From: Acidobacteriota bacterium
Lineage (GTDB): Bacteria; Acidobacteriota; Vicinamibacteria; Vicinamibacterales; UBA2999
Length of the DNA: 64,000 bases
Direction: 5' to 3'
NCBI GenBank assembly: GCA_016789705.1
Contig: JAEUQR010000158.1
Span: forward strand, 1-64,000
Positions 1-64,000 of the stretch are shown here, in pieces (within the stretch, counting starts at the first letter, position 1; every line of letters begins with the position of its first letter). Position numbers and translations under genes: made by a program. The notes under the pieces were generated by a model. That model made no database searches and was not told the DNA's origin. It saw only the letters and a program-made list of their open reading frames with translations.

Positions 1-826
1 ACACATGCACGTCGGTGAAGCCGGGCACTTCTTGCTCGATGTTGTAGGTGCCGGTGCCTCAGCCGCTGAAGATCTCAGTCGGCAGGCCCTTCGCCATCAG
101 CGCCTCGAAGACGCGCACGTTCGCCTCGAGATTCCTGAGCGCCGTGGCGCGCCGCTCGGCGAACCCCGTGAGATGCTGCGCGCCGCCGTCGTACGAGAGC
201 ATGCCGCGCAGGCGCAGGTTCGGCAGTCGGCTCACCAGTTCAGCCAGGGCGATGGCGGCGTCGCCGGCCGGGATGCCGCTGCGCGTGCCGACGGCCACGT
301 CGATGACCACGTCGGCCGTGAGCCCGGCGGCCTTTGCCGCGTCCGAGAGGTCGCGCGCGTTCTTCTCCTCGTCCACGGCCTGGATGAAGTGGGCTGACCT
401 GGCGCGAAGCGCCATCGCGCGACGGATCTTCGACGGCGAGGGGTTGGTCGTCGTCATGCAGATGCGCTCGATGCCGGCCGCCATCAGCGCTTCGGCTTCG
501 CTGACCTTGGACGTGCAGATACCGAGCGCGCCCGCGGCCAGCTGCTTCCTGGCGATGTCGGCGCTCTTGTGCGTCTTGGCGTGCGGCCGCGCGCCCAGCC
601 CTTTCGCCGCGAGCCGCGCCTGCATGGTCGTGATGTTCGACTCGAGCGCGTCGAGGTCCACGCAGAGCGCCGGCGTGTCGAGTTCCCACTTCGAGACGCC
701 AATCGTCTCTTCCATCGCCCGCATCTCGGCGGCGGAGTAGCCGCGAGCCGTGCCCGGCACCCAGACGTGCGCGGCGGCCATGCCGGTGGCGGCGATGAAG
801 GTGCGGCGGGAGGCGGAATCGGTCAT
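1..826 (-). pseudogene. DSD1-family PLP-dependent enzyme (D-threonine aldolase / D-serine dehydratase-like), partial, with in-frame TGA
   Basis: Fold-type III PLP enzyme with an alanine-racemase-like N-terminal barrel. A twin-arginine-type leader (SRRTFIAATG, residues 6-15) suggests Tat export. The PLP lysine lies in the motif RPHAKTHK, near Lys84. The reading frame runs 255 codons and then meets TGA (plus-strand 59-61) inside the glycine-rich phosphate-binding motif: it reads FSG-stop-GTGTYNIE where the family has SGGGTGTY. The frame stays open and family-like after the stop until the window edge, so the rest of the gene lies outside. A GGA to TGA change explains it most simply (mutation or assembly error). 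Its ATG overlaps the stop of the upstream phosphoesterase gene (ATGA), implying coupled translation. Family call is firm; functional state is not. Confidence 0.7.
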
Positions 827-1554
827 CGGATGGCTCCTCTGGCGCGTCGGCGTTTCGCGGGCGCGGCGGGCGGGTTGGGGTCGTGCGTGGCCTTCAGGGC
901 GAGCGCCGCCGCGATGATGCGCTGGAACAACTTGCCGGTGTCGCCGGTCTTCGCCGGCGGATTGCGGGTCCAGAGATCCGGCGTGTCGGTGGCGAGGATG
1001 TCGGCGAAATCGGCGCCGGGCGTCTTCACGCTGAGCGGCGCGAACTCGGTGATGTCGATCGGCCCCGACCAGTGGTCCTTGTGCTTGATGAGCAGCCAGC
1101 TCGGTTTGCCGCTGTCGCCGTAGCCCTTCGTGCGGACGAGCGCCCACGAGCCCTTGAGCTTGAAGCCGTCGAGCGTGAACTTGAAGTCGCCCTTGCGCAG
1201 CGCGGCATCGACGTCGGGCGTGTCCGGCGTCCACGTGCCGTAGTCCCACAACATCACGACGCCGGCCCCGTAGCCTTCGGGAATCACGCCTTCGAACGAG
1301 CCGTACTCGATGGGGTGATCCTCGACCTGCATCGCCAGGCGCTTGTCGTTCCAGTCGAGCGACGGGCCCTTCGGCACGGCCCACGAGAGCAGCACGCCGT
1401 CGTGCTCCAGGCGCAGGTCGTAGTGGAGATGGCTCGCCAGGTGCTTCTGGACGCAGAAATACCGTGTCTCACCACCGGTGGCGGCGGCCGGTTCACCGGC
1501 CGGCTCCGGGCTTTTCGTGAAGTCGCGTTTGCGTCGGTACTCGTCGAGCGGCAT
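823..1554 (-). CDS. LigD-type 3'-phosphoesterase domain protein (stand-alone)
   Basis: A 243-aa protein consisting of the phosphoesterase (PE) module found at one end of bacterial DNA ligase D, which trims 3'-phosphate and 3'-ribonucleotide ends before non-homologous end joining. The diagnostic run HLHYDLRLEHDG is near residues 42-53, followed by SWAVPKGPS and FEGVIPEGYGAG. The start MPLDEYRRKRDF matches the usual PE N-terminus; an upstream extension to 1620 is open but unlikely. No ligase, polymerase or Ku gene is in the window. Its stop overlaps the start of the PLP-enzyme gene, an odd pairing for a DNA-end-processing enzyme. The C-terminal tail is basic (AKRRRARGAIR). Confidence 0.85.
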   Translation of the reverse strand: MPLDEYRRKRDFTKSPEPAGEPAAATGGETRYFCVQKHLASHLHYDLRLEHDGVLLSWAVPKGPSLDWNDKRLAMQVEDHPIEYGSFEGVIPEGYGAGVVMLWDYGTWTPDTPDVDAALRKGDFKFTLDGFKLKGSWALVRTKGYGDSGKPSWLLIKHKDHWSGPIDITEFAPLSVKTPGADFADILATDTPDLWTRNPPAKTGDTGKLFQRIIAAALALKATHDPNPPAAPAKRRRARGAIR

Positions 1555-1577
1555 GAAGGGCGGGCTGCTGCGGAGGA

Positions 1578-1583
1578 TACAAT
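1578..1583 (+). promoter_or_regulatory. -10 element TACAAT of the POT transporter gene
   Basis: TACAAT ends 11 nt before the ATG at 1595, so transcription would begin only about 5 nt upstream of the start codon. No convincing -35 hexamer is visible. This is one of a series of such near-leaderless arrangements in the window. Confidence 0.45.
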
Positions 1584-1594
1584 ACGCCCTGCCT

Positions 1595-3097
1595 ATGGCC
1601 AACCCGGCATCGTCCGACACGGGGTTCTTCGGGCACCCCTACGGTCTGTCCACGCTCTTCTTCACCGAGATGTGGGAACGCTTCAGCTACTACGGCATGC
1701 GGGCGCTGCTGCTGCTCTACATGACGGCGCCGCTCGCCGCCGGCGGGCTCGGGTTCGATGCCGCGCAGGGCGGGGCGATCTACGGCCTTTACACGTCGAT
1801 GGCTTACATGGCGGCGCTGCCCGGTGGCTGGATCGCCGATCGCCTCATCGGCCAGCGCAAGGCCGTCCTCTACGGCGGCATCATCATCGCGAGCGGGCAC
1901 TTCAGCATGGCCATCCCCTCGATGGCCACGTTCTATCTGGGCCTCGTGCTCATCGTCATCGGCACGGGGCTCCTCAAGGGCAACGTCAGTGTGATCGTCG
2001 GTCAGCTCTACCCGGCCGAGGACAACCGCCGCGATGCCGGCTTTTCGATCTTCTACATGGGGATCAACCTCGGCGCCTTCCTCGCGCCGCTCGTCTGCGG
2101 GTATCTCGGCCAGCGCGTGAGCTGGCATGCCGGCTTCGGGGCGGCCGGCATCGGCATGACGATCGGTGTCGTGCAGTATCTGATCGGGGGACGCCACCTG
2201 GGCGACAAGGGGCTGCGGCCCGTGCCGGCGGTCTCGCCGCAGGCGGCGGCCGACCTGCGCACGCGCGCCATGCTCTGGGGCGGGCTCTTCTTCGCGACGA
2301 TGGCGGTGGTCGGCATCGGCGGTTACACCGGCACGTTGCCGGTGACGGCCGTCGGCATCGCCGACGCGGCCGGCGTGCTGCTGCTGCTCTCGACCGTGGT
2401 TTTCTTCGGCTGGCTGCTGACGAGCGGCGACTACACGCGTGAGGAACGCCAGCGGCTCGTCGTCGTGGCGGTGCTGTTCCTCGCCTCCGCGCTCTTCTGG
2501 TCGGTCTTCGAGCAGGCCGGTTCGACGCTCAATCTGTTCGCCGATCGCAACACCGAGACCAGCATCTTCGGCATGCCGTTCCCGAGCAGCTGGTTCCAGA
2601 GCGTGAACTCGTTCTTCATCTTCACGCTGGCGCCGGTCTTCGCGTGGATCTGGGTGGCGCTCGCAAAGAGCGGGCAAGAGCCGACGAGCCCCGGCAAGTT
2701 CGTCTACGGCCTCGTGGCCGTCGGTCTCGGCTTCCTGATTCTCGTCATTCCCGCCAGCGCCGCCGCCACCGGCGCCAAGGCCAGCCCGCTCTGGCTCATT
2801 GCGACCTACCTGCTCCACACGATCGGCGAGCTCACGATCAGCCCCGTGGGCCTGAGCGCGATGACGCGTCTCGCGCCGGCGCGCATCGCCGGCCTCGTGA
2901 TGGGCGTGTGGTTCCTCGGCACGTCCGTCGGCAACTTCATCGGCGGCCGCGCCGCCGGGTTCTACGAGTCGATGGCGCTGCCGACGCTCTTTGGCGCCGT
3001 CGGCGGCTTTGCGATCGTGGCCGCGCTCGTGCTGCTCGTCTTCGTCGGCCCGCTGCGACGCATGACGTCGTCATCCGGCGAGGAGCCCGCGCGCTGA
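1595..3097 (+). CDS. POT/PTR2-family proton-coupled peptide transporter
   Basis: A 500-aa MFS membrane protein that imports di- and tripeptides with protons. The POT-specific EMWERFSYYGMR motif (ExxERFxYY) sits in helix 1 near residue 24, and the PTR2 signature FYMGINLGAFLAP is near residues 150-162. About 12-14 hydrophobic segments are present, the usual POT length. The start at 1595 gives the family-like N-terminus MANPASSDTGFFGHPYGLSTLFFTEMWERF; upstream in-frame codons encode no conserved sequence. The stop TGA at 3095-3097 overlaps the proposed CTG start of the radical-SAM gene, so transporter and selenoprotein are probably translated as a coupled pair. Confidence 0.93.
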   Translation: MANPASSDTGFFGHPYGLSTLFFTEMWERFSYYGMRALLLLYMTAPLAAGGLGFDAAQGGAIYGLYTSMAYMAALPGGWIADRLIGQRKAVLYGGIIIASGHFSMAIPSMATFYLGLVLIVIGTGLLKGNVSVIVGQLYPAEDNRRDAGFSIFYMGINLGAFLAPLVCGYLGQRVSWHAGFGAAGIGMTIGVVQYLIGGRHLGDKGLRPVPAVSPQAAADLRTRAMLWGGLFFATMAVVGIGGYTGTLPVTAVGIADAAGVLLLLSTVVFFGWLLTSGDYTREERQRLVVVAVLFLASALFWSVFEQAGSTLNLFADRNTETSIFGMPFPSSWFQSVNSFFIFTLAPVFAWIWVALAKSGQEPTSPGKFVYGLVAVGLGFLILVIPASAAATGAKASPLWLIATYLLHTIGELTISPVGLSAMTRLAPARIAGLVMGVWFLGTSVGNFIGGRAAGFYESMALPTLFGAVGGFAIVAALVLLVFVGPLRRMTSSSGEEPAR

Positions 3098-4482
3098 TTC
3101 TGCTGCTCTCGACCTACGACCTCGGCCGTCAGCCGATTGCGCTGGCGTCGGCGGCAGCGTCGCTGCGCCGTGCCGGGTTCGACGCGACCGTCTGCGATCT
3201 CGCGGTGGAGCGGCTGCCCGCCGGCGGGCTCGACGGGGTGACGTTCGTCGCCGTCTCGTTGCCGATGCACACCGCCACGCGCCTGGCGCTGCCGGTGCTG
3301 CGCACGCTCCGGGCGCGGCTGCCCGGCGTGCCGCTGTGCGCCTTTGGTCTCTATGCGCCGCTGAACGACGTGCTGCTGCGGGCCCACGGCGTCGACGTGG
3401 TGCTCGGTCCGGAGTATGACGACGCGCTCGTCGCCGCGGCCCGTGCCGCGCACGGCCTGGCTCCCGCGGCCCTGCCGCCGGGCGCGACGAGCGCCGCCGC
3501 CCGGGCGCGCGCGCTGGCGGTCGTGCCGGATCGCGCCGGGCTGCCTGCGCTCGAGCGCTACGCGCGCGTGCGATGGCCCGATGGGCGCGAGAGTGTGGCC
3601 GGGGTGGCGGAGTCGTCGCGCGGCTGCAAACACAGGTGCCGTCATTGCCCGATCGTGCCCGTCTACGACGGCCGCTTCGTGGCCGTGCCGGCGGACGTCG
3701 TGCTCGAGGACATCGGCGCGCAGGTGGCCGGCGGCGCGGCCCACATCACGTTTGCCGACCCCGATTTCTTCAACGGGCCGACACACGCGCTCCGGCTCGT
3801 CGAGGCGCTGCACGAGCGCTGGCCGGCGCTCACCTACGATGCGACGATCAAGGTGGAGCATCTGCGCCGCCACGATGCGCTGCTGCCGCGGCTCGCCGCG
3901 ACGGGCTGCGCGTTCGTGACGACCGCCGTCGAGTCGCTCGACGACGTGGTGCTGGGGCGGCTCGAGAAAGGCCACACCCGCGCCGATGTCGAGGCGGTGA
4001 CCGCAAGGTGCCGTGCCCTCGGGCTGGCGCTCGCGCCGACGTTCCTCGCCTTCACGCCGTGGACGACCCTCGACGGCTACCGTCGCTTCCTCGACGACAT
4101 CGAGGCGCTCGGCCTCGTGCCGCACGTGGCGCCCGTGCAGTGGACGCTGCGCCTCCTCGTCACGCAGCACTCGCGGCTGCTCGAGCTCGACGAGATCCGC
4201 GCCGTCGCCGGGCCTTTCGACCCCTCGACGCTCACACATCCGTGGAGCCATCCCGATCCGCGCGTGGACGCCCTGCAGCGGGAGGTGATGACGCGTGTGG
4301 GCGTGGCGCCACACGAACCGCGTGAGGCGACCTTCCAGGCCATCCGCGCGCAGGCTGACGCCGCCGCCGGAGCCTGGCGGGCGCCGGGGCCTCCGCTCGT
4401 GGCGCGGGCGGCCATTCCGTATCTGACCGAGCCTTGGTACTGTTGAGCGGAGCCGTCGGGAGAGCAGGTGGCTCTCCTCTAG
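3094..4482 (+). CDS. B12-binding/radical SAM protein with CUAEP tail; predicted selenoprotein (Sec at 4444-4446)
   Basis: A 462-aa protein if TGA 4444-4446 is read as selenocysteine. N-terminal cobalamin-binding-like domain (LILLLSTYDLGRQPIALASA onward), then a radical SAM core with Cys178-x3-Cys182-x2-Cys185 (GCKHRCRHC). The C-terminus reads TEPWYC-U-AEP-SGEQVALL and ends at TAG 4480-4482. This is the Cys-Sec-Ala-Glu-Pro tail I remember from NCBI's CUAEP/CCAEP-tail radical SAM (seleno)protein family, and the TGA is followed by a SECIS-like hairpin. A conventional reading would stop after Cys450 at 4446. No ATG/GTG/TTG start fits; CTG at 3094 lies 8 nt after GAGGAG (3080-3085) and overlaps the transporter stop as CTGA. 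Substrate unknown; an ATP-grasp gene follows. Confidence 0.88.
4458..4478 (+). promoter_or_regulatory. Putative bacterial SECIS element
   Basis: Perfect hairpin inside the coding region: GGGAGAGC (4458-4465), loop AGGTG (4466-4470), GCTCTCCT (4471-4478). This gives 8 pairs including one terminal G-T wobble. The loop begins 19 nt after the TGA and contains GGU, as expected for SelB recognition of bacterial SECIS loops. Position, stem length and loop content all support UGA recoding rather than termination. Confidence 0.8.
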
Positions 4483-4490
4483 GCGAGGTT

Positions 4491-4506
4491 CGGGACTCGG
4501 GTCCCG
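4491..4506 (+). other. Small intergenic hairpin after the selenoprotein stop
   Basis: CGGGAC-TCGG-GTCCCG forms a 6-bp stem with a tetraloop, 9 nt after the TAG and 32 nt before the ATP-grasp ATG. No T-tract follows, so it is not a clear intrinsic terminator. It may attenuate or stabilise the transcript between the two genes. Confidence 0.4.
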
Positions 4507-4537
4507 GGGCTCGGGAACGACACGAACCAGAATTGCG

Positions 4538-5818
4538 ATGAGTGACGAATCAGCGCGTCGGCGGGTGCTGCTCTGTGCGACGACGACGGGCTATCAGACG
4601 CGCATGTTCGACGAGGCGGCCGACCGGCTCGGCGTCGACCTCGTGCTCGCGAGCGATCGCTGCGACCGGCTCGAGGATCCCTGGCGCGATCGTGCCATCC
4701 CGGTACGGTTCCACGATGACGCCGGGGCGCACGCCGCGGTCGACGCCGCGCTCGGGCCGGCGCCGCTCCATGGGGTGCTCGCCGTCGGCGACCGGCCGGC
4801 CGTGCTCGCCGCGCGGGTGGCCGAGGCGCGCGGGTTGCCCTGGCACACGGTCGATGGCGCCCGTGCCGGCCGCGATAAATGGCGCTTCCGCGCCGCGCAG
4901 CGCGCTGCCGGCCTCACGGCGCCGCAGGGCTTCGTGGTCGAGGCCGGCGCGACGACGCCCGAGGGCGTGCGCTATCCCTGCGTGGCGAAGCCGCTCGTGC
5001 TCTCGGGCAGTCGCGGCGTCATCCGCGCCGACACGCCGGCGGCACTCACCGCGGCGCTCGCGCGTGTGGCTGCGATCCTCGAGGCCGGCGACGTCCTCGA
5101 TTTGCGCGACCCGGCGGCCCGGCAGATTCTCATCGAAGACTACGTCGAAGGACACGAGTTCGCCGTCGAGGGCCTGATGACCCACGGCGCGTTTCGCGCG
5201 CTGGCCGTCTTCGACAAGCCCGAGCCGCTGGCCGGTCCGTTCTTCGAGGAGACGATCTACGTGACCCCCACCGCCCGCACGCGCACGGACGGCGCCGCGG
5301 TGGTGGCGGCGGTGACGGCGGCGGCCCGGGCCTCGGGTCTGTACCACGGCCCCGTCCATGCCGAGTGCCGCATGTCGGCGTCAGGCGTCGTCGTCCTCGA
5401 AGCCGCGGCGCGGCCGATTGGCGGCCTGTGCGCGCGCGCCCTGCGTCTCCGCGATGCCCGGGGCGAGGAGTGGCCGCTCGAGCAGGATCTGCTGGCGCAC
5501 GCCATCGGCCGGGGCCGCGAGGTGACGCTGGCGCCGGGCGCAACGGGCGTGATGATGGTGCCGATTCCGCGCGCCGGAGTGCTGCGCGCGGTTGACGGCG
5601 TCGAGGCCGCCCGCGCGGTCGCCGGCGTGACGGAGGTGACCGTCACGGCGAACGCCGGCCAGATTCTGCAGACGTTGCCCGAGAGCGCCAGTTACCTGGG
5701 CTTCATCTTCGCGCAGGGGGGCGACGATGCCGACGTGCTGGCGGCCCTCGCGGGTGCGCACGCCTGCCTCCACTTCACGATCGGGACGGTGAGGCCGTTG
5801 CGGCGCGAGGACGCCTGA
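4538..5818 (+). CDS. ATP-grasp domain ligase (carboxylate-amine ligase type), unknown substrate
   Basis: A 426-aa ATP-grasp enzyme, the fold that activates a carboxylate as acyl-phosphate for attack by an amine or thiol. The N-terminal pre-ATP-grasp domain carries LLCATTTGYQTRMFDEAADRLG. ATP-grasp features are YPCVAKPLVLSGSRGV (lysine and flexible glycine loop, about residues 147-162), ILIEDYVEGHEFAVEGL, and the metal-binding VHAECRMSASGVVVLEAAARPIGG near residues 272-295. The overall layout resembles L-amino acid ligases and biotin-carboxylase-like enzymes. It lies 55 nt after the radical-SAM selenoprotein on the same strand, so the two probably act on one pathway, perhaps with the POT transporter supplying a peptide. 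Substrate cannot be told from sequence. Confidence 0.88.
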   Translation: MSDESARRRVLLCATTTGYQTRMFDEAADRLGVDLVLASDRCDRLEDPWRDRAIPVRFHDDAGAHAAVDAALGPAPLHGVLAVGDRPAVLAARVAEARGLPWHTVDGARAGRDKWRFRAAQRAAGLTAPQGFVVEAGATTPEGVRYPCVAKPLVLSGSRGVIRADTPAALTAALARVAAILEAGDVLDLRDPAARQILIEDYVEGHEFAVEGLMTHGAFRALAVFDKPEPLAGPFFEETIYVTPTARTRTDGAAVVAAVTAAARASGLYHGPVHAECRMSASGVVVLEAAARPIGGLCARALRLRDARGEEWPLEQDLLAHAIGRGREVTLAPGATGVMMVPIPRAGVLRAVDGVEAARAVAGVTEVTVTANAGQILQTLPESASYLGFIFAQGGDDADVLAALAGAHACLHFTIGTVRPLRREDA

Positions 5819-5833
5819 GGCCCGTGGGGCGCG

Positions 5834-6157
5834 CTACTTCGAGCGGGGCGGCACGTAGCCGGGCGGCATGGCCGCGTTGTCGCCGAAGAGGAACTCTTCC
5901 ATGTGCTTGCGGATGAGCTCCTGGCCTTCCTTCTGCCACGGCAGCAGGCGGTACTCGTTCAGGATCATCTTCTGCCGGTCTTCCCACTGCTTCCAGGCCT
6001 GTGCCGAGACCTCGTTGAAGATCCGCTGACCGATCTCGCCGGGCCACGGCGGCGTGTCGAGACCGGGCAACTCCGTCTGGAGCTTCACGCAGTAGACGAG
6101 GCGCCCGCCGGCAGGGGAGGACGACTGGGACGGGGGATGCGAATGATCGCCGCTCAT
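5834..6157 (-). CDS. yggX: Fe(2+)-trafficking protein YggX family
   Basis: A 107-aa cytosolic protein of the YggX family, linked in enterobacteria to iron handling and protection of Fe-S clusters. Family signatures are VYCVKLQTELPGLDTPPWPGEIG, with the single conserved Cys near residue 23, and RIFNEVSAQAWKQWEDRQKMILNEYRL, then FLFG. It has an N-terminal extension of about 18 residues rich in Ser/Pro/His relative to the enterobacterial protein. It is convergent with the ATP-grasp gene (16-nt gap). A TACAAT -10 motif ends 7 nt before the ATG, implying a leaderless mRNA. Confidence 0.92.
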   Translation of the reverse strand: MSGDHSHPPSQSSSPAGGRLVYCVKLQTELPGLDTPPWPGEIGQRIFNEVSAQAWKQWEDRQKMILNEYRLLPWQKEGQELIRKHMEEFLFGDNAAMPPGYVPPRSK

Positions 6158-6164
6158 GCGAGTG

Positions 6165-6170
6165 ATTGTA
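6165..6170 (-). promoter_or_regulatory. -10 element TACAAT of yggX
   Basis: On the minus strand TACAAT is followed by only CACTCGC before the ATG at 6157. Initiation about 7 nt after the hexamer would place the transcript start at the start codon itself. Confidence 0.5.
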
Positions 6171-6216
6171 CCGAGCTTCGCGTGCCGGCGCTCGTCGTAT
6201 CATGGGCACGGCTCCC

Positions 6217-6429
6217 ATGACCCCCGAGGATCGCCATCGCGTCTGCTGGTACAGCCGACGCACCTCGCACCTGCCTGCCGAGTTCGGACTCCACACCATC
6301 ATGGACGGCCAGCTCCTGTACTGTGCTCACCCCATGCTCTGGCCGATCGTCGGCTACGAGTTCGACGTCAGTAACTGTGCCCAGTGCGACTACTTCCGCC
6401 AGGCCCGCAGCGCGTCACCGTCCCGCTAA
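6217..6429 (+). CDS. Small hypothetical protein with Cys cluster
   Basis: About 70 aa, starting MTPEDRHRVCWYSRRTSHLP. Contains Cys residues at YCAHPMLWP and NCAQCDYF, with a CxxC that could bind metal. The start at 6217 is preferred because a TATCAT hexamer (6198-6203) lies 13 nt upstream; an in-frame ATG at 6202 would overlap that hexamer. I recognise no family. It is divergent from yggX. It is likely real because composition and the CxxC look protein-like, but no homologue was checked. Confidence 0.55.
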   Translation: MTPEDRHRVCWYSRRTSHLPAEFGLHTIMDGQLLYCAHPMLWPIVGYEFDVSNCAQCDYFRQARSASPSR

Positions 6430-6453
6430 CGCTTCTCATTCATCTCTCATCTT

Positions 6454-6505
6454 CTGAATTGTTTCAATACTCGACAATTGTGCTGAGTATTGAAAGCATT
6501 CAATA
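6454..6505. promoter_or_regulatory. AT-rich island with nested inverted repeats (candidate operator)
   Basis: A locally AT-rich stretch (about 6430-6600) in otherwise very GC-rich DNA. A perfect 11-bp inverted repeat, TTTCAATACTC (6462-6472) and GAGTATTGAAA (6485-6495), flanks a 12-nt spacer containing the palindrome ACAATTGT (6474-6481). A second dyad, ATTGAA-AGCA-TTCAAT (6489-6504), shares an arm with the first. TTCAATA-like half-sites therefore occur three times in alternating orientation. It lies about 140-190 nt upstream of the KGG stress-protein gene. Confidence 0.55.
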
Positions 6506-6641
6506 TTCGGCCCATCACTTATCCCTCAGAACACACAAGCACTGCATTATCAGCAACTTATGGTCAGGCAGCTCAACCGGCCCAGCTGGTACGTCGCTTG
6601 CCCTGCTCATGTGCAGCAGCTTCAAGCAGCAGAGGTGATTC

Positions 6642-6854
6642 GTGAACGAGAAGCCAAAAGCCAGGCGCGGATTCGCGTCGATGTCCCCGGAAAAGCAGCG
6701 TGAGATCGCCAGCAAGGGCGGTCGGGCGGCACACGCCAAGGGGACGGCCCACGAGTGGTCGTCCAACGAGGCGCGTGACGCGGGTCGGAAGGGCGGGATG
6801 GTCAGCCGCGGCGGACGGGGCAAACTGCCAGCCGCGCAGGAGTCGGCCGCGTAG
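6642..6854 (+). CDS. KGG-motif stress-induced small protein
   Basis: A 70-aa, highly charged protein with KGG repeats: MSPEKQREIASKGGRAAHAKG and EARDAGRKGGMVSRGGRGK. This is the signature of the stress-induced KGG family (YciG/GsiB-like), thought to be disordered hydration or stress proteins. It starts at GTG 6642, preceded by AGAGGTG (6631-6637), a good ribosome-binding site. It lies downstream of the AT-rich inverted-repeat island, which may control it. It ends 5 nt before the convergent molybdopterin oxidoreductase gene. Confidence 0.85.
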   Translation: MNEKPKARRGFASMSPEKQREIASKGGRAAHAKGTAHEWSSNEARDAGRKGGMVSRGGRGKLPAAQESAA

Positions 6855-6859
6855 ACGCG

Positions 6860-8896
6860 CTAGCGCCTCCGTGACGACGCGCGTGCCACCTGGACACGCG
6901 CGTCGTTGAAGCAGGCTCCACCTCCCAGGTCCGTCAGCGTGTCGGGCACGAGGGCGTTCGACGTGAGGCGATTGCCGGTATGCCGGCGCCACACGCCTTT
7001 CGGGAACGCCACCGTGCCCGGCCGCACGAGGGCCGTGACTTTCACCGGACAGTCGAGCGTGCCGAGGGCATTCGTGACCGTGACGTCGTCGCCGTCTTCC
7101 AGACCACGCGCGGCGGCGTCGTCCGGGTGCATTTCGAGGCGCACGACGGGCCGCTCGAGTTCGCCGAGCGTCGAGCTGATGGTGCGCTCCGAGGCCGGCG
7201 AGATGAGCGCCAGGGGATAGTCGGGCGTTCCCGGGTCGTCGATGTAGGCGTACAGCCCCTGCGGTGCTTCCCGGTCGAGATGCTCGGGGAAGAGCGCCAC
7301 CCTGCCATCGGGCGTGCGCGGGAAGACGTCCACGAACTGCACCGGCCGTCCGTGCCACGGTGGCGTGGCGTGGCCGAGGTCGCCGATTTCGGCCGGCATG
7401 TTGCCCGGCAGCGCCGCCATCACCTGCAGCATCTGCTCGAGTTCCCCGGTCGCGTCGGTGCCGCGCCCGAGGTCCATGCGGGCGAGCAGTTCCGCGAAGA
7501 CATCGGTGTTCGGCCGTGATTCGGCCACCGGTTCGATGACCGGCCGCGTCATGTGCATCGAGAGCGAGCCGTACGCCCTGGCGAAGTCATAGTGCTCGAG
7601 GAAGGTCGTCGCCGGCAGGACGACGTCCGCGTAGACGGCCGTATCCGTGAGCACCTGGTCGAAGACCACCGTGAAGAGATCCTCGCGGGCCAGGCCCGCG
7701 AGCACGCGCTGCTGATCCGGCAGCGTCACCGCGGGATTGCAGTTGTAGACGAAGAGCCCGCGCACTGGTGTGCCCGCGGGCTCGAGCAACTCGCGGCCGA
7801 CGCGGTTCATGTTGACGACACGGGTCGGCGGTTCGGCGTCCTCGCGCCACGACGGCGTGATGCCCCACGACGCCGAGTTGCTCATCGAATAGCCGCCGCC
7901 GCGCACGCCGAACTTGCCGCCCACGGCCGGCAGCGCCAGCACCGCGGCCGCCGCGTTGCCGCCGTTCCTGTTGCGCTCGAGGCCCCAGCCGCACTTGATG
8001 AGAGCCGGCGATGCCGTGGCATAGAGCCGCGCCACCCGTTCGAGGTCGGACACGCGCAGGCCGCTCACCTCGGCGGCTCGCTCGAACGTCCACGCGCTGG
8101 CGCGTACGCGCAGCTGCTCCCATCCCGTGGTGTGGGCCTCCAGGAAGGCCTGATCGGCGGCGCCGCTCTCGAAGAGATGCCGGTGCAGCGCGAGCGCGAC
8201 GACGACGTCGGTACCCGGGCGGATCGCGAGATGGATGTCGGCCTGGCGCGCCACGGTCGTCGCCCGCGGATCGATGACGACGAGGGTGGCGCCGTTCGCC
8301 CGCGCCTGCTTCAGATAGGGCATCAGGTGGATGCCGGAGGCCGAGGGATTCGCGCCCCACACGAGGATGACCTTCGCGTGTTCGTAGTCGGCGTAGACGA
8401 CCGACGGCATCTTGCCGTAGAGGCCCATGTTGGCCGCGCCGGTGGGCGCCGCGCAGACCGTGCGGTCGAGGCGCGCCGAACCGAGGCGGCGGAAGAAGGC
8501 CGCGTCGGTCGTGTCCTGGGTGAGCAGGCCGTTCGAGCCGCCGTAGGACAGTGGCAGGATGGCCTCGCCGCCGTGGGTGGCGCGGATCCCTGCGAAGGTC
8601 GTGGCGATGGTGTCGAGGGCGTCATTCCAGCTCACGCGCCTGAATCGGCCCTCCCCCTTGGCGCCGACGCGCACGGCGGGGAACTGCAGCCGGTCTTCGC
8701 CGTAGATGCGGCGATCGAAGTGGCGCACCTTGCTGCAGATGTAGCCGCCGGTGACGGGATTGACGGTGCTGCCGTCGATGACCGTGATGCGCCCGCCGCG
8801 CACGGTCACGTTGAGCGTGCAGGCATCGGGACAGTCGAGCGGGCAGGCCGTCTCGACGGTGGCTTCAGGCGGGGCGACGGCGGGGCGGATTGCCAT
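6860..8896 (-). CDS. Molybdopterin (bis-MGD) oxidoreductase, DMSO-reductase superfamily
   Basis: A 678-aa catalytic subunit of the Mo/W-bis-MGD family. An N-terminal 4Fe-4S motif is present: Cys18-x3-Cys22-x3-Cys26 (CPLDCPDAC) with Cys54 (GYICSKV). It is followed by the Mo-bisMGD core (VILVWGANPSASG, VIDPRATTVARQADIHLAIRPGTD) and a C-terminal dinucleotide-binding barrel (RTISSTLGELERPVVRLEMHPDDAAARGLEDGDDV). No Tat leader is visible, so it is probably cytoplasmic. No electron-transfer or membrane partner is adjacent, as in soluble BisC/assimilatory-type members. Substrate unknown. moaC, of the cofactor pathway, lies 32 kb away. A TAAGAT -10 motif ends 5 nt before the ATG. Confidence 0.9.
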   Translation of the reverse strand: MAIRPAVAPPEATVETACPLDCPDACTLNVTVRGGRITVIDGSTVNPVTGGYICSKVRHFDRRIYGEDRLQFPAVRVGAKGEGRFRRVSWNDALDTIATTFAGIRATHGGEAILPLSYGGSNGLLTQDTTDAAFFRRLGSARLDRTVCAAPTGAANMGLYGKMPSVVYADYEHAKVILVWGANPSASGIHLMPYLKQARANGATLVVIDPRATTVARQADIHLAIRPGTDVVVALALHRHLFESGAADQAFLEAHTTGWEQLRVRASAWTFERAAEVSGLRVSDLERVARLYATASPALIKCGWGLERNRNGGNAAAAVLALPAVGGKFGVRGGGYSMSNSASWGITPSWREDAEPPTRVVNMNRVGRELLEPAGTPVRGLFVYNCNPAVTLPDQQRVLAGLAREDLFTVVFDQVLTDTAVYADVVLPATTFLEHYDFARAYGSLSMHMTRPVIEPVAESRPNTDVFAELLARMDLGRGTDATGELEQMLQVMAALPGNMPAEIGDLGHATPPWHGRPVQFVDVFPRTPDGRVALFPEHLDREAPQGLYAYIDDPGTPDYPLALISPASERTISSTLGELERPVVRLEMHPDDAAARGLEDGDDVTVTNALGTLDCPVKVTALVRPGTVAFPKGVWRRHTGNRLTSNALVPDTLTDLGGGACFNDARVQVARASSRRR

Positions 8897-8901
8897 GCGC
8901 C

Positions 8902-8907
8902 ATCTTA
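8902..8907 (-). promoter_or_regulatory. -10 element TAAGAT of the molybdopterin oxidoreductase gene
   Basis: On the minus strand TAAGAT is followed by GGCGC and then ATG (8896). This spacing predicts a leaderless transcript and argues for the ATG at 8896 over the upstream TTG at 8911. Confidence 0.45.
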
Positions 8908-8971
8908 TCAAGCGCGTCCGCGAACGGCGTCCGCAGGCGTCCCCGGCCTGGCCGCCATGGGGCCGCCGGTG

Positions 8972-10216
8972 CTAGGGCGCGGTGGCCGCCCGCGTTTTCA
9001 CGCGCGCGCCATCGGCGAGCTCGCGCAGGGCCTGAAAGGGGCCGGAGACGATCGACGTGCCCTCGGCCACGCCGTCCACCTCGATCTGCAGACCGCCGAT
9101 GATCCCCGTCGTGAGCTTGCGGAACGTGGCGATGCCGTTCTCGACCACGAACACGCCGGTGTCGCTGCCGCGCTGCACGACGGCCTGGAGCGGTACCGCG
9201 AGCACGTTCGAGCGTTCCGCCACGAGGATCTCCGCATCGCACGTGAGGCCCGGCCGGAGCGCCGAGGTGTCACCGGCCAGCCGCACCTTGACCCTGAACT
9301 CGCGCGCCGCCGCCTGCGTGCCCACCTGCGGCAGCGCACTGGCGCCGATCTCCACCACCTTGCCCGGGAACCTGCGTCCGCCGGCGGCTTCGAGGGAGAC
9401 GGTGGCCGTGTTGTCGAGGGCCAGGCGTAGCACATCGGCTTCGGCCACCTTGACCTCGGCGTTGATGGCGCTCAGGTCCGACACGGTCATCAGGATGGTG
9501 CCCGGCTGGTTCTGCACGCCGATGACGACCATCTCGCCCTCTTCGACATCGAGCCGCGTGACGACGCCGTCGATGGGCGCGGTGATTTCGGTCTTGTCGA
9601 GCAGGTCGCGGGCGCGGGTCTGCTCGGCGCGGCCCTGGGAGACCCGCCGCTCGGCGGCGTCACGTGTCTGGGCGGCGCGGGCCACGGCGGCGGCCGCGGC
9701 TTCGGCCTGCGCGGCCGCGCTGTCGGCGTTGGCCACGGCGGTGTCGAGCTCCGACTGGGGGATGAGACCGGCCGTGCGCAGATCCTTCGCGCGCGCGAGG
9801 GCCTTCTGGGTCTCCGCGGCCCGGGCCCGCGCGGCCTCGAGGTCGGCCTGCGCGGACCGCGCCTGATCGGCGGCGCCACGCGCGTCGGCTTCGAGGGCGC
9901 CGAGGCCGGCCGATGCGGCAGCGGCAGAACTGGCCGCCTGCACACGGTCAATGCGCGCCAGCACCTGCCCCGCTTTCACGCGATCCCCTTCTTTCACGGA
10001 CAGGCCTACCAGCCGGCCCATGGCGCTCGAACCGATGTCGGCGTAGCGCGTGGCCACGATCTCGCCGGACGCCGTGACGAACGACTGCAGACTGGCGACA
10101 CGGGTGACCGTGGCGAGGTCCACGTCGGTGGCCTCGGGCCCGCCGCGGCGGGACATCACGGCGAATCCGACAAGAGCGACTACGACCAGGGCGATGAGCA
10201 GACGGCGCGGGGTCAT
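8972..10216 (-). CDS. HlyD/MacA-type membrane fusion (efflux adaptor) protein
   Basis: A 414-aa periplasmic adaptor of tripartite efflux pumps. One N-terminal membrane segment (RLLIALVVVALVGFAVM, residues 4-20), then a biotinyl-lipoyl-like domain split around a long alpha-helical hairpin (about residues 90-195, Ala/Arg/Glu-rich), and a beta-barrel (ITAPIDGVVTRLDVEEGEMV; PGLTCDAEILVAERSNVLAVPLQAVV). It is divergent from two MacB-like permease genes (96-nt gap), the expected partners. A TACACT hexamer (10225-10230) ends 8 nt before the ATG. Sequence family is clear; the exported compound is unknown. Confidence 0.9.
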   Translation of the reverse strand: MTPRRLLIALVVVALVGFAVMSRRGGPEATDVDLATVTRVASLQSFVTASGEIVATRYADIGSSAMGRLVGLSVKEGDRVKAGQVLARIDRVQAASSAAAASAGLGALEADARGAADQARSAQADLEAARARAAETQKALARAKDLRTAGLIPQSELDTAVANADSAAAQAEAAAAAVARAAQTRDAAERRVSQGRAEQTRARDLLDKTEITAPIDGVVTRLDVEEGEMVVIGVQNQPGTILMTVSDLSAINAEVKVAEADVLRLALDNTATVSLEAAGGRRFPGKVVEIGASALPQVGTQAAAREFRVKVRLAGDTSALRPGLTCDAEILVAERSNVLAVPLQAVVQRGSDTGVFVVENGIATFRKLTTGIIGGLQIEVDGVAEGTSIVSGPFQALRELADGARVKTRAATAP

Positions 10217-10224
10217 CACGGGTA

Positions 10225-10230
10225 AGTGTA
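10225..10230 (-). promoter_or_regulatory. -10 element TACACT of the efflux adaptor gene
   Basis: Minus-strand TACACT is followed by 8 nt (TACCCGTG) and then the ATG at 10216, the near-leaderless layout seen elsewhere in the window. Confidence 0.4.
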
Positions 10231-10312
10231 TGCTTTCGACGCACCATTCGACGCGGAGGTCCCCGGGCCCCGGGGCCTGCGGCAGGTTTTCTGCGTCCAA
10301 CGGCTTGTCCCC

Positions 10313-11563
10313 ATGCCCCGACCGTCGCGCGTTCGCCGAGTCACCGATGCCATGTGGCAAGGCGTGGCGGCCGCTGCCGCGCACCGCCTGCGTTCGTCAC
10401 TGGGCGCCCTGGCGATTGCCGCCGCCGTTGCCACGATCGTCATCGTCGTCGCCGCCCTCGACGGTGTCGCCGCGTACGCGCGCACCACGACGGCCCGGGC
10501 CTTCGGGTCCGACACGTTCCTCATCGCGCAGGTCGCCTCGCCCGGCCGTGTCTCGCGCCGGGAACTGCAGGAGCAACTGCAGCGCAACCCGGCGATCCGC
10601 CGCATTGAACTGACGGCGATGGAGCGGCTGGCCGGCGGACTCGTCGAGTACGCCCCGAACGCGCAGACCACCGCGGAAGTCGCCGCCGGCGGCCGCACCT
10701 ACGAAAACGGCGCCGTCACGGGTACCTGGTCCACCCTGGCCGGCCTGCGCGACCTGGCCATCGTGCGCGGTCGGTTCTTCCGGGCCGACGAAGATCGGTC
10801 GGGCGCGCAGGTTGCCGTCATCGGCGCCGACGTCGCCGAGACGCTCTACCCGGGGCAGGATGCGCTCGGCAAGACCATCCGGCTCGCCGGCCGCCGCTTC
10901 GAAGTCATCGGTCTGCAGGACCGCCTCGGGAACTCCGGCGGCGCCTCACTCGACCGCTACGTATGGATTCCGCTCTCGGCCTACGAGCGGGCCTTCGGCT
11001 CGCCGCGCAGCCTGCAGATCTTTGCCAAGACCACGGCCGGACGTCCGTCGGTGGACGGGGAAGACCGCGCCCGCATTTCGCTGCGCGCGGCCCGCCGGCT
11101 CGAGCCCGGCGTGACCGACACGTTCGACCTGCTCACGCCGGATGCGGCGCGCGGCTTCGTGCTGAACCTCTCGCAGCGGATTGGCGCGGCGGCCGGCCCC
11201 ATTTCCGCGATGGCGCTGCTGGCGGCGATTGTCGTCGTCACGAACACCGTGCTCGTCTCGGTCACGACGCGCACGCGCGAGATCGGCGTGCGCCGGGCGC
11301 TCGGCGCCTCGCGCGCCCAGATCATGCAGGAAGTGCTGTCGGAGGCGGTGGTCGTCGCCGTCGTCGGCGGCGCCGTGGGCGTCGCCGTGGCGGCGGGCCT
11401 CGTGCAACTCCTGGCCTCGGCGCTCGGCGTGCCGATTGGCGTGAGCGTCACGACGCTCGTCGTCGCCATCAGCGCCGCCGGCCTGAGCGGCATCCTCGCC
11501 GGCTGGTATCCGGCACGCCGGGCCACGCGGCTCGACGTCATCACCGCGCTGAGGACGGAATAG
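10313..11563 (+). CDS. MacB/FtsX-type ABC transporter permease (first of two)
   Basis: A 416-aa permease with the MacB topology: one N-terminal membrane helix (LGALAIAAAVATIVIVVAAL), a periplasmic MacB-PCD domain of about 230 residues, then three C-terminal helices with the conserved cytoplasmic segment VTTRTREIGVRRALGASRAQIMQEVLSEA. The C-terminal GWYPARRATRLDVITALRTE is typical. The next permease starts on the base after its stop. The family normally works with a MacB-type ATPase, but none lies in this cluster. Start at ATG 10313; an ATG at 10349 is a possible shorter alternative. Confidence 0.88.
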   Translation: MPRPSRVRRVTDAMWQGVAAAAAHRLRSSLGALAIAAAVATIVIVVAALDGVAAYARTTTARAFGSDTFLIAQVASPGRVSRRELQEQLQRNPAIRRIELTAMERLAGGLVEYAPNAQTTAEVAAGGRTYENGAVTGTWSTLAGLRDLAIVRGRFFRADEDRSGAQVAVIGADVAETLYPGQDALGKTIRLAGRRFEVIGLQDRLGNSGGASLDRYVWIPLSAYERAFGSPRSLQIFAKTTAGRPSVDGEDRARISLRAARRLEPGVTDTFDLLTPDAARGFVLNLSQRIGAAAGPISAMALLAAIVVVTNTVLVSVTTRTREIGVRRALGASRAQIMQEVLSEAVVVAVVGGAVGVAVAAGLVQLLASALGVPIGVSVTTLVVAISAAGLSGILAGWYPARRATRLDVITALRTE

Positions 11564-12849
<1,286 letters not shown>

Positions 12850-12850
<1 letters not shown>

Positions 12851-14100
12851 TGGCCGGCCTGCCACGCGTGGTCGTCGTCGGCGGCGGCTTTGCGGGACTG
12901 GCCGCGGTGAAGGCGCTGGCGGGCGCGCCCGTCGAGGTGGTGGTGGTCGACCGCCACAATCACCATGTCTTCCAGCCGCTGCTGTACCAGGTGGCCACCG
13001 CGGGGCTCTCGCCCGCGGACATCGCGGCGCCCATCCGCTGGATTCTGCGGCGCCAGGCGAACGTGCGCGTGCTGCTCGACGAGGTCGTGCGCGTGCATCC
13101 GGCCGCGCGGCGGCTGGACCTGGCGGCGAGCGGCGCGCTGACCTACGACCATCTCGTCGTCGCCACCGGCGTGACTCACGCCTACTTCGGCCGCGACGAC
13201 TGGGCGGCGCACGCACCCGGCCTCAAGACCCTCGACGACGCGGTGGCGATTCGCCGCCGCGTGCTCGTGGCCTTCGAGAAGGCGGAACGGGAAACGGATC
13301 CGGCGCGTCAGCGCGAGCTGCTGACGTTCGTCGTGATCGGCGGCGGCCCGACCGGCGTCGAGATGGCCGGCGCGATTGCGGAGATCGCCCGGCAGGCGCT
13401 CGCGGACGAATTCGATGCCGTGGCGCCGCGCACGGCGCGTGTCCTGCTGCTCGAAGGCGGGCCGACCATCCTGCCCGCCTACGTGGACCGCCTGCGCGCT
13501 TCGGCGCGCGAGGCGCTCACCGCGCTCGGGGTCGAGGTGCGCGAGTCCACCCGCGTGACCGACGTCGGCGACGGCGTGGTGCGCGCGGGGGCCGAGACGA
13601 TCGTCGCCGGCACGATCGTGTGGGCGGCCGGCGTGCAAGCCTCGCCGATCGGCCGGCAGCTCGGCGCCGAGGTCGATGGCAGCGGCCGCGTCCGCGTGGC
13701 GGCGGACCTGTCGGTGCCGGGGCATCCGGAGGTGTTCGTCGTCGGCGACCTCATGGCGCTTGCCGGCGCCGACGGGGCGCCCGTGCCGGGCGTGGCGCAG
13801 GCGGCCATGCAGTCGGGGCGCCGTGCCGCGGCGAACATCCTCGCGCGCCTGCAGGGACGTCCGCCGGCGCCGTTCACCTATCGCGACCTCGGCAACATGG
13901 CCACCATCGGCCGCGCGCACGCGGTGGCCGATCTCGGGTGGGTGCGCCTCACCGGCTACCTGGCGTGGCTCGCCTGGCTGTTCCTCCACCTGCTCTTCCT
14001 CGTCGGCTTCAAGAACAAGGTGGTGGTGCTCGTGCAGTGGCTCGTGGCTTACGTCACACGCCAGCGCGGCGTGCGGCTCATCACCGGCGACGAGCGCTGA
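12850..14100 (+). CDS. ndh: Type II NADH:quinone oxidoreductase (NDH-2)
   Basis: A 416-aa membrane-associated flavoprotein that passes electrons from NADH to quinone without pumping protons. FAD-binding VVVVGGGFAGL is at residues 7-17; the NADH-binding Rossmann motif VVIGGGPTGVEMAG is near residues 160-173; FAD contact VFVVGDLMAL; quinone-site-like PGVAQAAMQSG. The hydrophobic C-terminal stretch LAWLAWLFLHLLFLVGFKNK anchors it to the inner membrane. Start ATG 12850 overlaps the permease stop by one base; GTG at 12847 directly before it is less likely. Coupling to an ABC efflux cluster is unexpected. Confidence 0.93.
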
Positions 14101-14103
14101 GTC

Positions 14104-15690
14104 TCAGCGTTCAAGGCGCAGCACCCGGCCGGCGAGACCGCCCGTGAAGGTGCCGCGATCGCGGACCACGCGGCCGTTCACCACGATCGTGTCGAGGCCC
14201 TCGGCGAGCTGGTGCGGGTTCTCGTAGGTCGACGCTTCGCGGACGCGCGCCAGATCGAACACGAGCAGGTCGGCGAAGGCGCCGGGCCTCACGGCGCCGC
14301 GGTCCTTGATGCCGAAGACCCCGGCGGCGAGCGCCGTCATCGAGCGGATGGCGAAGGGCAGGGCGACCACGCCGCGCTCGCGCACGTACCGCTGCAGCTT
14401 GCGGGGGAAGGCGCCATAGGCGCGCGGATGCGGCTTGCCTTCGGTCATCGGCTGCAGATCGCCGTCGGTGCACGTCATCGTCCACGACTGCCGCATGATG
14501 AGGGCGATGTCGTCTTCCGACATGTTGAACGAGACGAGGCCGGCATCACCCTTCTCGAGCAGCGTGAGCGCGTACTCCTCGGGCGGCAGCCCGGCGGCCT
14601 TCGCGAGGTCCGAGAGGCGCTGGCCTTCGATCGACGTGTCGGGCGCGTACTCCGAGATGAGGAACGTGTCGGCGCCGCCGCGGCGTGCCAGATTCGCCCG
14701 CACCTCGTCGCGCACCTTGCCGCGCAGTTCGCCGGTGATGCGACGGGTGAGCACCTCGCGGCCGCCCACCTGCGCCCAGCGGGGGATGAGCGCGCCGACG
14801 ATGCCGGTGCCGCTCGCTTCGTAGGGATACTGGTCCGCGAAGACCGGCACGCCGCGGGCGCGTGCCGCCTCGATGTGCGCGACCAGCGTCTTCGAGAGGC
14901 CCCAGCTCGCCGGGCCGAGCGCCTTCATGTGTGTGACCACGCCGGTCACGCCGCCCTGCTCGGCGATCGCGATGACTTCGTCCACCGCCGCCACGACGCC
15001 CACGCCGTAGTCGGCCTCGTCGCGGATGTGGCTGCTGTAGCTGCCGCGGAAGGGCGCTACCTCCTTCGCCATGGCGATGACTTCCGGCGTCTTCGAATAC
15101 GACCCCGGCGCGTAGTAGAGGCCGCTCGAGAGCCCGAACGCGCCGGCCCGCATGCCGTCGCGCACGAGCGTGTTCATGCGGGCCTGGTCGGCCGGGGAGG
15201 GATCGCGGTCGGACATCCCGAGGACGGCCGCGCGGACCGACCCGTGCGGCACCATCAGCCCCACGTTCAGGCCGATGCCGCCCTTCTCGTACCCGGCACG
15301 CTGCGCCACGAGGTCCACCGGCCCGCCGCCGTCGGGATTCACGAGCACGGTCGTGATGCCCTGCGCGAGCACTGGCCGGCCCTCCCGCAGAGCGGGTGTG
15401 CCGAGGCCCGGGCCGGCGTGGGAGTGGACGTCGATGAATCCGGGCGTCACATACCGGCCTGCCGCGTCGATGATGGTCGTCGCGGTCGCGCCGCCGAGGT
15501 CACCGACGGCCTGGATCCGGTCGCCGGTCACGGCAACATCCGCCCGCACGGGGGCGTTGCCGGTGCCGTCCACGACCTGCCCGCCGCGGATGATGAGGTC
15601 GTACCGCGGTTGCGCCCGCAGGCCGACCGCGGCGGCGGCCAGCAGCACGAGCAGCAGGGCAGGAGTGAGGCGTCGGCCGGGTATGGGCAT
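14104..15690 (-). CDS. Secreted D-aminoacylase / N-acyl-D-amino-acid deacylase family amidohydrolase
   Basis: A 528-aa metal-dependent amidohydrolase. Cleavable signal peptide (RRLTPALLLVLLAAAAVGLRAQ). Metal-binding motif GFIDVHSHAG near residues 85-94, then an aminoacylase-type TIM barrel (GAFGLSSGLYYAPGSYS; SSHIRDEADYG; VTHMKALGP; SWTMTCTDGDLQP) and the C-terminal composite beta domain (GVFGIKDRGAVRPGAFADLLVFD). The family removes N-acyl groups from D-amino acids or related compounds. It is convergent with NDH-2 (3-nt gap). A TACAAT -10 motif lies at 15730-15735, giving a leader of about 35 nt. Confidence 0.9.
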   Translation of the reverse strand: MPIPGRRLTPALLLVLLAAAAVGLRAQPRYDLIIRGGQVVDGTGNAPVRADVAVTGDRIQAVGDLGGATATTIIDAAGRYVTPGFIDVHSHAGPGLGTPALREGRPVLAQGITTVLVNPDGGGPVDLVAQRAGYEKGGIGLNVGLMVPHGSVRAAVLGMSDRDPSPADQARMNTLVRDGMRAGAFGLSSGLYYAPGSYSKTPEVIAMAKEVAPFRGSYSSHIRDEADYGVGVVAAVDEVIAIAEQGGVTGVVTHMKALGPASWGLSKTLVAHIEAARARGVPVFADQYPYEASGTGIVGALIPRWAQVGGREVLTRRITGELRGKVRDEVRANLARRGGADTFLISEYAPDTSIEGQRLSDLAKAAGLPPEEYALTLLEKGDAGLVSFNMSEDDIALIMRQSWTMTCTDGDLQPMTEGKPHPRAYGAFPRKLQRYVRERGVVALPFAIRSMTALAAGVFGIKDRGAVRPGAFADLLVFDLARVREASTYENPHQLAEGLDTIVVNGRVVRDRGTFTGGLAGRVLRLER

Positions 15691-15729
15691 GGTGTCAGGG
15701 GGCAGGGCGGCGGCATGCCGCGCGCGCCC

Positions 15730-15735
15730 GAATTG
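15730..15735 (-). promoter_or_regulatory. -10 element TACAAT of the D-aminoacylase gene
   Basis: Minus-strand TACAAT 39 nt upstream of the ATG at 15690. Another TACAAT on the plus strand at 15785-15790 faces the other way, making this a divergent promoter pair. Confidence 0.4.
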
Positions 15736-15784
15736 TAGCGGGCGTGGCGGCAGAGGTCCTGTATTCATCCATGCCAGGAACCGA

Positions 15785-15790
15785 TACAAT
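15785..15790 (+). promoter_or_regulatory. -10 element TACAAT upstream of the 63-aa gene
   Basis: GATACAATC lies 40 nt upstream of the ATG at 15831. It is the main support that the small downstream frame is expressed. Confidence 0.35.
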
Positions 15791-15830
15791 CGATGATCCC
15801 TTGGCGGCCCGGCCGCCCGACCACCAGGCC

Positions 15831-16022
15831 ATGACACATTCGAACCGCTTCGACCCGGACCTCACGACCGCTGAACTCGCCGCCCTGATGGGGTGGGCCA
15901 CCTCGGGCCCGGCCTGGGGCGAGCTCTCGTTCGATCAGGCCGACGGCTTCGCCCCCGGCGACGACGTCGAGCAGCCCGGCACCGACGTCAGCGACGATCG
16001 CGGCTACGGCTTCGGCGTGTAA
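15831..16022 (+). CDS. Small acidic hypothetical protein
   Basis: About 63 aa beginning MTHSNRFDPDLTTAELAALMGWATSGPAWGELSFDQ. Rich in Asp and Gly toward the C-terminus (DDVEQPGTDVSDDRGYGFGV). Soluble, no membrane segment, no family recognised. The frame stays open upstream to 15744, but that part overlaps the promoter. It is convergent with ispG (15-nt gap). Existence rests on codon-like composition and the upstream -10 motif. Confidence 0.4.
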   Translation: MTHSNRFDPDLTTAELAALMGWATSGPAWGELSFDQADGFAPGDDVEQPGTDVSDDRGYGFGV

Positions 16023-16037
16023 CACGCCGGCGCCCGT

Positions 16038-17267
16038 CTATTTTCTCGCGTACTTCGCGTCCACGTAGTCATCGACCAGCTGCTGGAACGCCGCCGCGAG
16101 TTCTTCGTAGCTGCCGCGCAGTGTCGAGTGGTGTTCGCCGTCGATGAAGACGGGGCACGTCGGCGCTTCGCCGGTGCCCGGCAGCGAGATGCCGATATTC
16201 GCGGCCTTCGACTCGCCGGGGCCGTTCACGACGCACCCCATCACCGCCAGGGTGAGCGTCTCAACGCCCTCGTACTTCACCTTCCACACCGGCATCTGCT
16301 CGCGGATGTAGGCCTGCACGCGTTCGGCCAGTTCCTGGAAGGTGGAGCTCGTCGTGCGGCCGCAGCCGGGGCACGCGGTGACGCTCGGCGCGAACGTCCG
16401 CAGGCCCATCGCCTGCAGGATCTCGCACGCGGCGTACACCTCTTCGCGGCGATCGCCGCCGGGGCGCGGCGTGAGTGACACGCGAATCGTGTCGCCGATG
16501 CCTTCGTTGAGCAGGGCGCCGAGGGCGGCGGCCGACCACGTGAGGCCCTTCACACCCATGCCGGCTTCGGTCAGGCCGAGATGCAGCGGCTGCGTCGTCT
16601 GCTTCGCGAGCGCGCGATACACCTGGATGAGGTGCGTGGGCCGCGACACCTTGCACGAGATGATGATCTGGTTGACGGTGAGGCCGCTCTCGAGCGCGAG
16701 TTCCGTCGACTGCAGGGCCGAGAGCACCATGCATTCGTTCACGATCTCATCGGAGGTCAGGCCGAGGTTCCGGTCGGTGTTCTCCTGCATGCGCGCCATC
16801 ACCAGCTCCTGGTTCAGGGAGCCGCCGTTGACGCCGATCCGTACCGGCTTGCCGTGGTCGCGCGCCACGCTGCAGATGGTGGCGAACTGCTCGTCACGCC
16901 GCCTGCCGGTGCCGACGTTGCCGGGGTTGATGCGGTACTTGTCGAGCGCCGCGGCGCAGTCGGGAAAACGCGTGAGCAGCAGGTGGCCGTTGTAGTGGAA
17001 GTCGCCGATGAGCGGCGCCGTGCAGCCGGCATCGAGCATGCGCTGCTTGATCTCGGGGACGGCCGCCGCCGCTTCCGGCAGGTTGACGGTGACGCGCACC
17101 ATCTCCGAGCCGGCCTCGGCGAGCTCGATGCATTGCCGGGCGGTGGATGCCGCATCGGCCGTGTCGGTCATCGTCATCGACTGCACGACCACCGGGGCGC
17201 CGCTGCCCACGGTGATGCCGCCGACCTTCACGGGCACCGTACGGTGCCGCTGCGAGAGTTGAATCAT
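16038..17267 (-). CDS. ispG: 4-hydroxy-3-methylbut-2-enyl diphosphate synthase (flavodoxin), IspG
   Basis: A 409-aa enzyme of the MEP isoprenoid pathway that reductively opens methylerythritol cyclodiphosphate to HMBPP using a 4Fe-4S cluster. N-terminal TIM barrel: [43 protein letters not shown]-terminal cluster domain: two Cys in [15 protein letters not shown] and the third in [12 protein letters not shown]. Length is typical of single-domain-insert-free bacterial IspG. Start [17 protein letters not shown] matches the family. A small unknown gene lies 13 nt upstream on the same strand. Confidence 0.96.
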
Positions 17268-17280
17268 CGTCAGACCGGAA

Positions 17281-17502
17281 TCAGTTTTCTTCGCGCCAGC
17301 CGCTCTCGAGCAGCGTGACCCTGATGTCGTCGGCGCGGAACAGCGCCACGTCGAGGGCGTCAAAGTTCTCGGCCCGATCCATGACGTCGTCCACGAACAC
17401 GGTCAGCGTCGAATGGGGCTCGCCGGGAATCACGATGGCACGGGCCTGCTCACCGCTCTTGCTCCAGAGACGCCACAGGACGGTGGGACTCGACAACTCC
17501 AT
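17281..17502 (-). CDS. Small hypothetical protein upstream of ispG
   Basis: About 73 aa, [29 protein letters not shown]..., ending SGWREEN. Predicted soluble alpha/beta protein with no recognised family. Start 17502 is chosen because a minus-strand TATGAT (17510-17515) ends 7 nt upstream, the leaderless layout common here; an ATG at 17514 would overlap that hexamer. Co-directional with ispG, 13 nt apart, so probably co-transcribed. Confidence 0.6.
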
Positions 17503-17526
17503 CCCCCCGATCATATCGCGGGGCGG

Positions 17527-18060
17527 TCAGGCGCCGGTGGCGGCCTTCGTGGCGGCGGTGTAGGCGGCCGACCCGCCGCGCGGAATCGACAGGACGTGCC
17601 ACGCGTCGCCCTTGAGGTGCTTGGCGACGAGCACGATCTGGTAGGCGTGGCCGGCGTAGTGGGCGAGCTGGCGGGTGAGGGCGGCGAGCACCGACTGGCC
17701 CTCACCGCGAATCGTGACCGTGCGCGTGAGGTCGTCGTCGGTCAGTGTGGCGAGCGTATCGGCGAGCACCTGCCAGCCTGACTGCCACGAGGCCATCAGC
17801 GCATCGTGATCGCGCGCCGGCGGCTCGAACTCCGCGTCACGCTGGCGCCATGGCTTCTCGCCGTCGGTCGTGAGGAAGTCCGTCCAGCGCGAACGCATGT
17901 TGCCGGCCAGGTGCTGCATGAGCATGGCCACGCTGTTGGCCTCGGCGTCGAGGCGGATGTGCAACTGCTCCTCGGAGAGCTGCGCGATCGAACGATCGCA
18001 CAACTGGCGGGTCTTCTGGAACTCGCGCTCGAACGCGTCGACCACCAGACGGCCCGCCAT
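17527..18060 (-). CDS. DUF1572 / DinB-like four-helix protein
   Basis: A 177-aa protein of the DinB/YfiT-like metal-binding four-helix bundle class, closest to DUF1572. Helical throughout, with the conserved pattern NSVAMLMQHLAGNMRSRWTDFLTTDGE near residues 42-68 and a second His-rich helix QLAHYAGHAYQIVLVAKHL, whose His residues fit the metal site of this fold. It is 4 nt from the RRM-protein gene upstream. The natural substrate is unknown; relatives include thiol-S-transferases and damage-induced proteins. Confidence 0.82.
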   Translation of the reverse strand: MAGRLVVDAFEREFQKTRQLCDRSIAQLSEEQLHIRLDAEANSVAMLMQHLAGNMRSRWTDFLTTDGEKPWRQRDAEFEPPARDHDALMASWQSGWQVLADTLATLTDDDLTRTVTIRGEGQSVLAALTRQLAHYAGHAYQIVLVAKHLKGDAWHVLSIPRGGSAAYTAATKAATGA

Positions 18061-18064
18061 GGTG

Positions 18065-18733
18065 CTACTCCTTGTCGTCGCCGGTGTCGTCGACGCCGGT
18101 GTCGGCGTCGGCCTTCATGAAATCCGGCAGGGCGTCGTCGCCACCAGCGGCCGCTTCGTCGGAATCATCGAGGCTGTAGGCGCGGCCCGTGAACTTGGTC
18201 GGAATCGGTCCCTTCGGGCCCCGCTCCTTGGCGGCGAAGCCGGGCTTCGGCCCCTTCTTGCCCTTCGGTGGCGCCGGTGGTCCGAAATTGCGGGCGCGGG
18301 CGATGGCCGCTTCGGTGAGCGGCGGATCCCCGGGGTTCTGGCGGAACGCAGGACGCGGCGAGTAGCCGCCCTCTCCGGGCGGACGCGGCGTGAAGCCGCC
18401 GGGCCGTGGCGCGAAGCCGCCGCCGGGAGGCCTGGGCGCGAAACCGCCGCCCGGACGGGGCGGCCCACCGGGGCCGCGATCATCGCGGGCCCTCGCCTCG
18501 CTGACCGCGAGCGGCCGGCCCATGAAGAGCTGACCGTCGAAGCGCTTCACGGCCTCTTCGGCGAGAGCGCGCTCGCCGTACTCGACGAAGGCGAAGCCGC
18601 GCGCGCGACCCGTCTCCCGGTCGAGCGGCCGCACGATCTGCGTGGGCGGTCCGACCTGGGCGAAGTGCGCGCGGATGTCGTCTTCGGTGGCGTTGTAGGG
18701 AAGGTTTCCGATGAACAGGCGAACGGCTGGCAC
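18065..18733 (-). CDS. RRM-domain RNA-binding protein with Pro/Gly-rich tail
   Basis: A 222-aa protein with a single N-terminal RNA-recognition motif: RNP2 LFIGNLPYNA (residues 6-15) and RNP1 RGFAFVEY (residues 45-52). After residue 85 comes a low-complexity tail of near-repeats (PRPGGGFAPRPPGGGFAPRPGGFTPRPPGEGG), a Lys/Pro basic stretch and an acidic C-terminus (DADTGVDDTGDDKE). Bacterial RRM proteins of this type resemble cyanobacterial Rbp cold-responsive proteins. The arginine-glycine/proline tail could promote self-association with RNA. The RRM is certain; the target RNA is unknown. Confidence 0.88.
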   Translation of the reverse strand: MPAVRLFIGNLPYNATEDDIRAHFAQVGPPTQIVRPLDRETGRARGFAFVEYGERALAEEAVKRFDGQLFMGRPLAVSEARARDDRGPGGPPRPGGGFAPRPPGGGFAPRPGGFTPRPPGEGGYSPRPAFRQNPGDPPLTEAAIARARNFGPPAPPKGKKGPKPGFAAKERGPKGPIPTKFTGRAYSLDDSDEAAAGGDDALPDFMKADADTGVDDTGDDKE

Positions 18734-18845
18734 GGCTGGTTACTCTTGAGGTTCCGCTGGGCGGGAGAGCGTCAAACCTTTGGGGACGCGGCCGAGCATA
18801 GCAGGAAGGCCGCAGGTCTGCAACGCACCCGGCGGCCCCGGCGGC

Positions 18846-19100
18846 TCAGGGGGCCTGGGGCGTCTTGAGGTCGGCCAACAGGGTTTCGAGGGCCGTCACC
18901 CGCTGGCGCAGCGCGTCGCGCTGGGCCGGGCGGCAGGCCGCCTGCAGCTGAGCCGTGGTATCGGCGAGCGCCAGCGCGACCGACTCGGCGCGCTGCTGCC
19001 GTTCGCGGGCCTCGGGTGACAGCGCCGGGCCGGCCGGCCGCCGGGCGCCGCGGTCTTCCTGCTGCGATTCGATGGCCTTGCTCTCCCAGCCGCGTGCCAC
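18846..19100 (-). CDS. Small coiled-coil hypothetical protein (ARGWESK type)
   Basis: An 84-aa protein starting MARGWESKAIESQQEDR. The rest is largely helical, with heptad-like Leu spacing (RAESVALALADTTAQLQAACRPAQRDALRQRVTALETLLADL). I recall similar short proteins with an ARGWESKxxE opening in acidobacterial genomes, but no function. Start GTG 19100 sits 6 nt after TATGCT (19107-19112), and GGAG lies within those 6 nt. Confidence 0.65.
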   Translation of the reverse strand: MARGWESKAIESQQEDRGARRPAGPALSPEARERQQRAESVALALADTTAQLQAACRPAQRDALRQRVTALETLLADLKTPQAP

Positions 19101-19317
19101 GTCTCCAGCATAACAGCCGCCGGCCGCCGGTTGCGCCGGCAGGCGCCGCGTCGTTACACTGCGGGCGTCCCTCGCGGGGGCCGCCTTCGGACGTAACCAG
19201 GCCCCCTACCTGCGCCGAGTGCTCGCCATGGCGCGGATGGAGGTTGTGCGAGCACACGCCGGGCGTGTGCGCCGCGCGGCCTTCCGCCGTCGTGTCGCGC
19301 CCGCCAGGGAGATCGAC

Positions 19318-19725
19318 ATGTCCGATACGATCCGCTTCACAGCCGTCACCCCGAACCTCATCGTCCGCGACATCGCGCGCAGCACCACCTTCTACCGCGA
19401 TGTGCTGGGCTTCACGATCAGGGAGACGGTGCCGCCCGCGGCGCCGTTCGTCTTCGTCTGGCTCGAACGCGACGGTGTCACCGTGTTCCTGAACGATCCG
19501 GCGTCGGTGGCGAAGGACATCCCGGCCTACGCCGCGCCGCAGTTCGGCGGCACGGCCACGCTCTTCGTCGTCGTCGAGGGCGTGGATGCGCTGCACGCCC
19601 AGATTGCGCCGCGCGTGCCGGTCGTCATGCCGCTCCACACCCAGCCCTACGGGATGCGCGAGTTCGCCGTGCACGATCCCGACGGTCACCTCATCACGTT
19701 CGCCGAACGCGTGGCTGCCGCGTGA
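19318..19725 (+). CDS. VOC-family (glyoxalase/bleomycin-resistance-like) protein
   Basis: A 135-aa protein with two beta-alpha-beta3 modules of the vicinal-oxygen-chelate fold: TPNLIVRDIARSTTFYRDVLGFTI (residues 8-31) and a second half ending MREFAVHDPDGHLITFAERV. Members include glyoxalase I, dioxygenases and drug-binding resistance proteins; the actual substrate is unknown. AGGGAG 7 nt before the ATG is a clear ribosome-binding site and selects this start over the upstream frame. Its stop overlaps the GTG start of the following methyltransferase (GTGA). Confidence 0.88.
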   Translation: MSDTIRFTAVTPNLIVRDIARSTTFYRDVLGFTIRETVPPAAPFVFVWLERDGVTVFLNDPASVAKDIPAYAAPQFGGTATLFVVVEGVDALHAQIAPRVPVVMPLHTQPYGMREFAVHDPDGHLITFAERVAAA

Positions 19726-20339
19726 CGCCGACGGCGACGTCCGCCCGCGCCGCGCTCGCCGAGGCCCGCCGTCTGCTGGCGGCGGGCCCGCCGGGGCCGG
19801 GCCTCGCACCACCGGGGGAGCCGGCTGGCTGGATCGTCGACAACGCGGATCTGCTGCGGCCGGGGATGCGGGTGCTCGACGTCGCCGCCGGCAGCGGCCG
19901 TCACGCGCGGCTCTTCGCGGCGGCCGGCTGGCCCGTCACGGCCATCGACCGCGATGCCGAACGCATGGCCACGCTCACGGCCGAAGCCGCGCGTCGCCAC
20001 TGGCCGCTCACGACCGTCGTGCGTGACCTCGAAACCAGCACGGCCGACCTGGGCGAGGCGGCCTGGGACCTCATCGTCGTCACGCACTACCTGCACCGGC
20101 CTCTCATGCCGGTGCTCGTGCGTGCGCTCGCGCCCGGCGGGGTGCTGCTCTACGAAACCTTCACGACCGCGCAGGCGGCGCGCGGACGCCCGACGAACCC
20201 GGCGTTCCTGCTCCTGCCCGGCGAGCTGCCGCGCCTCGTCGCGCCGCTCGAGGTCGTGCGGCAGCGCGAAGGCGACGTGGAGGGACGGATGGTCGCGTCT
20301 GTGGCGGCCCGCCGGCCTAGCGCGCCGGAGCCGGCGTGA
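19722..20339 (+). CDS. Class I SAM-dependent methyltransferase
   Basis: A 205-aa soluble methyltransferase. Motif I is LDVAAGSGRHARLFAAAG (about residues 52-69), motif II-like VTAIDRDAER, and motif IV WDLIVVTHYLHRPLM, then LAPGGVLLYETF. The overall pattern resembles tellurite-resistance TehB-like methyltransferases and other small class I enzymes. It is translationally coupled to the VOC protein by a GTGA overlap. Its last 23 nt overlap the convergent ytxJ gene. Substrate unknown. Confidence 0.85.
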   Translation: MTPTATSARAALAEARRLLAAGPPGPGLAPPGEPAGWIVDNADLLRPGMRVLDVAAGSGRHARLFAAAGWPVTAIDRDAERMATLTAEAARRHWPLTTVVRDLETSTADLGEAAWDLIVVTHYLHRPLMPVLVRALAPGGVLLYETFTTAQAARGRPTNPAFLLLPGELPRLVAPLEVVRQREGDVEGRMVASVAARRPSAPEPA

Positions 20340-20679
20340 CGGTGGCCGCCGCCTCGTCGAACGCGCGCGACACTCTGGCCGCGGTGACGCCGGAGTGCGA
20401 GCTGTGCCAGACGGCCTTGCCGCGGGCCACGACGAACACCTGCGGCGATTCGTGCCGCACGCCGAGCCGTTCGGCCACCGCCTGGGAGAGGTCGCGCGAT
20501 CGCTGCACGACGATCTCGTGCACCGGCGCCGGCACACCGTCCTCGGCCAGCATCTCGCGCGCCATGAGACTCACGCCGCAGCTCTGGCTATGCTTGAAGA
20601 GGATGACGGGTGCGACCTCAGAGGCGCTCCAGACGGCGTCGAGATCGGCGGCGGAGGTGACGGGGCGGAACTGGCTCAC
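20317..20679 (-). CDS. ytxJ: YtxJ-family monothiol bacilliredoxin
   Basis: A 120-aa thioredoxin-fold protein of the YtxJ (DUF2847) family, which removes bacillithiol from mixed disulfides. Active-site region VILFKHSQSCGVSLMARE carries a single Cys. FEVFVVARGKAVWHSSHSG-like features close the fold. This suggests the organism makes bacillithiol or a similar thiol. The conventional start is GTG 20685; GTG 20679 is preferred because a minus-strand TAAAAT (20686-20691) directly abuts 20685 and leaves 6 nt before 20679. Either way the N-terminus reads VSQFRPVTSAADLDAVW. Confidence 0.85.
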   Translation of the reverse strand: MSQFRPVTSAADLDAVWSASEVAPVILFKHSQSCGVSLMAREMLAEDGVPAPVHEIVVQRSRDLSQAVAERLGVRHESPQVFVVARGKAVWHSSHSGVTAARVSRAFDEAAATVTPAPAR

Positions 20680-21280
20680 GACCACATTTTACCGTGCGGG
20701 CCTGGCCGCGGTCCTCTCGCTGGCGGCGAGCGTCGGCGTGGCGCGGGCGCAGGCAGCGGCGCCGGTCGTGCGCGGGGCGACCGAGTGGTCGGTGTCGGCC
20801 GGGGCGGCGCGCGGCATCACGTTCCTGCAGTCCGTGGGCGGCGAGCGGTATCTCACGTCGCAGTTATCGTGGGGCCGCGTGCTGACTGACCTGCGCGGCC
20901 CCGCGTGGGTGCGCGGGCGTTTCGAGTGGGCCGTGGAAGTGGTGCCGGTGTTCGCCGAATGGTCGGCCGGCAAGGCGCGCGGTCTCGGGCTCACGCCGCT
21001 CGGCTGGCGCTGGAACTTCGAACCGCGCGGCCGTCTCGCGCCCTACCTCGAAGTCGGCGGCGGCGCGCTCTGGACGTCGGCGCCGATTCCGTCCGGTACG
21101 ACCGGCAGCAACTTCACGGCGCACGCCGGCGTGGGGGTGCGCGTCTTCTCCGCGCACGGACAGGGTCTCGTCGTCGGCTACCGCCTGCATCACATCTCGA
21201 ACGGCAACCGCCTGCGGCGGAATCCCGGTGTCAACGCGCACATGCTCACTGTGGGCTGGACGCGCATGGGGACCCGCTGA
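20657..21280 (+). CDS. PagL-like lipid A 3-O-deacylase / acyloxyacyl hydrolase
   Basis: About 207 aa: signal peptide (YRAGLAAVLSLAASVGVARAQ), then a small beta-barrel with amphipathic strands, ending in the PagL catalytic motif YRLHHISNGNRLRRNPG with His and Ser in HISN. The family removes a 3-linked acyl chain from lipid A in the outer membrane. This supports a Gram-negative envelope. The start is GTG 20657, inside the 5' end of the divergent ytxJ gene; no better codon precedes the signal peptide. It is followed 2 nt later by the YgjP-like gene. Confidence 0.8.
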   Translation: MTGRNWLTTTFYRAGLAAVLSLAASVGVARAQAAAPVVRGATEWSVSAGAARGITFLQSVGGERYLTSQLSWGRVLTDLRGPAWVRGRFEWAVEVVPVFAEWSAGKARGLGLTPLGWRWNFEPRGRLAPYLEVGGGALWTSAPIPSGTTGSNFTAHAGVGVRVFSAHGQGLVVGYRLHHISNGNRLRRNPGVNAHMLTVGWTRMGTR

Positions 21281-21282
21281 CC

Positions 21283-22068
21283 GTGCAGCTCGGCCTCCCG
21301 TTCCTGCCCGAGACACCCGCGGACGAGCCGCGCGAGGGGCCCCGCCCGTCGCCGCCCGTCAACGCGCGGTCCACCCCGGCCGCGAGTGCGCCGCCCGTGG
21401 AATCGGCGGCGCCGCCGGTGGCCGCCGAGGTGCGCTTCGTGCGGCGCCGCGGCGCCCGCCGCTACATCCTGCGCGTGCTCGACGATGGCACGCTGCGTGT
21501 CACGGTGCCGTGGTGGGGCAGCAAGCGCGAGGCGCGCGCCTTCGTCGAGTCGCAGCAGGCGTGGATCGCGGACCAGCGCGGCCGGCGTGCCGCGCGCGTG
21601 ACGGCGCGCTGGGGCGTGGGCGCCGAGGTGCTCGTGGACGGTGTCGCGCATCGTCTCGCGCTCGACGCGGCCGGCCGCCTGACGCTCGCCGGCGCCGTCG
21701 TGGCGGCGGGGGAGGAGCGGACGCTGAAGACCGCGGTACAGGCGTGGCTGCGGGCGCGGGCCGCCGCGACGCTGCCGGGGGAGCTCCTCGCGCTCGCCGC
21801 GCGGCACGAGATCGCGGTGACGCGCGTGTCGATCCGCAATCAGGCGTCGCGCTGGGGCTCGTGCTCCCGCCGCGGCACGATCTCGCTCAACTGGCGGCTC
21901 GTGCAGACGCCGCCCGCCGTGCGCGAGTACGTGCTGCTGCACGAGTTGATGCATCGCCGCGAGCTCAATCACTCCGCGCGGTTCTGGCGGCACGTCGCCG
22001 CGGTGTGCCCGGGCTACGTCGAGGCCCGGCGCTGGCTGCGCGTCGACGGCGCGCAGCTCTTCGACTGA
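21283..22068 (+). CDS. YgjP/DUF45-family zinc metallopeptidase-like protein
   Basis: A 261-aa protein of the YgjP-like (DUF45/SprT-related, M48-like) family. The signatures are SRWGSCSRRGTISLNWRL and the zinc-binding VLLHELMHRRELNHSARFW (HExxH plus a downstream His). The N-terminal 50 residues are Pro/Ala-rich and probably disordered. Start GTG 21283 lies 2 nt after the PagL-like stop, so the two are likely co-translated. Proteolytic activity has rarely been shown for this family. It is convergent with the glycosyltransferase gene (12-nt gap). Confidence 0.87.
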   Translation: MQLGLPFLPETPADEPREGPRPSPPVNARSTPAASAPPVESAAPPVAAEVRFVRRRGARRYILRVLDDGTLRVTVPWWGSKREARAFVESQQAWIADQRGRRAARVTARWGVGAEVLVDGVAHRLALDAAGRLTLAGAVVAAGEERTLKTAVQAWLRARAAATLPGELLALAARHEIAVTRVSIRNQASRWGSCSRRGTISLNWRLVQTPPAVREYVLLHELMHRRELNHSARFWRHVAAVCPGYVEARRWLRVDGAQLFD

Positions 22069-22080
22069 CGCGGCCGTCCC

Positions 22081-23529
22081 TCAGCTCGGCCGCGCGCTGG
22101 ACACGGGTGGCTTGGTGGCGAAGCCCTTGCGCGTCATCGCGCCCCAGTCCGACCGTCCGCGCATGTACTTCCACAGGCCACGCAACCGCCAGTAGACCGT
22201 CATCTGGCGGTAGCCGAGGTTCTCGGCCACGCTCCACCAGACGAGCCACGCCAGGTCACGCGGCCGGCGGAAGCGCATGAAGGCCGCCTGATCGAGCAGG
22301 AGCGTCGCGACGCTCAGGATGAGTCCGATGCCGATGGCCAGCGCGAAGAAGAGCAGCGCAAAGGTCTGGTCGATGAGGCCGACGGCGAGCGAGCCGGCGA
22401 GTACGACGAGCCCCAGCGCTTCGACCACCGGGGCCAGCAGTTCGACCAGCACGAAGTACGGGAACACGATGAGGCCCATCGCGCCGAAGTGCGGGTTGCC
22501 GATGAGGCGCCGGTGCCGCCAGAGCGTATCGGTCAGGCCACGGTGCCAGCGATCGCGCTGGCGCCCGAGCACGCCCCACGATTCCGGCACTTCGGTCCAC
22601 GCGGTCGGATCGGGCACGAAGATGACCTTGCTCGGCCCGCCCTGTTCGTAGCCGAGCCGCCGCAATCGCACGACCAGTTCCATGTCCTCGCCCACTGTGT
22701 CGTGCAGCCAGCCGCCGGCGGCGAGCATCGGCTCGCGCCGGAAGAGGCCGAACGCGCCCGAGATGATGAGGTTGCCGCCGAGGCGGTTGAGCCCCAGCCG
22801 CCCGAGCAGGAACGCCCGCAGATATTCGACCACCTGCACGCCCGCCAGCATGTTGCGCGGCACGGTGACGTCGAGCACCTGGCCGTTCTTCGTGGGCACG
22901 GCGTTGACCGGACGGATGGTGCCGCCGGTGGCCACGACCTCGGGATCGATGATCATCGGCCGCGCGAGCCGCACGAGCGCGCCGCGTTCGATGAGCGTGT
23001 CGGCGTCGATGGCGCAGACGAGCTCGCCGCTCGCCAGGTTGAGTCCGACGTTGAGGGCGTCGGCCTTGCCGCCATTCAGTTTGTCGACCACAACGAGGTT
23101 GGCGTGGCGGACGGAGCGGTAGAGGGCCACCACGCCCTTCGTGTGCACGCGCGGCGCATAGGCGCGGTGTACCTCGACGAGCGAGAACTCCGCCTTGAGG
23201 ACGTCGATCGTCTGGTCCTTGCAGCCGTCGGCGATGACCACCACTTCGAGGTTCGGGTAGTCGAGCGTCAGCAGCGACTGCACGCTGGCCGTGATCGTGG
23301 CTTCTTCGTTGTAGGCCGGCGCGAGGATGCTGATCGTCGGCGCGAGGCGCGAGCCGACGACGATGTGATCGTTGATGCCCACGGCCTCGTTGCGCGTGCG
23401 CCGCATCTCGAACACTGCCGCCACGAGTAGCCCGGTGTAGCAGACGTTGATGAGCACGAAGTAGGCGAGGACGGCGGCCTCGACCGGTCCCATCAGGGCC
23501 TCGATGGCGGCGGCGAGCGTGTAGCTCAT
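22081..23529 (-). CDS. Membrane glycosyltransferase family 2 (processive type)
   Basis: A 482-aa inner-membrane glycosyltransferase. One N-terminal helix (VEAAVLAYFVLINVCYTGLLVAAVF), a cytoplasmic GT2 domain with APAYNEEATI, GELVCAIDADTL (DxD), VGEDMELVVRLRR and QRDRWHRGL (the QxxRW motif of processive synthases such as cellulose and poly-GlcNAc synthases), then 3-4 C-terminal helices. Its ATG overlaps the stop of the upstream HEAT gene (ATGA). The operon also encodes an Hpt/REC/GGDEF regulator, which suggests signal-controlled exopolysaccharide synthesis. The sugar is unknown. Confidence 0.9.
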   Translation of the reverse strand: MSYTLAAAIEALMGPVEAAVLAYFVLINVCYTGLLVAAVFEMRRTRNEAVGINDHIVVGSRLAPTISILAPAYNEEATITASVQSLLTLDYPNLEVVVIADGCKDQTIDVLKAEFSLVEVHRAYAPRVHTKGVVALYRSVRHANLVVVDKLNGGKADALNVGLNLASGELVCAIDADTLIERGALVRLARPMIIDPEVVATGGTIRPVNAVPTKNGQVLDVTVPRNMLAGVQVVEYLRAFLLGRLGLNRLGGNLIISGAFGLFRREPMLAAGGWLHDTVGEDMELVVRLRRLGYEQGGPSKVIFVPDPTAWTEVPESWGVLGRQRDRWHRGLTDTLWRHRRLIGNPHFGAMGLIVFPYFVLVELLAPVVEALGLVVLAGSLAVGLIDQTFALLFFALAIGIGLILSVATLLLDQAAFMRFRRPRDLAWLVWWSVAENLGYRQMTVYWRLRGLWKYMRGRSDWGAMTRKGFATKPPVSSARPS

Positions 23530-24572
23530 GCGGTGGCGCCGATCGCCGAGAGGTCGAGCGCGTAGCGTGCCACCGACGACGCCACCGGATCGTCCGAGTG
23601 GCGGAGCTGTCGCAGGAAGAGCGCGCCCGGCGCGCCGAAGGCCCGCAGGCAGAGGGCCGCCTGACGGCGCACGTCCCACACCGGGTCGTGCACGAGCTTC
23701 GCGACGCGCGACGCGGCCGGCCAGTGGGCGAGACCCCCGAGCGCGCGCAGGGCGGCCTGTCGCACGACTGCCGCGTCATCGTCGAGCGCGCGTTCGACGA
23801 GCGCCACGCCTTCGGCGCTGCCGAGGGCGCCGAGGAGCGCGATGGCGCGCGCCCGCACCGCCGGGCTCTCGGCCCGCGCCAGCGCGGTCGCCGGCGCGAG
23901 CAGCCGGGCATCGGCCATGGTCAGCGCCACTTCGAGCGCGCCGAGCGTGCCATCGTGGTCGGCGGTGGCAAGGTAGGCGATGAGCGGCGCCACGGCCGCG
24001 TGCCCGAGCTTCACGAGCGTGTCCTGCGCGGCGAAGCGGCAGCGGCCGTCGCGATCGCCGAGCATGCCGAGCAGCGCCTCGACCACCGCCGGCTCGGGAC
24101 GATGGATGGCCCACTCGATGGCCTGGGCGCGCACCGACGGATTGCGATCGGTCAGGAGCGTCAGCACGACGGCGGCCGGATGGCCGACGAGCGTGCAGAT
24201 CTTGGCGCCGAACAGGCGCCGCGACCAGAACCAGCTCCGGCACAGCCGCTCGGCCTTGGCGAGCAGGCCGGCGCGTTGCGCGAGGCGCCGCAGCGACTGG
24301 CGTTCGACGCCGGTCAGGTGCGGCGCCAGTTCGCCGAGCAGGTAGATCTGGAGGCGCATCGGCAGACGCACGAAGTCGCGCGTGAAGCCGGGATTCCGGT
24401 CGCCACCCGCGAGGGCCTCGCGCAGAGAGGCCCGCACGGCGTTGACGCGGACGGCGCTCCAGCGGTCGTACCACCACCACCAGGCGGCGTGAGCCACGAG
24501 CAGCAGCACGCCGACGACGAGCATCAGCGACTCGCTGAAGAGCACCATCCGGACGAGCGCGTCAGGCGACAC
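23526..24572 (-). CDS. Membrane-anchored HEAT-repeat protein
   Basis: A 348-aa protein: one N-terminal membrane helix (ESLMLVVGVLLLVAHAAWWWWY, residues 14-35), then HEAT-like helical repeats from about residue 110 (PAAVVLTLLTDRNPSVRAQAIEWAI; PAVVEALLGMLGDRDGRCRFAAQDTLVKLG; VALVERALDDDAAVVRQAALRALGGL; RVAKLVHDPVWDVRRQAALCLRAFG). Such repeats form protein-binding solenoids. Its GTG start overlaps the end of the regulator gene by 11 nt and its stop overlaps the glycosyltransferase start. It may be a scaffold linking regulator and synthase, by inference from the operon. Confidence 0.85.
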   Translation of the reverse strand: MSPDALVRMVLFSESLMLVVGVLLLVAHAAWWWWYDRWSAVRVNAVRASLREALAGGDRNPGFTRDFVRLPMRLQIYLLGELAPHLTGVERQSLRRLAQRAGLLAKAERLCRSWFWSRRLFGAKICTLVGHPAAVVLTLLTDRNPSVRAQAIEWAIHRPEPAVVEALLGMLGDRDGRCRFAAQDTLVKLGHAAVAPLIAYLATADHDGTLGALEVALTMADARLLAPATALARAESPAVRARAIALLGALGSAEGVALVERALDDDAAVVRQAALRALGGLAHWPAASRVAKLVHDPVWDVRRQAALCLRAFGAPGALFLRQLRHSDDPVASSVARYALDLSAIGATA

Positions 24573-26829
24573 CCGGGCCTCCGCTGAGCGCCGACCGCAG
24601 GCGCCGCATGAGCACCGGCAGGCTGACCGGCTTGGTGATGTAGTCCACCGCGCCGAGCTCCATCGCCTTGATCATCTCGGCTTCGACCGACCGCGTCGTC
24701 ACGACGACCGCCTTCGAGGTCTTGAGGACGCCGGCCTCGGCGAGCTGGCCGAGCAGCGTCAGGCCGTCGAGGCCCGGCAGGCCCAGCTCCAGCACGAGAA
24801 GCCGTGCCCGCACCGGCGCCTCGGGATGCGTCAGCAGGTCGAGGGCCTCGCGGCCGTCGCCGATCGTGCGCACGCGGTGGCCGCGCGTCTCGAGCGCGTG
24901 TTCGACGAGCGCCGCAAACGGCGCGTCGGCGTCGATGACGAGTGCGTCGGCCGTCCACTCGATGCGCGATGCTTCGCCACGGCTGGCCGCTTCGATACGG
25001 TTGCCGCCGTGCTGCTGCGCCGTCGCGAGCGCGCCTTCGGCGGCGCGCAGCAGCGTCGCGCCGTCCGGGCCATCGAGACGAATCTGCGCGATGCCGACGC
25101 TGAACGAGGCGCCGACAGTGATGTGGCCGGCGCCTTCCACGGCCTGTTCGCGAAAGCTTTCGAGCATCTCGGCCATGCGCTGCACGCCGTCCTCGGACTT
25201 CATGCCGAAGGCGGCCACGACGAAGCGGCCGGGGGCGGCATGGGCCACGAGATCTTCGGCGCGGAAGGCCCGGGCGAGCCGCCGGCCCAGCAGCTGCGAC
25301 AGCCGTTCCACCGTGTCGTCGTCGCGCGCCGCGTGGTGCGCGCGAAGGCCGTCCACTTCGACGACCACGATCGCAAGCGCGTGGTTGTAGCGCCGCGCGA
25401 TCGCCACCATGCGCTCGACGACCGGCACCACCGACCGCAGGTGAGGCAGCCGTGTCGCGGGATCGAGGTCGGCGGCGAGGCGCTGGGTACTGGCGCGGTC
25501 GAGTCGGTTGCGCACGGTCGCCGCGAGCAGCGATGGCACGGCGACGACCGGCAGCCAGTCGTCCACGCCGGCCGCGGCGACGCGCGCCCTCGTCGCATCG
25601 TCGCCGGCCGGTGTCACGAGCACGACGCTCGTCGGCGCGACGTCCCATTCGCGCCGCATGGCGCGCGGCAGGTGCAGCGCGGCGCCGCCCGCGCTCGCTT
25701 CGTCGAGCACACAGAGCTCGGGACGCGTCTGCGTCACCGCGTTCCACACGGCTTCACCGTGGCCGTGCGCCTCGACGATGGTGCCGAGGCCCGCGAGCTG
25801 CCGGCGCGCCGTCTCGCGCAGGACGGGGTCGCTGATGCCGACCACGATCGTCGGCACGGCGGCCTGGCGGCGTCGCAGCAGGTCGATCGCCTCGTCCACG
25901 AGCGTCGCGGGTGCGATCGGCTTGGCGAGCGTCCGCGCGGCCGGCAGTCCGTGCGCTCCGGTGCGTTCGAGGAGCGACGGCCCGGAGGCGAGTGCGGCAA
26001 GCGCGGCGTCGGGATGCGCCGCGAGCAGGCGCGCGCGCGCCACACCGTCGGCGTCGCCGAGCACGTCCGGCCCGAGCACGATGACGGCGGCCTGGTCGTC
26101 GACGGGCTCGCCGAGATGCCGCACGACCTTGGCGCGCCAGCCGCGCACCGCGGCCTCGATCGGAAGCTCGCGCGCGAGGGCCTCGTCGTCGTCCACGACC
26201 AGCAGGTACGGCGCGGTCGGACGCCCGGCAGGCGAGAGGGCCTCGGGCGGCGGCAGACTGCGCAGTGACTTGTGCAGGGTCTCGACGATCTGCGAGAGAC
26301 GGAGTGCATTGGCCGTGCCGAGCAGGGTGCCGGTGTCGAGCAGCCCGGCAGCTTCCCACGCGAGGCGCGCCGCTTCCCGCGCTTCGACGAGCCACAGGGA
26401 CGTGGCGAGCTTGTGGGTTTCGCGCGCGGCCCGGCGCCGCGGACCGCTGTCGAGACGTCCTTCGAGCGCGGCGAGCGCGGCATCTTCGAGCGTCGTCGCG
26501 CGGGACGCGAGCGCCGACGTGTAGGCGAGCCACACGAGCGTGGACGAGGCGTCGTCCACGGCACGAGCGTCAGGCTCGGCGAGTGCGGCGTCGACACCGG
26601 GCGCGGCCGGCGGCGGCATCGTCGCCTCTGTCGGGGGCAGGGCCATCGCAGCTGGCGGCTGCGGGGCCTCGACCGCGAGTGTCGTCGGGGACGGCGCGAC
26701 GGGGGCCTGCGCGGCGGGCACGGGGGCTGGACGTGCCTCGCCGGCGGCGTCCGCCTGCGGCGGGATCGCGGGCCGCGTCTTGGCGAAGCCAAGGCGAAAC
26801 GGCAAGCGAACCTTCACGACGAGTCCCAT
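24562..26829 (-). CDS. Multi-domain response regulator: Hpt, receiver-like and degenerate GGDEF domains
   Basis: A 755-aa cytoplasmic signalling protein. Pro/Ala-rich N-terminus, then an Hpt-like helical domain with RETHKLATSLWLVEAREAARLAWEA (His139). A first receiver-like domain starts PYLLVVDDDEALARE. A second starts IVVGISDPVLRETARRQLAG and keeps an acceptor-like Asp in LCVLDEAS. A GGDEF-like domain starts near DPATRLPHLRSVVPVVERMV, but its signature reads APGRF, so cyclase activity is doubtful. A C-terminal receiver has VIDADAPFAALVEHAL, LELGLPGLDG with Glu at the phospho-acceptor position, and YITKPV. It heads the HEAT/glycosyltransferase unit. The start ATG 26829 follows CAGGAGTGG. Confidence 0.85.
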   Translation of the reverse strand: MGLVVKVRLPFRLGFAKTRPAIPPQADAAGEARPAPVPAAQAPVAPSPTTLAVEAPQPPAAMALPPTEATMPPPAAPGVDAALAEPDARAVDDASSTLVWLAYTSALASRATTLEDAALAALEGRLDSGPRRRAARETHKLATSLWLVEAREAARLAWEAAGLLDTGTLLGTANALRLSQIVETLHKSLRSLPPPEALSPAGRPTAPYLLVVDDDEALARELPIEAAVRGWRAKVVRHLGEPVDDQAAVIVLGPDVLGDADGVARARLLAAHPDAALAALASGPSLLERTGAHGLPAARTLAKPIAPATLVDEAIDLLRRRQAAVPTIVVGISDPVLRETARRQLAGLGTIVEAHGHGEAVWNAVTQTRPELCVLDEASAGGAALHLPRAMRREWDVAPTSVVLVTPAGDDATRARVAAAGVDDWLPVVAVPSLLAATVRNRLDRASTQRLAADLDPATRLPHLRSVVPVVERMVAIARRYNHALAIVVVEVDGLRAHHAARDDDTVERLSQLLGRRLARAFRAEDLVAHAAPGRFVVAAFGMKSEDGVQRMAEMLESFREQAVEGAGHITVGASFSVGIAQIRLDGPDGATLLRAAEGALATAQQHGGNRIEAASRGEASRIEWTADALVIDADAPFAALVEHALETRGHRVRTIGDGREALDLLTHPEAPVRARLLVLELGLPGLDGLTLLGQLAEAGVLKTSKAVVVTTRSVEAEMIKAMELGAVDYITKPVSLPVLMRRLRSALSGGPGVA

Positions 26830-26982
26830 CCACTCCTGTTTCGGTCCCAGCCGGTCAGGCGGGTAGGTGCAACGGCGCGCGTTTCCGGCGTTTTGCACGA
26901 AGTTCGTGGCCGGACGCACCACGTCGGGCGGTTCAGAGAACGGGCCGCCTCGAGCCGTCGCGGACGGTGGTGCGACCGCGTG

Positions 26983-28791
26983 TCAGCGCAGCGGCCAGGT
27001 GACCGCGCTCAGCGAGAGTTCATGCCGTTCACCCGGGCGGACCTGCAGCGGGCGCGCGAGCGCTCGCAGCGACGACAGGACGTCAGGCTCCCGGTGTTCC
27101 CCCGGCGGCAGACCGTCCACGGCGATCGCCAGATACCGATCACCCGGTGGAACGTAGCGGACGGAGAACGTGCTGTCGGATGACACGGTGGCGGCACGCA
27201 CGGAGGTGCTCCATTCGTGCCAGCGGGCGGGATCGTCCGGGAACACGATGACCACCGGCCTCGGGCCCGCGCCACGCTCGGCGCGCGCCCACTGCACCGT
27301 GCCGGCCACCTCGGACGCCAGCGTCGACACTTCCACGATCATCTCGACGGCCTCTCCGGCGAAGGGAATCGCTCTGTCGAGCATGTCGACGCTGCCCACG
27401 CTCAGCGCCGTGATGCCCAGAGGCGGATCCCCCGAGGCCTGCCGCTCGGTCCGCGCCTGCGCGGCTTCGAGGGGCATGGGCGTCGGGCCGCCCGTCAGCA
27501 GGCGCACGTACAGCGGTCCGAACAGCCCGGTCGCGTGAAACGAACCGTCCGCCGCGACCTCCACCGGCGCTGGCGGTGCAACACCTCCGGCGAAGTCGCG
27601 GGATGACTGCGAAAGCTGCACTCTGAGCGGCCGTCGCACTGGCTGACCGCGTTCGTCGACGACGCGGCCCCTCACCGTGGCCCCCGGGCCGAGCGGGATT
27701 GTGACGCCGTCCACGTCCGCGCCATCCACGTCGACCTCGACGCTTCCGGCGCGATTGAGCGGCCCCCACGGCCCGTCGGCGCCTTCCCGCGCGGTGAGGT
27801 TATAGCGCCCCGGCGGCACGCGGGTGACCTCGAACACGCCGTCGGCGCCTGCGGAGGATCCGGTGGCGCCGTTGCCGAGTCGGTGCCGATCGATGCGGCT
27901 GACCATGACGGTGACGCGCGTGGCCGCGCGCGCGTCCATGCCGACGACCTGTCCGCGAATCACGGCCAGCCGCGTCGTCAGCAGCGGGAAGGCGACGCCG
28001 CTCGTGTCGCGCCCCGCGCGCACGACAACCGGCGCGGCATCGGCCACGGCACTGGTGCCCGGATAGTAGGTGAGCGCGAAGCCGTCGCGATCCGCTGACT
28101 GGCCGGGGCGTCCCTCGACGTCCATCTGGCGTGGGCGCGCCGCGACGAGGTATTCGCCCGGGGCCAGTCCCCAGACACGGAACGTGCCGGTGTCGTCCGA
28201 CTCACTGCGCCGCCCCGCGGTCTGAAGCAGGCCGCGTCTGCCGTCCTCGCGTCTCAGCACCTCAATCGCGATGCTCGCGGCTGGATCGCCGAACTCGTCC
28301 ACGACGCGGCCCACGATCGCGCCGGCCGGCGACAGCGTGATGGCGATGCCTTCAATCAGCTGGCCGGCAGCCAGAGACAGCGCCGCCGGACCCCCACCGC
28401 CGGCCGGTGCGCCGTTCCAGGTCACGGCCGGGTCGTAGTAGCCGTCCTTCGACGCGACCACGGTGGCGCGGCCCGCGGCAACGCCAGTGAACTCGAAGGC
28501 GCCGGACGCGTCCGTGGAGGTTCTGAGTGACTCGCCCCGGTCAGCAGCGCCCGCGCCCGAGGCGAGCGCCGGCGTGACACGCAGGAACACCGTGGCGCGC
28601 CGGATGGGCTGGCCAGTGGTGGCATCGCGTACGGTCCCGCGCACGGTCGCGGTGCCCGCCGTTGTGTCCGGGCGAGCGGGTGCGGGCGCCTGCGCTGGCG
28701 GCGATGTGGCGGACGTCACACCGCGATTGGTCGCGGCAGCAGCCGACAGGCTGACGACGGCGAGACCCACGGACACGAGCGCAACTCGCAT
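26983..28791 (-). CDS. Secreted carboxypeptidase-regulatory-like (Cna-B-like) repeat protein
   Basis: A 602-aa exported protein. Signal peptide VALVSVGLAVVSLSAAAA, then several beta-sandwich repeats of the carboxypeptidase regulatory-like type: ATVRGTVRDATTGQPIRRATVFL, AIVGRVVDEFGDPAASIAIEVLR, AVIRGQVVGMDARAATRVTVMV, ATVRGRVVDERGQPVRRPLRVQL. Each is followed by an APGEYLVAARP- or PPGRYNLTARE-like strand. Such proteins are very common in Acidobacteriota, usually surface or periplasmic, with unknown binding partners. No catalytic domain or TonB plug is present. AAGGTGATC precedes the ATG as ribosome-binding site. Confidence 0.85.
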   Translation of the reverse strand: MRVALVSVGLAVVSLSAAAATNRGVTSATSPPAQAPAPARPDTTAGTATVRGTVRDATTGQPIRRATVFLRVTPALASGAGAADRGESLRTSTDASGAFEFTGVAAGRATVVASKDGYYDPAVTWNGAPAGGGGPAALSLAAGQLIEGIAITLSPAGAIVGRVVDEFGDPAASIAIEVLRREDGRRGLLQTAGRRSESDDTGTFRVWGLAPGEYLVAARPRQMDVEGRPGQSADRDGFALTYYPGTSAVADAAPVVVRAGRDTSGVAFPLLTTRLAVIRGQVVGMDARAATRVTVMVSRIDRHRLGNGATGSSAGADGVFEVTRVPPGRYNLTAREGADGPWGPLNRAGSVEVDVDGADVDGVTIPLGPGATVRGRVVDERGQPVRRPLRVQLSQSSRDFAGGVAPPAPVEVAADGSFHATGLFGPLYVRLLTGGPTPMPLEAAQARTERQASGDPPLGITALSVGSVDMLDRAIPFAGEAVEMIVEVSTLASEVAGTVQWARAERGAGPRPVVIVFPDDPARWHEWSTSVRAATVSSDSTFSVRYVPPGDRYLAIAVDGLPPGEHREPDVLSSLRALARPLQVRPGERHELSLSAVTWPLR

Positions 28792-28866
28792 GCGATCACC
28801 TTGCCGGAGGAGGCGACGGTGTCTCGTTGGACGACGGGGAGCGTCGTCTGGCCGCGAGCCATGGAC

Positions 28867-28885
28867 GCCGCGTCACTGACGCGGC
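28867..28885. repeat. 19-bp perfect palindrome
   Basis: GCCGCGTCA-C-TGACGCGGC, centred at 28876, in the gap between the Cna-B-like gene and the tRNA 3'-end remnant. No T-tract follows on the plus strand. On the minus strand it lies just after the CCACTTTT that ends the tRNA remnant, so it could terminate or process tRNA read-through. Confidence 0.4.
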
Positions 28886-28890
28886 GGAAA

Positions 28891-28914
28891 AGTGGTGCCG
28901 GCGGAGGGAATCGA
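28891..28914 (-). repeat. Duplicate of the tRNA-Leu 3' end (copy A)
   Basis: A 24-bp exact copy of 28993-29016, covering the acceptor and part of the T arm of tRNA-Leu plus CCA and two flanking bases, 102 bp downstream of the real tRNA end. This is the pattern left by integration at a tRNA 3' end or by tandem duplication. On the minus strand it is followed by TTTT. Confidence 0.6.
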
Positions 28915-28992
28915 CAACGGGAAGGCGAGGCCGGAGGCCGACGCCGTGTTGCTGATGCCTCCACCGGCGGCACGACGAGCCCGAGGGTGAGG

Positions 28993-29016
28993 AGTGGTGC
29001 CGGCGGAGGGAATCGA
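28993..29016 (-). repeat. tRNA-Leu 3' end (copy B, within the functional tRNA)
   Basis: Partner of the repeat at 28891-28914. It lies mostly inside the intact tRNA-Leu(CAA) gene, where it includes the encoded CCA. Confidence 0.6.
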
Positions 29017-29083
29017 ACCCACACGCCCCGTTAGGAGCACAGGATTTTGAGTCCCGCGCGTCTGCCAGTTCCGCCACGCCGGC
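28995..29083 (-). tRNA. tRNA-Leu (anticodon CAA)
   Basis: Class II tRNA of 89 nt with encoded CCA. Acceptor GCCGGCG pairs with CGCCGGC, followed by discriminator A and CCA (28995-28997). The D arm contains GGCAGAC. The anticodon stem CGGGA/TCCTG carries loop CTCAAAA, giving anticodon CAA for UUG. A variable arm near TGCTCCTAACGGGGCG is followed by the T arm GGGTTCGATTCCC, with paired ends. It reads UUG codons, rare in this GC-rich genome. A 24-bp copy of its 3' end lies downstream. Confidence 0.95.
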
Positions 29084-29119
29084 ACGTGGAGTCTTCAGCT
29101 TACTACGAGCGCCGCGCGG

Positions 29120-31546
29120 TTATTCGGGCCGCCAGACGAGCGCGACGAGCTGCACCTGCACGCCGCCGCGCTTGGGCTTCACCACCACGCGGTCGAACAC
29201 CTCGCCCTCGGCGCTCCATTCGGCCTGCAGCGCCTGCAGGTCCTGCTCGAGTGTGTCGGCGAGGGCCTGCCGCTGCTCGACGAGGGCCGCTTCGTTCGCC
29301 TTCGCGCGTTCGACGTCCTGCGACTCGCGGCCGATGCGGCTCACGCCGCGCGCCGCCGTGGCCACGCGGCCGGCGTTGGTCGCACTTACCACCTTGCGGC
29401 CGAAGAAGGCGCCGAGCACCGAGGCCCCCACCGACACGGCCGTCGTGAACTTCGACTCGGTGGCCTGCTGTTCTTCCTTCTGAATCGCGGCGCCCGCCTT
29501 GCGGATCTTCTCGTTCATCGCCGCGAGCTTCGGCGCATGTTTCGCGCGCAGCTTCGCGATGGCCTCGTCGCGCGCTTCGCGGGCGGCGTGGTTCACGCGC
29601 ACGCGGAACGCCGCTTCGGTCTCGCCGGGATGCGAGATCGCACCGGTCTTCGCCGAGCGGAAGAGCTCCACGCTCTGCGAGCGCGCGGCCCACGACGAGA
29701 ACTCCTTCGTCCACGTCGCGTAGCTCTTCGGCTTGGCCGCCACCTGCGGCAGCGAGGCGAAGGTGCCGCCGGCGCGCGGTTCGGTCGTGAGGGCGTCCAC
29801 GGCGAAGTCGGCCGGTTCCGCGTGTTCCCAGTCGACCACCACCGGGCCGTCGGTGAGCGGGGTCCAGACGACGATGTCGTTCGTCTCGTCGAGGCCGAGC
29901 TTGGCGTCGCTGTAGGTGAGGCGGGCTGCGCCGACGAGCATCGGCACCCACGCATCACCACTGCCCGGCGCGAAGAACTGCGGCACGTCGGGCGGCACGA
30001 TGGGCCGCGCGGCGAGTGGCGGCGGCGCGGGGGCGACGGCCGGGGCCGCGGCCGCTGCTGTGGGCGTGGGGGCGGGCGCGGCGCCTGCCACCGGCGCGGG
30101 CGCCGTGATCGGTGTCGTCGCGGCGGCGGCAGCCGCGCGCTGCGGATCCATCAGGGTGCGGATCTCGTCGCGCCCCATCGGGCCGCGCAGGTAGGAGAGC
30201 GCCCAGCGCGACTGCAGCAGCAGGGGCTGCGAGTCGTGCACGTTGTGCAGCAAGAACACGCGCTTCTCGAGGCTCGAGAGCAGGTCGTCCATCTGCGCGC
30301 GATCGAATCCCTGGCCCGAGCCGGCGGCCACGCCTTCGAGGCCGTCGAGCACGCGCGCCTTGTCGCGTTCCGTCTGCAGGCGGCCGAGGAACCAGGTGCC
30401 GGCATTCGCCAGCGCCTTGTAGTCGAGGTCCACCGGGTTCTGCGTGGAGAGCACGCAGCCAAGGCCGAAGGCGCGCGCCTGTTTCAGCAGGGTGAGCAGC
30501 GGCACCTTGCTCGGCGGGTTGGCCGTAGGCGGCAGGAAGCCGAAAAGTTCGTCCATGTAGAGCACGGCCCGGAGCGACGTCGTGCCGCGCTGCGCGCGCA
30601 TCCACGCCAGCACCTGTTCGAGCAGCAGCGCCACGAAGAACATCCGCTCGGTGTCGCCCAGGTGCGCGATCGACACGACGGCGATGCGCGGTTTGCCGGC
30701 CGGCGTGTACAGCAGCTTCGCCACGTCGAGCGGTTCGCCTTCGAGCCAGGTGGCGAACCCCGGCGCCGCCAGCACGTTGTTCAGCTTCATCGCCAGCGCG
30801 AAGCGTTCGGACGCCGGATAGAAGGCCTCGAGTTCGAGCACGCCAATCTTGGTCATCGGCGGCGTCTGCACCTGGCCGATGAGCGACGCGAGGTCGAGGT
30901 TGCGGCCGCTGCGCCACGCCTCCTGCAGCAGGGTCGAGACGAGCACGTGCTCGCGGCTCGTCTGCGCGTCGCCGCTCACGCCGGCGAGCGCCAGGATGCC
31001 CGTGGCCACCGACTGCACGCGCGCGGCGAGCAGTTCCGGCTCGTCGAGCACCGTCTTCGGCGGCACGTTGAAGGTCTCGAGAATCGAGAGCGGCAGGCCG
31101 GCGCGGCTGCCCGGCGTGTAGACGGCCACGTCGGCGGCCGCTTTCAGGCGCTCGATGCGCGCGCCGTCTTCGTCCCACTCGGCAAGGCCTGCCTTCCAGC
31201 GCGCCGCTTCCTTCGCGGCGAACGCCTCGGGCGTGAGCTGCTGGGCGCGGGCTTCGTCGGTGTTCACCCAGGGCTGGAACTCCTGCGCGGACAGGCCCGG
31301 GAAGGTGAGCATGAGGTTGGCCAGATCGCCCTTGGGGTCGATGGCGAGCACCGGGAGGCCGTCGATGGCCGCTTCTTCGATGAGGGCGATGCCGAGGCCC
31401 GTCTTGCCGCTGCCGGTCATGCCGATGCAGACGGCGTGGGTCAGCAGGTCCGACGAGTCGTAGAGCAGCGGCTCGTTCGTGCGCTGCCGCGTCGCGGCGT
31501 CGTAGCGGCGTCCCAGGTAGAAGAGTCCCAGCTGCTCGTAGTTCAT
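29120..31546 (-). CDS. HerA-like / DUF853 DNA-translocase-type ATPase
   Basis: An 808-aa cytoplasmic P-loop ATPase of the HerA/FtsK superfamily. Walker A is GMTGSGKTGLGIALIEEA, near residues 37-54, preceded by the N-terminal MNYEQLGLFYLGRRYD. It continues with LAIDPKGDLANLML, Walker B LYMDELFGFLPP, sensor CVLSTQNPVDLDYKAL, then WALSYLRGPM. After residue 520 an Ala/Pro-rich linker leads to a C-terminal coiled-coil region. Relatives pump or remodel DNA or act with nucleases, but this family's role is undefined. Start 31546 is preferred over ATG 31558 because TACAAT (minus, 31557-31562) overlaps the latter and leaves 10 nt before 31546. It follows the MutS-like gene by about 25 nt. Confidence 0.87.
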   Translation of the reverse strand: MNYEQLGLFYLGRRYDAATRQRTNEPLLYDSSDLLTHAVCIGMTGSGKTGLGIALIEEAAIDGLPVLAIDPKGDLANLMLTFPGLSAQEFQPWVNTDEARAQQLTPEAFAAKEAARWKAGLAEWDEDGARIERLKAAADVAVYTPGSRAGLPLSILETFNVPPKTVLDEPELLAARVQSVATGILALAGVSGDAQTSREHVLVSTLLQEAWRSGRNLDLASLIGQVQTPPMTKIGVLELEAFYPASERFALAMKLNNVLAAPGFATWLEGEPLDVAKLLYTPAGKPRIAVVSIAHLGDTERMFFVALLLEQVLAWMRAQRGTTSLRAVLYMDELFGFLPPTANPPSKVPLLTLLKQARAFGLGCVLSTQNPVDLDYKALANAGTWFLGRLQTERDKARVLDGLEGVAAGSGQGFDRAQMDDLLSSLEKRVFLLHNVHDSQPLLLQSRWALSYLRGPMGRDEIRTLMDPQRAAAAAATTPITAPAPVAGAAPAPTPTAAAAAPAVAPAPPPLAARPIVPPDVPQFFAPGSGDAWVPMLVGAARLTYSDAKLGLDETNDIVVWTPLTDGPVVVDWEHAEPADFAVDALTTEPRAGGTFASLPQVAAKPKSYATWTKEFSSWAARSQSVELFRSAKTGAISHPGETEAAFRVRVNHAAREARDEAIAKLRAKHAPKLAAMNEKIRKAGAAIQKEEQQATESKFTTAVSVGASVLGAFFGRKVVSATNAGRVATAARGVSRIGRESQDVERAKANEAALVEQRQALADTLEQDLQALQAEWSAEGEVFDRVVVKPKRGGVQVQLVALVWRPE

Positions 31547-31556
31547 GACGCCCGCC

Positions 31557-31562
31557 ATTGTA
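31557..31562 (-). promoter_or_regulatory. -10 element TACAAT of the HerA-like gene
   Basis: Minus-strand GGCTACAATGG overlaps a candidate ATG (31558) and lies 10 nt before the next in-frame ATG (31546). By analogy with the other near-leaderless genes here, it points to 31546 as the start. Confidence 0.45.
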
Positions 31563-31571
31563 GCCGCGCCG

Positions 31572-33383
31572 TCAGACGTCGAGTCCCACCGATCGCATGA
31601 GGGCGATCGCGTTGCTCGTGCTGACGACGCCGTCGCGCAGGCGGTAGTCGAAGCGCAGCACGCCGTCCTCGAAGTGGTCGACGAAATGCATGTTGCGGGC
31701 GCGCGCGCCGAGCGTGCCCGCAAAGGCGGTGAGCGCGAGGTCGTGCGTAGTGGCAAGGCCGATGGCACCGAGGTCCACGAGCCCGCGCAGCACGCCCGCG
31801 GCGCCCTGCTGGCGATCGTGTGAGTTCGTGCCCGAGAGCAGTTCGTCGATGAGGAAGAGCGTGCCGGCGCCGGAGGTCTGGCGCGCCAGATCGACGATCT
31901 GCCGCAGCTTGGTGATCTCGGCGAAGAAACGCGACTGGCCGGATTGCAGCGAGTCCTGCACGCGCAGCGTGCCGGCGGGCATGAGCGGCGTGAGGCGGAG
32001 GGCGGCCGCGCACACCGGGGCGCCGGCCTGCGCGAGCACGACGTTCACGCCGATGGCGCGCATGTAGGTGCTCTTGCCCGACATGTTCGAGCCGCTCACG
32101 ATGACCAGGTGCGGCGCGTCGCCGCCGAGCGCCACGTCGTTCCCGACGGCGATGGCCGCCGGCAGCAGGGGATGCGCCACCGCGGTGCCATGCAGCATCG
32201 GCGGGCCGCCTCCGAGCTCCGGATACACCGCGTCTGGATGTTCCCCCGCGAAGGTCGCCAGTGCCGAGAGTGCCTCGACCTCGCCGAGGGCATCGAACCA
32301 TCCGCCGACGTGCCGGCCGGCGCGGGCGCGCCAGCGGTCGACCGCCCAGGCCAGATGTGTGGCCCAGAAGAGCAGCACTGACAAGGGCCCGAAGATCTGG
32401 TTCTGGCGTGAGGTCAACAGGTCGACGAGGCGGGAGAGGCGCCGGATCTCGGCCGACGCCGGCGCCCCACTGGCGTGCAGCCGTGCCTGCAGCTCGCGCA
32501 GCCGGGGGCTCGTGAAGGGTTCGGCCTCGACCCGGGCCACGAGGGCCGCGGCAATCCGGAGGTCGTGCGCGCGGTCTTCCACGGCGCGGATGGAGCGTCG
32601 CACCCGTGGACGCAGCCAGAACCCGACGACAGCCTGCGCCGCCAGCGCGCCGCTGAACCAGTCGGGCGGTGTGGACGTGCGCGCCCAGATGGCGAGTGCG
32701 GCAAGCGTCACGAGCGAGAGCGCCACGAGGACGACCGGCGCCCACGACGCCGGCGGGCGCCCGGCAGCCGCGGCCCAGGCGGTGACAGCATCCGTCGTGG
32801 CCGCGCCCGGCACGTCGGGCCCGAGCACGGCGAGGTCCTCGCGGAAGGCGTCGCGTGCCGCGAGATCGCGCACCGCCTCCTGCCGCGCGTGCACCTCGCC
32901 GGGCGGCGCCGGGGCGAGCAGCCACGCCGCCAGCCGCCGCTCTCCGGCATCCGTGCGGGTGGTGCAGACCAGGTCGAACAGGCCCCCGGCTCCGAAGAGA
33001 TCGAGGTCCTCCGCATAGGGATGTCCGGTGGGGAGGTGGACCGCGCCGGTCACGCCCAGCCCCTGCCAGCGGTCCTCGAGACGGGCGAGGGCCCGGTCGG
33101 TGTGGGCGAGGCGGCGTCGCGAATGTGTCTGCCGCTCGAGCAGCCGGGCGTGCGCCACGGCCGTCGCGGCAAACGCCAGCCCGGGGACGAGCAGCCACCA
33201 GCCGCTCCAGCGTTGCCAGCCGAAGGCGCCGATGGCCAGCGCGAGGGCCAGGGCGCCGAGCCCCAGCCGCGCCGCGGCGAAGCGGGCGTCGGCGTGATCG
33301 CTCGCGGCGAGGTCGGCGCGCAGGCGCTCCCGCCGGTCGCGGCAGCCGGCGGCTACGGCCGCACGATCCCGTCGGCCGTCCAC
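31572..33383 (-). CDS. MutS-family ATPase with N-terminal membrane segments
   Basis: A 603-aa MutS-superfamily protein lacking the mismatch-recognition domain I. Residues about 35-80 hold two hydrophobic helices (LGLGALALALAIGAFGW; WWLLVPGLAFAATAVAHA), and two more flank residues 180-235. The C-terminal MutS ATPase domain is complete: Walker A VSGSNMSGKSTYMRAIG, the SGQSRFFAEITKLRQI motif, Walker B FLIDELLSGTNSHDRQQG and TTHDLALTAFA. It resembles the shorter membrane MutS-like proteins rather than the mismatch-repair enzyme. Start GTG 33383 is the only reasonable codon in frame and overlaps the upstream gene by 31 nt. The role may be DNA- or junction-related, but this is unproven. Confidence 0.85.
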   Translation of the reverse strand: MDGRRDRAAVAAGCRDRRERLRADLAASDHADARFAAARLGLGALALALAIGAFGWQRWSGWWLLVPGLAFAATAVAHARLLERQTHSRRRLAHTDRALARLEDRWQGLGVTGAVHLPTGHPYAEDLDLFGAGGLFDLVCTTRTDAGERRLAAWLLAPAPPGEVHARQEAVRDLAARDAFREDLAVLGPDVPGAATTDAVTAWAAAAGRPPASWAPVVLVALSLVTLAALAIWARTSTPPDWFSGALAAQAVVGFWLRPRVRRSIRAVEDRAHDLRIAAALVARVEAEPFTSPRLRELQARLHASGAPASAEIRRLSRLVDLLTSRQNQIFGPLSVLLFWATHLAWAVDRWRARAGRHVGGWFDALGEVEALSALATFAGEHPDAVYPELGGGPPMLHGTAVAHPLLPAAIAVGNDVALGGDAPHLVIVSGSNMSGKSTYMRAIGVNVVLAQAGAPVCAAALRLTPLMPAGTLRVQDSLQSGQSRFFAEITKLRQIVDLARQTSGAGTLFLIDELLSGTNSHDRQQGAAGVLRGLVDLGAIGLATTHDLALTAFAGTLGARARNMHFVDHFEDGVLRFDYRLRDGVVSTSNAIALMRSVGLDV

Positions 33384-33928
33384 AGGTACAACGTGCGGCG
33401 GTGATTGCCGCTGTCGGTGAAGGTATCGACCTTCTCGGGTGTCCAGTCGCCGAACCCGAAGTTGTGGGCGACGATGCGCGTGCCCGGTTTGAGCGTGCGC
33501 GTCAGCACGGGCCGGAGCTTCAGATTGGAGGCGGTGAGCAGGTAGGTCGTGACCACCGTGGCGCTCGACACATCGGTCGTGAGCGCGTCTTCGAGCTTGA
33601 AGGTGACCAGGCCCGACACGCCCTCCTTGCGGGCGTTGGCGTTGGCTTCGGCGATCCGCTGCGGATCGATATCCACGCCGATGCCGCGGGCGCCGTACTT
33701 CTTCGCCGCCGTGATCGGGATGCGGCCATCGCCGCAGCCGAGGTCGATGACCACATCGGTCTTCGACACGCGGGCCAGCGCCAGCATCCGGTCCACCACA
33801 TCCTGCGGCGTCGGGACGTAGGGCGCGAGGTTCGGGGCATCGACCCGCTTCGGGGCCGGCGGGGGCTGGGCGGTGGCCAGCCCGACCGTGACGACGGCAA
33901 GAAGGGACGCGAGGAGGGCCCTGCGCAT
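33353..33928 (-). CDS. Exported SAM-dependent methyltransferase-fold protein
   Basis: A 191-aa protein with a signal peptide (RRALLASLLAVVTVGLATAQ) followed by a class I methyltransferase core: motif I VVIDLGCGDGRIPITAAKKYG near residues 59-79, acidic GVDIDPQRI, and later TYLLTASNLKLRPVLTRTLKPGTRIV. Export of a SAM enzyme is odd because SAM is cytoplasmic; the leader could be an uncleaved anchor. The best start is ATG 33928, with TATCCT (33936-33941) ending 7 nt upstream. Its 3' end overlaps the MutS-like gene start. Confidence 0.82.
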   Translation of the reverse strand: MRRALLASLLAVVTVGLATAQPPPAPKRVDAPNLAPYVPTPQDVVDRMLALARVSKTDVVIDLGCGDGRIPITAAKKYGARGIGVDIDPQRIAEANANARKEGVSGLVTFKLEDALTTDVSSATVVTTYLLTASNLKLRPVLTRTLKPGTRIVAHNFGFGDWTPEKVDTFTDSGNHRRTLYLWTADGIVRP

Positions 33929-33935
33929 GGGCACA

Positions 33936-33941
33936 AGGATA
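33936..33941 (-). promoter_or_regulatory. -10 element TATCCT of the exported methyltransferase gene
   Basis: Minus-strand TATCCT followed by TGTGCCC (7 nt) and ATG 33928; predicted leaderless start. Confidence 0.4.
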
Positions 33942-34094
33942 CAGACAAACCCTCCCGACGGTGCCGGCCGCCGGCCGGGGGACGGTAACCCCCGTCCGGC
34001 ACACGGTTTAGGGGGCGCGGCCCGGTGCAACGGCGGGCAAGCGAAATCCTCGGGATTTTGGCCATTTTCCGTGATCCTCCGGCCTCGGGTCGGC

Positions 34095-34100
34095 TATAAT
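34095..34100 (+). promoter_or_regulatory. -10 element TATAAT of the carD-like gene
   Basis: Consensus TATAAT, 66 nt before the GTG start. The region 17 nt upstream (TGATCC, 34072-34077) is a poor -35. It is the only perfect TATAAT -10 box noted in the window and fits a highly expressed global regulator. Confidence 0.6.
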
Positions 34101-34166
34101 GAATAGGTCTTCGAGGGCAAATTCCCGCCCTTAAAGCGACCTACCCAAACCTGGAACGGGGGCCAC

Positions 34167-34790
34167 GTGTCATTCTCGGTCGGCGACAAGGTCATCTACC
34201 CCAATCACGGGCTCGGCGTCGTAGAGAAGGTCGAAGAAAAGACCATCCTCGGCACCACCTGCGGCTTCTTTCACCTTCGCATCCTCTCGAACGACACGAC
34301 CGTGCTCGTGCCGGTGGCGAACGTCGACAACGTCGGCCTGCGCCGTGCGATCGACGACGACGAGGTGGAGCGGCTGTTCGGCAAGCTCGGCGACGGCAAG
34401 ATCGACAACCACGCGAACTGGAAGGGCCGGTTCAAGGACAACTCCGACAAGATGCGGAGCGGCTCGATCGCCGACATGGCCGACGTGCTGAAGAGCCTCA
34501 CGTTCCTCGCCAAGTCCAAGAGCCTCTCGTTCCGCGAGAAGCGCATGCTCGATCGCGCCAAGTCGCTCATCGTCTCGGAGGTCTCCGAGGTGATGCGCGT
34601 GACGCCGCTCGAGATCGAGACCCGGGTCGAAAAGGCGCTGGAGCAGTGCTTCAGCACCAAGGCCCGCAACACCCAGCGCGCCGAAGCGCGCGCCAAGGCC
34701 GCGCCGCCCGTGAAGACGGCACCGGTCAAGGCGGCGGTGGCCGCGGCCGCGGTGCCGGCGGCGAAGCCCCGGCAGGCTCGCGCGTCGTAA
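34167..34790 (+). CDS. carD: CarD/CdnL-family RNA-polymerase-binding transcription regulator
   Basis: A 207-aa protein. The N-terminal RNA-polymerase-interaction (Tudor-like) domain reads FSVGDKVIYPNHGLGVVEKVEEKTILG..FFHLRILSNDTTVLVPVANVDNVGLRR (residues 3-60). A helical C-terminal domain follows (IADMADVLKSLTFLAKSKSLSFREKRMLDRAKSLIVSEVSEV), as in CarD/CdnL proteins that stabilise open promoter complexes at rRNA and other promoters. An extra Lys/Ala/Pro tail (residues 170-207) could contact DNA. GTG start, strong TATAAT promoter upstream, and a hairpin terminator just after. Confidence 0.93.
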   Translation: MSFSVGDKVIYPNHGLGVVEKVEEKTILGTTCGFFHLRILSNDTTVLVPVANVDNVGLRRAIDDDEVERLFGKLGDGKIDNHANWKGRFKDNSDKMRSGSIADMADVLKSLTFLAKSKSLSFREKRMLDRAKSLIVSEVSEVMRVTPLEIETRVEKALEQCFSTKARNTQRAEARAKAAPPVKTAPVKAAVAAAAVPAAKPRQARAS

Positions 34791-34809
34791 GCGCCGATCT
34801 GTCAGACTG

Positions 34810-34853
34810 GAATGCCCGGCCGGACACACGTCCGTGCCGGGCATTCGTGTTTC
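34810..34853 (+). terminator. Hairpin terminator after the carD-like gene
   Basis: GAATGCCCGGC (34810-34820) pairs perfectly with GCCGGGCATTC (34836-34846). Inside, CGGAC-ACAC-GTCCG extends the stem with a single unpaired T, giving 16 bp. GTGTTTCT follows. It lies 20 nt after the carD stop. Confidence 0.7.
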
Positions 34854-34889
34854 TGCGGTCGTGACCATGTCATTCCCCATGGGGCTCCT

Positions 34890-35636
34890 GTGATCTCGAC
34901 GGCCATTGCGGCCGTGCGCTCGGTCGCCGCCTACGTCGGCGCGGCCCTGTACGTCCTGATAGCCGGGCCGCCCGGCCTGCTGATTGCCATTCCGTTCAAA
35001 TGGAAGGGCCTGCTCTACGTGCTCGGACATGGCGGCGCCGCGCTGGCGCTCGGCCTGGCCGGCATCCGCTACCGGATGAGCGGCCGCGCCAACATCCCGA
35101 AGGGCCGGGCGGTGGTGTTCTGCGCCAACCATCAGAGCAACGTCGATCCGCCGGTGCTGTATCGGGCGCTGCATCCGCGGCTCCACATCCTGTTCAAGGC
35201 GGAGCTGCGCAAGCTGCCGATTCTCGGGCTGGTGATGGAGACCGGCGGCTTCGTGCCGGTGGATCGCGGCAGCCGCGATGCCGCCCTCACGGCGATCGAT
35301 GTGGCGGCCGCCTCCCTCCGCGACGGCAATTCGTTCCTCATCTTCCCCGAAGGCACCCGCAGCAAGACCGATCAGCTCTTGCCCTTCAAGAAGGGCGGCT
35401 TCATCATGGCCATCAAGGCGCAGGCGCCGATCGTGCCGGTGGCGATCACCGGCGGCCGCGCCGCGATGCGCAAGGGCAGTGCGATCGTGCGTCCGGTCAT
35501 GGTCTCGGTGCGGCTGGGCGCGCCCATCGAAACGGCCGGCCGCACCCTGGCCGATCGCGACGCAATCATCGACGAGGTGCGGGGCGCAATCGAAGCGTTG
35601 ATGGCGCAGGGGCCGGTGACGGCCGCCGAGCGCTGA
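34890..35636 (+). CDS. plsC: 1-acyl-sn-glycerol-3-phosphate acyltransferase (PlsC family)
   Basis: A 248-aa membrane enzyme that acylates lysophosphatidic acid to phosphatidic acid in phospholipid synthesis. Two N-terminal hydrophobic segments (AAYVGAALYVLIAGPPGLLIAIPF; GLLYVLGHGGAALALGLAGI), then the catalytic NHQSNVDPP (HX4D), the FKAELRKLPILG and GGFVPVDRG blocks, and FPEGTRSKT, which binds the glycerol phosphate. GTG 34890 is chosen because it starts directly before the first hydrophobic segment; an upstream ATG at 34812 would run through the terminator hairpin. The DUF4126 gene follows after 15 nt. Confidence 0.92.
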   Translation: MISTAIAAVRSVAAYVGAALYVLIAGPPGLLIAIPFKWKGLLYVLGHGGAALALGLAGIRYRMSGRANIPKGRAVVFCANHQSNVDPPVLYRALHPRLHILFKAELRKLPILGLVMETGGFVPVDRGSRDAALTAIDVAAASLRDGNSFLIFPEGTRSKTDQLLPFKKGGFIMAIKAQAPIVPVAITGGRAAMRKGSAIVRPVMVSVRLGAPIETAGRTLADRDAIIDEVRGAIEALMAQGPVTAAER

Positions 35637-35651
35637 GCGGGAGGAGGGGTC

Positions 35652-36230
35652 GTGGACCTGCTCGTCACAGCCGGGCGCACGCTGGGCTTCTCGCTGGCCG
35701 CGGGCGTCAACCTCTACGCCACGGTCGCCATGCTCGGCCTGGCGACGCGCCTCGGCGTCGTGCGGTTGCCGCCGCAGTTCGCGGTCTTCGACAACCCGTG
35801 GGTGATCGGGATCGCGCTCGCCCTCTACGTCGTCGAGTTCGTGGCCGACAAGGTGCCGTGGGTCGACACGCTGTGGGACACGGCGCATACGCTCGTCCGG
35901 CCGCTCGGCGGCGCCCTCATCGCGGTGTCGACCCTGGGTGAGGCGGCGCCGTGGATCCAGGGCCTCGTCGCCGTGCTCGGCGGCACGGTCGCTGCCGGCG
36001 GGCACCTGACGAAGGCGGGCACGCGTGCGGCCGTGAACGTGAGTCCGGAGCCGTTCACGAACTGGGCGCTCAGCCTCGCTGGCGATGTCTTCGTGCTGGG
36101 GCTCGGCGCGCTCGCGCTGGCCTATCCGGTGGCCGCGCTCGTCGTCACGCTCGTGTGCCTGACGTGCATCGTGCTGCTGCTGCGCTGGCTGATTGGCTGG
36201 GTACGGCGCGCCGCCTCACCACCGCCGTAG
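35652..36230 (+). CDS. DUF4126 family membrane protein
   Basis: A 192-aa integral membrane protein with about 5 helices: LGFSLAAGVNLYATVAMLGLATRLG, WVIGIALALYVVEFVADKVPWVDTLWD, GALIAVSTLG..IQGLVAVLGGTVAAGGHLTKAGTRAAVNVSPEPFTNWALSLAGDVFVLGLGALAL, and a C-terminal LVVTLVCLTCIVLLLRWLIGW. The DTLWD and TRAAVNVSPEP motifs are typical of DUF4126. No function is established. GTG start with a strong GGGAGGAGGGG ribosome-binding site; probably co-transcribed with plsC. Confidence 0.88.
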   Translation: MDLLVTAGRTLGFSLAAGVNLYATVAMLGLATRLGVVRLPPQFAVFDNPWVIGIALALYVVEFVADKVPWVDTLWDTAHTLVRPLGGALIAVSTLGEAAPWIQGLVAVLGGTVAAGGHLTKAGTRAAVNVSPEPFTNWALSLAGDVFVLGLGALALAYPVAALVVTLVCLTCIVLLLRWLIGWVRRAASPPP

Positions 36231-36331
36231 CGCCGGGAACCGGAGTCCACACGGGGAGTCCGAAGCCCGGTGGACGGCCGGCCCGCGTCCGGACACCGTC
36301 CCGGAGCTACCATAGGCCCAAGGTCGCCGTC

Positions 36332-38416
36332 GTGCATCACCCGCATCGCGTCTCCCCCCACGTCCTCGTGCTGCTGGCGAGCGCGTGGCTGCTTGCCGCC
36401 GCCGCCGGCCCGCGGGCGCAGGAACCCCGCTTCCGCGGCGGGGCCAACCTCGTGCGCCTCGACGTCTACGCGACGATGAACGGGACGGCCCTCACGGATC
36501 TGACCGCGGCGGACTTCGAGGTCTTCGAGGACAACGCGCCGCAGACCGTGTCGTCGTTCGAGTTCGTGCATGCCCGCGGGCCGGCGCCGGCAGCCGCGCC
36601 TACCGAGCCGAACTCGGTCGGCGAGATGCGCTCGCGCGCGTCGCAGCCCGATGCCCGCGCGTTCGTGCTCTTCCTCGACACGCTGCACGTGCAGGTCGAG
36701 GGCTCGTACCACGCCGCCAACCCGGTGGCGGGACTGCTCGAACGCATCATCGGCGCCGATGACCTCATCGGCGTGATGACGCCGGAGATGTCGGCCCGCA
36801 ACATGACCTTCTCGCCGCGCACCGGCCCGGTGGGCGACCTGCTGCGTGCCAACTGGACCTGGGGCGAACGCGGCGCCGTGACGCCGACCGATCCGCGCGA
36901 GAACGACCTCAGGCTCTGTTATCCGGACGCCTTCGGCGAGGCCGGCATCGCGAAGGCCGTGATCGAGCGGCGCCGCGAACAGAAGGTGCTGCGCGCGCTC
37001 GAAGACCTCATCAATCATCTCGAAGGCTTGCGCGACGAGCGCACGTTCGTCCTGCTGCTCACGGAAGGCTGGACGCTGCCGCGCGCTGACGAGCAGCTCG
37101 CGCGCCCGCTCGAGGGAGCGCCCGTGCCAGGCAGTCCCGCACCGATTGGTGTGACCGCAAATGGGCGGCTGAGCGCGGCCAACTCCGATGCCTCGCTCAT
37201 CGTGTCGTGTGATCGGGAGCGCTCTCTGCTGGCGCTGGCCGATCTGACAATGGAATTCGAGCAGCTCATGCAGCGCGCCAATCGCGCCAACGTGAGCTTC
37301 TATCCGATCGATCCGCGCGGCCTTGTCGTGTTCGACGATCCAATCGGTCCGGTGCGCCCGGCGCCGATGGCACTCGATCGAGAGCGGCTCACCGCCCGCC
37401 AGAACGCGCTGCGGCGCGTCGCCGACGAGACCGACGGCGTCGTCGTGCTCAACACGGCGATCGACAAGGCGCTGCCGCGCCTCATGACCGACATCGGCTC
37501 CTACTACCTGCTCGGCTACGTCTCGACCAACACGAAACTCGACGGGCGGTACCGCCGGCTGACGGTGCGCGTGAAGCGGCCCGGTGTCACCGTGCGCGCG
37601 CGGCCCGGGTATCTCGCGCCGTCGGCGGCGGAGATGGCCGCGGCACAGGCGCCGGCCGCTTCGGGCAGCGGCCGCTCAGCGACGCCCGCGGCATCGGCCT
37701 CGATCACCGACGCGCTGTCGCGGTTGCCGGTGAGCCGCCGGCCACCGGCCATACATCTGCAGGCCTCGGGCGGGCCGGGCGGCCTGGCCGTCACCATGGA
37801 ACTCGACCGCGTGACCGCGGCCTTGCCCGACTGGGCGAAGGGCGGACGCCTCGCCGTGGCGGTGGAGCCGGCGGATCGCGGCGCCGGCGCGCGCGTCCAC
37901 GTGACGACCGCGCTCGCCGCCGGCAGGCGCGTCGGCACCGTGCGGCTGCCGGAGGGCGACGGCACGGCGCTGGCACCCGGCCGCTATCAGGTGCGCGTCG
38001 AAGCGCTGGCGGAGGGGGCGCGCACACCGGTCGTCGTCTCGACCACGGTGGACGTGCCGGCCGGCACCGCGCTCCTCGGCTCGGCGCTGCTGGCGACGCG
38101 CCGCGGGCCGGGGACCGGCCGCTCCTTCGAACCTACGGCCGACTCGCGGTTCCGGCGCATCGAGCGCCTGCAGGCCGAGGTGGCGCGCATCGATGCCGCG
38201 GCCGCCGTGACCGGGCGTCTTCTGAACCGGGCCGGTCAGGTGATGCAGGTGCCGGTGGCCATCAGCGAGCGGCCGGCGTCCGGCGCGCAGCCGGCGACCA
38301 TCGTGGCCGAGATCAGCCTGGCGCCGCTCGCCGCCGGCGAGTACGTGCTCGAACTCACCGCCACGAGCGGCGAGCGCAGCGAATCGCGCACCTACGCGAT
38401 TCGCATGGTGCCTTAG
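36332..38416 (+). CDS. Secreted VWFA-related domain protein
   Basis: A 694-aa exported protein of the VWFA-related type abundant in Acidobacteriota. Signal peptide VSPHVLVLLASAWLLAAAAGPRAQ; an N-terminal strand-rich segment VRLDVYATMNGTALTDLTAADFEVFEDNAPQTVSSFEFV; a VWA-like domain with FVLFLDTLHVQ (a partial MIDAS; the usual DxSxS reads DTLHV), LIGVMTP, FVLLLTEG, SFYPIDPRGL and SYYLLGYVSTNTKLDGRYRRLTVRVKRPG. The C-terminal third is beta-rich. GTG 36332 is the only start placed before the signal peptide. Its last 4 nt overlap the convergent OPT gene. Confidence 0.85.
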   Translation: MHHPHRVSPHVLVLLASAWLLAAAAGPRAQEPRFRGGANLVRLDVYATMNGTALTDLTAADFEVFEDNAPQTVSSFEFVHARGPAPAAAPTEPNSVGEMRSRASQPDARAFVLFLDTLHVQVEGSYHAANPVAGLLERIIGADDLIGVMTPEMSARNMTFSPRTGPVGDLLRANWTWGERGAVTPTDPRENDLRLCYPDAFGEAGIAKAVIERRREQKVLRALEDLINHLEGLRDERTFVLLLTEGWTLPRADEQLARPLEGAPVPGSPAPIGVTANGRLSAANSDASLIVSCDRERSLLALADLTMEFEQLMQRANRANVSFYPIDPRGLVVFDDPIGPVRPAPMALDRERLTARQNALRRVADETDGVVVLNTAIDKALPRLMTDIGSYYLLGYVSTNTKLDGRYRRLTVRVKRPGVTVRARPGYLAPSAAEMAAAQAPAASGSGRSATPAASASITDALSRLPVSRRPPAIHLQASGGPGGLAVTMELDRVTAALPDWAKGGRLAVAVEPADRGAGARVHVTTALAAGRRVGTVRLPEGDGTALAPGRYQVRVEALAEGARTPVVVSTTVDVPAGTALLGSALLATRRGPGTGRSFEPTADSRFRRIERLQAEVARIDAAAAVTGRLLNRAGQVMQVPVAISERPASGAQPATIVAEISLAPLAAGEYVLELTATSGERSESRTYAIRMVP

Positions 38417-40410
38417 TCCACCGTGCGCTGGCCGGCGCGCGCCAGGATCACGGCGAGCATCAGGAACAGGCCGGCGCCGAAGAGGTGGCCCGACGCGCCT
38501 TCCGCGTGCAGGAAGGGGAGCGCGTTGCCCACGGCCTGCAGCGACGACAGGACCTGATACCCCTGCTGTTCGAGGCCGACCAGCACCGCGAACAGGATGC
38601 CGGCGAGCGAGCCGCCGGCGATGAGGCCGGAGCTGAAGAGTGTGCCGGCGCTGATGTCGGAATCCTGCGTGACGCCGGTCTTCCGTTCCACGAACCAGCG
38701 CACGAGACCCCCGATGAAGATCGGCGCGGTCGTCGCGATCGGCAGGTAGGCGCCCACCGCGAACGACAGCGAGTGGATGCCGCAGAGTTCGAGCGTCACG
38801 GCGATGAAGACGCCGACGAGCACGAGGCCCCATGGCAGGTTCTGCGAGAGCAGGCCCTGGATGAGCGTGGCCATGAGCGTCGCCTGCGGCGCCGCCACGT
38901 CTTTCGAGCCGATGCCGAACACCTGGTGCATGTAGAGCACCGTCAGTCCGATGATGAAGGCCGACGTCACGACGCCGATGGCGAGCCCGAGCTGCTGGTA
39001 GTAGGGCGTGGCGCCCACGAGATAGCCGGTCTTGAGGTCCTGCGACGTGTTGCCGGCATTCGCCGCCGCGATGCAGACGATGGCGCCCACCGCAAGGGCC
39101 ACCGGCGCGTAGACATCACCTGTCCAGCCGAGCGTCACGAAGATGAGGCACGTGATGATGAGCGTGGCGATGGTCATGCCCGAAATCGGGTTCGACGAAC
39201 TGCCGATGAGCCCGGTGATGCGCGAGGCCACGGTGGCGAAGAAGAAGCCGAAGAGCACGATCAGGATCGAGACGAGCACGTTGCCCTGCGTCGGCAGGCC
39301 CGGCGTCACCGCAAGGAACACGGCCAGCAGCAGTGAGCCGACGAGCACAACCATGATCGGCATGTCGCGTTCGGTGCGCAGCGGCGCCGCGCCGGTCGAG
39401 GCGCCGAAGCCCTTCAGTCCGTCGCGGGCCGACGCGACGATCGTCGGCAGCGTGCGGGCGAGCGTGATGAGCCCGGCGGCCAGCACGGCGCCGGCGCCGA
39501 TGTAGCGGATGTAGGCGCTCCAGATCTGGCCGGGGCCCATCTCCGAGATGAGGAACGGCTGGCCGGTGGCCGGGTTGTTCGCGAAGTTCGGATGGATCGG
39601 CGGGAACGGCGCCGGAATGGCCGCGCCGAGCAGCGACAGGAGCGGCAGCAGCACGAGCCACGACAACACGCCGCCGGCGAACATGGTGCCGGCGATGCGC
39701 GGGCCGATGACGTAGCCGACGCCCATGTACTCGGGCGAGATGTCGACGTTGAGCGTGGCGTTCGGGAACTGGCTCGACCGCGGCATCGAGTAGCCGACTT
39801 CCGCGAGGAAGAGATTGAAGATGCCGGAGAGGGACTTCCAGAGCGCGCCGATGCCGAGGCCGCCGAACACCAGGCTCGCCAGCTTGCCGCCGCGTTCACC
39901 GGCGACGAGCACTTCCGCGCAGGCCGTGCCTTCGGGGTAGGGGAGCACGCCGTGTTCCTTGACGATGAGCGCGCGGCGCAGCGGCACCATCATCAGCACG
40001 CCGAGGATGCCGCCGGCGAACGCCAGCATCGTGATCTGCGTGTAGCTGAAGTATTTCGGCCCCTCGGGGACGAGGAAGATGAGGGCCGGGATGGTGAACA
40101 CCACCCCGCCGGCCACCGATTCGCCGGCCGAGCCGATCGTCTGCACGATGTTGTTCTCGAGGATGGTCGAACCCCCGAACCGCTTCAGCACCGAGATGGC
40201 GAGCACGGCAATCGGAATCGATGCCGAGACCGTGAGCCCGGCCCTGAGGCCCAGATAGACCGTGGAGGCGCCGAAGAGCAGGCCGAAGAGCACGCCGAGG
40301 ATGATGGCCTTGGCGGTGAACTCGGCCATCGACTGGCTGGCAGGCACGTAGGGCGTGAACACCTTCGGGGCGGCGGCGCCCGGTCCGGGCGGCGTGGAGG
40401 TTTGAGCCAT
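38413..40410 (-). CDS. OPT-family oligopeptide transporter
   Basis: A 665-aa polytopic inner-membrane transporter of the OPT family (oligopeptides or metal chelates). About 14-16 hydrophobic segments include AIILGVLFGLLFGASTVYLGLRAGLTVSASIPIAVLAISVLK. Family blocks are ILENNIVQTIGSAGESVAGGVVFTIPALIF (residues 78-107), PYPEGTACAEVLVAGERGG and NAGNTSQDLKTGYLVGATPYYQQ. The start MAQTSTPPGPG at 40410 sets a short soluble N-terminus; the long upstream open frame is not coding. It is divergent from rex, sharing an 81-nt gap. Confidence 0.92.
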   Translation of the reverse strand: MAQTSTPPGPGAAAPKVFTPYVPASQSMAEFTAKAIILGVLFGLLFGASTVYLGLRAGLTVSASIPIAVLAISVLKRFGGSTILENNIVQTIGSAGESVAGGVVFTIPALIFLVPEGPKYFSYTQITMLAFAGGILGVLMMVPLRRALIVKEHGVLPYPEGTACAEVLVAGERGGKLASLVFGGLGIGALWKSLSGIFNLFLAEVGYSMPRSSQFPNATLNVDISPEYMGVGYVIGPRIAGTMFAGGVLSWLVLLPLLSLLGAAIPAPFPPIHPNFANNPATGQPFLISEMGPGQIWSAYIRYIGAGAVLAAGLITLARTLPTIVASARDGLKGFGASTGAAPLRTERDMPIMVVLVGSLLLAVFLAVTPGLPTQGNVLVSILIVLFGFFFATVASRITGLIGSSSNPISGMTIATLIITCLIFVTLGWTGDVYAPVALAVGAIVCIAAANAGNTSQDLKTGYLVGATPYYQQLGLAIGVVTSAFIIGLTVLYMHQVFGIGSKDVAAPQATLMATLIQGLLSQNLPWGLVLVGVFIAVTLELCGIHSLSFAVGAYLPIATTAPIFIGGLVRWFVERKTGVTQDSDISAGTLFSSGLIAGGSLAGILFAVLVGLEQQGYQVLSSLQAVGNALPFLHAEGASGHLFGAGLFLMLAVILARAGQRTVD

Positions 40411-40452
40411 AGGCCGGGATGGTAACGCAGGACCGGCAGGGGGCCGTGAGGC

Positions 40453-40481
40453 TTTACCGGCTTGACCCTTTGCCGTATCCT
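40453..40481 (+). promoter_or_regulatory. Promoter of the rex operon
   Basis: -35 TTTACC (40453-40458), a 17-nt spacer and -10 TATCCT (40476-40481), ending 10 nt before the GTG start. This is one of the few promoters here with a recognisable -35. TSS is predicted near 40488, giving an almost leaderless mRNA. Confidence 0.45.
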
Positions 40482-40491
40482 GACGAGGCTT

Positions 40492-41157
40492 GTGAATTCG
40501 AAGAACAAGCGGAAGGCCGCCGCCGAGCAGGTGTCGGAACTCACGACAGGCCGCCTCTCCGTCTATCTCCGCTGCCTCAACCAGCTCGAAGCCGACGGGG
40601 TCGAGACCATCTCGTCCCAGACGCTGGCCGAGCGCTTTCACCTGAACGCCGCCCAGATCCGCAAGGACCTGGCGTATTTCGGCGAATTCGGCGTGCGTGG
40701 CGTCGGCTATTACGTCAAGGATCTGAAACTGCACCTGCGGCAGATCCTCGGCCTCGACCGCCGCCTGAAGGTGGCAGTGATGGGCGCCGGCAATCTCGGC
40801 ATGGCCCTCGCCGATTACCCGGGGTTCCGCCGCGAAGGTTTCGAGATCGTCGCCATGTTCGACAGCGCCGATGGCAAGATCGGCGACGAGTCGCGAGGGG
40901 GCGTGCCGATCTACGACGTGCGTGACATCCGCAAGGTGCTGAAGAAGGAGCGGGTCGACATCGTCGTGCTGGCGGTGCCGGCCGAGGCCGCCCAGCACGT
41001 GCTCGACCAGGTGGCCGGCAGCGGCGTGAAGGCCGTGCTCAACTTCTCCCCCGGCACGCTGCGCGTGCCGGAAGGCATCAAGCTCAAGAGCGTCGACCTG
41101 ACCGTCTCGCTCGAGAGCCTTTCGTTCTACCTGGCGCAGGGCGACCCCACGTCCTGA
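40492..41157 (+). CDS. rex: Redox-sensing transcriptional repressor Rex
   Basis: A 221-aa NADH/NAD+-sensing repressor. N-terminal winged helix TTGRLSVYLRCLNQLEADGVETISSQTLAERFHLNAAQIRKDLAYFGEFGVRGVGY (residues 18-73), then a Rossmann domain with GAGNLGMALADYPGF (NADH binding) and a C-terminal swapped helix LESLSFYLAQGD. Rex normally represses fermentation and respiration genes when NADH is low. GTG 40492 is preferred over the ATG upstream, since GAGG lies 5 nt before it and the promoter lies inside the longer frame. It heads a compact unit with moaC (21-nt gap). Confidence 0.95.
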   Translation: MNSKNKRKAAAEQVSELTTGRLSVYLRCLNQLEADGVETISSQTLAERFHLNAAQIRKDLAYFGEFGVRGVGYYVKDLKLHLRQILGLDRRLKVAVMGAGNLGMALADYPGFRREGFEIVAMFDSADGKIGDESRGGVPIYDVRDIRKVLKKERVDIVVLAVPAEAAQHVLDQVAGSGVKAVLNFSPGTLRVPEGIKLKSVDLTVSLESLSFYLAQGDPTS

Positions 41158-41178
41158 CCGCCGCCCCGAGGAGGGCGC

Positions 41179-41685
41179 ATGCCGATACCCGCGCGACTGA
41201 CCCACGCTGATGCCGACGGCCGCCTGCGCATGGTGGACGTCGGCGCCAAGGCCGTGACCGAACGCGAGGCCGTGGCGTCGGGCCACGTCGCCCTCGCGGC
41301 CGCGACCCGGCGCGCGGTGCGCGGCGGGCGGCTGAAGAAGGGCGATCCGCTGCAGGCGGCGCGGCTGGCCGGCGTGATGGCCGCCAAGCGCACGTCCGAT
41401 CTCATCCCGCTCTGCCATCCGCTGGTGCTCACCGGCATCGACGTGGAGCTCTCGCACACGCCGCGCGGCATCGGCATCCGCGCCGCCGTGCGCACCCAGG
41501 GACAGACCGGCGTCGAGATGGAGGCGCTGGCCGCCGTGTCGGTCGCCGCGCTCACCGTCTACGACATGCTCAAGGCCATCGACAAGGAGATGGTGATCGA
41601 GGACGTGCGGCTCGAGGAAAAGCGCGGCGGGCGCTCCGGCCACTACCGGCGTGTGACACGCCCGGCACGGAGCCGCACGCGGTGA
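41179..41685 (+). CDS. moaC: Cyclic pyranopterin monophosphate synthase MoaC
   Basis: A 168-aa enzyme of molybdenum cofactor synthesis, acting after MoaA to form cyclic pyranopterin monophosphate. Family motifs: [37 protein letters not shown] (with the catalytic-site Lys and His), [26 protein letters not shown] and [15 protein letters not shown]. Full length. It is in an operon with rex and overlaps the dehydrogenase gene by 4 nt (GTGA). moaA and other moa genes are not in the window; a Mo-enzyme gene lies at 6.9-8.9 kb. Confidence 0.96.
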
Positions 41686-42665
41686 CGATCCTCGTCTCGA
41701 TCCAGCAGCCCGTCGCCGCCTGGCAGATTCCGGCGGCGGCCGTCGAGCGTCTGCGCGCCCACTGTCCGCAGCACACGTTCCTCCACGCCACGACGCCCGA
41801 GGCGCGCGCCGAAGGCCTGCGCGTGTGCGACGTCGCCTTCACGTGGGTGCTGACGCCGCCCGAACTCGCCACCGCCGAGCGTCTGACCTGGCTGCATTCG
41901 TCGGCGGTGGCCGTCGGCACGTTGTGCCTGCCGGAACTCGCCGCGCGCGGCATCGTCGTGTCGAACTCCCGGCAGATCCAGTCCACGCCGATTGCCGAAC
42001 ACGTGCTGGCGTCGCTGCTGGCCCTCACGCGGCGCCTGTCGCTTGCCTTCGAGCGGCAGCAGCAGGCCGCGTGGGCGCAGAACGAGTTCACCGGCACGCA
42101 GTTGCCGACGGTGCTGCGCGGGCAATGCCTGGGTGTCGTCGGCCTCGGGTCCATCGGCGCCGAAGTGGCGCGGCTCGCCGCGGCGTTCGGCATGGAGGTC
42201 GTCGGCGTGCGGCGCGATCCCACGCGTGGCGCGCCGCCCGGCGTGTCACGCGTGTGGAGCCCCGAGAGCCTCGACGAGATGCTCGCGGTGGCGGATGTCG
42301 TCGTCATCGCCGCGCCGCTCACGGCCGCGACCGACGCCCTCTTCGACAAGGCGCGGATCGCGCGGATGCGTCGCGGCGCGCGGCTCGTGAACGTCGCGCG
42401 CGGTCAGCTCGTGGACACGATGGCGCTCGTCGACGCCCTCACGAGCGGGCACCTGGCCGGCGCCGCGCTCGACGTCTTCCACGAAGAGCCGCTGCCGGCG
42501 TCGCATCCGATCTGGCGCGCGCCGAACGCCGTGCTCACGCCGCACACGTCGGGCTTCCGCCCCGATCACTGGTTCGACGTCGTCGATCTCTTCGCCGGGA
42601 ACATCCGCCGCCGGGAGGCAGGCGAGCCCGTGCACTGGCAGGTCGATCTCGCGCGTGGCTACTGA
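41682..42665 (+). CDS. D-isomer-specific 2-hydroxyacid dehydrogenase
   Basis: A 327-aa NAD(P)-dependent dehydrogenase. The substrate domain has [50 protein letters not shown]. The Rossmann fold has [34 protein letters not shown], with catalytic Arg in [13 protein letters not shown], Glu in [11 protein letters not shown] and His in [12 protein letters not shown]. Member of the glyoxylate/hydroxypyruvate reductase type; the substrate is not determined. GTG start overlapping the moaC stop. NAD-linked context with rex is suggestive. Confidence 0.92.
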
Positions 42666-43713
42666 GGCGCGGCCGGCCTACGCGCCGCATCTCGACGGCC
42701 TGCGGGCGGTGTCGGTGGCGGCCGTCGCCTGGTCGCACTGGATGCCGGCGTGGCAGTTCGGCCTGCCGTTCGGCGCCGGCGTGCACCTGTTCTTCGTCCT
42801 GAGCGGCTTCCTCATCACGCGCATCCTGCTCGGCCTGCGCGACGCCCCGGAGCGCGGATCGGCCGTGGGCCGCTTCTATATGCGGCGCGCGCTCCGTCTC
42901 TTTCCGGCGTTCTACGTCGTGCTCGCGGCCGCGTGGGCGGCGGACGTGCCACTCGCCGCCACCACGTGGGCGTGGCACGCGGCGTACCTCTCGAACGCCT
43001 ACATCGCCTGGCAGGGGGTGTGGCAGGGCCACTTCAGCCACTTCTGGTCGCTCGCGGTGGAAGAGCAGTTCTATCTGCTGTGGCCGTGGGCGGTCGTGTG
43101 GCTGCCGTCGGCGCGCCTGCCGTGGCTCTTCGCGGCGACGGTGCTGCTCGGGCCGGTCGCGCGTCTCGTGGCCGACGCCCGCGAACTCGGCGAGCCGTTC
43201 TGGGCCCTCGTGCCGGGCGGCAGCGCCGACTCGCTCGGGCTCGGCGCGCTCATCGCGTGGCTGGCGTGGGCGGCATCGCCCCAATCGGCCTCCCGCGTGT
43301 GGCCGCGCGCCGGCGCCTGTGGACTCGTCGTGTGGCTCACGCTCGCCCTGCCCGAATGGCTCGGTCATGCGTTGCCATCGTGGCTGACCGTGTGGCGTCA
43401 GGTGGCGCAGGGGCTCGTGTTCGCGTGGATCGTGTGGCGCGGGATCGCAGGATGGCCGGGCGTCGTCGGGCGCGTGCTCGGGCATCCCGCGGTCGTGGCG
43501 ATGGGCCGCATCAGTTACGGCATCTATCTCGTGCATCCGTTTGCGCCGGTCGTGCTCGACGCCGCTCTCGCTGCCGCCGGCTGGCCATCGGCGATGGCGT
43601 TCGTCCCGCTGTGGCGGGCCGCGCTGTCGTGGGGCGTGACACTGGCGCTCGCGACGGTGCTCTGGCACGTGGTGGAGGCGCCGTGGCATCGCCTGAAGGC
43701 GCGCCTCGCGTGA
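42655..43713 (+). CDS. Acyltransferase 3 family membrane protein (OafA/YrhL-like)
   Basis: A 352-aa inner-membrane O-acyltransferase with about 10 helices. N-terminal signature PHLDGLRAVSVAAVAWSHW with the conserved His, GVHLFFVLSGFLITRILL, RFYMRRALRLFPAFYVVL and HFWSLAVEEQFYLLWPW; a C-terminal SYGIYLVHPFAPVV. Enzymes of this type add acetyl or other acyl groups to surface glycans or lipids. Its GTG start lies 11 nt inside the dehydrogenase gene. The substrate is unknown. Confidence 0.92.
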   Translation: MATEARPAYAPHLDGLRAVSVAAVAWSHWMPAWQFGLPFGAGVHLFFVLSGFLITRILLGLRDAPERGSAVGRFYMRRALRLFPAFYVVLAAAWAADVPLAATTWAWHAAYLSNAYIAWQGVWQGHFSHFWSLAVEEQFYLLWPWAVVWLPSARLPWLFAATVLLGPVARLVADARELGEPFWALVPGGSADSLGLGALIAWLAWAASPQSASRVWPRAGACGLVVWLTLALPEWLGHALPSWLTVWRQVAQGLVFAWIVWRGIAGWPGVVGRVLGHPAVVAMGRISYGIYLVHPFAPVVLDAALAAAGWPSAMAFVPLWRAALSWGVTLALATVLWHVVEAPWHRLKARLA

Positions 43714-43833
43714 ATTCGACTGGCGTCGACGACGCGTAGACCGCGCCCGGCCGGGCCAGGTGCCGCCGTTCGCGGCGACACTCGTCCCCGCCGCCTGCGC
43801 CGTGATAGCGTTCGGCCGTCAGGAGGACGCGTG

Positions 43834-44277
43834 ATGGAACGGCGAGACGTATTGCAGGCGGGCGTGGCGGTGATCGTGGGTGCGGCCATGCCGCGGCGGG
43901 CCCTGGCGGCCCAGGCGCGTCCGGGCACGACCTCGCGGCCCCTGGGCGCGCATCCGCTCGGTGCGGCATTCGCGGGCTTTCAGGGCACGATGCTCGAGGT
44001 GACGTATCCGCCGGGAGCAGAGTCCGCCGCGCATCAGCATCCGGGCCCGACCTTCGGGTATGTCGTGCGCGGGAAAATCCGCTGGGCCATCAACGGTGAG
44101 CCGGCGAAGGTGCTCGAGGCGGGGCAGTCGTTCTTCGAGCCGATGGGCTCGGTGCACAGCACGTCGGCGAACGCGAGCGAGACCGAACCGGCCGTGATTT
44201 CCGTCGTGATTCTCGGCAAGCCCGGGGAGGCGCTGTCGAAGCCGGCGGCGAAGCCCGGCGACGACGCCGCGCGCTGA
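43834..44277 (+). CDS. Exported cupin-domain protein
   Basis: A 147-aa protein with a twin-arginine-like leader (MERRDVLQAGVAVIVGAAMPRRALA), then a single cupin barrel: EVTYPPGAESAAHQHPGPTFGYVVRGKIRWAINGE (metal-ligand His residues in HQHPG, Tyr/Glu-like positions) and EAGQSFFEPMGSVHSTSAN with another His. Small periplasmic cupins of this type are widespread; some act on quercetin-like or oxidised substrates, but none can be assigned. AGGAGG 7 nt upstream favours ATG 43834 over GTG 43831. Confidence 0.85.
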   Translation: MERRDVLQAGVAVIVGAAMPRRALAAQARPGTTSRPLGAHPLGAAFAGFQGTMLEVTYPPGAESAAHQHPGPTFGYVVRGKIRWAINGEPAKVLEAGQSFFEPMGSVHSTSANASETEPAVISVVILGKPGEALSKPAAKPGDDAAR

Positions 44278-44296
44278 CGTCTACGTTCAAAACGAG

Positions 44297-44331
44297 GCGG
44301 GAATGCGAGCCCCCACGGCCCGCATTCCCGC
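44297..44331 (-). terminator. Hairpin terminator between convergent genes
   Basis: Perfect 11-bp stem GCGGGAATGCG (44297-44307) and CGCATTCCCGC (44321-44331) with a 13-nt loop. On the minus strand it is followed by CTCGTTTTGAAC, a short T run, so it best serves the secreted COAP-like gene; it may also stop the cupin transcript. Confidence 0.6.
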
Positions 44332-44341
44332 ACGAGCGCGG

Positions 44342-44974
44342 CTACTCCGGATTGCTCTCGAAGCTCAGGCCGTTGCAGGCCGTCGCGGCGTCCACGAGCG
44401 GCAGCGTGGTCGAGTTGTTCGGGCGGTGGAGCTGCACGTTGCCGGCGCCGGGGCGCGCCGTGCCGAGGTCGCGCGTCGTCACCGTGTAGCCGTTGTCGAG
44501 CTTCAGGCCGAACTGATCGACGCCGCCGGGCTCGCCGTTGTCCATCAGCCGGGCGCGGAAGTAGACGTACTCAGGATCGTTGGGGTTGTTCGTGCTGGCG
44601 ATGCCGCAGACGTCGCGCACCGGCTGGTCCACGCCGAACGGCGCGATGTAGGCCGTGACCTCCACGCTGTTCACGTGATACCCCGTCGAGTGATCGACGA
44701 AGTTCAGGTGGCCCCAGAAGTCGCCGTTCTTGCAGCCGCCGTGGGCGCCGAAGTTGGCCTTCTTGCCGGCGTCGGTGATGACATAGCCGCCGCTCGTCGT
44801 GAAGTCGCACGGGTCGGGCACCTGGTCGGCCATGCGGGCCTCGACCGTCACGGGCGAGGTCATCGTGACGGCCAGCGGCGACAGGGCCAGCGTGGCGGCC
44901 GCGAGAATGCCCGCCGTGCCGAGCCGCGCGCGCCATGCCGAAGGAGCCTGCTGAGTGTTCCGTGCTGCGTTCAT
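44342..44974 (-). CDS. Secreted protein resembling post-COAP-1 domain proteins
   Basis: A 210-aa exported protein. Signal peptide LGTAGILAAATLALSPLAVTMTSPVTVEA, then one beta-rich domain: FTTSGGYVITDAGKKANFGAHGGCKNGDFWGHLNFVDHSTGYHVNSVEVTAYI, with paired Cys and PEYVYFRARLMDNGEPGGVDQFGLKLDNGYTVTTRDLG. The GK-NFG and G-L-FVDH patterns match what I remember of the post-COAP-1 domain of actinobacterial and acidobacterial secreted proteins; function unknown. A good CGGAGG precedes the ATG, and a stable hairpin lies directly upstream of that site. Confidence 0.75.
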   Translation of the reverse strand: MNAARNTQQAPSAWRARLGTAGILAAATLALSPLAVTMTSPVTVEARMADQVPDPCDFTTSGGYVITDAGKKANFGAHGGCKNGDFWGHLNFVDHSTGYHVNSVEVTAYIAPFGVDQPVRDVCGIASTNNPNDPEYVYFRARLMDNGEPGGVDQFGLKLDNGYTVTTRDLGTARPGAGNVQLHRPNNSTTLPLVDAATACNGLSFESNPE

Positions 44975-44993
44975 TGTTCGTGCCTCCGAATTC

Positions 44994-45028
44994 TGGTATC
45001 GAGTGCGGCGTCAGCCGCGGTGATACCA
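44994..45028 (-). promoter_or_regulatory. Leader hairpin upstream of the COAP-like gene
   Basis: TGGTATC (44994-45000) pairs with GATACCA (45022-45028), and inside GCGGC-GTCA-GCCGC (45005-45018) forms a second stem, with small asymmetric bulges. In the minus-strand transcript it ends a few nt before the CGGAGG ribosome-binding site. It could be a double-stranded operator or a 5'-UTR structure. Confidence 0.45.
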
Positions 45029-45157
45029 ACCGGAGGAGCACGGACAGTGCCAGCAGGCGACGGCGTGCAGCGGCGCGTCGCCGCGTGATCGAGGAGCGCC
45101 CGCCGCGCGGCAGTGAGGCGCGAATCCGTCAGCGCACCGCTGAAATCGAACCGAGGC

Positions 45158-45925
45158 TCAGAACGTGCGCGCCTGCGGTACCGGCCACCAGCGCACCTGG
45201 ACCTTGCCGACGATGTAGCGCTTGGGGACGAAGCCGAAGTGGCGGCTGTCCTGGCTGTTGTTCCGGTGGTCGCCCATCACGAAGTAGTGGCCCTGCGGGA
45301 TCACCTGCGGGCCCCAGTCGTCGTGGCTCTGATATTCCACGGGCACGTACTCGCTCGGCATCGGCACGTCGTTCACGTAGACGCGGCCATCGACGATGCG
45401 CACCTGATCGCCTTCCTCGGCGATGACACGCTTCACGAACATCTTGTCGGGGTCGAGCGGGTAGTAGAGCATCACGATGTCGCCGCGGCGCGGATCCGAC
45501 ATCCGGTAGATCAGCTTGTTGACGATGAGGCGGTCCTGATCGTCGAGCGTGGGGGCCATGCTGAGGCCCTCGACGCGCGCCACCTGGAACACGAACGTCA
45601 CGATGACGATGGCGTAGAGGGCGGCCGAGGCCAGCGTCTTCATCCACGCCCAGAATTCCTCCTGCCAGGCAGCGAGGCGGTCGGACCGCGTGGGTGCGGC
45701 GGCGACCGGCGTGAAGGCGCCGGGGTGGTGGTGGCCGGGCGGCGGGGCGTCGAAGCCCGGAAGCGGCACGGCCGTGTAGGCGTCGGCCGGTGCCGCGTCC
45801 ATCTCCATCCGCGCGGCGAGCGGGGCGGCCGGCGCGGGAGCCGGCTCGACCGCGGCCTCGGGGCCAGGAACGGGGAGCTCGGGCGTCACGGGCGCGTCGG
45901 CGTCGGCTCGGTCGGGCTGATCCAC
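45158..45925 (-). CDS. lepB: Signal peptidase I
   Basis: A 255-aa membrane serine protease that removes signal peptides from exported proteins. A long Pro/Ala-rich cytoplasmic N-terminus (about 90 residues) precedes one membrane helix (LASAALYAIVIVTFVFQVARV). Catalytic Ser122 lies in VEGLSMAPTL and Lys165 in MFVKRVIAEEGD; box E is VMGDHRNNSQDSRHFG. Start GTG 45925 has GAGGAG 9 nt upstream. A shorter start at MEMDAAPADAY cannot be excluded. It is divergent from nuoI. Confidence 0.94.
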   Translation of the reverse strand: MDQPDRADADAPVTPELPVPGPEAAVEPAPAPAAPLAARMEMDAAPADAYTAVPLPGFDAPPPGHHHPGAFTPVAAAPTRSDRLAAWQEEFWAWMKTLASAALYAIVIVTFVFQVARVEGLSMAPTLDDQDRLIVNKLIYRMSDPRRGDIVMLYYPLDPDKMFVKRVIAEEGDQVRIVDGRVYVNDVPMPSEYVPVEYQSHDDWGPQVIPQGHYFVMGDHRNNSQDSRHFGFVPKRYIVGKVQVRWWPVPQARTF

Positions 45926-46050
45926 GGGGTGGGCTCCTCGATTACCTAATACGGTCGTGGCGGGCGCCGCGTTTCCCCGGCGCCCGGCCATTCCATGGTA
46001 ACCGAACCCCCGGCCCGGGACCGGAACCGCCCGGCCCTGCGCGCCGATGC

Positions 46051-46056
46051 TACAAT
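46051..46056 (+). promoter_or_regulatory. -10 element TACAAT of nuoI
   Basis: GCTACAATTG lies 43 nt before the ATG of nuoI; no good -35. GGGAG before the ATG gives a conventional ribosome-binding site, unlike the leaderless genes. Confidence 0.4.
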
Positions 46057-46099
46057 TGCCAAGGTACGGGGCCCGGTTCTGCCTCGTCAGGGGAGCGGC

Positions 46100-46546
46100 A
46101 TGATTCGCCCGTTGGTCAACGGTTTCGCGCTGACGTTCAAGCACCTGTTCCGGAAGCCCATCACGGTGGACTATCCGAACCAGAAAGTGCCGATGTTCCC
46201 GCGCTATCGCGGCAAGCAGGTGCTGATGCGCGACGAGCACGGCATGGAGAAGTGCGTGGCCTGCGGCCTGTGCTCCGTGGCCTGCCCGGCCGACGCCATC
46301 TACCTCGAGGCCGCCGAGAACGACGGCACCGTCATGGCCGGCCCCCGCTACGCGGCCGTGTATCAGATCCACAAGACCCGCTGCATCTTCTGTGGCTACT
46401 GCGAGGAAGCCTGCCCCGTCTCGGCCATCTTCATGGGCAAGGACTACGAGCTGGCCGTCTACAGCAAGGACGACTTCGTGTGGGACAAGACGGAGCTCCT
46501 CGTGCCGGCGCCCGCGGGCGTCTCGGCGCCGCAGTCGGTCCGATAG
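46100..46546 (+). CDS. nuoI: NADH-quinone oxidoreductase subunit I (NuoI), orphan
   Basis: A 148-aa ferredoxin-like subunit of complex I carrying clusters N6a and N6b. Two 4Fe-4S motifs: CVACGLCSVACP and CIFCGYCEEACP. The N-terminus has FKHLFRKPITVDYPNQKVPMFPRYRGKQVL and the C-terminus YSKDDFVWDKTELL, both typical of NuoI. The rest of the complex I genes are absent from the window; it is followed instead by the homocysteine methyltransferase/MTHFR gene (34 nt). Start ATG 46100, with GGGAG upstream. Confidence 0.93.
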   Translation: MIRPLVNGFALTFKHLFRKPITVDYPNQKVPMFPRYRGKQVLMRDEHGMEKCVACGLCSVACPADAIYLEAAENDGTVMAGPRYAAVYQIHKTRCIFCGYCEEACPVSAIFMGKDYELAVYSKDDFVWDKTELLVPAPAGVSAPQSVR

Positions 46547-46580
46547 GCGGCACCGCGCCGGCTGACGCCGCCGCATCCTG

Positions 46581-48434
46581 ATGTCACGTCCAGGTTTTCT
46601 CGACGCCCTCGCCTCCCGTGTGCTCGTCTGCGACGGCGCGATGGGCACCCAGCTGTACGGCCGGGGTGTCTTCATCAATCGCTGCTTCGAGTCGCTCAAC
46701 ACGTCGCAGCCCGACCTCGTGAGCGAGGTGCACCGCGAGTACCTGGCGGCCGGCGCCGATGTCATCGAGACCAACACGTTCGGCGCCTCGCGGCTGAAGC
46801 TGCGCGCCTTCGGTCTCGGCGATGAGGTGCATGCCATCAACCTGGCCGGCGCCCGCCTGGCGCGGGCGGCCGCGGGCGATGCGGCATACGTAGCCGGCGC
46901 GATCGGGCCGCTCGGCGTGCGCATCGAGCCGTGGGGCAAGACCGGCGTGGATGAAGCGCGCGAGTACTTCCGCGAGCAGGCAGCCGCGCTCGTCGAAGGG
47001 GGCGTCGATCTGCTGATGCTCGAGACGTTCCGCGACTGGAACGAAGCAGCGGCGGCGGTGGACGCGGTGCGCGCCGTCTGCGACCTGCCGATCGTGGCGC
47101 AGGTCACGACCGAGGAGGACGGCAACAGCCTTGATGGCACGCCGCCGGAGCAGTTCGGTCCGGCGCTGCTCGCCCGCGGCGCGAACGTCGTGGGCGTGAA
47201 CTGCAGCGTGGGCCCGGCGCCGATGCTCGAGACGGTCGAGCGGCTCGCCGATGCCTGTGGCGCGACGCCACTCTCGGCGCAGCCGAACGCCGGCAAGCCG
47301 CGCGACATCGAAGGCCGCAACATCTACCTGTGCTCGCCGGAATACATGGCGTCGTATGCGCGGCGTTTCATCGCCGCCGGCGTGCGGCTCGTGGGCGGCT
47401 GCTGCGGCACGACGCCCGAGCACATCCGCCAGATCGCGCTCGCCGTGAAGCAGCTGGCGCCGGATTCCACCCGCCCGCCGGGGGATGCCCGCCACCGTGC
47501 GGTCACCGTCGAGACGCCGATGGCGCGCACGCCGGTGCCGCGGGCCGACAAGTCGGTCGTCGGCGCGAAGCTCTCCGCCGGCACCTTCATCACCGGCGTC
47601 GAACTCGTGCCGCCCCGCGGCCATGCCGCAGCCGATGCGCTCGCCGCGGCGCGCCTGGCCGCCGGCCGCGGCATCGACCTGGTGCTCGTGTCGGACGCCC
47701 CGCGCGGCGGCGCCCGCGTGGGCGCACTGGCGCTGGCCGCGCTCATCCGGCAACAGGGCGGCATCGAGCCGCTGCTCCAGTACTCCTGCCGCGACCGCAA
47801 CCTGCTCGGCATCCAGTCCGACCTGCTCGGCGCGCACGCCATGGGCGTCCGCAACATCCTCGGCATCACCGGCGACGTCCGCAAGATCGGTGACATCCCC
47901 GACGCTACGGCGGTCTTCGACGTGGACTCGGTGGGCCTGACCCACGTGCTGAGCCGTCTCAATCACGGCCTCGACATCGCCGGGCAGCCGATTGGCGAGC
48001 CCACGGGGCTGCTGGCCGGTGTGATGGTGAATCCGGCAGCCGCGGACCTCGATCGCGAGCTCCGCCGCTTCGAATACAAGGTGGAGGCCGGCGCCGAGTT
48101 CGTGGTCACGCGGCCGGTCTTCGACGTGTCCGCCTTCGAACGCTTCCTGCGCCGCGTCGAGCACCTGAAGATCCCCGTGGTGGCCGGGCTCTGGCCCTTC
48201 GATTCGCCCCTGAACGCCGAGTTCATGGCCAACGAAGTGCCGGACGTCGTCGTGCCGTTGACGCTCGTCGAGCGGATGCGTGCAGCTACGGGAGCCGATG
48301 AGGCCCGCCGTGAGGGCGTGAAGATTGCAAAGGAACTGCTGGACGCGCTGCGTCCGATGACGGCCGGTGTGGTCGTGTCCACGCCGGCGGGGCGGGTGGA
48401 ACGGGCACTCGAGGTCGTGTCAGCCGCGGTGTGA
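46581..48434 (+). CDS. Bifunctional homocysteine S-methyltransferase / methylenetetrahydrofolate reductase
   Basis: A 617-aa fusion (YitJ-like). N-terminal homocysteine-binding barrel: VLVCDGAMGTQLYGRG, IETNTFGASRLKL, with zinc Cys in VGVNCSVGP and GGCCGTTPEH. From about residue 330 comes a MetF-type barrel: GVELVPPRGHAAADALAAARL, LLQYSCRDRNLLGIQSDLLGAHAMGVRNILGITGDV, EFVVTRPVFDVSAFERFL and PVVAGLWPF. The two halves make 5-methyl-THF and pass methyl to homocysteine for methionine. Downstream of nuoI on the same strand. Confidence 0.93.
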   Translation: MSRPGFLDALASRVLVCDGAMGTQLYGRGVFINRCFESLNTSQPDLVSEVHREYLAAGADVIETNTFGASRLKLRAFGLGDEVHAINLAGARLARAAAGDAAYVAGAIGPLGVRIEPWGKTGVDEAREYFREQAAALVEGGVDLLMLETFRDWNEAAAAVDAVRAVCDLPIVAQVTTEEDGNSLDGTPPEQFGPALLARGANVVGVNCSVGPAPMLETVERLADACGATPLSAQPNAGKPRDIEGRNIYLCSPEYMASYARRFIAAGVRLVGGCCGTTPEHIRQIALAVKQLAPDSTRPPGDARHRAVTVETPMARTPVPRADKSVVGAKLSAGTFITGVELVPPRGHAAADALAAARLAAGRGIDLVLVSDAPRGGARVGALALAALIRQQGGIEPLLQYSCRDRNLLGIQSDLLGAHAMGVRNILGITGDVRKIGDIPDATAVFDVDSVGLTHVLSRLNHGLDIAGQPIGEPTGLLAGVMVNPAAADLDRELRRFEYKVEAGAEFVVTRPVFDVSAFERFLRRVEHLKIPVVAGLWPFDSPLNAEFMANEVPDVVVPLTLVERMRAATGADEARREGVKIAKELLDALRPMTAGVVVSTPAGRVERALEVVSAAV

Positions 48435-48475
48435 GCGGCGCCCGAGTGCCCCGGCACGGCACGGATCGGTTCTGG

Positions 48476-48481
48476 TATAGT
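48476..48481 (+). promoter_or_regulatory. -10 element TATAGT of the PmtA-like gene
   Basis: GGTATAGTGCC lies 26 nt upstream of the ATG at 48508; the -35 region (CGGCAC) is poor. Confidence 0.4.
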
Positions 48482-48507
48482 GCCGACGACGCCCGGGAGG
48501 GTCCCGA

Positions 48508-49203
48508 ATGGCTATGTTCAGTGAGCGCCAGGACGAGAAGTACATGGGAGGCGACGCCGCGACGCAGGCGCTGTCGTCCACCGTGGTCGAGAACGCGTTC
48601 GTCGAACGCGTCTACGAGAAGATCTCGGGTGTCTACGACCTGACGTTCGGACCCACGCTGCACCCCGGCCGGCTCCAGGCATTCGAGCGCATGATCATCG
48701 CCGAGGGGTCGTCGATTCTGGAAGTGGGCGTCGGCACCGGCATCAACCTGCGGCACTACCCGCGGTCGTGCCAGGTGGTGGGCATCGACCTGTCGGCCGG
48801 CATGCTCGAGAAGGCCCGCGAACGCATCGCGAAGAACGGGCTGCGCAACGTGCGCGTGCTCGAGATGGACGCCGCCAAGCTCACCTTCGAAGACAACAGC
48901 TTCGACACGGTCTACGCGCCGTATCTCATCAGCGTCGTGCCCGACCCGGTCGCCGTCGTCCGCGAAATGCGCCGCGTGTGCAAGCCCGGCGGCCGCATCG
49001 TCATCCTGAATCACTTCAAGAGCGAGAACGCGGTGCTGTCGAAGATCGAAACGGCCATCTCGCCGCTCTGCGTGCACATCGGCTTCAAGTCGGATCTGGA
49101 TCTGCCGCGCTTTCTCGAGCAGGCGGAACTGCGGCCGATCTCCATCGACAAGGTGAACCTGCTGTCGATGTGGTCGCTCGTGACCTGCGTCAAAGACGCG
49201 TAA
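48508..49203 (+). CDS. Class I methyltransferase, PmtA-like phosphatidylethanolamine N-methyltransferase candidate
   Basis: A 231-aa SAM-dependent methyltransferase. VYEKISGVYDLTFGPTLHPGR near residues 36-56, motif I ILEVGVGTGINLRHYP, then VVGIDLSAGMLEKARERI, DAAKLTFEDNSFDTVYAPYLISVVPDP, and RVCKPGGRIVILNHFKSEN. The YD-x-FG and VNH/LNH features and overall order resemble Rhodobacter-type PmtA, which converts phosphatidylethanolamine toward phosphatidylcholine. That specific role is inference. Cytosolic or peripheral. GGAGGG 7 nt before the ATG. Confidence 0.85.
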   Translation: MAMFSERQDEKYMGGDAATQALSSTVVENAFVERVYEKISGVYDLTFGPTLHPGRLQAFERMIIAEGSSILEVGVGTGINLRHYPRSCQVVGIDLSAGMLEKARERIAKNGLRNVRVLEMDAAKLTFEDNSFDTVYAPYLISVVPDPVAVVREMRRVCKPGGRIVILNHFKSENAVLSKIETAISPLCVHIGFKSDLDLPRFLEQAELRPISIDKVNLLSMWSLVTCVKDA

Positions 49204-49228
49204 AGGCACGCGCTCAGGATCGGCCCGC

Positions 49229-49255
49229 GACCCGCTCGCCACTGGCGTGCGGGTC
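49229..49255. terminator. Strong hairpin downstream of the PmtA-like gene
   Basis: 27-nt perfect dyad centred on 49242: GACCCGC-T-CGCCA-C-TGGCG-T-GCGGGTC. No T-tract follows. It lies 26 nt after the stop and probably ends or protects the transcript. Confidence 0.45.
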
Positions 49256-49331
49256 GTGCTGCGTACGGAGACGTTCGCTCCAACTGCAGGCGCCGCCCGG
49301 CGGGCTCGGAACGTCCCGCTGCCGTTCGCCG

Positions 49332-49361
49332 GCCCTTCGAGGCGGTCCCGCCTTGAAGGGC
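49332..49361. repeat. Second strong dyad in the same intergenic region
   Basis: GCCCTTC-G-AGGCGG-TC-CCGCCT-T-GAAGGGC: 13 bp with one mismatch and a 2-nt loop. The 242-nt gap holds no credible gene. This hairpin sits too far (129 nt) from the upstream gene to be its primary terminator and could be an interspersed repeat unit. Confidence 0.45.
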
Positions 49362-49445
49362 GAGGCAAGGAGCGCCGAGGCCTCTGTGACTGTGTCTCCC
49401 GACCGATGCGTCCCCCAACTGCCCGCCGGCGCCACTCGCCGGGCA

Positions 49446-50004
49446 CTACTTCGTGACTCGCTCCCACGTCAAACGAGTGTCGACCACGGGCGGGTTGTTC
49501 TCTGCCGGGTCGACACTCAGCACCACGCGGTCCGGCCCTTCGAACGTGAACCAGCGTTTCCGCGTGGCCCCGATCATGTTGGGGGTCTTGTCGACTTCCA
49601 CGCGATGAAGGACGAATCCTTCCTTCGCGTGCACCTCGACGGCGGCGCAGTAGGCGCCAAGGCCGGCGATTCCTGAACTCGCCTCTTCTGGTGTCGGCGC
49701 ATACCCGAGGGGATCCCTCTTACCACCCATGTTCCACATGGAGCGATTGGGATCCATGCTGACGTAACACATGCCCCCCAATGTCCGTGTAGATGATCTA
49801 GCCCACGCTCAGTGGGCTCTGTCGCAGCGTTCCGTCCGCGAGGCGTTGCTGATACGACACGAGCCGCCACATCCCGACAAATTGCCTCGCGATTGCCGCC
49901 TCGTCTCTGGACTGAGCGCCTGCCTCGAGCCACGCAGTGTGGGCCGGGTAGAACGAGACGGCGCACGCGCCCACGATCGCGAGTCGCAGATGCTGCAATC
50001 TCAC
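49446..50004 (-). pseudogene. Lipocalin-like secreted protein, broken by a stop and a frameshift
   Basis: The first 68 codons (GTG 50004) give a leader and the lipocalin-like opening FVGMWRLVSYQQRLADGTLRQSPLSVG, then TAG at 49798-49800. The same frame continues I-I-Y-T-D-I-G-G. Homology then moves to another frame within a run of six G (about 49776-49781): MCYVSMDPNRSMWNMGGKRDPLGYAP... through VVLSVDPAENNPPVVDTRLTWERVTK, ending 49446. The two pieces together make a normal lipocalin-like-domain protein of about 185 aa. Two independent lesions mean a genuine pseudogene is likely, although a homopolymer error could explain one. Confidence 0.7.
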
Positions 50005-50134
50005 GCTTGCTCCGTTGAAGAAATGGCGGCGAACAGCATTGGACAGGGCGCCGTGGTCCCCCGCGGCCGCCTGATTCGCTTATGCCGTGGTCGTCCGGCT
50101 CGTCGGCATGGGCGCGGCGGCGATTTCGCGGCGC

Positions 50135-51415
50135 TTACGACGTCGCGAACGGGTTCTCGAGCGAGCGGCTCTGCGGCGTCATCAGCTCGGCGCCGGTCTC
50201 CGTGATGTACATGTCGTCTTCGAGGCGCACGCCGAATTCACCCGTGATGTAGATGCCTGGTTCGTCGCTGAAGACCATGCCGGGGGCGAGGGGCAGCGTG
50301 TTGCCCTTCACGAGGTACGGCCATTCGTGGCCGTCCATCCCCATGCCGTGGCCCACACGGTGTGTGAAGTACTTGTAGCCGGGGCCGTAGCCGGCATCTT
50401 CGATCACCTTGCGGGCGGCGGCGTCCACCGCCTCACACGGCACGCCGGGGCGTGCCGCCTTGAGGGCCGCGGTCTGCGCGGCGAACTCGATGTCGAAGAC
50501 CTTCTTCATCTTGTCGGTGGCCTTGCCGAGCACGAACGTGCGGCTGATGTCCGACTGGTAACCTTCCACCGCGCAGCCGCCGTCGATGAGGATGATCGTG
50601 CCTTCTTTGATCACCTGCGGCTGAATCGAGCCGTGGGGGAGTGCGGAGAACTCCGCCGTCTGCGCGCTGGCGTAGCCCGGGTAGCCGAGGCGCGCGTGCG
50701 CCTGGGCGATGAGGCCCTGGAACTCGCTCTGCGTCATGCCTTCCTTGAGCGACTTGTAGGCGGCTTCGTACGCCTTGAGCGTGACCGCGCAGGCGAACTT
50801 CATCAGGTCGAGTTCGTGCGCGTCCTTGTAGATGCGGCAGCCGGCCGTGACAGGCGTGCCGCTCACGAGCGTGAGACCGGGCGCGGCCTTGGCCACGCCG
50901 TCCACGAACATGTGGCGCACGGTTTCCTCGACGCCGAGGCGGCCCGTGGTGATGCCGCGATCCTTCAGGCCCTGCGCCAGGCGCTCGTAGGGGCTCTCGT
51001 GTTCTTCCCACGTGCGCACGTCGGCGGTGCCGGTGAAGGGGCTCGTGGCGAACTGCTCGCGGGCGCGATCTTCCTCGAAGGCGGGGCAGACCACGAAGGG
51101 CTCGCCGTTCTTCGGAATCACCAGCGAGAACAGACGTTCGCTGAGGCCCCACTGGATGCCGCTGAAGTAGACGAGCGATGTGCCGCCGGTCAGCATCAGC
51201 GCGTCGATCTTCTGCTCGGCCATGAGCCGGCGCGCTTTCTCCACGCGTCCCTTCCGCTCGTCGCGCGTGATCGGCTTCGCCGTGCCGCGCATCGAGGTCA
51301 GCGCGGCGATGGGCGCCGGCATCGACGCCGCCTGTTCGGCCTCTGCCGTGCGGGTGGTGGCGAGGGCGCCGGCAGCGAGAGCGCCGGAGGTGATGAGCGA
51401 GCGGCGGGAAATCAT
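50135..51415 (-). CDS. Exported M24-family metallopeptidase (Xaa-Pro aminopeptidase-like)
   Basis: A 426-aa protein with a Tat-type leader (SRRSLITSGALAAGALATTRTAEA). A creatinase-like N-terminal domain is followed by the M24 pita-bread fold with metal ligands: IDGGCAVEGY (first Asp), SDISRTFVLG (second Asp), HRVGHGMGMDGHE (His), FSDEPGIYITGEFGVRLEDDMYIT (two Glu). It cleaves N-terminal residues before proline or related substrates in the periplasm. AGGAGCC precedes the ATG, and TACAAT (51459-51464) lies 43 nt upstream. Confidence 0.92.
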   Translation of the reverse strand: MISRRSLITSGALAAGALATTRTAEAEQAASMPAPIAALTSMRGTAKPITRDERKGRVEKARRLMAEQKIDALMLTGGTSLVYFSGIQWGLSERLFSLVIPKNGEPFVVCPAFEEDRAREQFATSPFTGTADVRTWEEHESPYERLAQGLKDRGITTGRLGVEETVRHMFVDGVAKAAPGLTLVSGTPVTAGCRIYKDAHELDLMKFACAVTLKAYEAAYKSLKEGMTQSEFQGLIAQAHARLGYPGYASAQTAEFSALPHGSIQPQVIKEGTIILIDGGCAVEGYQSDISRTFVLGKATDKMKKVFDIEFAAQTAALKAARPGVPCEAVDAAARKVIEDAGYGPGYKYFTHRVGHGMGMDGHEWPYLVKGNTLPLAPGMVFSDEPGIYITGEFGVRLEDDMYITETGAELMTPQSRSLENPFATS

Positions 51416-51458
51416 GAAGGCTCCTGAGGTGCGATTGCGGCCGAGAGCAGACGCCGCG

Positions 51459-51464
51459 ATTGTA
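51459..51464 (-). promoter_or_regulatory. -10 element TACAAT of the M24 peptidase gene
   Basis: Minus-strand TACAAT, 43 nt before ATG 51415. Located back-to-back with the toxin-antitoxin promoter at 51520-51548. Confidence 0.4.
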
Positions 51465-51519
51465 GCAACGTCGCCACCGCAGTCAACCCGCGAATCGACT
51501 CAGCGGTGCCGGTGTGTCA

Positions 51520-51548
51520 TTGACTAAGTGGGTTAGCTAGGCTACGCT
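51520..51548 (+). promoter_or_regulatory. Promoter of the toxin-antitoxin module
   Basis: -35 TTGACT (51520-51525), 17-nt spacer, -10 TACGCT (51543-51548), ending 9 nt before the antitoxin ATG. The spacer contains the palindrome TAGCTA, a possible operator core for Phd-type autoregulation. Confidence 0.55.
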
Positions 51549-51557
51549 GGTTGGGTC

Positions 51558-51803
51558 ATGAAGGCCGCACTCAGTGTCAACGTGCACCAGGCCAAGACCG
51601 AGCTGTCGAAGCTGCTCAAAGAGGTCGAACAGGGGCGCGAGGTGGTCATCGCGCGAAACGGTCAGCCGGTCGCCAGGCTCGTGCCGTTCCCCGCGTCCGC
51701 CGCGAAGCGTTTCTGCGTCGACACGTGGCGGGGGCGCATCCGGATCGCTCCGGACTTCGACACGCCGCTGACGGAAGCCGAGCTGGCGGAGTGGGGCGCG
51801 TGA
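51558..51803 (+). CDS. Phd/YefM-family antitoxin
   Basis: An 81-aa antitoxin. The N-terminal DNA-binding half has SVNVHQAKTELSKLLKEVEQGREVVIARNGQPVARLVPF (residues 6-44), the Phd/YefM signature. The C-terminal half (FDTPLTEAELAEWGA) is the toxin-neutralising tail ending in the usual hydrophobic/acidic segment. It normally represses its own operon with the toxin. The stop overlaps the toxin start by 4 nt (GTGA). Nearly leaderless according to the promoter position. Confidence 0.93.
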   Translation: MKAALSVNVHQAKTELSKLLKEVEQGREVVIARNGQPVARLVPFPASAAKRFCVDTWRGRIRIAPDFDTPLTEAELAEWGA

Positions 51804-52195
51804 CATATCTGCTCGACACGCACTGCTGGCTCTGGCTGAAGGCGGATGCCAGCCGCCTGCCATCGCCGCTTCGGCGCAAGCTCCTGCGGCAACCAGCCGA
51901 CCTCGTGCTGTCGAGCGTCTGCGTCATGGAGCTCGTGATCAAGCAGTCCACAGGTAAGCTGTCGCTCGGGGCCGGCGGCACACGGCAATTCGTTGCCGAA
52001 CTCATCGACGATGGTGTCTCCACCCTCGAGGCCGGCGTCGAGCACATGCTGCGGATGGAGCTCCTGCCGCCTCGCCATCGCGACCCGTTCGATCGATTGC
52101 TCGTCGCGCAGGCGCTCGTCGAAGGGCTGACACTCGTCAGTGCCGATCCGCAGGTGCTCGGCTACGACGTGAAAACGCTCGATGCTCGGAAGTAG
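51800..52195 (+). CDS. PIN-domain toxin (VapC-like ribonuclease)
   Basis: A 131-aa PIN-domain RNase. Acidic active-site residues: Asp in YLLDTHCWLWL, Glu in VCVMELVIKQ, Asp in RDPFDRLLVAQAL and Asp in VSADPQVLGYDV. The DTHxWLW opening is typical of the PIN subgroup paired with Phd/YefM-type antitoxins. GTG start overlapping the antitoxin stop, so synthesis is coupled. It probably cleaves tRNA or other RNA when freed. Confidence 0.93.
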   Translation: MTYLLDTHCWLWLKADASRLPSPLRRKLLRQPADLVLSSVCVMELVIKQSTGKLSLGAGGTRQFVAELIDDGVSTLEAGVEHMLRMELLPPRHRDPFDRLLVAQALVEGLTLVSADPQVLGYDVKTLDARK

Positions 52196-52206
52196 GTGCG
52201 CCGCCG

Positions 52207-53322
52207 TCAGTTGAGCTGCGCGAGGATCCAGCGCGCCGCCACCTCGGCGCCGTCCACGGCTGCGCGCGTAGCGGGACCCGGGGTGGCGATGAGCTGGTCG
52301 AGCGCCGTCTGCCAGTGGCCCGTGAGGATCTCGGCCTGCGCCAGATACGCGCAGCGCACGTAGCGCGGCATCTCGCGCACGAGCACGCCGTATTCGATGA
52401 ACTGGCCGCGATCGGTGTAGAGCAGCGCCGTGTCATTGGCCGCACACTCGCTGATGATGCCGTAGCCGGGTTTCGTGACCACGACGTCCACCGCTGCCAC
52501 CACGTCTTCGTAGCGCAGGCCCATCGCGTACATCGCCGGTTCGTCGAGCGGATGCAGCGCGCCCCGGGCGGCTACCTGGGCGAGCGGCACGCGGTCGGGC
52601 CCGAAGGGCACGCTCGCGCTCACGAGCAGCGACCAGCCCCCGGTGCGGCTGAGCGCGTCGAGGTCGATACCCGACACGCCGTAGCCGCCGAACGACACGA
52701 GCGCCAGCCGGCCCCCGGGGAGACCCAGGCGCGCGCGCGTCTCCGCGGGCGCGTACCGGGCCCGCCGGGCGATGAGCGGCAGATCGATGATCTCCGGGAT
52801 CGTCTCGAAGCCGCCGCAGAGCGGCAGCCGAAAGGCGCGTCCGCCGCGGCGATAGACCGCGCCGAGTGCGTCGGCCGCCGCGGCGCCGCTTGGATAGTCG
52901 CGGAAGATCCAGTCCCACGTGAAGTTGCCGAGCGCCATTGCCGGCACGCCGGCCAGGCGTGCGGCCTCCAGCGCGAGCGGCGGGATGTCGGCCATCACGA
53001 AGGCCGCATCCACGGCGCGCAGCGCCTCGGCTTCCCGCGCGGCGAGCACCGGCAGGTCGCGCACGTAGGCATCGGCCCGGCGGATGGTCTCGGCGGCGTC
53101 GAGGCTCAGGCTGTCGTGCTGCACGACGCCCGGGTCGGTCGTGAGCACGTCGAACACGAACGGCCCGCGCACCGTGAGGTCGAAGAGCCAGCGCGGTGCC
53201 GCCGTGCGGATGTGGATCGGCAGATCGGGGGCGAGCGCCAGCAGCGCGTTCACTACCTCGATCGACCGTGAGGCATGGCCGAAGCCATGGCCCGAGATGT
53301 AGTAGACGAGCGGGCGCGGCAT
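52207..53322 (-). CDS. MurG-like / GT1-type glycosyltransferase-fold protein
   Basis: A 371-aa GT-B-fold protein. The N-terminus VYYISGHGFGHASRSIEVVNALLALAP is typical of proteins related to the N-terminal part of L-arabinokinase and to MurG-like transferases. The C-terminal half has LVSFGGYGVSG, DVVVTKPGYGIISECAANDTALLYTDRGQFIEYGVLV, a nucleotide-sugar-binding pattern. Soluble. It starts 7 nt after the lon stop, so it is probably co-transcribed with lon. The sugar and acceptor are unknown. Confidence 0.85.
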   Translation of the reverse strand: MPRPLVYYISGHGFGHASRSIEVVNALLALAPDLPIHIRTAAPRWLFDLTVRGPFVFDVLTTDPGVVQHDSLSLDAAETIRRADAYVRDLPVLAAREAEALRAVDAAFVMADIPPLALEAARLAGVPAMALGNFTWDWIFRDYPSGAAAADALGAVYRRGGRAFRLPLCGGFETIPEIIDLPLIARRARYAPAETRARLGLPGGRLALVSFGGYGVSGIDLDALSRTGGWSLLVSASVPFGPDRVPLAQVAARGALHPLDEPAMYAMGLRYEDVVAAVDVVVTKPGYGIISECAANDTALLYTDRGQFIEYGVLVREMPRYVRCAYLAQAEILTGHWQTALDQLIATPGPATRAAVDGAEVAARWILAQLN

Positions 53323-53329
53323 GCGCGGC

Positions 53330-55717
53330 TTACGCGTCCACGTCCTGCGGGCCGTGCGCCACCGCCGGCACGGCCAGCTCCGGCGCCGGACCGAGCGCGG
53401 CTGCCAGTACGTCTTCCAGCGTGCGCGCGAACACGAACGTCATGTCGCGGCGCAGTTCCTCGGGGATGTCGATGAGGTCGGGCTCGTTGAGCGCCGGCAG
53501 GATCACGGTCTTCACGCCGAATCGGCGCGCGGCGAGCGCTTTCTCGCGGATGCCGCCCACCGGCAGCACGAGGCCGCTCAGCGTGATTTCGCCCGTCATC
53601 GCCACGTCCTCACGCACCGCGCGTCCGGTCGCGGCCGAGAGAATCGCCGTGGCCATCGTGACGCCGGCCGAGGGGCCGTCTTTCGGAATGGCGCCGGCCG
53701 GCACGTGCAGGTGCAGGTCCTTGGCGCGCAGGAAGGCCGGGTCCACGCCGAGCTGCTCGGCCTGCGCGCGGATGTGGCTGACGGCGGCACGGGCCGATTC
53801 CTGCATCACGTTCCCGAGCTGGCCGGTCAGGATGATCTGCTCGTGCCCGCCGGGCAGGAGCGACGCTTCGATGAAGAGCACGTCGCCGCCGGCTTCGGTC
53901 CAGGCAAGGCCGGTGGCGACGCCAGGCGTGGACGTGCGGAACGCCACTTCCCTCTTGAAGCGCGCCGGGCCGAGGTAGTCGTCCACGTGCTCCGCGCTCA
54001 CCGTCGTGGCCGGCACGGCCGTGCCCTCAGGCGCCGAGGCCACGCGCGCCGCCACTTTGCGCGACACCGCGCCGATGAGCCGCTCGAGGCTCCGCACGCC
54101 GGCCTCCCGTGTGTATTCCGAGACGATGACGCTGAGCGCGCTGTCGTCGATCGCGAGCGCGTCGGCGGTGAGGCCGTGTTCCGACAGCTGGCGCGGGATG
54201 AGGTACCGCCGCGCGATGTGCAGCTTGTCTTCCTCGGTGTAGCCCGAGAGCTGGATGATCTCCATGCGGTCGAGCAGCGCCGGGTGCATCGTGCCGAGCT
54301 GGTTGGCCGTGGCGATGAAGAGCACCTTCGAGAGGTCCACCGGCACTTCCAGGTAGTGATCGCGGAAGTTGTGGTTCTGCGCCGGGTCGAGCACCTCGAG
54401 CAGCGCCGCCGCCGGATCGCCCTGGATACCGGCCGCCAGCTTGTCGGCTTCATCCAGCATGAACACCGGGTTCATCGAGCCGGCCTGCTTGAGCGCCTGC
54501 ACGATGCGGCCCGGCAGGGCGCCGATGTAGGTGCGGCGGTGACCGCGGATTTCGGCTTCGTCGCGCACGCCGCCGAGCGAGATGCGGACGAACTTGCGCT
54601 GCATGGCACGGGCGATCGACTGGCCGAGCGACGTCTTGCCCACGCCGGGCGGCCCGACGAAGCAGAGGATCGGCCCCTTCATGTCGCCCTTGAGCTTGCG
54701 GACGGCGAGGTACTCGACGATGCGTTCCTTGACCTTGTCGAGGTCGTAGTGGTCGTCGTCGAGCACGGCGCGCGCCGCCACCGGGTCGAGCCGGTCCTCG
54801 GTGATGGTGGACCACGGCACTTCGAGCACCCAGTCGAGGTAGGTGCGGATCATCTGCGACTCGGCGCCGCCGCTCGGGCCCATGCGGCCCAGGCGGTCGA
54901 GTTCGCGGTTCACCTGCGTGAGCACCGGCTCGGGCAGCTTCGCCGCCTCGATCTTCTTGCGCAGGTCGCCGAGGTCGGTGCTCTCGCCTTCGCCAAGTTC
55001 TTCCTGAATCGCCTTGAGCTGCTGCCGCAGGTAGTACTGGCGCTGCGACTCCGACATCTCGGCCTGCGCCTGCGATTCGATCTTGCCCTTGAGCTCGAGC
55101 ACCGAGACTTCGCGGGCGAGCATGGCGTGCACGAGCTCGAGCTTCTTGAGCAGCGGGTCGGCGGCGAGGATGTGCTGTTTCTCGGCGGCCGTGGCGTCGA
55201 GCATCGAGCCGAGCAGGTAGGCGAGGCGCAGCGGGTCGTCGATGCCGAGCACGATCTGCCGCACCTCGGCCGAGGCGCCGGTGGCGAGGCCCACGGCCTT
55301 CTCGGCCAGCTCGCGGATGCGGCGTTCGTAGGCCTCCGTCTCGACATCCTTCTCGAGGCGTTCCGGCAGCGGCTCGACGTTGGCCACGATGGTCGTGCCG
55401 GTCTTGCTCACCGTGAGCACGCGCACCCGGGCCACGCCTTCGAAGATGATGTTCAGGCCGTGTTCGGCGCGCGCCATCTGGCGCACGATGCAGATCGTGC
55501 CGACCGACTCGAGCTGGGCCGGATCGGGCTCGTCGGCGTCGTCCTTCTGCACGACGAGCAGCAGCATGCGGTCGGTGGTCAGCGCCTTGTTGACCGACTC
55601 GATCGACGCCGGACGGTTCACCGCGAGCGGCTGCAGGGTGAGCGGGAATGCCACCGTGCGGCGCAGGGGCAGCACGGGCAGCGACGAGGGGATGGGCGGC
55701 GTCTGTGGCTCGGGCAT
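53330..55717 (-). CDS. lon: ATP-dependent Lon protease (LonA)
   Basis: A 795-aa cytosolic AAA+ protease. N-terminal substrate-binding domain ([27 protein letters not shown] onward), Walker [16 protein letters not shown], Walker [11 protein letters not shown], and the C-terminal serine protease domain with catalytic Ser683 in [11 protein letters not shown] and Lys726 in [10 protein letters not shown]. Full LonA length. Degrades misfolded and regulatory proteins; it would also be the expected protease for the nearby Phd-type antitoxin. Promoter -10 TATGAT at 55756-55761 (minus), a 38-nt leader. Confidence 0.97.
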
Positions 55718-55755
55718 GGGGTCGCGGCGTCGCGTACGGGCGGCGTCTCCTGCGG

Positions 55756-55761
55756 ATCATA
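55756..55761 (-). promoter_or_regulatory. -10 element TATGAT of lon
   Basis: Minus-strand TATGAT 38 nt before the lon ATG (55717), back-to-back with the plus-strand -10 at 55790-55795. No classic CIRCE inverted repeat is visible. Confidence 0.4.
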
Positions 55762-55789
55762 CGCGCCCGCGCCGGCTGCCGCGACCTGT

Positions 55790-55795
55790 TAAGAT
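55790..55795 (+). promoter_or_regulatory. -10 element TAAGAT of the zinc-ribbon gene
   Basis: GTTAAGATCGCGGG then ATG at 55802, i.e. 6 nt after the hexamer; predicted leaderless start. Confidence 0.45.
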
Positions 55796-55801
55796 CGCGG
55801 G

Positions 55802-56236
55802 ATGGCACTCGACGAACGCGCCTTCTTCAACGAACGGCCCGAACAGCGCAACGGGCGCTACGCGTGCCCCCGGTGCAAGCGCACGAACGACTACCAGATG
55901 CGCTGGATGCGCCGCACGCGGAAGGACCGGGTGCCTCCCAATGCGGACGAAACCGACCGCGCCAAGTTCCTCAAGTTGCGCGACCACTTGATCCGGGTGG
56001 ACGACGAGCTCACCTGTAAGACGTGCGGCAAGCGTTTCGAGATTCCGTCGATGCACTCGCTGGTGTTCGTGGACCAGCTCGACGGCCTGCCGAAGGTCGA
56101 CGACGAAGACGACGACGCGACGCCGCGGGTCAGTACACCCCAGGCACCATCCGCCAGCGCACCCGCCGGCAGTACGCCGAGTACGCCGGCCCCGCGGCAG
56201 CGGAAAGGCTACGCTCCTCCCAAGGCATGGCGATAA
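55802..56236 (+). CDS. Zinc-ribbon hypothetical protein
   Basis: A 144-aa protein with two CxxC pairs that can form one zinc ribbon: YACPRCKRTNDYQ (residues 20-32) and LTCKTCGKRFEIPS (residues 71-84). The segment between them is charged. The C-terminal 45 residues are a Pro/Ser/Thr/Ala-rich tail encoded mostly in the part that overlaps the convergent ICMT-like gene. It starts 6 nt after a -10 motif. No specific family recognised; could bind RNA, DNA or a ribosomal partner. Confidence 0.78.
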   Translation: MALDERAFFNERPEQRNGRYACPRCKRTNDYQMRWMRRTRKDRVPPNADETDRAKFLKLRDHLIRVDDELTCKTCGKRFEIPSMHSLVFVDQLDGLPKVDDEDDDATPRVSTPQAPSASAPAGSTPSTPAPRQRKGYAPPKAWR

Positions 56237-56846
56237 CGAGGTAGAAGGTGCTCACGAGCGCCCACACCAGGCGGTCGACCGTCATCGGTGAGACACCGAA
56301 GACGAGGAGTGCCCACCCCAGATAGATCGGGTGTCGCACGACCGTGAACGGCCACACCACACGGATGGCGGCCGGCCGCGGCGGTCCGAGCACCTGGCGG
56401 ATGCCGGCGAGTTCGAGGCCGTCGAGCACGCGCGCCCCGGCCAGCGTGAAGACGACGCCCGCGATCTGCATGCCGCGCAGCGCCCAGGCCGTCCAGCCGG
56501 TGGCGGTGTAGAGCACACCCGGCACGCGCTGCCAGCTCAGGCAGAGGGCGATGAAGAGCAGCGACGCGACCCATACGTAGAGCGACCGTTCGAGCTCTGG
56601 CGGCACGACGGACTGGATCCACGCCTTGGCGCGGGTACGCGCCATCACGCTGTGGTGCGCGGCGAAGACCGTGAAGGCAAGGACGTTCCACGCCATGGCC
56701 AGAGGACGCAGGCCGTCGCCCGGCGCCGGCGCCGCGAAGACGACGCCCACGAACCAGACGCCCGTCATGAGCGCCGCCACGAACGCGGCGCCCCCACACC
56801 ACGCCACGACGCGACTGGCGGCAGAGGAGGTGGTGGTGGACGGCAT
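56130..56846 (-). CDS. NnrU/ICMT-like membrane methyltransferase family protein
   Basis: A 238-aa integral membrane protein with about 6 helices (VAWCGGAAFVAALMTGVWFVGVVFA; MAWNVLAFTVFAAHHSVMA; VWVASLLFIALCLSW; and others). NnrU-like VLAFTVFAAHHSVMAR near residue 60 and the ICMT/PEMT-type SAM-binding region VVRHPIYLGWALLVFG with EERSL near the C-terminus. Possibly methylates an isoprenoid or lipid substrate. Its last 107 nt overlap the convergent zinc-ribbon gene. It is divergent from the ketosynthase cluster, which contains another ICMT-like gene. Confidence 0.82.
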   Translation of the reverse strand: MPSTTTSSAASRVVAWCGGAAFVAALMTGVWFVGVVFAAPAPGDGLRPLAMAWNVLAFTVFAAHHSVMARTRAKAWIQSVVPPELERSLYVWVASLLFIALCLSWQRVPGVLYTATGWTAWALRGMQIAGVVFTLAGARVLDGLELAGIRQVLGPPRPAAIRVVWPFTVVRHPIYLGWALLVFGVSPMTVDRLVWALVSTFYLVIAMPWEERSLSAAAGPAYSAYCRRVRWRMVPGVY

Positions 56847-56875
56847 GGGTGGATGGCGCGGCAGCGGCGCGCACG

Positions 56876-56881
56876 TATTAT
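56876..56881 (+). promoter_or_regulatory. -10 element TATTAT of the ketosynthase cluster
   Basis: CGTATTATAGG lies 23 nt before the GTG at 56905, between divergent ICMT-like and ketosynthase genes. Confidence 0.4.
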
Positions 56882-56904
56882 AGGGACGCCCGCGCGCGCT
56901 TCGC

Positions 56905-58188
56905 GTGGCCAGGCCCCACGTGAGCACACCGCGCATCGTCATCACCGGCATCGGCGTCGTCTCGACGTTCGGCGCCGGCCGTGAACGCTTCTGGGATCAC
57001 GTCTCGCGCGGCGTGAGCGGCACGCGCGCCATCACCGAGTTCGACGTCACCGGGTACCCCTCCCAGGTGGCGGCGGCCGTGCCGCGCGTGGACATGACCG
57101 CGGCGCCCGCGCTCGACGGCGAAACGGCCGAGGGCTGGGAGTCGCGTGCTGACCCGAAGCGCTACTCGCGCGCGGCGCTCTTCGGGGTCATCGCCGGCCG
57201 CGAGGCCTGGCACGATGCCGGCCTCGGCGTCGGCACGCCGGGCGCCGGGGTCATCATCGGCAGCGGCGGTGGGGGCATCGACGTCGGCGAGAAGCAATAC
57301 CGCGACTTCTTCACCAATGGCGGCAAGGGCGTCACGCCCTACGCCATCGCCATCGGCATCTGCGGCATGGTGTCGAGCGAGATCTCGATTTCGCTCGGGC
57401 TGCGCGGCGTGAGTCACGTGCTCTCGACCGGCTGCACGTCGTCCACCGACGCCATCGGCTACGCGGCGGCGCTCCTACGCGCCGGCGAGGCGGACGTGAT
57501 GCTCAGCGGCGGCACCGATGGCTGCGTACTGCCGGGAATGATGTTCGGCTTCGGGCGCATGCGCGCCGTGTCCACCCACTACAACGACCGGCCGGACCAG
57601 GCCTCGCGGCCCTTCGATCGCGGCCGCGACGGCTTCGTGCTCGGCGAAGGCGCGTGGATGCTGGCGCTCGAACGTGAAGACCGGGCGCGCGCCCGCGGCG
57701 CGCGCATCTATGCCAGCGTCGATGGTTATGCCTCGACCTGCGATGCCTACCACCGCGTGCAGATGGATCCCGACGGCACCGAGATCGTGCGCTGCATGGA
57801 GACGGCCATCGCGAAGGCGGGCCGCGCGAAAGAGGCCATCGGCTACGTGAACTACCACGGCACGTCCACGCAGTTGAACGACGCGGTCGAAGCGCGCTGC
57901 ACGCGACGGGCCTTCGGCGCGCTGGCGGACCGCCTGCCCGGCTCGTCCACCAAGTCGATGATCGGCCACCCGCAGGGCGCGAGCGGCGCGGCGGGCGTTG
58001 TCACGACGGCGCTGGCGCTCGCGCGCGGGTTCCTGCCACCCACGATCAACCTCACCGATCCGGACCCCGGCTGCGATCTCGACTTCCTGCCCCTGACGGG
58101 ACGCGCGTCCACGGTCGAGGCGGCCCTCTGCAACTGCCTCGGCTTCGGTTCGAAGAACAGCGCGCTCGTGCTCGGAGCAGTGCCGTGA
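56905..58188 (+). CDS. Beta-ketoacyl-ACP synthase II-type ketosynthase (FabF-like)
   Basis: A 427-aa thiolase-fold condensing enzyme. PRIVITGIGVVSTFGAGRERFWDHV opens the KAS II fold. Catalytic Cys in VLSTGCTSSTDAIGYA, His in VNYHGTSTQLNDAVE and His in SMIGHPQGASGAAG complete a C-H-H triad; PFDRGRDGFVLGEGAWML is also conserved. It elongates acyl chains with malonyl-ACP. No ACP, reductase or chain-length factor is adjacent, so it is probably dedicated to a specialised lipid or polyketide rather than housekeeping synthesis. GTG 56905 is chosen; GTG 56920 is possible. Overlaps the flavoprotein gene by 4 nt. Confidence 0.9.
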   Translation: MARPHVSTPRIVITGIGVVSTFGAGRERFWDHVSRGVSGTRAITEFDVTGYPSQVAAAVPRVDMTAAPALDGETAEGWESRADPKRYSRAALFGVIAGREAWHDAGLGVGTPGAGVIIGSGGGGIDVGEKQYRDFFTNGGKGVTPYAIAIGICGMVSSEISISLGLRGVSHVLSTGCTSSTDAIGYAAALLRAGEADVMLSGGTDGCVLPGMMFGFGRMRAVSTHYNDRPDQASRPFDRGRDGFVLGEGAWMLALEREDRARARGARIYASVDGYASTCDAYHRVQMDPDGTEIVRCMETAIAKAGRAKEAIGYVNYHGTSTQLNDAVEARCTRRAFGALADRLPGSSTKSMIGHPQGASGAAGVVTTALALARGFLPPTINLTDPDPGCDLDFLPLTGRASTVEAALCNCLGFGSKNSALVLGAVP

Positions 58189-59348
58189 GCCCGCACACGC
58201 CGATCGACGACGTGACCGTCGTGGGCGCCGGGCCGGCCGGGGCGCTCGCCGCGCTGATGCTGGCTCGCCGGGGCCTGCGCGTGCGTCTCGTGGACCGGGC
58301 CCGCTTTCCGCGGCCGAAGCTGTGCGGCGACACGCTCAATCCCGGCGCACTCGCGTCGCTCGCTCCGCTTCTCGACGTCGATACCCTGCGCCCGTTCGGC
58401 CTGCCGCTCGCCGGCATGCGGCTCTCGGGGCCTGGCGGCGTGACCGTCACGGGCCGGTATCCGGCGGGCCTGACCGGACTCTCCGTGACACGACTGGTGC
58501 TCGACGCGCGGCTGCTCGACGTCGCGCGTCTGGCCGGCGTGATGGTCGAAGACGGTGTGGTCGTGCGCGGTCCGGCAACCGGGAGCGGGGTGGTGCACGG
58601 CGTGCGGATCGTCACGGCATCCGGCGAGCGCGAACACCGATCGCGCCTGGTGCTCGGCTGCGATGGCCGGGCCTCGGCGCTGGCCCGGGCCTGCGGTCTC
58701 GCGCACACGCCGCGGTCGCCGCGCCGGTGGGCCTTCGGCGTCTACGTCCACGGCGTGCAGGGCGTCGATCCGGCGTACGGCGAGATGCACGTCCGCGACG
58801 GCAGCTATCTGGGGATTGCGCCCGTGGCGGGTGGTCTCGCCAACGTCTGTCTCGTGCTGCCTCGACTGCGCGCCGCCGGTGCCGTCGGGCGTCCGTGGGA
58901 GGCGATTCGTGACGCCGTCGCCGCCGATGTGCTGCTGCGCGAGCGTTTCGCCGACGCGCGTCTCGCCTCCGATCCGGTCGTGCTCGGGCCGGTGGCGGTG
59001 GACGTCGCGCGAGCGGGCGTGCCGGGCATGCTCCTTGCGGGTGATGCCTCCGGCTTCGTCGATCCGATGACGGGCGATGGGTTGCGCCTGGCCATCGACG
59101 GCGCGCAGCTGGCCGCCGCGATTGCGATCGAGGTGCTCGAGGGCCGCCTCGCGGCCGATGCCGCCGCGAGCGCGCTCGCCACCGCCAGGCGGCGGGCCTT
59201 CGCGGCGAAATGGCGCTTCAACCGCGGCCTGCGCGCGCTCGTCGACGCGCCGTCGCTCGTGCGCGCGGCCACGCTGGCGGCGCGCGCCTGGCCGGGGGCG
59301 TTCGAGGCGATGGTGCGGTATGCGGGCGACGCTCGCCTGGCCGCATGA
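58185..59348 (+). CDS. FAD-dependent oxidoreductase, geranylgeranyl-reductase / aromatic hydroxylase type
   Basis: A 387-aa flavoprotein. FAD-binding DVTVVGAGPAGALAALMLARRGLRVRLVDR (residues 9-38), RPKLCGDTLNPGAL, LVLGCDGRASALARACGL, and the second FAD motif PGMLLAGDASGFVDPMTGDGLRLAIDGA. This is the group containing geranylgeranyl reductases and phenol-type monooxygenases; which reaction applies is unknown. GTG start coupled to the ketosynthase (GTGA); its stop overlaps the ICMT-like gene (ATGA), so three genes form a tight unit. Confidence 0.9.
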   Translation: MSPHTPIDDVTVVGAGPAGALAALMLARRGLRVRLVDRARFPRPKLCGDTLNPGALASLAPLLDVDTLRPFGLPLAGMRLSGPGGVTVTGRYPAGLTGLSVTRLVLDARLLDVARLAGVMVEDGVVVRGPATGSGVVHGVRIVTASGEREHRSRLVLGCDGRASALARACGLAHTPRSPRRWAFGVYVHGVQGVDPAYGEMHVRDGSYLGIAPVAGGLANVCLVLPRLRAAGAVGRPWEAIRDAVAADVLLRERFADARLASDPVVLGPVAVDVARAGVPGMLLAGDASGFVDPMTGDGLRLAIDGAQLAAAIAIEVLEGRLAADAAASALATARRRAFAAKWRFNRGLRALVDAPSLVRAATLAARAWPGAFEAMVRYAGDARLAA

Positions 59349-59875
59349 GGGCCCCCATGCCGATTGCCGCGATCATCAGTCTCGGTACCCTGTGCGCCGT
59401 GCTCGCCGTGATGGCGGGGGAGGCGGTGCTCTCGTCCTACAACGCCTCGCTGCTGCGCGCCCGCGGCGCCGTCGAACCACCTGACGACGTCTACCGCACG
59501 ATGCAGTGGGCCTATCCGGCGGCGTTCGTCGCCATGGCCATCGAAGGCGCGCTCAGCGGGCCGTCGCCGATGGCCGCCCTGGGCCTCGGCCTCGGCGTCT
59601 TTGGCCTCGCCAAGGCCCTCAAGGCGTGGGCGATCTCCACGCTCGGCACGCGGTGGTCCTTCCGCGTGCTCGTGCCGCCAAAAGAACCGCCGATCGTGGC
59701 GGGGCCCTATCGGCTGCTGAATCACCCGAACTACGTGGCCGTGAGCGGCGAGATGATCGGCGCCGCACTCATCGTCGGCGCGCCGGTGAGCGGTGTCGTG
59801 GCCACGGTTGGCTTTGCGTGGCTGATGCGCCGGCGAATCGCCATCGAAGACCGCGCCCTCGGCCGCCGGGCGTGA
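59345..59875 (+). CDS. Isoprenylcysteine carboxyl methyltransferase-like membrane protein
   Basis: A 176-aa integral membrane methyltransferase with about 4-5 helices. VYRTMQWAYPAAFVAMAIEGA, LGVFGLAKALKAWAISTLGTRWSFRVLV, and the ICMT SAM-binding motif PPIVAGPYRLLNHPNYVAVSGEMIGAALI, then RRRIAIEDRAL. Bacterial members (for example BpsB and SrsB, next to type III PKSs) O-methylate alkylpyrones or alkylresorcinols. ATG 59345 overlaps the flavoprotein stop; ATG 59357 is an alternative. Confidence 0.88.
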   Translation: MRAPMPIAAIISLGTLCAVLAVMAGEAVLSSYNASLLRARGAVEPPDDVYRTMQWAYPAAFVAMAIEGALSGPSPMAALGLGLGVFGLAKALKAWAISTLGTRWSFRVLVPPKEPPIVAGPYRLLNHPNYVAVSGEMIGAALIVGAPVSGVVATVGFAWLMRRRIAIEDRALGRRA

Positions 59876-59884
59876 CCGGCCCGG

Positions 59885-59890
59885 TAAGAT
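59885..59890 (+). promoter_or_regulatory. -10 element TAAGAT of the PIG-V-like gene
   Basis: GGTAAGATACCTGCCG then ATG 59899: 8 nt from hexamer to start codon, predicted leaderless. Confidence 0.4.
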
Positions 59891-59898
59891 ACCTGCCG

Positions 59899-61332
59899 AT
59901 GCCGACGCCCGCGCCGCGTGCTCCGATCCGTCCCGTCCCCGCCGTGCCGCGGCTCGTGTCGGTGCTCGACGGACTCACGGCCCTCGTCGCCCTCGTGGCG
60001 GCGTCGACGCTCGTCACCGGCGGCTTCAGGGCCGAATTCCTCGGCCTGCGTGTCTCGACCACGTCGTGGTGGCGCGTCGCCCTCGTGGCCCTCGTCCTGC
60101 TCGCGGCGCGGCATGCCTGGCGGCGCTCGCCGTGGTTTGCGTCGCGCGGCTGGCACGCGTACATGCGCTGGCGGCAGGATGCCGTCACGCGTGCCACCTG
60201 GCCGGTCATCGTCACGACGCGCCTCGGCGTGCTCGTCGTCGGGTTGCTCGCCGTGCACGCCATCGGGTATCCGCAGGGCCGCGCGCCCATTCGCGTCGCC
60301 GAAGGGGAAGTGGCGAACCTGCCGGCGCGGTTCGACGCCGGCTGGTATCTCACGATCGCGACGCGGGGCTACGAGTACCTGCCGAATCGCTTCGACCGGC
60401 AGCAGAACCTCGTGTTCTTCCCGGCCTTCCCGACGCTGATGGCGTGGGTCTCGCTGCTCTTCGCGCGGCAGGTCGTCTGGAGCGGTGCCATCGTGTCGAT
60501 GGTGGCGTTCGCGTGGGCGATGCGCTACCTCTTCAGGCTGGCCCGCGAGCTCATGGACGAGGCGCGCGCGGTCGTGGCCGTGGCCCTGCTCGCCGCCTAT
60601 CCGTTCGCCGTGTTCTTCAGCGCGCCGTACACCGAGGGGCTGTTCCTGCTCGCGATGCTCGGCGCCTGGTGGCACCTGCGCCGCGACGAGCGCTGGGCCG
60701 GCTTCGCGTGGGGCTTCGTGGCCGGCCTCACGCGGCCGAATGGCTGCCTGCTGTCGGTGCCGCTCGCACTCGTCGTGGTGGCGCCGCTCTGGAAACACGG
60801 CCGCCTCCAGCGTCCGCCGGACGGCTGGCTCGGCGTGGTCGACCGGCTGGTCGTGGCGGCGGCGCCCGGTCTCGGCATGCTCGCCTATTCCGCCTACGTG
60901 TACGACGTGACCGGCGACCCGTTCATGTGGATCCGGCTCCAGGCGGCGTGGGGACGCGAGAACATCGGCGTGGCCGCCTTCCTCGCCGGCGAGTGGCGCT
61001 CGCTCGGCGAGCAGGGACTCTACGGGTATGCGACCGGAGACGTCCCGAACTTCCTGAACGCGCTCGCGGCGCTGCTCGTCGGCGCGAGCCTCGTGCCGGT
61101 GTGGCGGCGCTTCGGCGCCCCGGCCGCGGTGCTGCTGGCCGTGAACCTGGCGCCGTCGCTCGCAAGCGGCGGGTGGCTCTCGGTGGGCCGTGCCACCTCG
61201 GTGTTGTTTCCGCTCTTTCTGTGGCTGGCCGACGTCGTGCCGGCCCGCCACCGGCTGGTCTGGATCGCGGCCTTCGCCGCGCTGCAGGCCTTTGCCGCGA
61301 CGCTCTTCTTCACCTGGCGGCCGGTGTTCTGA
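59899..61332 (+). CDS. PIG-V-like membrane mannosyltransferase family protein
   Basis: A 477-aa polytopic protein of the GT-C type, with about 9-10 helices and a first loop bearing the PIG-V-like motif RFDAGWYLTIATRGYEY (residues 149-165). It continues NLVFFPAFPTLMAWV, YPFAVFFSAPYTEGLFLLAMLGAWWHLRR and GLTRPNGCLLSVPLAL, all PIG-V-family features. Eukaryotic PIG-V adds the second mannose to GPI; bacterial relatives probably use polyprenyl-phosphate sugars for glycans or protein glycosylation. The start follows TAAGAT by 8 nt. Confidence 0.85.
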   Translation: MPTPAPRAPIRPVPAVPRLVSVLDGLTALVALVAASTLVTGGFRAEFLGLRVSTTSWWRVALVALVLLAARHAWRRSPWFASRGWHAYMRWRQDAVTRATWPVIVTTRLGVLVVGLLAVHAIGYPQGRAPIRVAEGEVANLPARFDAGWYLTIATRGYEYLPNRFDRQQNLVFFPAFPTLMAWVSLLFARQVVWSGAIVSMVAFAWAMRYLFRLARELMDEARAVVAVALLAAYPFAVFFSAPYTEGLFLLAMLGAWWHLRRDERWAGFAWGFVAGLTRPNGCLLSVPLALVVVAPLWKHGRLQRPPDGWLGVVDRLVVAAAPGLGMLAYSAYVYDVTGDPFMWIRLQAAWGRENIGVAAFLAGEWRSLGEQGLYGYATGDVPNFLNALAALLVGASLVPVWRRFGAPAAVLLAVNLAPSLASGGWLSVGRATSVLFPLFLWLADVVPARHRLVWIAAFAALQAFAATLFFTWRPVF

Positions 61333-61388
61333 CGGTCCCGGCCAATCCACCGGCCCGGCCGTCTGTACCAGCATCCGTGACGACACCG

Positions 61389-61394
61389 TATACT
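61389..61394 (+). promoter_or_regulatory. -10 element TATACT of the TPR/peptidase gene
   Basis: CGTATACTGACC ends 18 nt before the ATG at 61413. No clear -35. Confidence 0.4.
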
Positions 61395-61412
61395 GACCCT
61401 TCCGGGCCGTCC

Positions 61413-63926
61413 ATGACCCATATTCCGCTGGCACGCCGACCGTTCCGCGTCCTCGCCGCCGTGTTCGCCATGGCGTGTGTCCTCGCGGCGGGGGGCGCCA
61501 TGGCTCAGGTGCCGGCGGGGAATCCCCGCGCGGCCGCCGCCCGCGCGCTCGACCGCGGCAACTACGCCGAGGTCCACGCGCTGCTCAAGGGGCTCGACGA
61601 CGACACCCCCGCCGCCGTGCTGCGTGCCCGCGCCTACGTGGCGGTGGGGCAGTATGGCGAGGCGGAGAAGGTGCTCCAGCCGGCCGTCCTCGAGAACCCG
61701 ATCGGTGATGCCGCCGTGGAGCTGGGCACCCTGCAGCGGATGCTCGGACGCCGCGAGGCGCTGCGCACGCTGTCGATCATCCTCTCGCGCGACATCATGG
61801 CGGCTTCGGCGCCCGACTACGTGCGCGCCGGCCGCGCGGCGCGGGCGCTCAGGCGTTTCCAGGACGCCAACGGTTTCTTCCGCCAGGCCAACGCGCAGGC
61901 GCCGACCGACGTCGATGTCAACGTGGCGTGGGGCGAGCTGTTCCTCGAGGCCCACGAACGCGGTGAGGCGGCCCGCTCGTTCCAGGCGGCGCTGCGCACC
62001 GAGGCCGAACATCCCGGCGCGCTCATGGGCCTGGCCCGGACGATGGCCGAGGACAACCCGCCGCTGGCCCGCAAGCTGGCGATGCAGGTGCTCTCGATCA
62101 ACGAGAAGCACACGGGGGCGCGCGTGCTGCTCGCCGAACTCGCCCTCGACGAGACGAAACGCGCCGATGCGGCCGCCGAGGTCGACAAGGCGCTCGCCGT
62201 CAACCCGAACCACTTCGACGCGCTGTCGCTCAGGGCCGCCATTGCCTGGCTCGACAAGCGCACCGACGACTACACCGCCACGACCAACGCGCTCATGAAG
62301 CTCAACCCGACCTACGGGGAGGTCTATCGCGTGGTGGGCGGCGTGGCGGCGCGGCAGTACCGGTTCGAAGACGCCGCCGAGCTGGCGCGCCGCGCCATCA
62401 CCGTGGACCGCGAGAACGTGCGTGCCTACGCCGACCTTGGTGCCCACCTCATGCGCACGGGCGACGAACGCGGCGCCCGCCGCGCGCTCGAAACGGCGTT
62501 CCGCGCCGACCCGTTCGACCGGGTCACCTACAACCTGCTGGCGCTGCTCGACACGCTCGACGGCTTCGAGACGATCCGCGACGGCGATCTCGTCATCCGG
62601 CTGCATCCCGACGAAGCGGCCGTGATGCGCGAATATGTGCCGGGGCTCGCGCGTGAGGCGCTGGCCTCGCTCTCGAAGCGCTGGAATTTCACGCCCTCCG
62701 GTCCCATCCTCATCGAGATGTTCCCGCGGCACGACGACTTCGCCGTGCGCACGCTGGGCTTGCCGGGCATGATCGGCGCGCTCGGCGCCTGCTTCGGCAA
62801 GGTCGTGACGCTCGACTCCCCGAAGGCGCGGCCACCCGGCGAGTTCAACTGGGGCGCCACGCTGTGGCACGAGATCGCGCACGTCATCACCCTGCAGCTC
62901 TCGAACCAGCGCGTGCCGCGGTGGCTCACCGAAGGCATCTCGGTCTGGGAAGAGACGCGGGCGCGTCCGGCCTGGGGCCGCGAGATGGAAGTCACCTTCG
63001 CCGGCGCCATCAATCGCGGCCAGGTGATGAAGCTGCGTGAGCTCAACTCCGGCTTCAGCAATCCCGAACTCATCTCGCTCGCCTACTACGAGGCGTCGCT
63101 GCTCGTCGAACACATCGTCGCCCGCTTCGGCGAACCGGCTCTGCGCGAGCTCGTGCGTGTCTTCGCCGACGACGTCGACAGCGAGACCGCCATCACGCGC
63201 GTGCTCAAGGTGCCGATGGACGACCTGCAGAAGACGTTCGACGGCTTCCTCGACACGCGCTTCGGGGCGCTGCGCCGCGCGCTCGTCACGCCCGAAGGCT
63301 TCGACCCCGACCAGCCGCTCGACCGCCTGCGCCCGCTGGCCGAGGCCAACGCCGGCAGCTTCCCGGTGCAGCTCGCCCTGGCCCGCGCGCTCGAAGAGAA
63401 GGAGCCGGATGCGGCGCTCGCCGTCTATCGCCGGGCCGCCGCGCTCGTGCCGCTCGCGACCGGCGATGGCAGTCCACAGGAGCGCATCGCCGCGCTCCTG
63501 CAGGCCAGGGGTGACAAGGCCGGCGCCGCCGCCGCCCTCGAGGCGCTGACCACCGCCGACCACACGGCCGTGGTCTCGGCGCGCGCGCTCGTCGAGCTGC
63601 TCGATGCCGGCACCGACGCCGCCCGCCGCCGCGCCGCGCTGGCCAAGGTCGTGGCCATCGACCCGTTCGATGCCGCGGCGCACACCGAGCTTGGCCGCTT
63701 CGCGCTCGCCGAGGGACAACTGCCGGCCGCGCTCCAGAACTTCCGGGTGGCGGTCGCCGCCGGCGCGCAGGATCGCGCCGGCGCCCACGCCGACCTCGGC
63801 GAGGCGCTCGAGAAGTCGGGCGCGAAAGACGACGCCAAGCGGCAGGCGCTGCTGGCCCTCGAGGTCGCGCCGAGCTACGTGCGCGCCCAGGAACTGCTGC
63901 TGCGGCTGGTGGAGCCGCCGCAGTGA
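61413..63926 (+). CDS. Exported TPR protein with gluzincin peptidase-MA-like domain
   Basis: An 837-aa exported protein. Signal peptide FRVLAAVFAMACVLAAGGAMAQ; N-terminal TPR-like helical repeats (about residues 30-380), for example NVAWGELFLEAHERGEAARSFQAAL, VNPNHFDALSLRAAIAWLDKR and NVRAYADLGAHLMRTGDERGARRAL. A peptidase-MA-like domain follows with HEIAHVI (His486-Glu487-x2-His490) and WLTEGISVWEE supplying the third ligand Glu. More TPR-like helices make up the C-terminal part. It probably cleaves or binds proteins in the periplasm. Its stop overlaps the next GTG (GTGA). Confidence 0.88.
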   Translation: MTHIPLARRPFRVLAAVFAMACVLAAGGAMAQVPAGNPRAAAARALDRGNYAEVHALLKGLDDDTPAAVLRARAYVAVGQYGEAEKVLQPAVLENPIGDAAVELGTLQRMLGRREALRTLSIILSRDIMAASAPDYVRAGRAARALRRFQDANGFFRQANAQAPTDVDVNVAWGELFLEAHERGEAARSFQAALRTEAEHPGALMGLARTMAEDNPPLARKLAMQVLSINEKHTGARVLLAELALDETKRADAAAEVDKALAVNPNHFDALSLRAAIAWLDKRTDDYTATTNALMKLNPTYGEVYRVVGGVAARQYRFEDAAELARRAITVDRENVRAYADLGAHLMRTGDERGARRALETAFRADPFDRVTYNLLALLDTLDGFETIRDGDLVIRLHPDEAAVMREYVPGLAREALASLSKRWNFTPSGPILIEMFPRHDDFAVRTLGLPGMIGALGACFGKVVTLDSPKARPPGEFNWGATLWHEIAHVITLQLSNQRVPRWLTEGISVWEETRARPAWGREMEVTFAGAINRGQVMKLRELNSGFSNPELISLAYYEASLLVEHIVARFGEPALRELVRVFADDVDSETAITRVLKVPMDDLQKTFDGFLDTRFGALRRALVTPEGFDPDQPLDRLRPLAEANAGSFPVQLALARALEEKEPDAALAVYRRAAALVPLATGDGSPQERIAALLQARGDKAGAAAALEALTTADHTAVVSARALVELLDAGTDAARRRAALAKVVAIDPFDAAAHTELGRFALAEGQLPAALQNFRVAVAAGAQDRAGAHADLGEALEKSGAKDDAKRQALLALEVAPSYVRAQELLLRLVEPPQ

Positions 63927-64000
63927 CGGCTGGCGCGGCCCGGCCCGTCGCCGCCTGGCGTCGCGCCCTTCGGCAGGCGCCGTTCGCGATGGCCGTGGTG
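63923..64000 (+). CDS. Start of an unidentified gene (runs off the window)
   Basis: GTG 63923 overlaps the TPR/peptidase stop as GTGA, the coupling used repeatedly here. The first 26 codons read VTAGAARPVAAWRRALRQAP... and become hydrophobic at the edge (FAMAVV), suggesting a membrane protein. Too short for a family call. Confidence 0.45.
   Translation, partial: MTAGAARPVAAWRRALRQAPFAMAVV

Follow-up and report, generated by a model that had tools for sequence, protein, structure and literature searches.

The window analysed here, a stretch of 64,000 bases from an Acidobacteriota genome, starts at base 1 of the 77,838-base contig C27 of its source assembly (199 contigs, estimated 99.16% complete). 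Its first 826 bases hold a gene running on the minus strand towards the contig end, and this gene is cut at window base 1, since the contig itself begins there. Three features are recognized:

62-826, minus strand: first 255 codons of a gene for a fold-type III PLP enzyme of the D-threonine aldolase / DSD1-like kind, cut short by the end of the contig; assigned by PF01168 and by orthologue identity.
59-61, minus strand: in-frame TGA at codon 256, a codon for Gly in near homologues, aligned to Gly231 of the A. xylosoxidans D-threonine aldolase (DTA), from homologue codons and alignment to 4v15.
1-58, minus strand: last coding bases of the contig, where more private substitutions occur at window positions 37, 32, 5 and 1, from comparison with congeners.

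Bases 826 to 2 form a single reading frame, the sole interruption being the TGA at 61 to 59, around which the translation reads ...GLPTEIFSG*GTGTYNIEQEVPGFTDVHV. An earlier, sequence-only reading had noticed the stop within FSG-*-GTGTYNIE and the family-like residues around it; these residues do align with orthologues on both sides, hence the frame is coding-like up- and downstream of the TGA. The 255 upstream codons match PF01168, the alanine-racemase-type N-terminal PLP barrel (E 1.6e-21, 77.5 bits, cut-off 24.1), and the gene is 95% identical to its counterpart in G004, 94% in G003, 88% in G001 and 81% in G002. The full-length orthologue of the congener G004 contains both PF01168 and PF14031, the C-terminal D-ser_dehydrat domain (E 4.7e-15); its PDB matches are the D-3-hydroxyaspartate aldolase 6qkb (E 1.4e-65, over residues 43-406 of 407) and the D-threonine aldolases 7dib, 4v15 and 7yqa. 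With these matches, the DSD1-type family originally named proves correct in kind. The 690-bit NCBIfam cut-off for BhcC (3-hydroxy-D-aspartate aldolase, NF045642) was missed by both the orthologue (288.1 bits) and the window part (161.7 bits), and no substrate is therefore assigned to the window enzyme. The protein begins, at window 740-826 on the minus strand, with MTDSASRRTFIAATGMAAAHVWVPG, a start common to the congeners, which we take to resemble a twin-arginine export signal; if this were true, a DSD1-like PLP enzyme would be found outside the cytoplasm.

Codon 256 was compared in two sets of homologues. From 54 locus identifiers taken for the nearest ones, 29 distinct loci, 45-100% identical to the G004 query and including the query's own locus, were found to cover the motif, and all of them feature Gly at this codon (GGC in 24, GGG in 2, GGT in 2 and GGA in 1). 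The motif originally given as SGGGTGTY is the same or close in these near relatives, and the claim that TGA replaces a Gly codon holds. The proposed one-base step from GGA to TGA does not: GGC is found in the four congeners, as in most near loci, so that TGA is probably two bases away from the ancestral codon. The second count considered 55 remaining loci, 14 of which without coverage of the codon; after removal of duplicates, of the window and of five already counted loci, it contributed 29 further distinct loci, mostly paralogues or more distant sequences, 27 with Gly and 2 with Ala. Ala is also found at this position in the solved D-threonine aldolase 7dib: Gly at codon 256 is not absolute across the wider family. 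The comparison with sister genomes, suggested at the outset as a check, thus returned Gly in all four congeners and, over the combined 58 distinct loci, 56 Gly, 2 Ala, no TGA and no Cys.

Homologue searches were scored over 59 relatives, 43 genomes from the family and 396 from the phylum; of the latter, 21 had a match at E 1e-100. The window was the only close match with an internal stop. In-frame stops were also flagged in G032:C11 (TGA), G027:C723 (TGA) and G048:C20 (TAG), the first two in more than one search, where open frames of 369, 381 and 374 codons, respectively, extend over the matched region; these flags are best read as alignment gaps.

Within bases 1-58, three complete codons are altered, producing the replacements Q264E, H265Q and Q274H, and window base 1, the first base of the cut codon 276, is unlike the Gly codon of near homologues. 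In the alignment to the A. xylosoxidans enzyme, along which residues were counted by hand, the TGA, codon 274 and codon 276 correspond to Gly231, Gln249 and Gly251, respectively. According to PMC4401734, Gln249 bonds the pyridine nitrogen of the cofactor in that enzyme, while Thr233 and Gly251 bind the phosphate. Among the equivalents of these ligands in the doubtful stretch, Thr258 (Thr233 in A. xylosoxidans) is kept, codon 274 reads His instead of Gln and codon 276 differs at its first base. Gly256, Gln274 and Gly276 are each conserved in 29/29 near loci, and His265 in 25/29; Gln274 is replaced by Arg in some distant paralogues. Such changes are hardly to be expected in a working enzyme of this clade.

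The distribution of substitutions along the gene was evaluated by counting those private to the window, i.e. differences from the four congeners at positions where these agree with one another. In the first 765 bases, before the TGA, 18 private substitutions are found at 546 testable sites; 17 of them lie at third positions and only one is nonsynonymous, the pattern of a gene under purifying selection. The last 61 bases contain 6 private substitutions at 52 testable sites: five can be translated, all of them nonsynonymous, and the sixth falls within the cut last codon. Changes of the G>T/C>A class make up 5 of the 6 in the tip versus 1 of the 18 before it. Fisher tests of the tip against the preceding part yield 0.013 for all changes, 2.3e-5 for nonsynonymous ones (2.4e-4 without the third-base change of the TGA, which by itself would leave a Gly codon synonymous) and 2.3e-5 for the G>T/C>A class. 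These values are optimistic, since the TGA itself served to define the 61-base boundary and one codon holds two of the changes; the private-change counts draw on four congeners. When each congener is taken as the focus in its turn, no private nonsynonymous change is found in the same 61 bases, in 4 cases out of 4. The TGA is present as originally described, and it does not stand alone, being clustered with other private changes in the last 61 bases.

Synteny with contig C35 of the congener G001 indicates what is missing beyond the contig end. The alignment of the window begins at its base 3, corresponding to C35 base 56,834, and a second contig of the same genome, C172, ends exactly where its own alignment meets C35 base 58,813. 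About 2.0 kb are accordingly missing between C27 and C172, and the gene is cut by an assembly gap. The end of C172 across the gap has a clean frame, as judged from a single inspection. The rest of the gene, to which the sequence-only reading had also directed attention, was not found: the gene stops at contig base 1, and a search of its own genome with the C-terminal 153 residues returned only paralogues, at most 47% identical, and the C27 tip. In G001, the stretch absent between C27 and C172 includes a minus-strand frame beside the gene (CFGGGTGLPSLLGGLK...; L221, G001:C35:57317-58300).

Irregularities were observed in two further copies of the gene. That of the congener G003 (L007, G003:C281) has a stretch translating as XXX near residue 310, followed by a frame shift, and is therefore also imperfectly assembled. 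In the G025 orthologue (L255, G025:C11:8800-10300; also L018), the reading frame shifts at the corresponding glycine motif, within TTCAGGGCGGCGGCACC; a second draft genome is thus disrupted at this GGC-repeat site, where a sequencing error may again be the cause.

Other contig ends of the assembly were used as controls. Sixty-one queries (both ends of C27 and the starts of 59 other contigs) were compared with 1.94 Mb of G001; 29 matched, 18 passed the length and identity filters, and 14 (C27 and 13 controls) were used, after exclusion of C28, C30, C46 and C54, the alignments of which do not reach near the tip. The 13 control starts contain 19 nonsynonymous and 59 synonymous differences and no stops in 254 terminal codons, to be compared with 161, 303 and 2 stops in 1010 codons for their inner parts (bases 62-304). 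A general contig-end error of this assembly was rejected, there being no excess among these starts. The raw nonsynonymous count at C27 (4/20 codons) is not unique, being exceeded by that of control C8 (5/19). C27 is distinguished by its stop and by the type of substitution, G>T/C>A accounting for 5/8 of the differences from G001 in its tip, versus 4/90 in the 13 controls. Given 13 clean control starts, a defect would be local to one contig tip, rather than a habit of the assembly.

Taken together, these data make it quite probable that the TGA belongs to a patch of miscalled bases within the terminal 61 nucleotides of the contig, and is not a biological feature. This reading is favoured because the window starts at a contig end facing a gap; because nonsynonymous and G>T/C>A changes cluster in the tip, the doubtful bases being confined to it (nonsynonymous changes at 5 of 52 sites, versus 1 of 546 before); because none of the congeners shows private nonsynonymous changes there; because Gly256, Gln274, Gly276 and, for the most part, His265 are kept in near loci, Gln274 and Gly276 being aligned to cofactor ligands; because private changes before the TGA lie almost all at third positions; and because of the G>T/C>A excess over the control tips. 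The assembly would have halted within a gene for a PLP enzyme that is in other respects ordinary and conserved, at a tip likely supported by a single read or very few reads, damaged or of low quality, across a GC-rich, GGC-repeat stretch. The actual gene very probably has Gly at codon 256 and is intact. The clean state of the 13 other contig starts and of the C172 end counts against an error at the tip.

The same cleanness of the other contig starts speaks for the main rival, a real and very recent pseudogene, in which the population would have the nonsense codon along with further damaging changes. At face value, the gene does end ahead of the PF14031 part, and altered cofactor ligands are compatible with loss of function. 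However, with a single nonsynonymous change among the 18 private ones of the first 255 codons, relaxed selection along the gene is not observed, and the decay would have to be restricted to 61 bases adjoining a contig break and to include two altered bases in a single codon; we consider this explanation unlikely. Were the TGA real, it would mean merely a recent gene loss.

Less probable still is a chimeric tip, in which the assembler would have entered reads of a diverged relative or of another strain. Contigs commonly break at forks of strain paths, and the terminal patch is unlike all four congeners; however, a functional diverged gene would be expected to differ mainly at synonymous sites and to retain the three residues invariant in near loci, Gly256, Gln274 and Gly276, and no second copy of the patch was found in the genome among the best 40 of 425 candidates, nor in any of 7 C-terminal matches.

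The genome can probably decode selenocysteine (Sec), as it features a tRNA-Sec (G000:C99:489-580, 64.4 bits, gathering score 47) and a SelB C-terminal domain (SelB-wing_3, G000:C87:44090-44206, 63.6 bits, cut-off 23.2); recoding was therefore worth testing, and true selenoproteins are possible elsewhere in the genome. One might imagine that the bases are correct and that the species is now losing the enzyme, the gene being a just-born pseudogene damaged within its cofactor loop, in a host reading UGA as Sec, where some full-length Sec protein might be made by chance; we regard this as very improbable. Programmed recoding of the UGA as Sec, or a general reassignment of UGA, is close to excluded, notwithstanding this machinery, by the lack of TGA or Cys at the codon in all 58 distinct homologous loci, by the additional changes downstream of the TGA, by the absence of a role for Sec at a structural Gly of the phosphate loop, on which we agree with the sequence-only reading, and by the folding of the 61 bases from the TGA (58 of them downstream). 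No SECIS-like hairpin had been recognized by eye there, and the predicted fold is indeed no better than that of shuffled sequences (MFE -14.4, z +0.31, with 119 of the 200 shuffles equally or more stable). The genuine selenoprotein supposed to lie in the same window did not emerge either, coding and Cys-neighbour scans of the window giving nothing convincing, with the family search covering the NDH-2-like frame at 12847-14097 only. An in-frame TGA in a Sec-capable genome may thus mimic recoding, and caution is in order: checking for a contig edge and for private substitutions gives here a simpler account.

The congener orthologue matches members of the D-threonine aldolase / D-3-hydroxyaspartate aldolase / DSD1 family (4v15, 7dib, 6qkb) over most of its length, and shares with them the glycine-rich and Q-x-G-S-Y cofactor motifs; in contrast, the window copy ends at the contig edge and has a TGA and changes within the cofactor motifs. 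The tip also resembles the GGC-context errors of Illumina sequencing, as described in PMC3622629, in that it has a GGC-rich context with an inverted repeat able to form a hairpin. According to the same paper, GGC and GGT by themselves are unreliable predictors of error-prone positions, and Illumina sequencing would be only a possible source of the changes seen here. The cluster of odd bases at the C27 tip likewise has a parallel in sequencing or assembly errors at contig termini.
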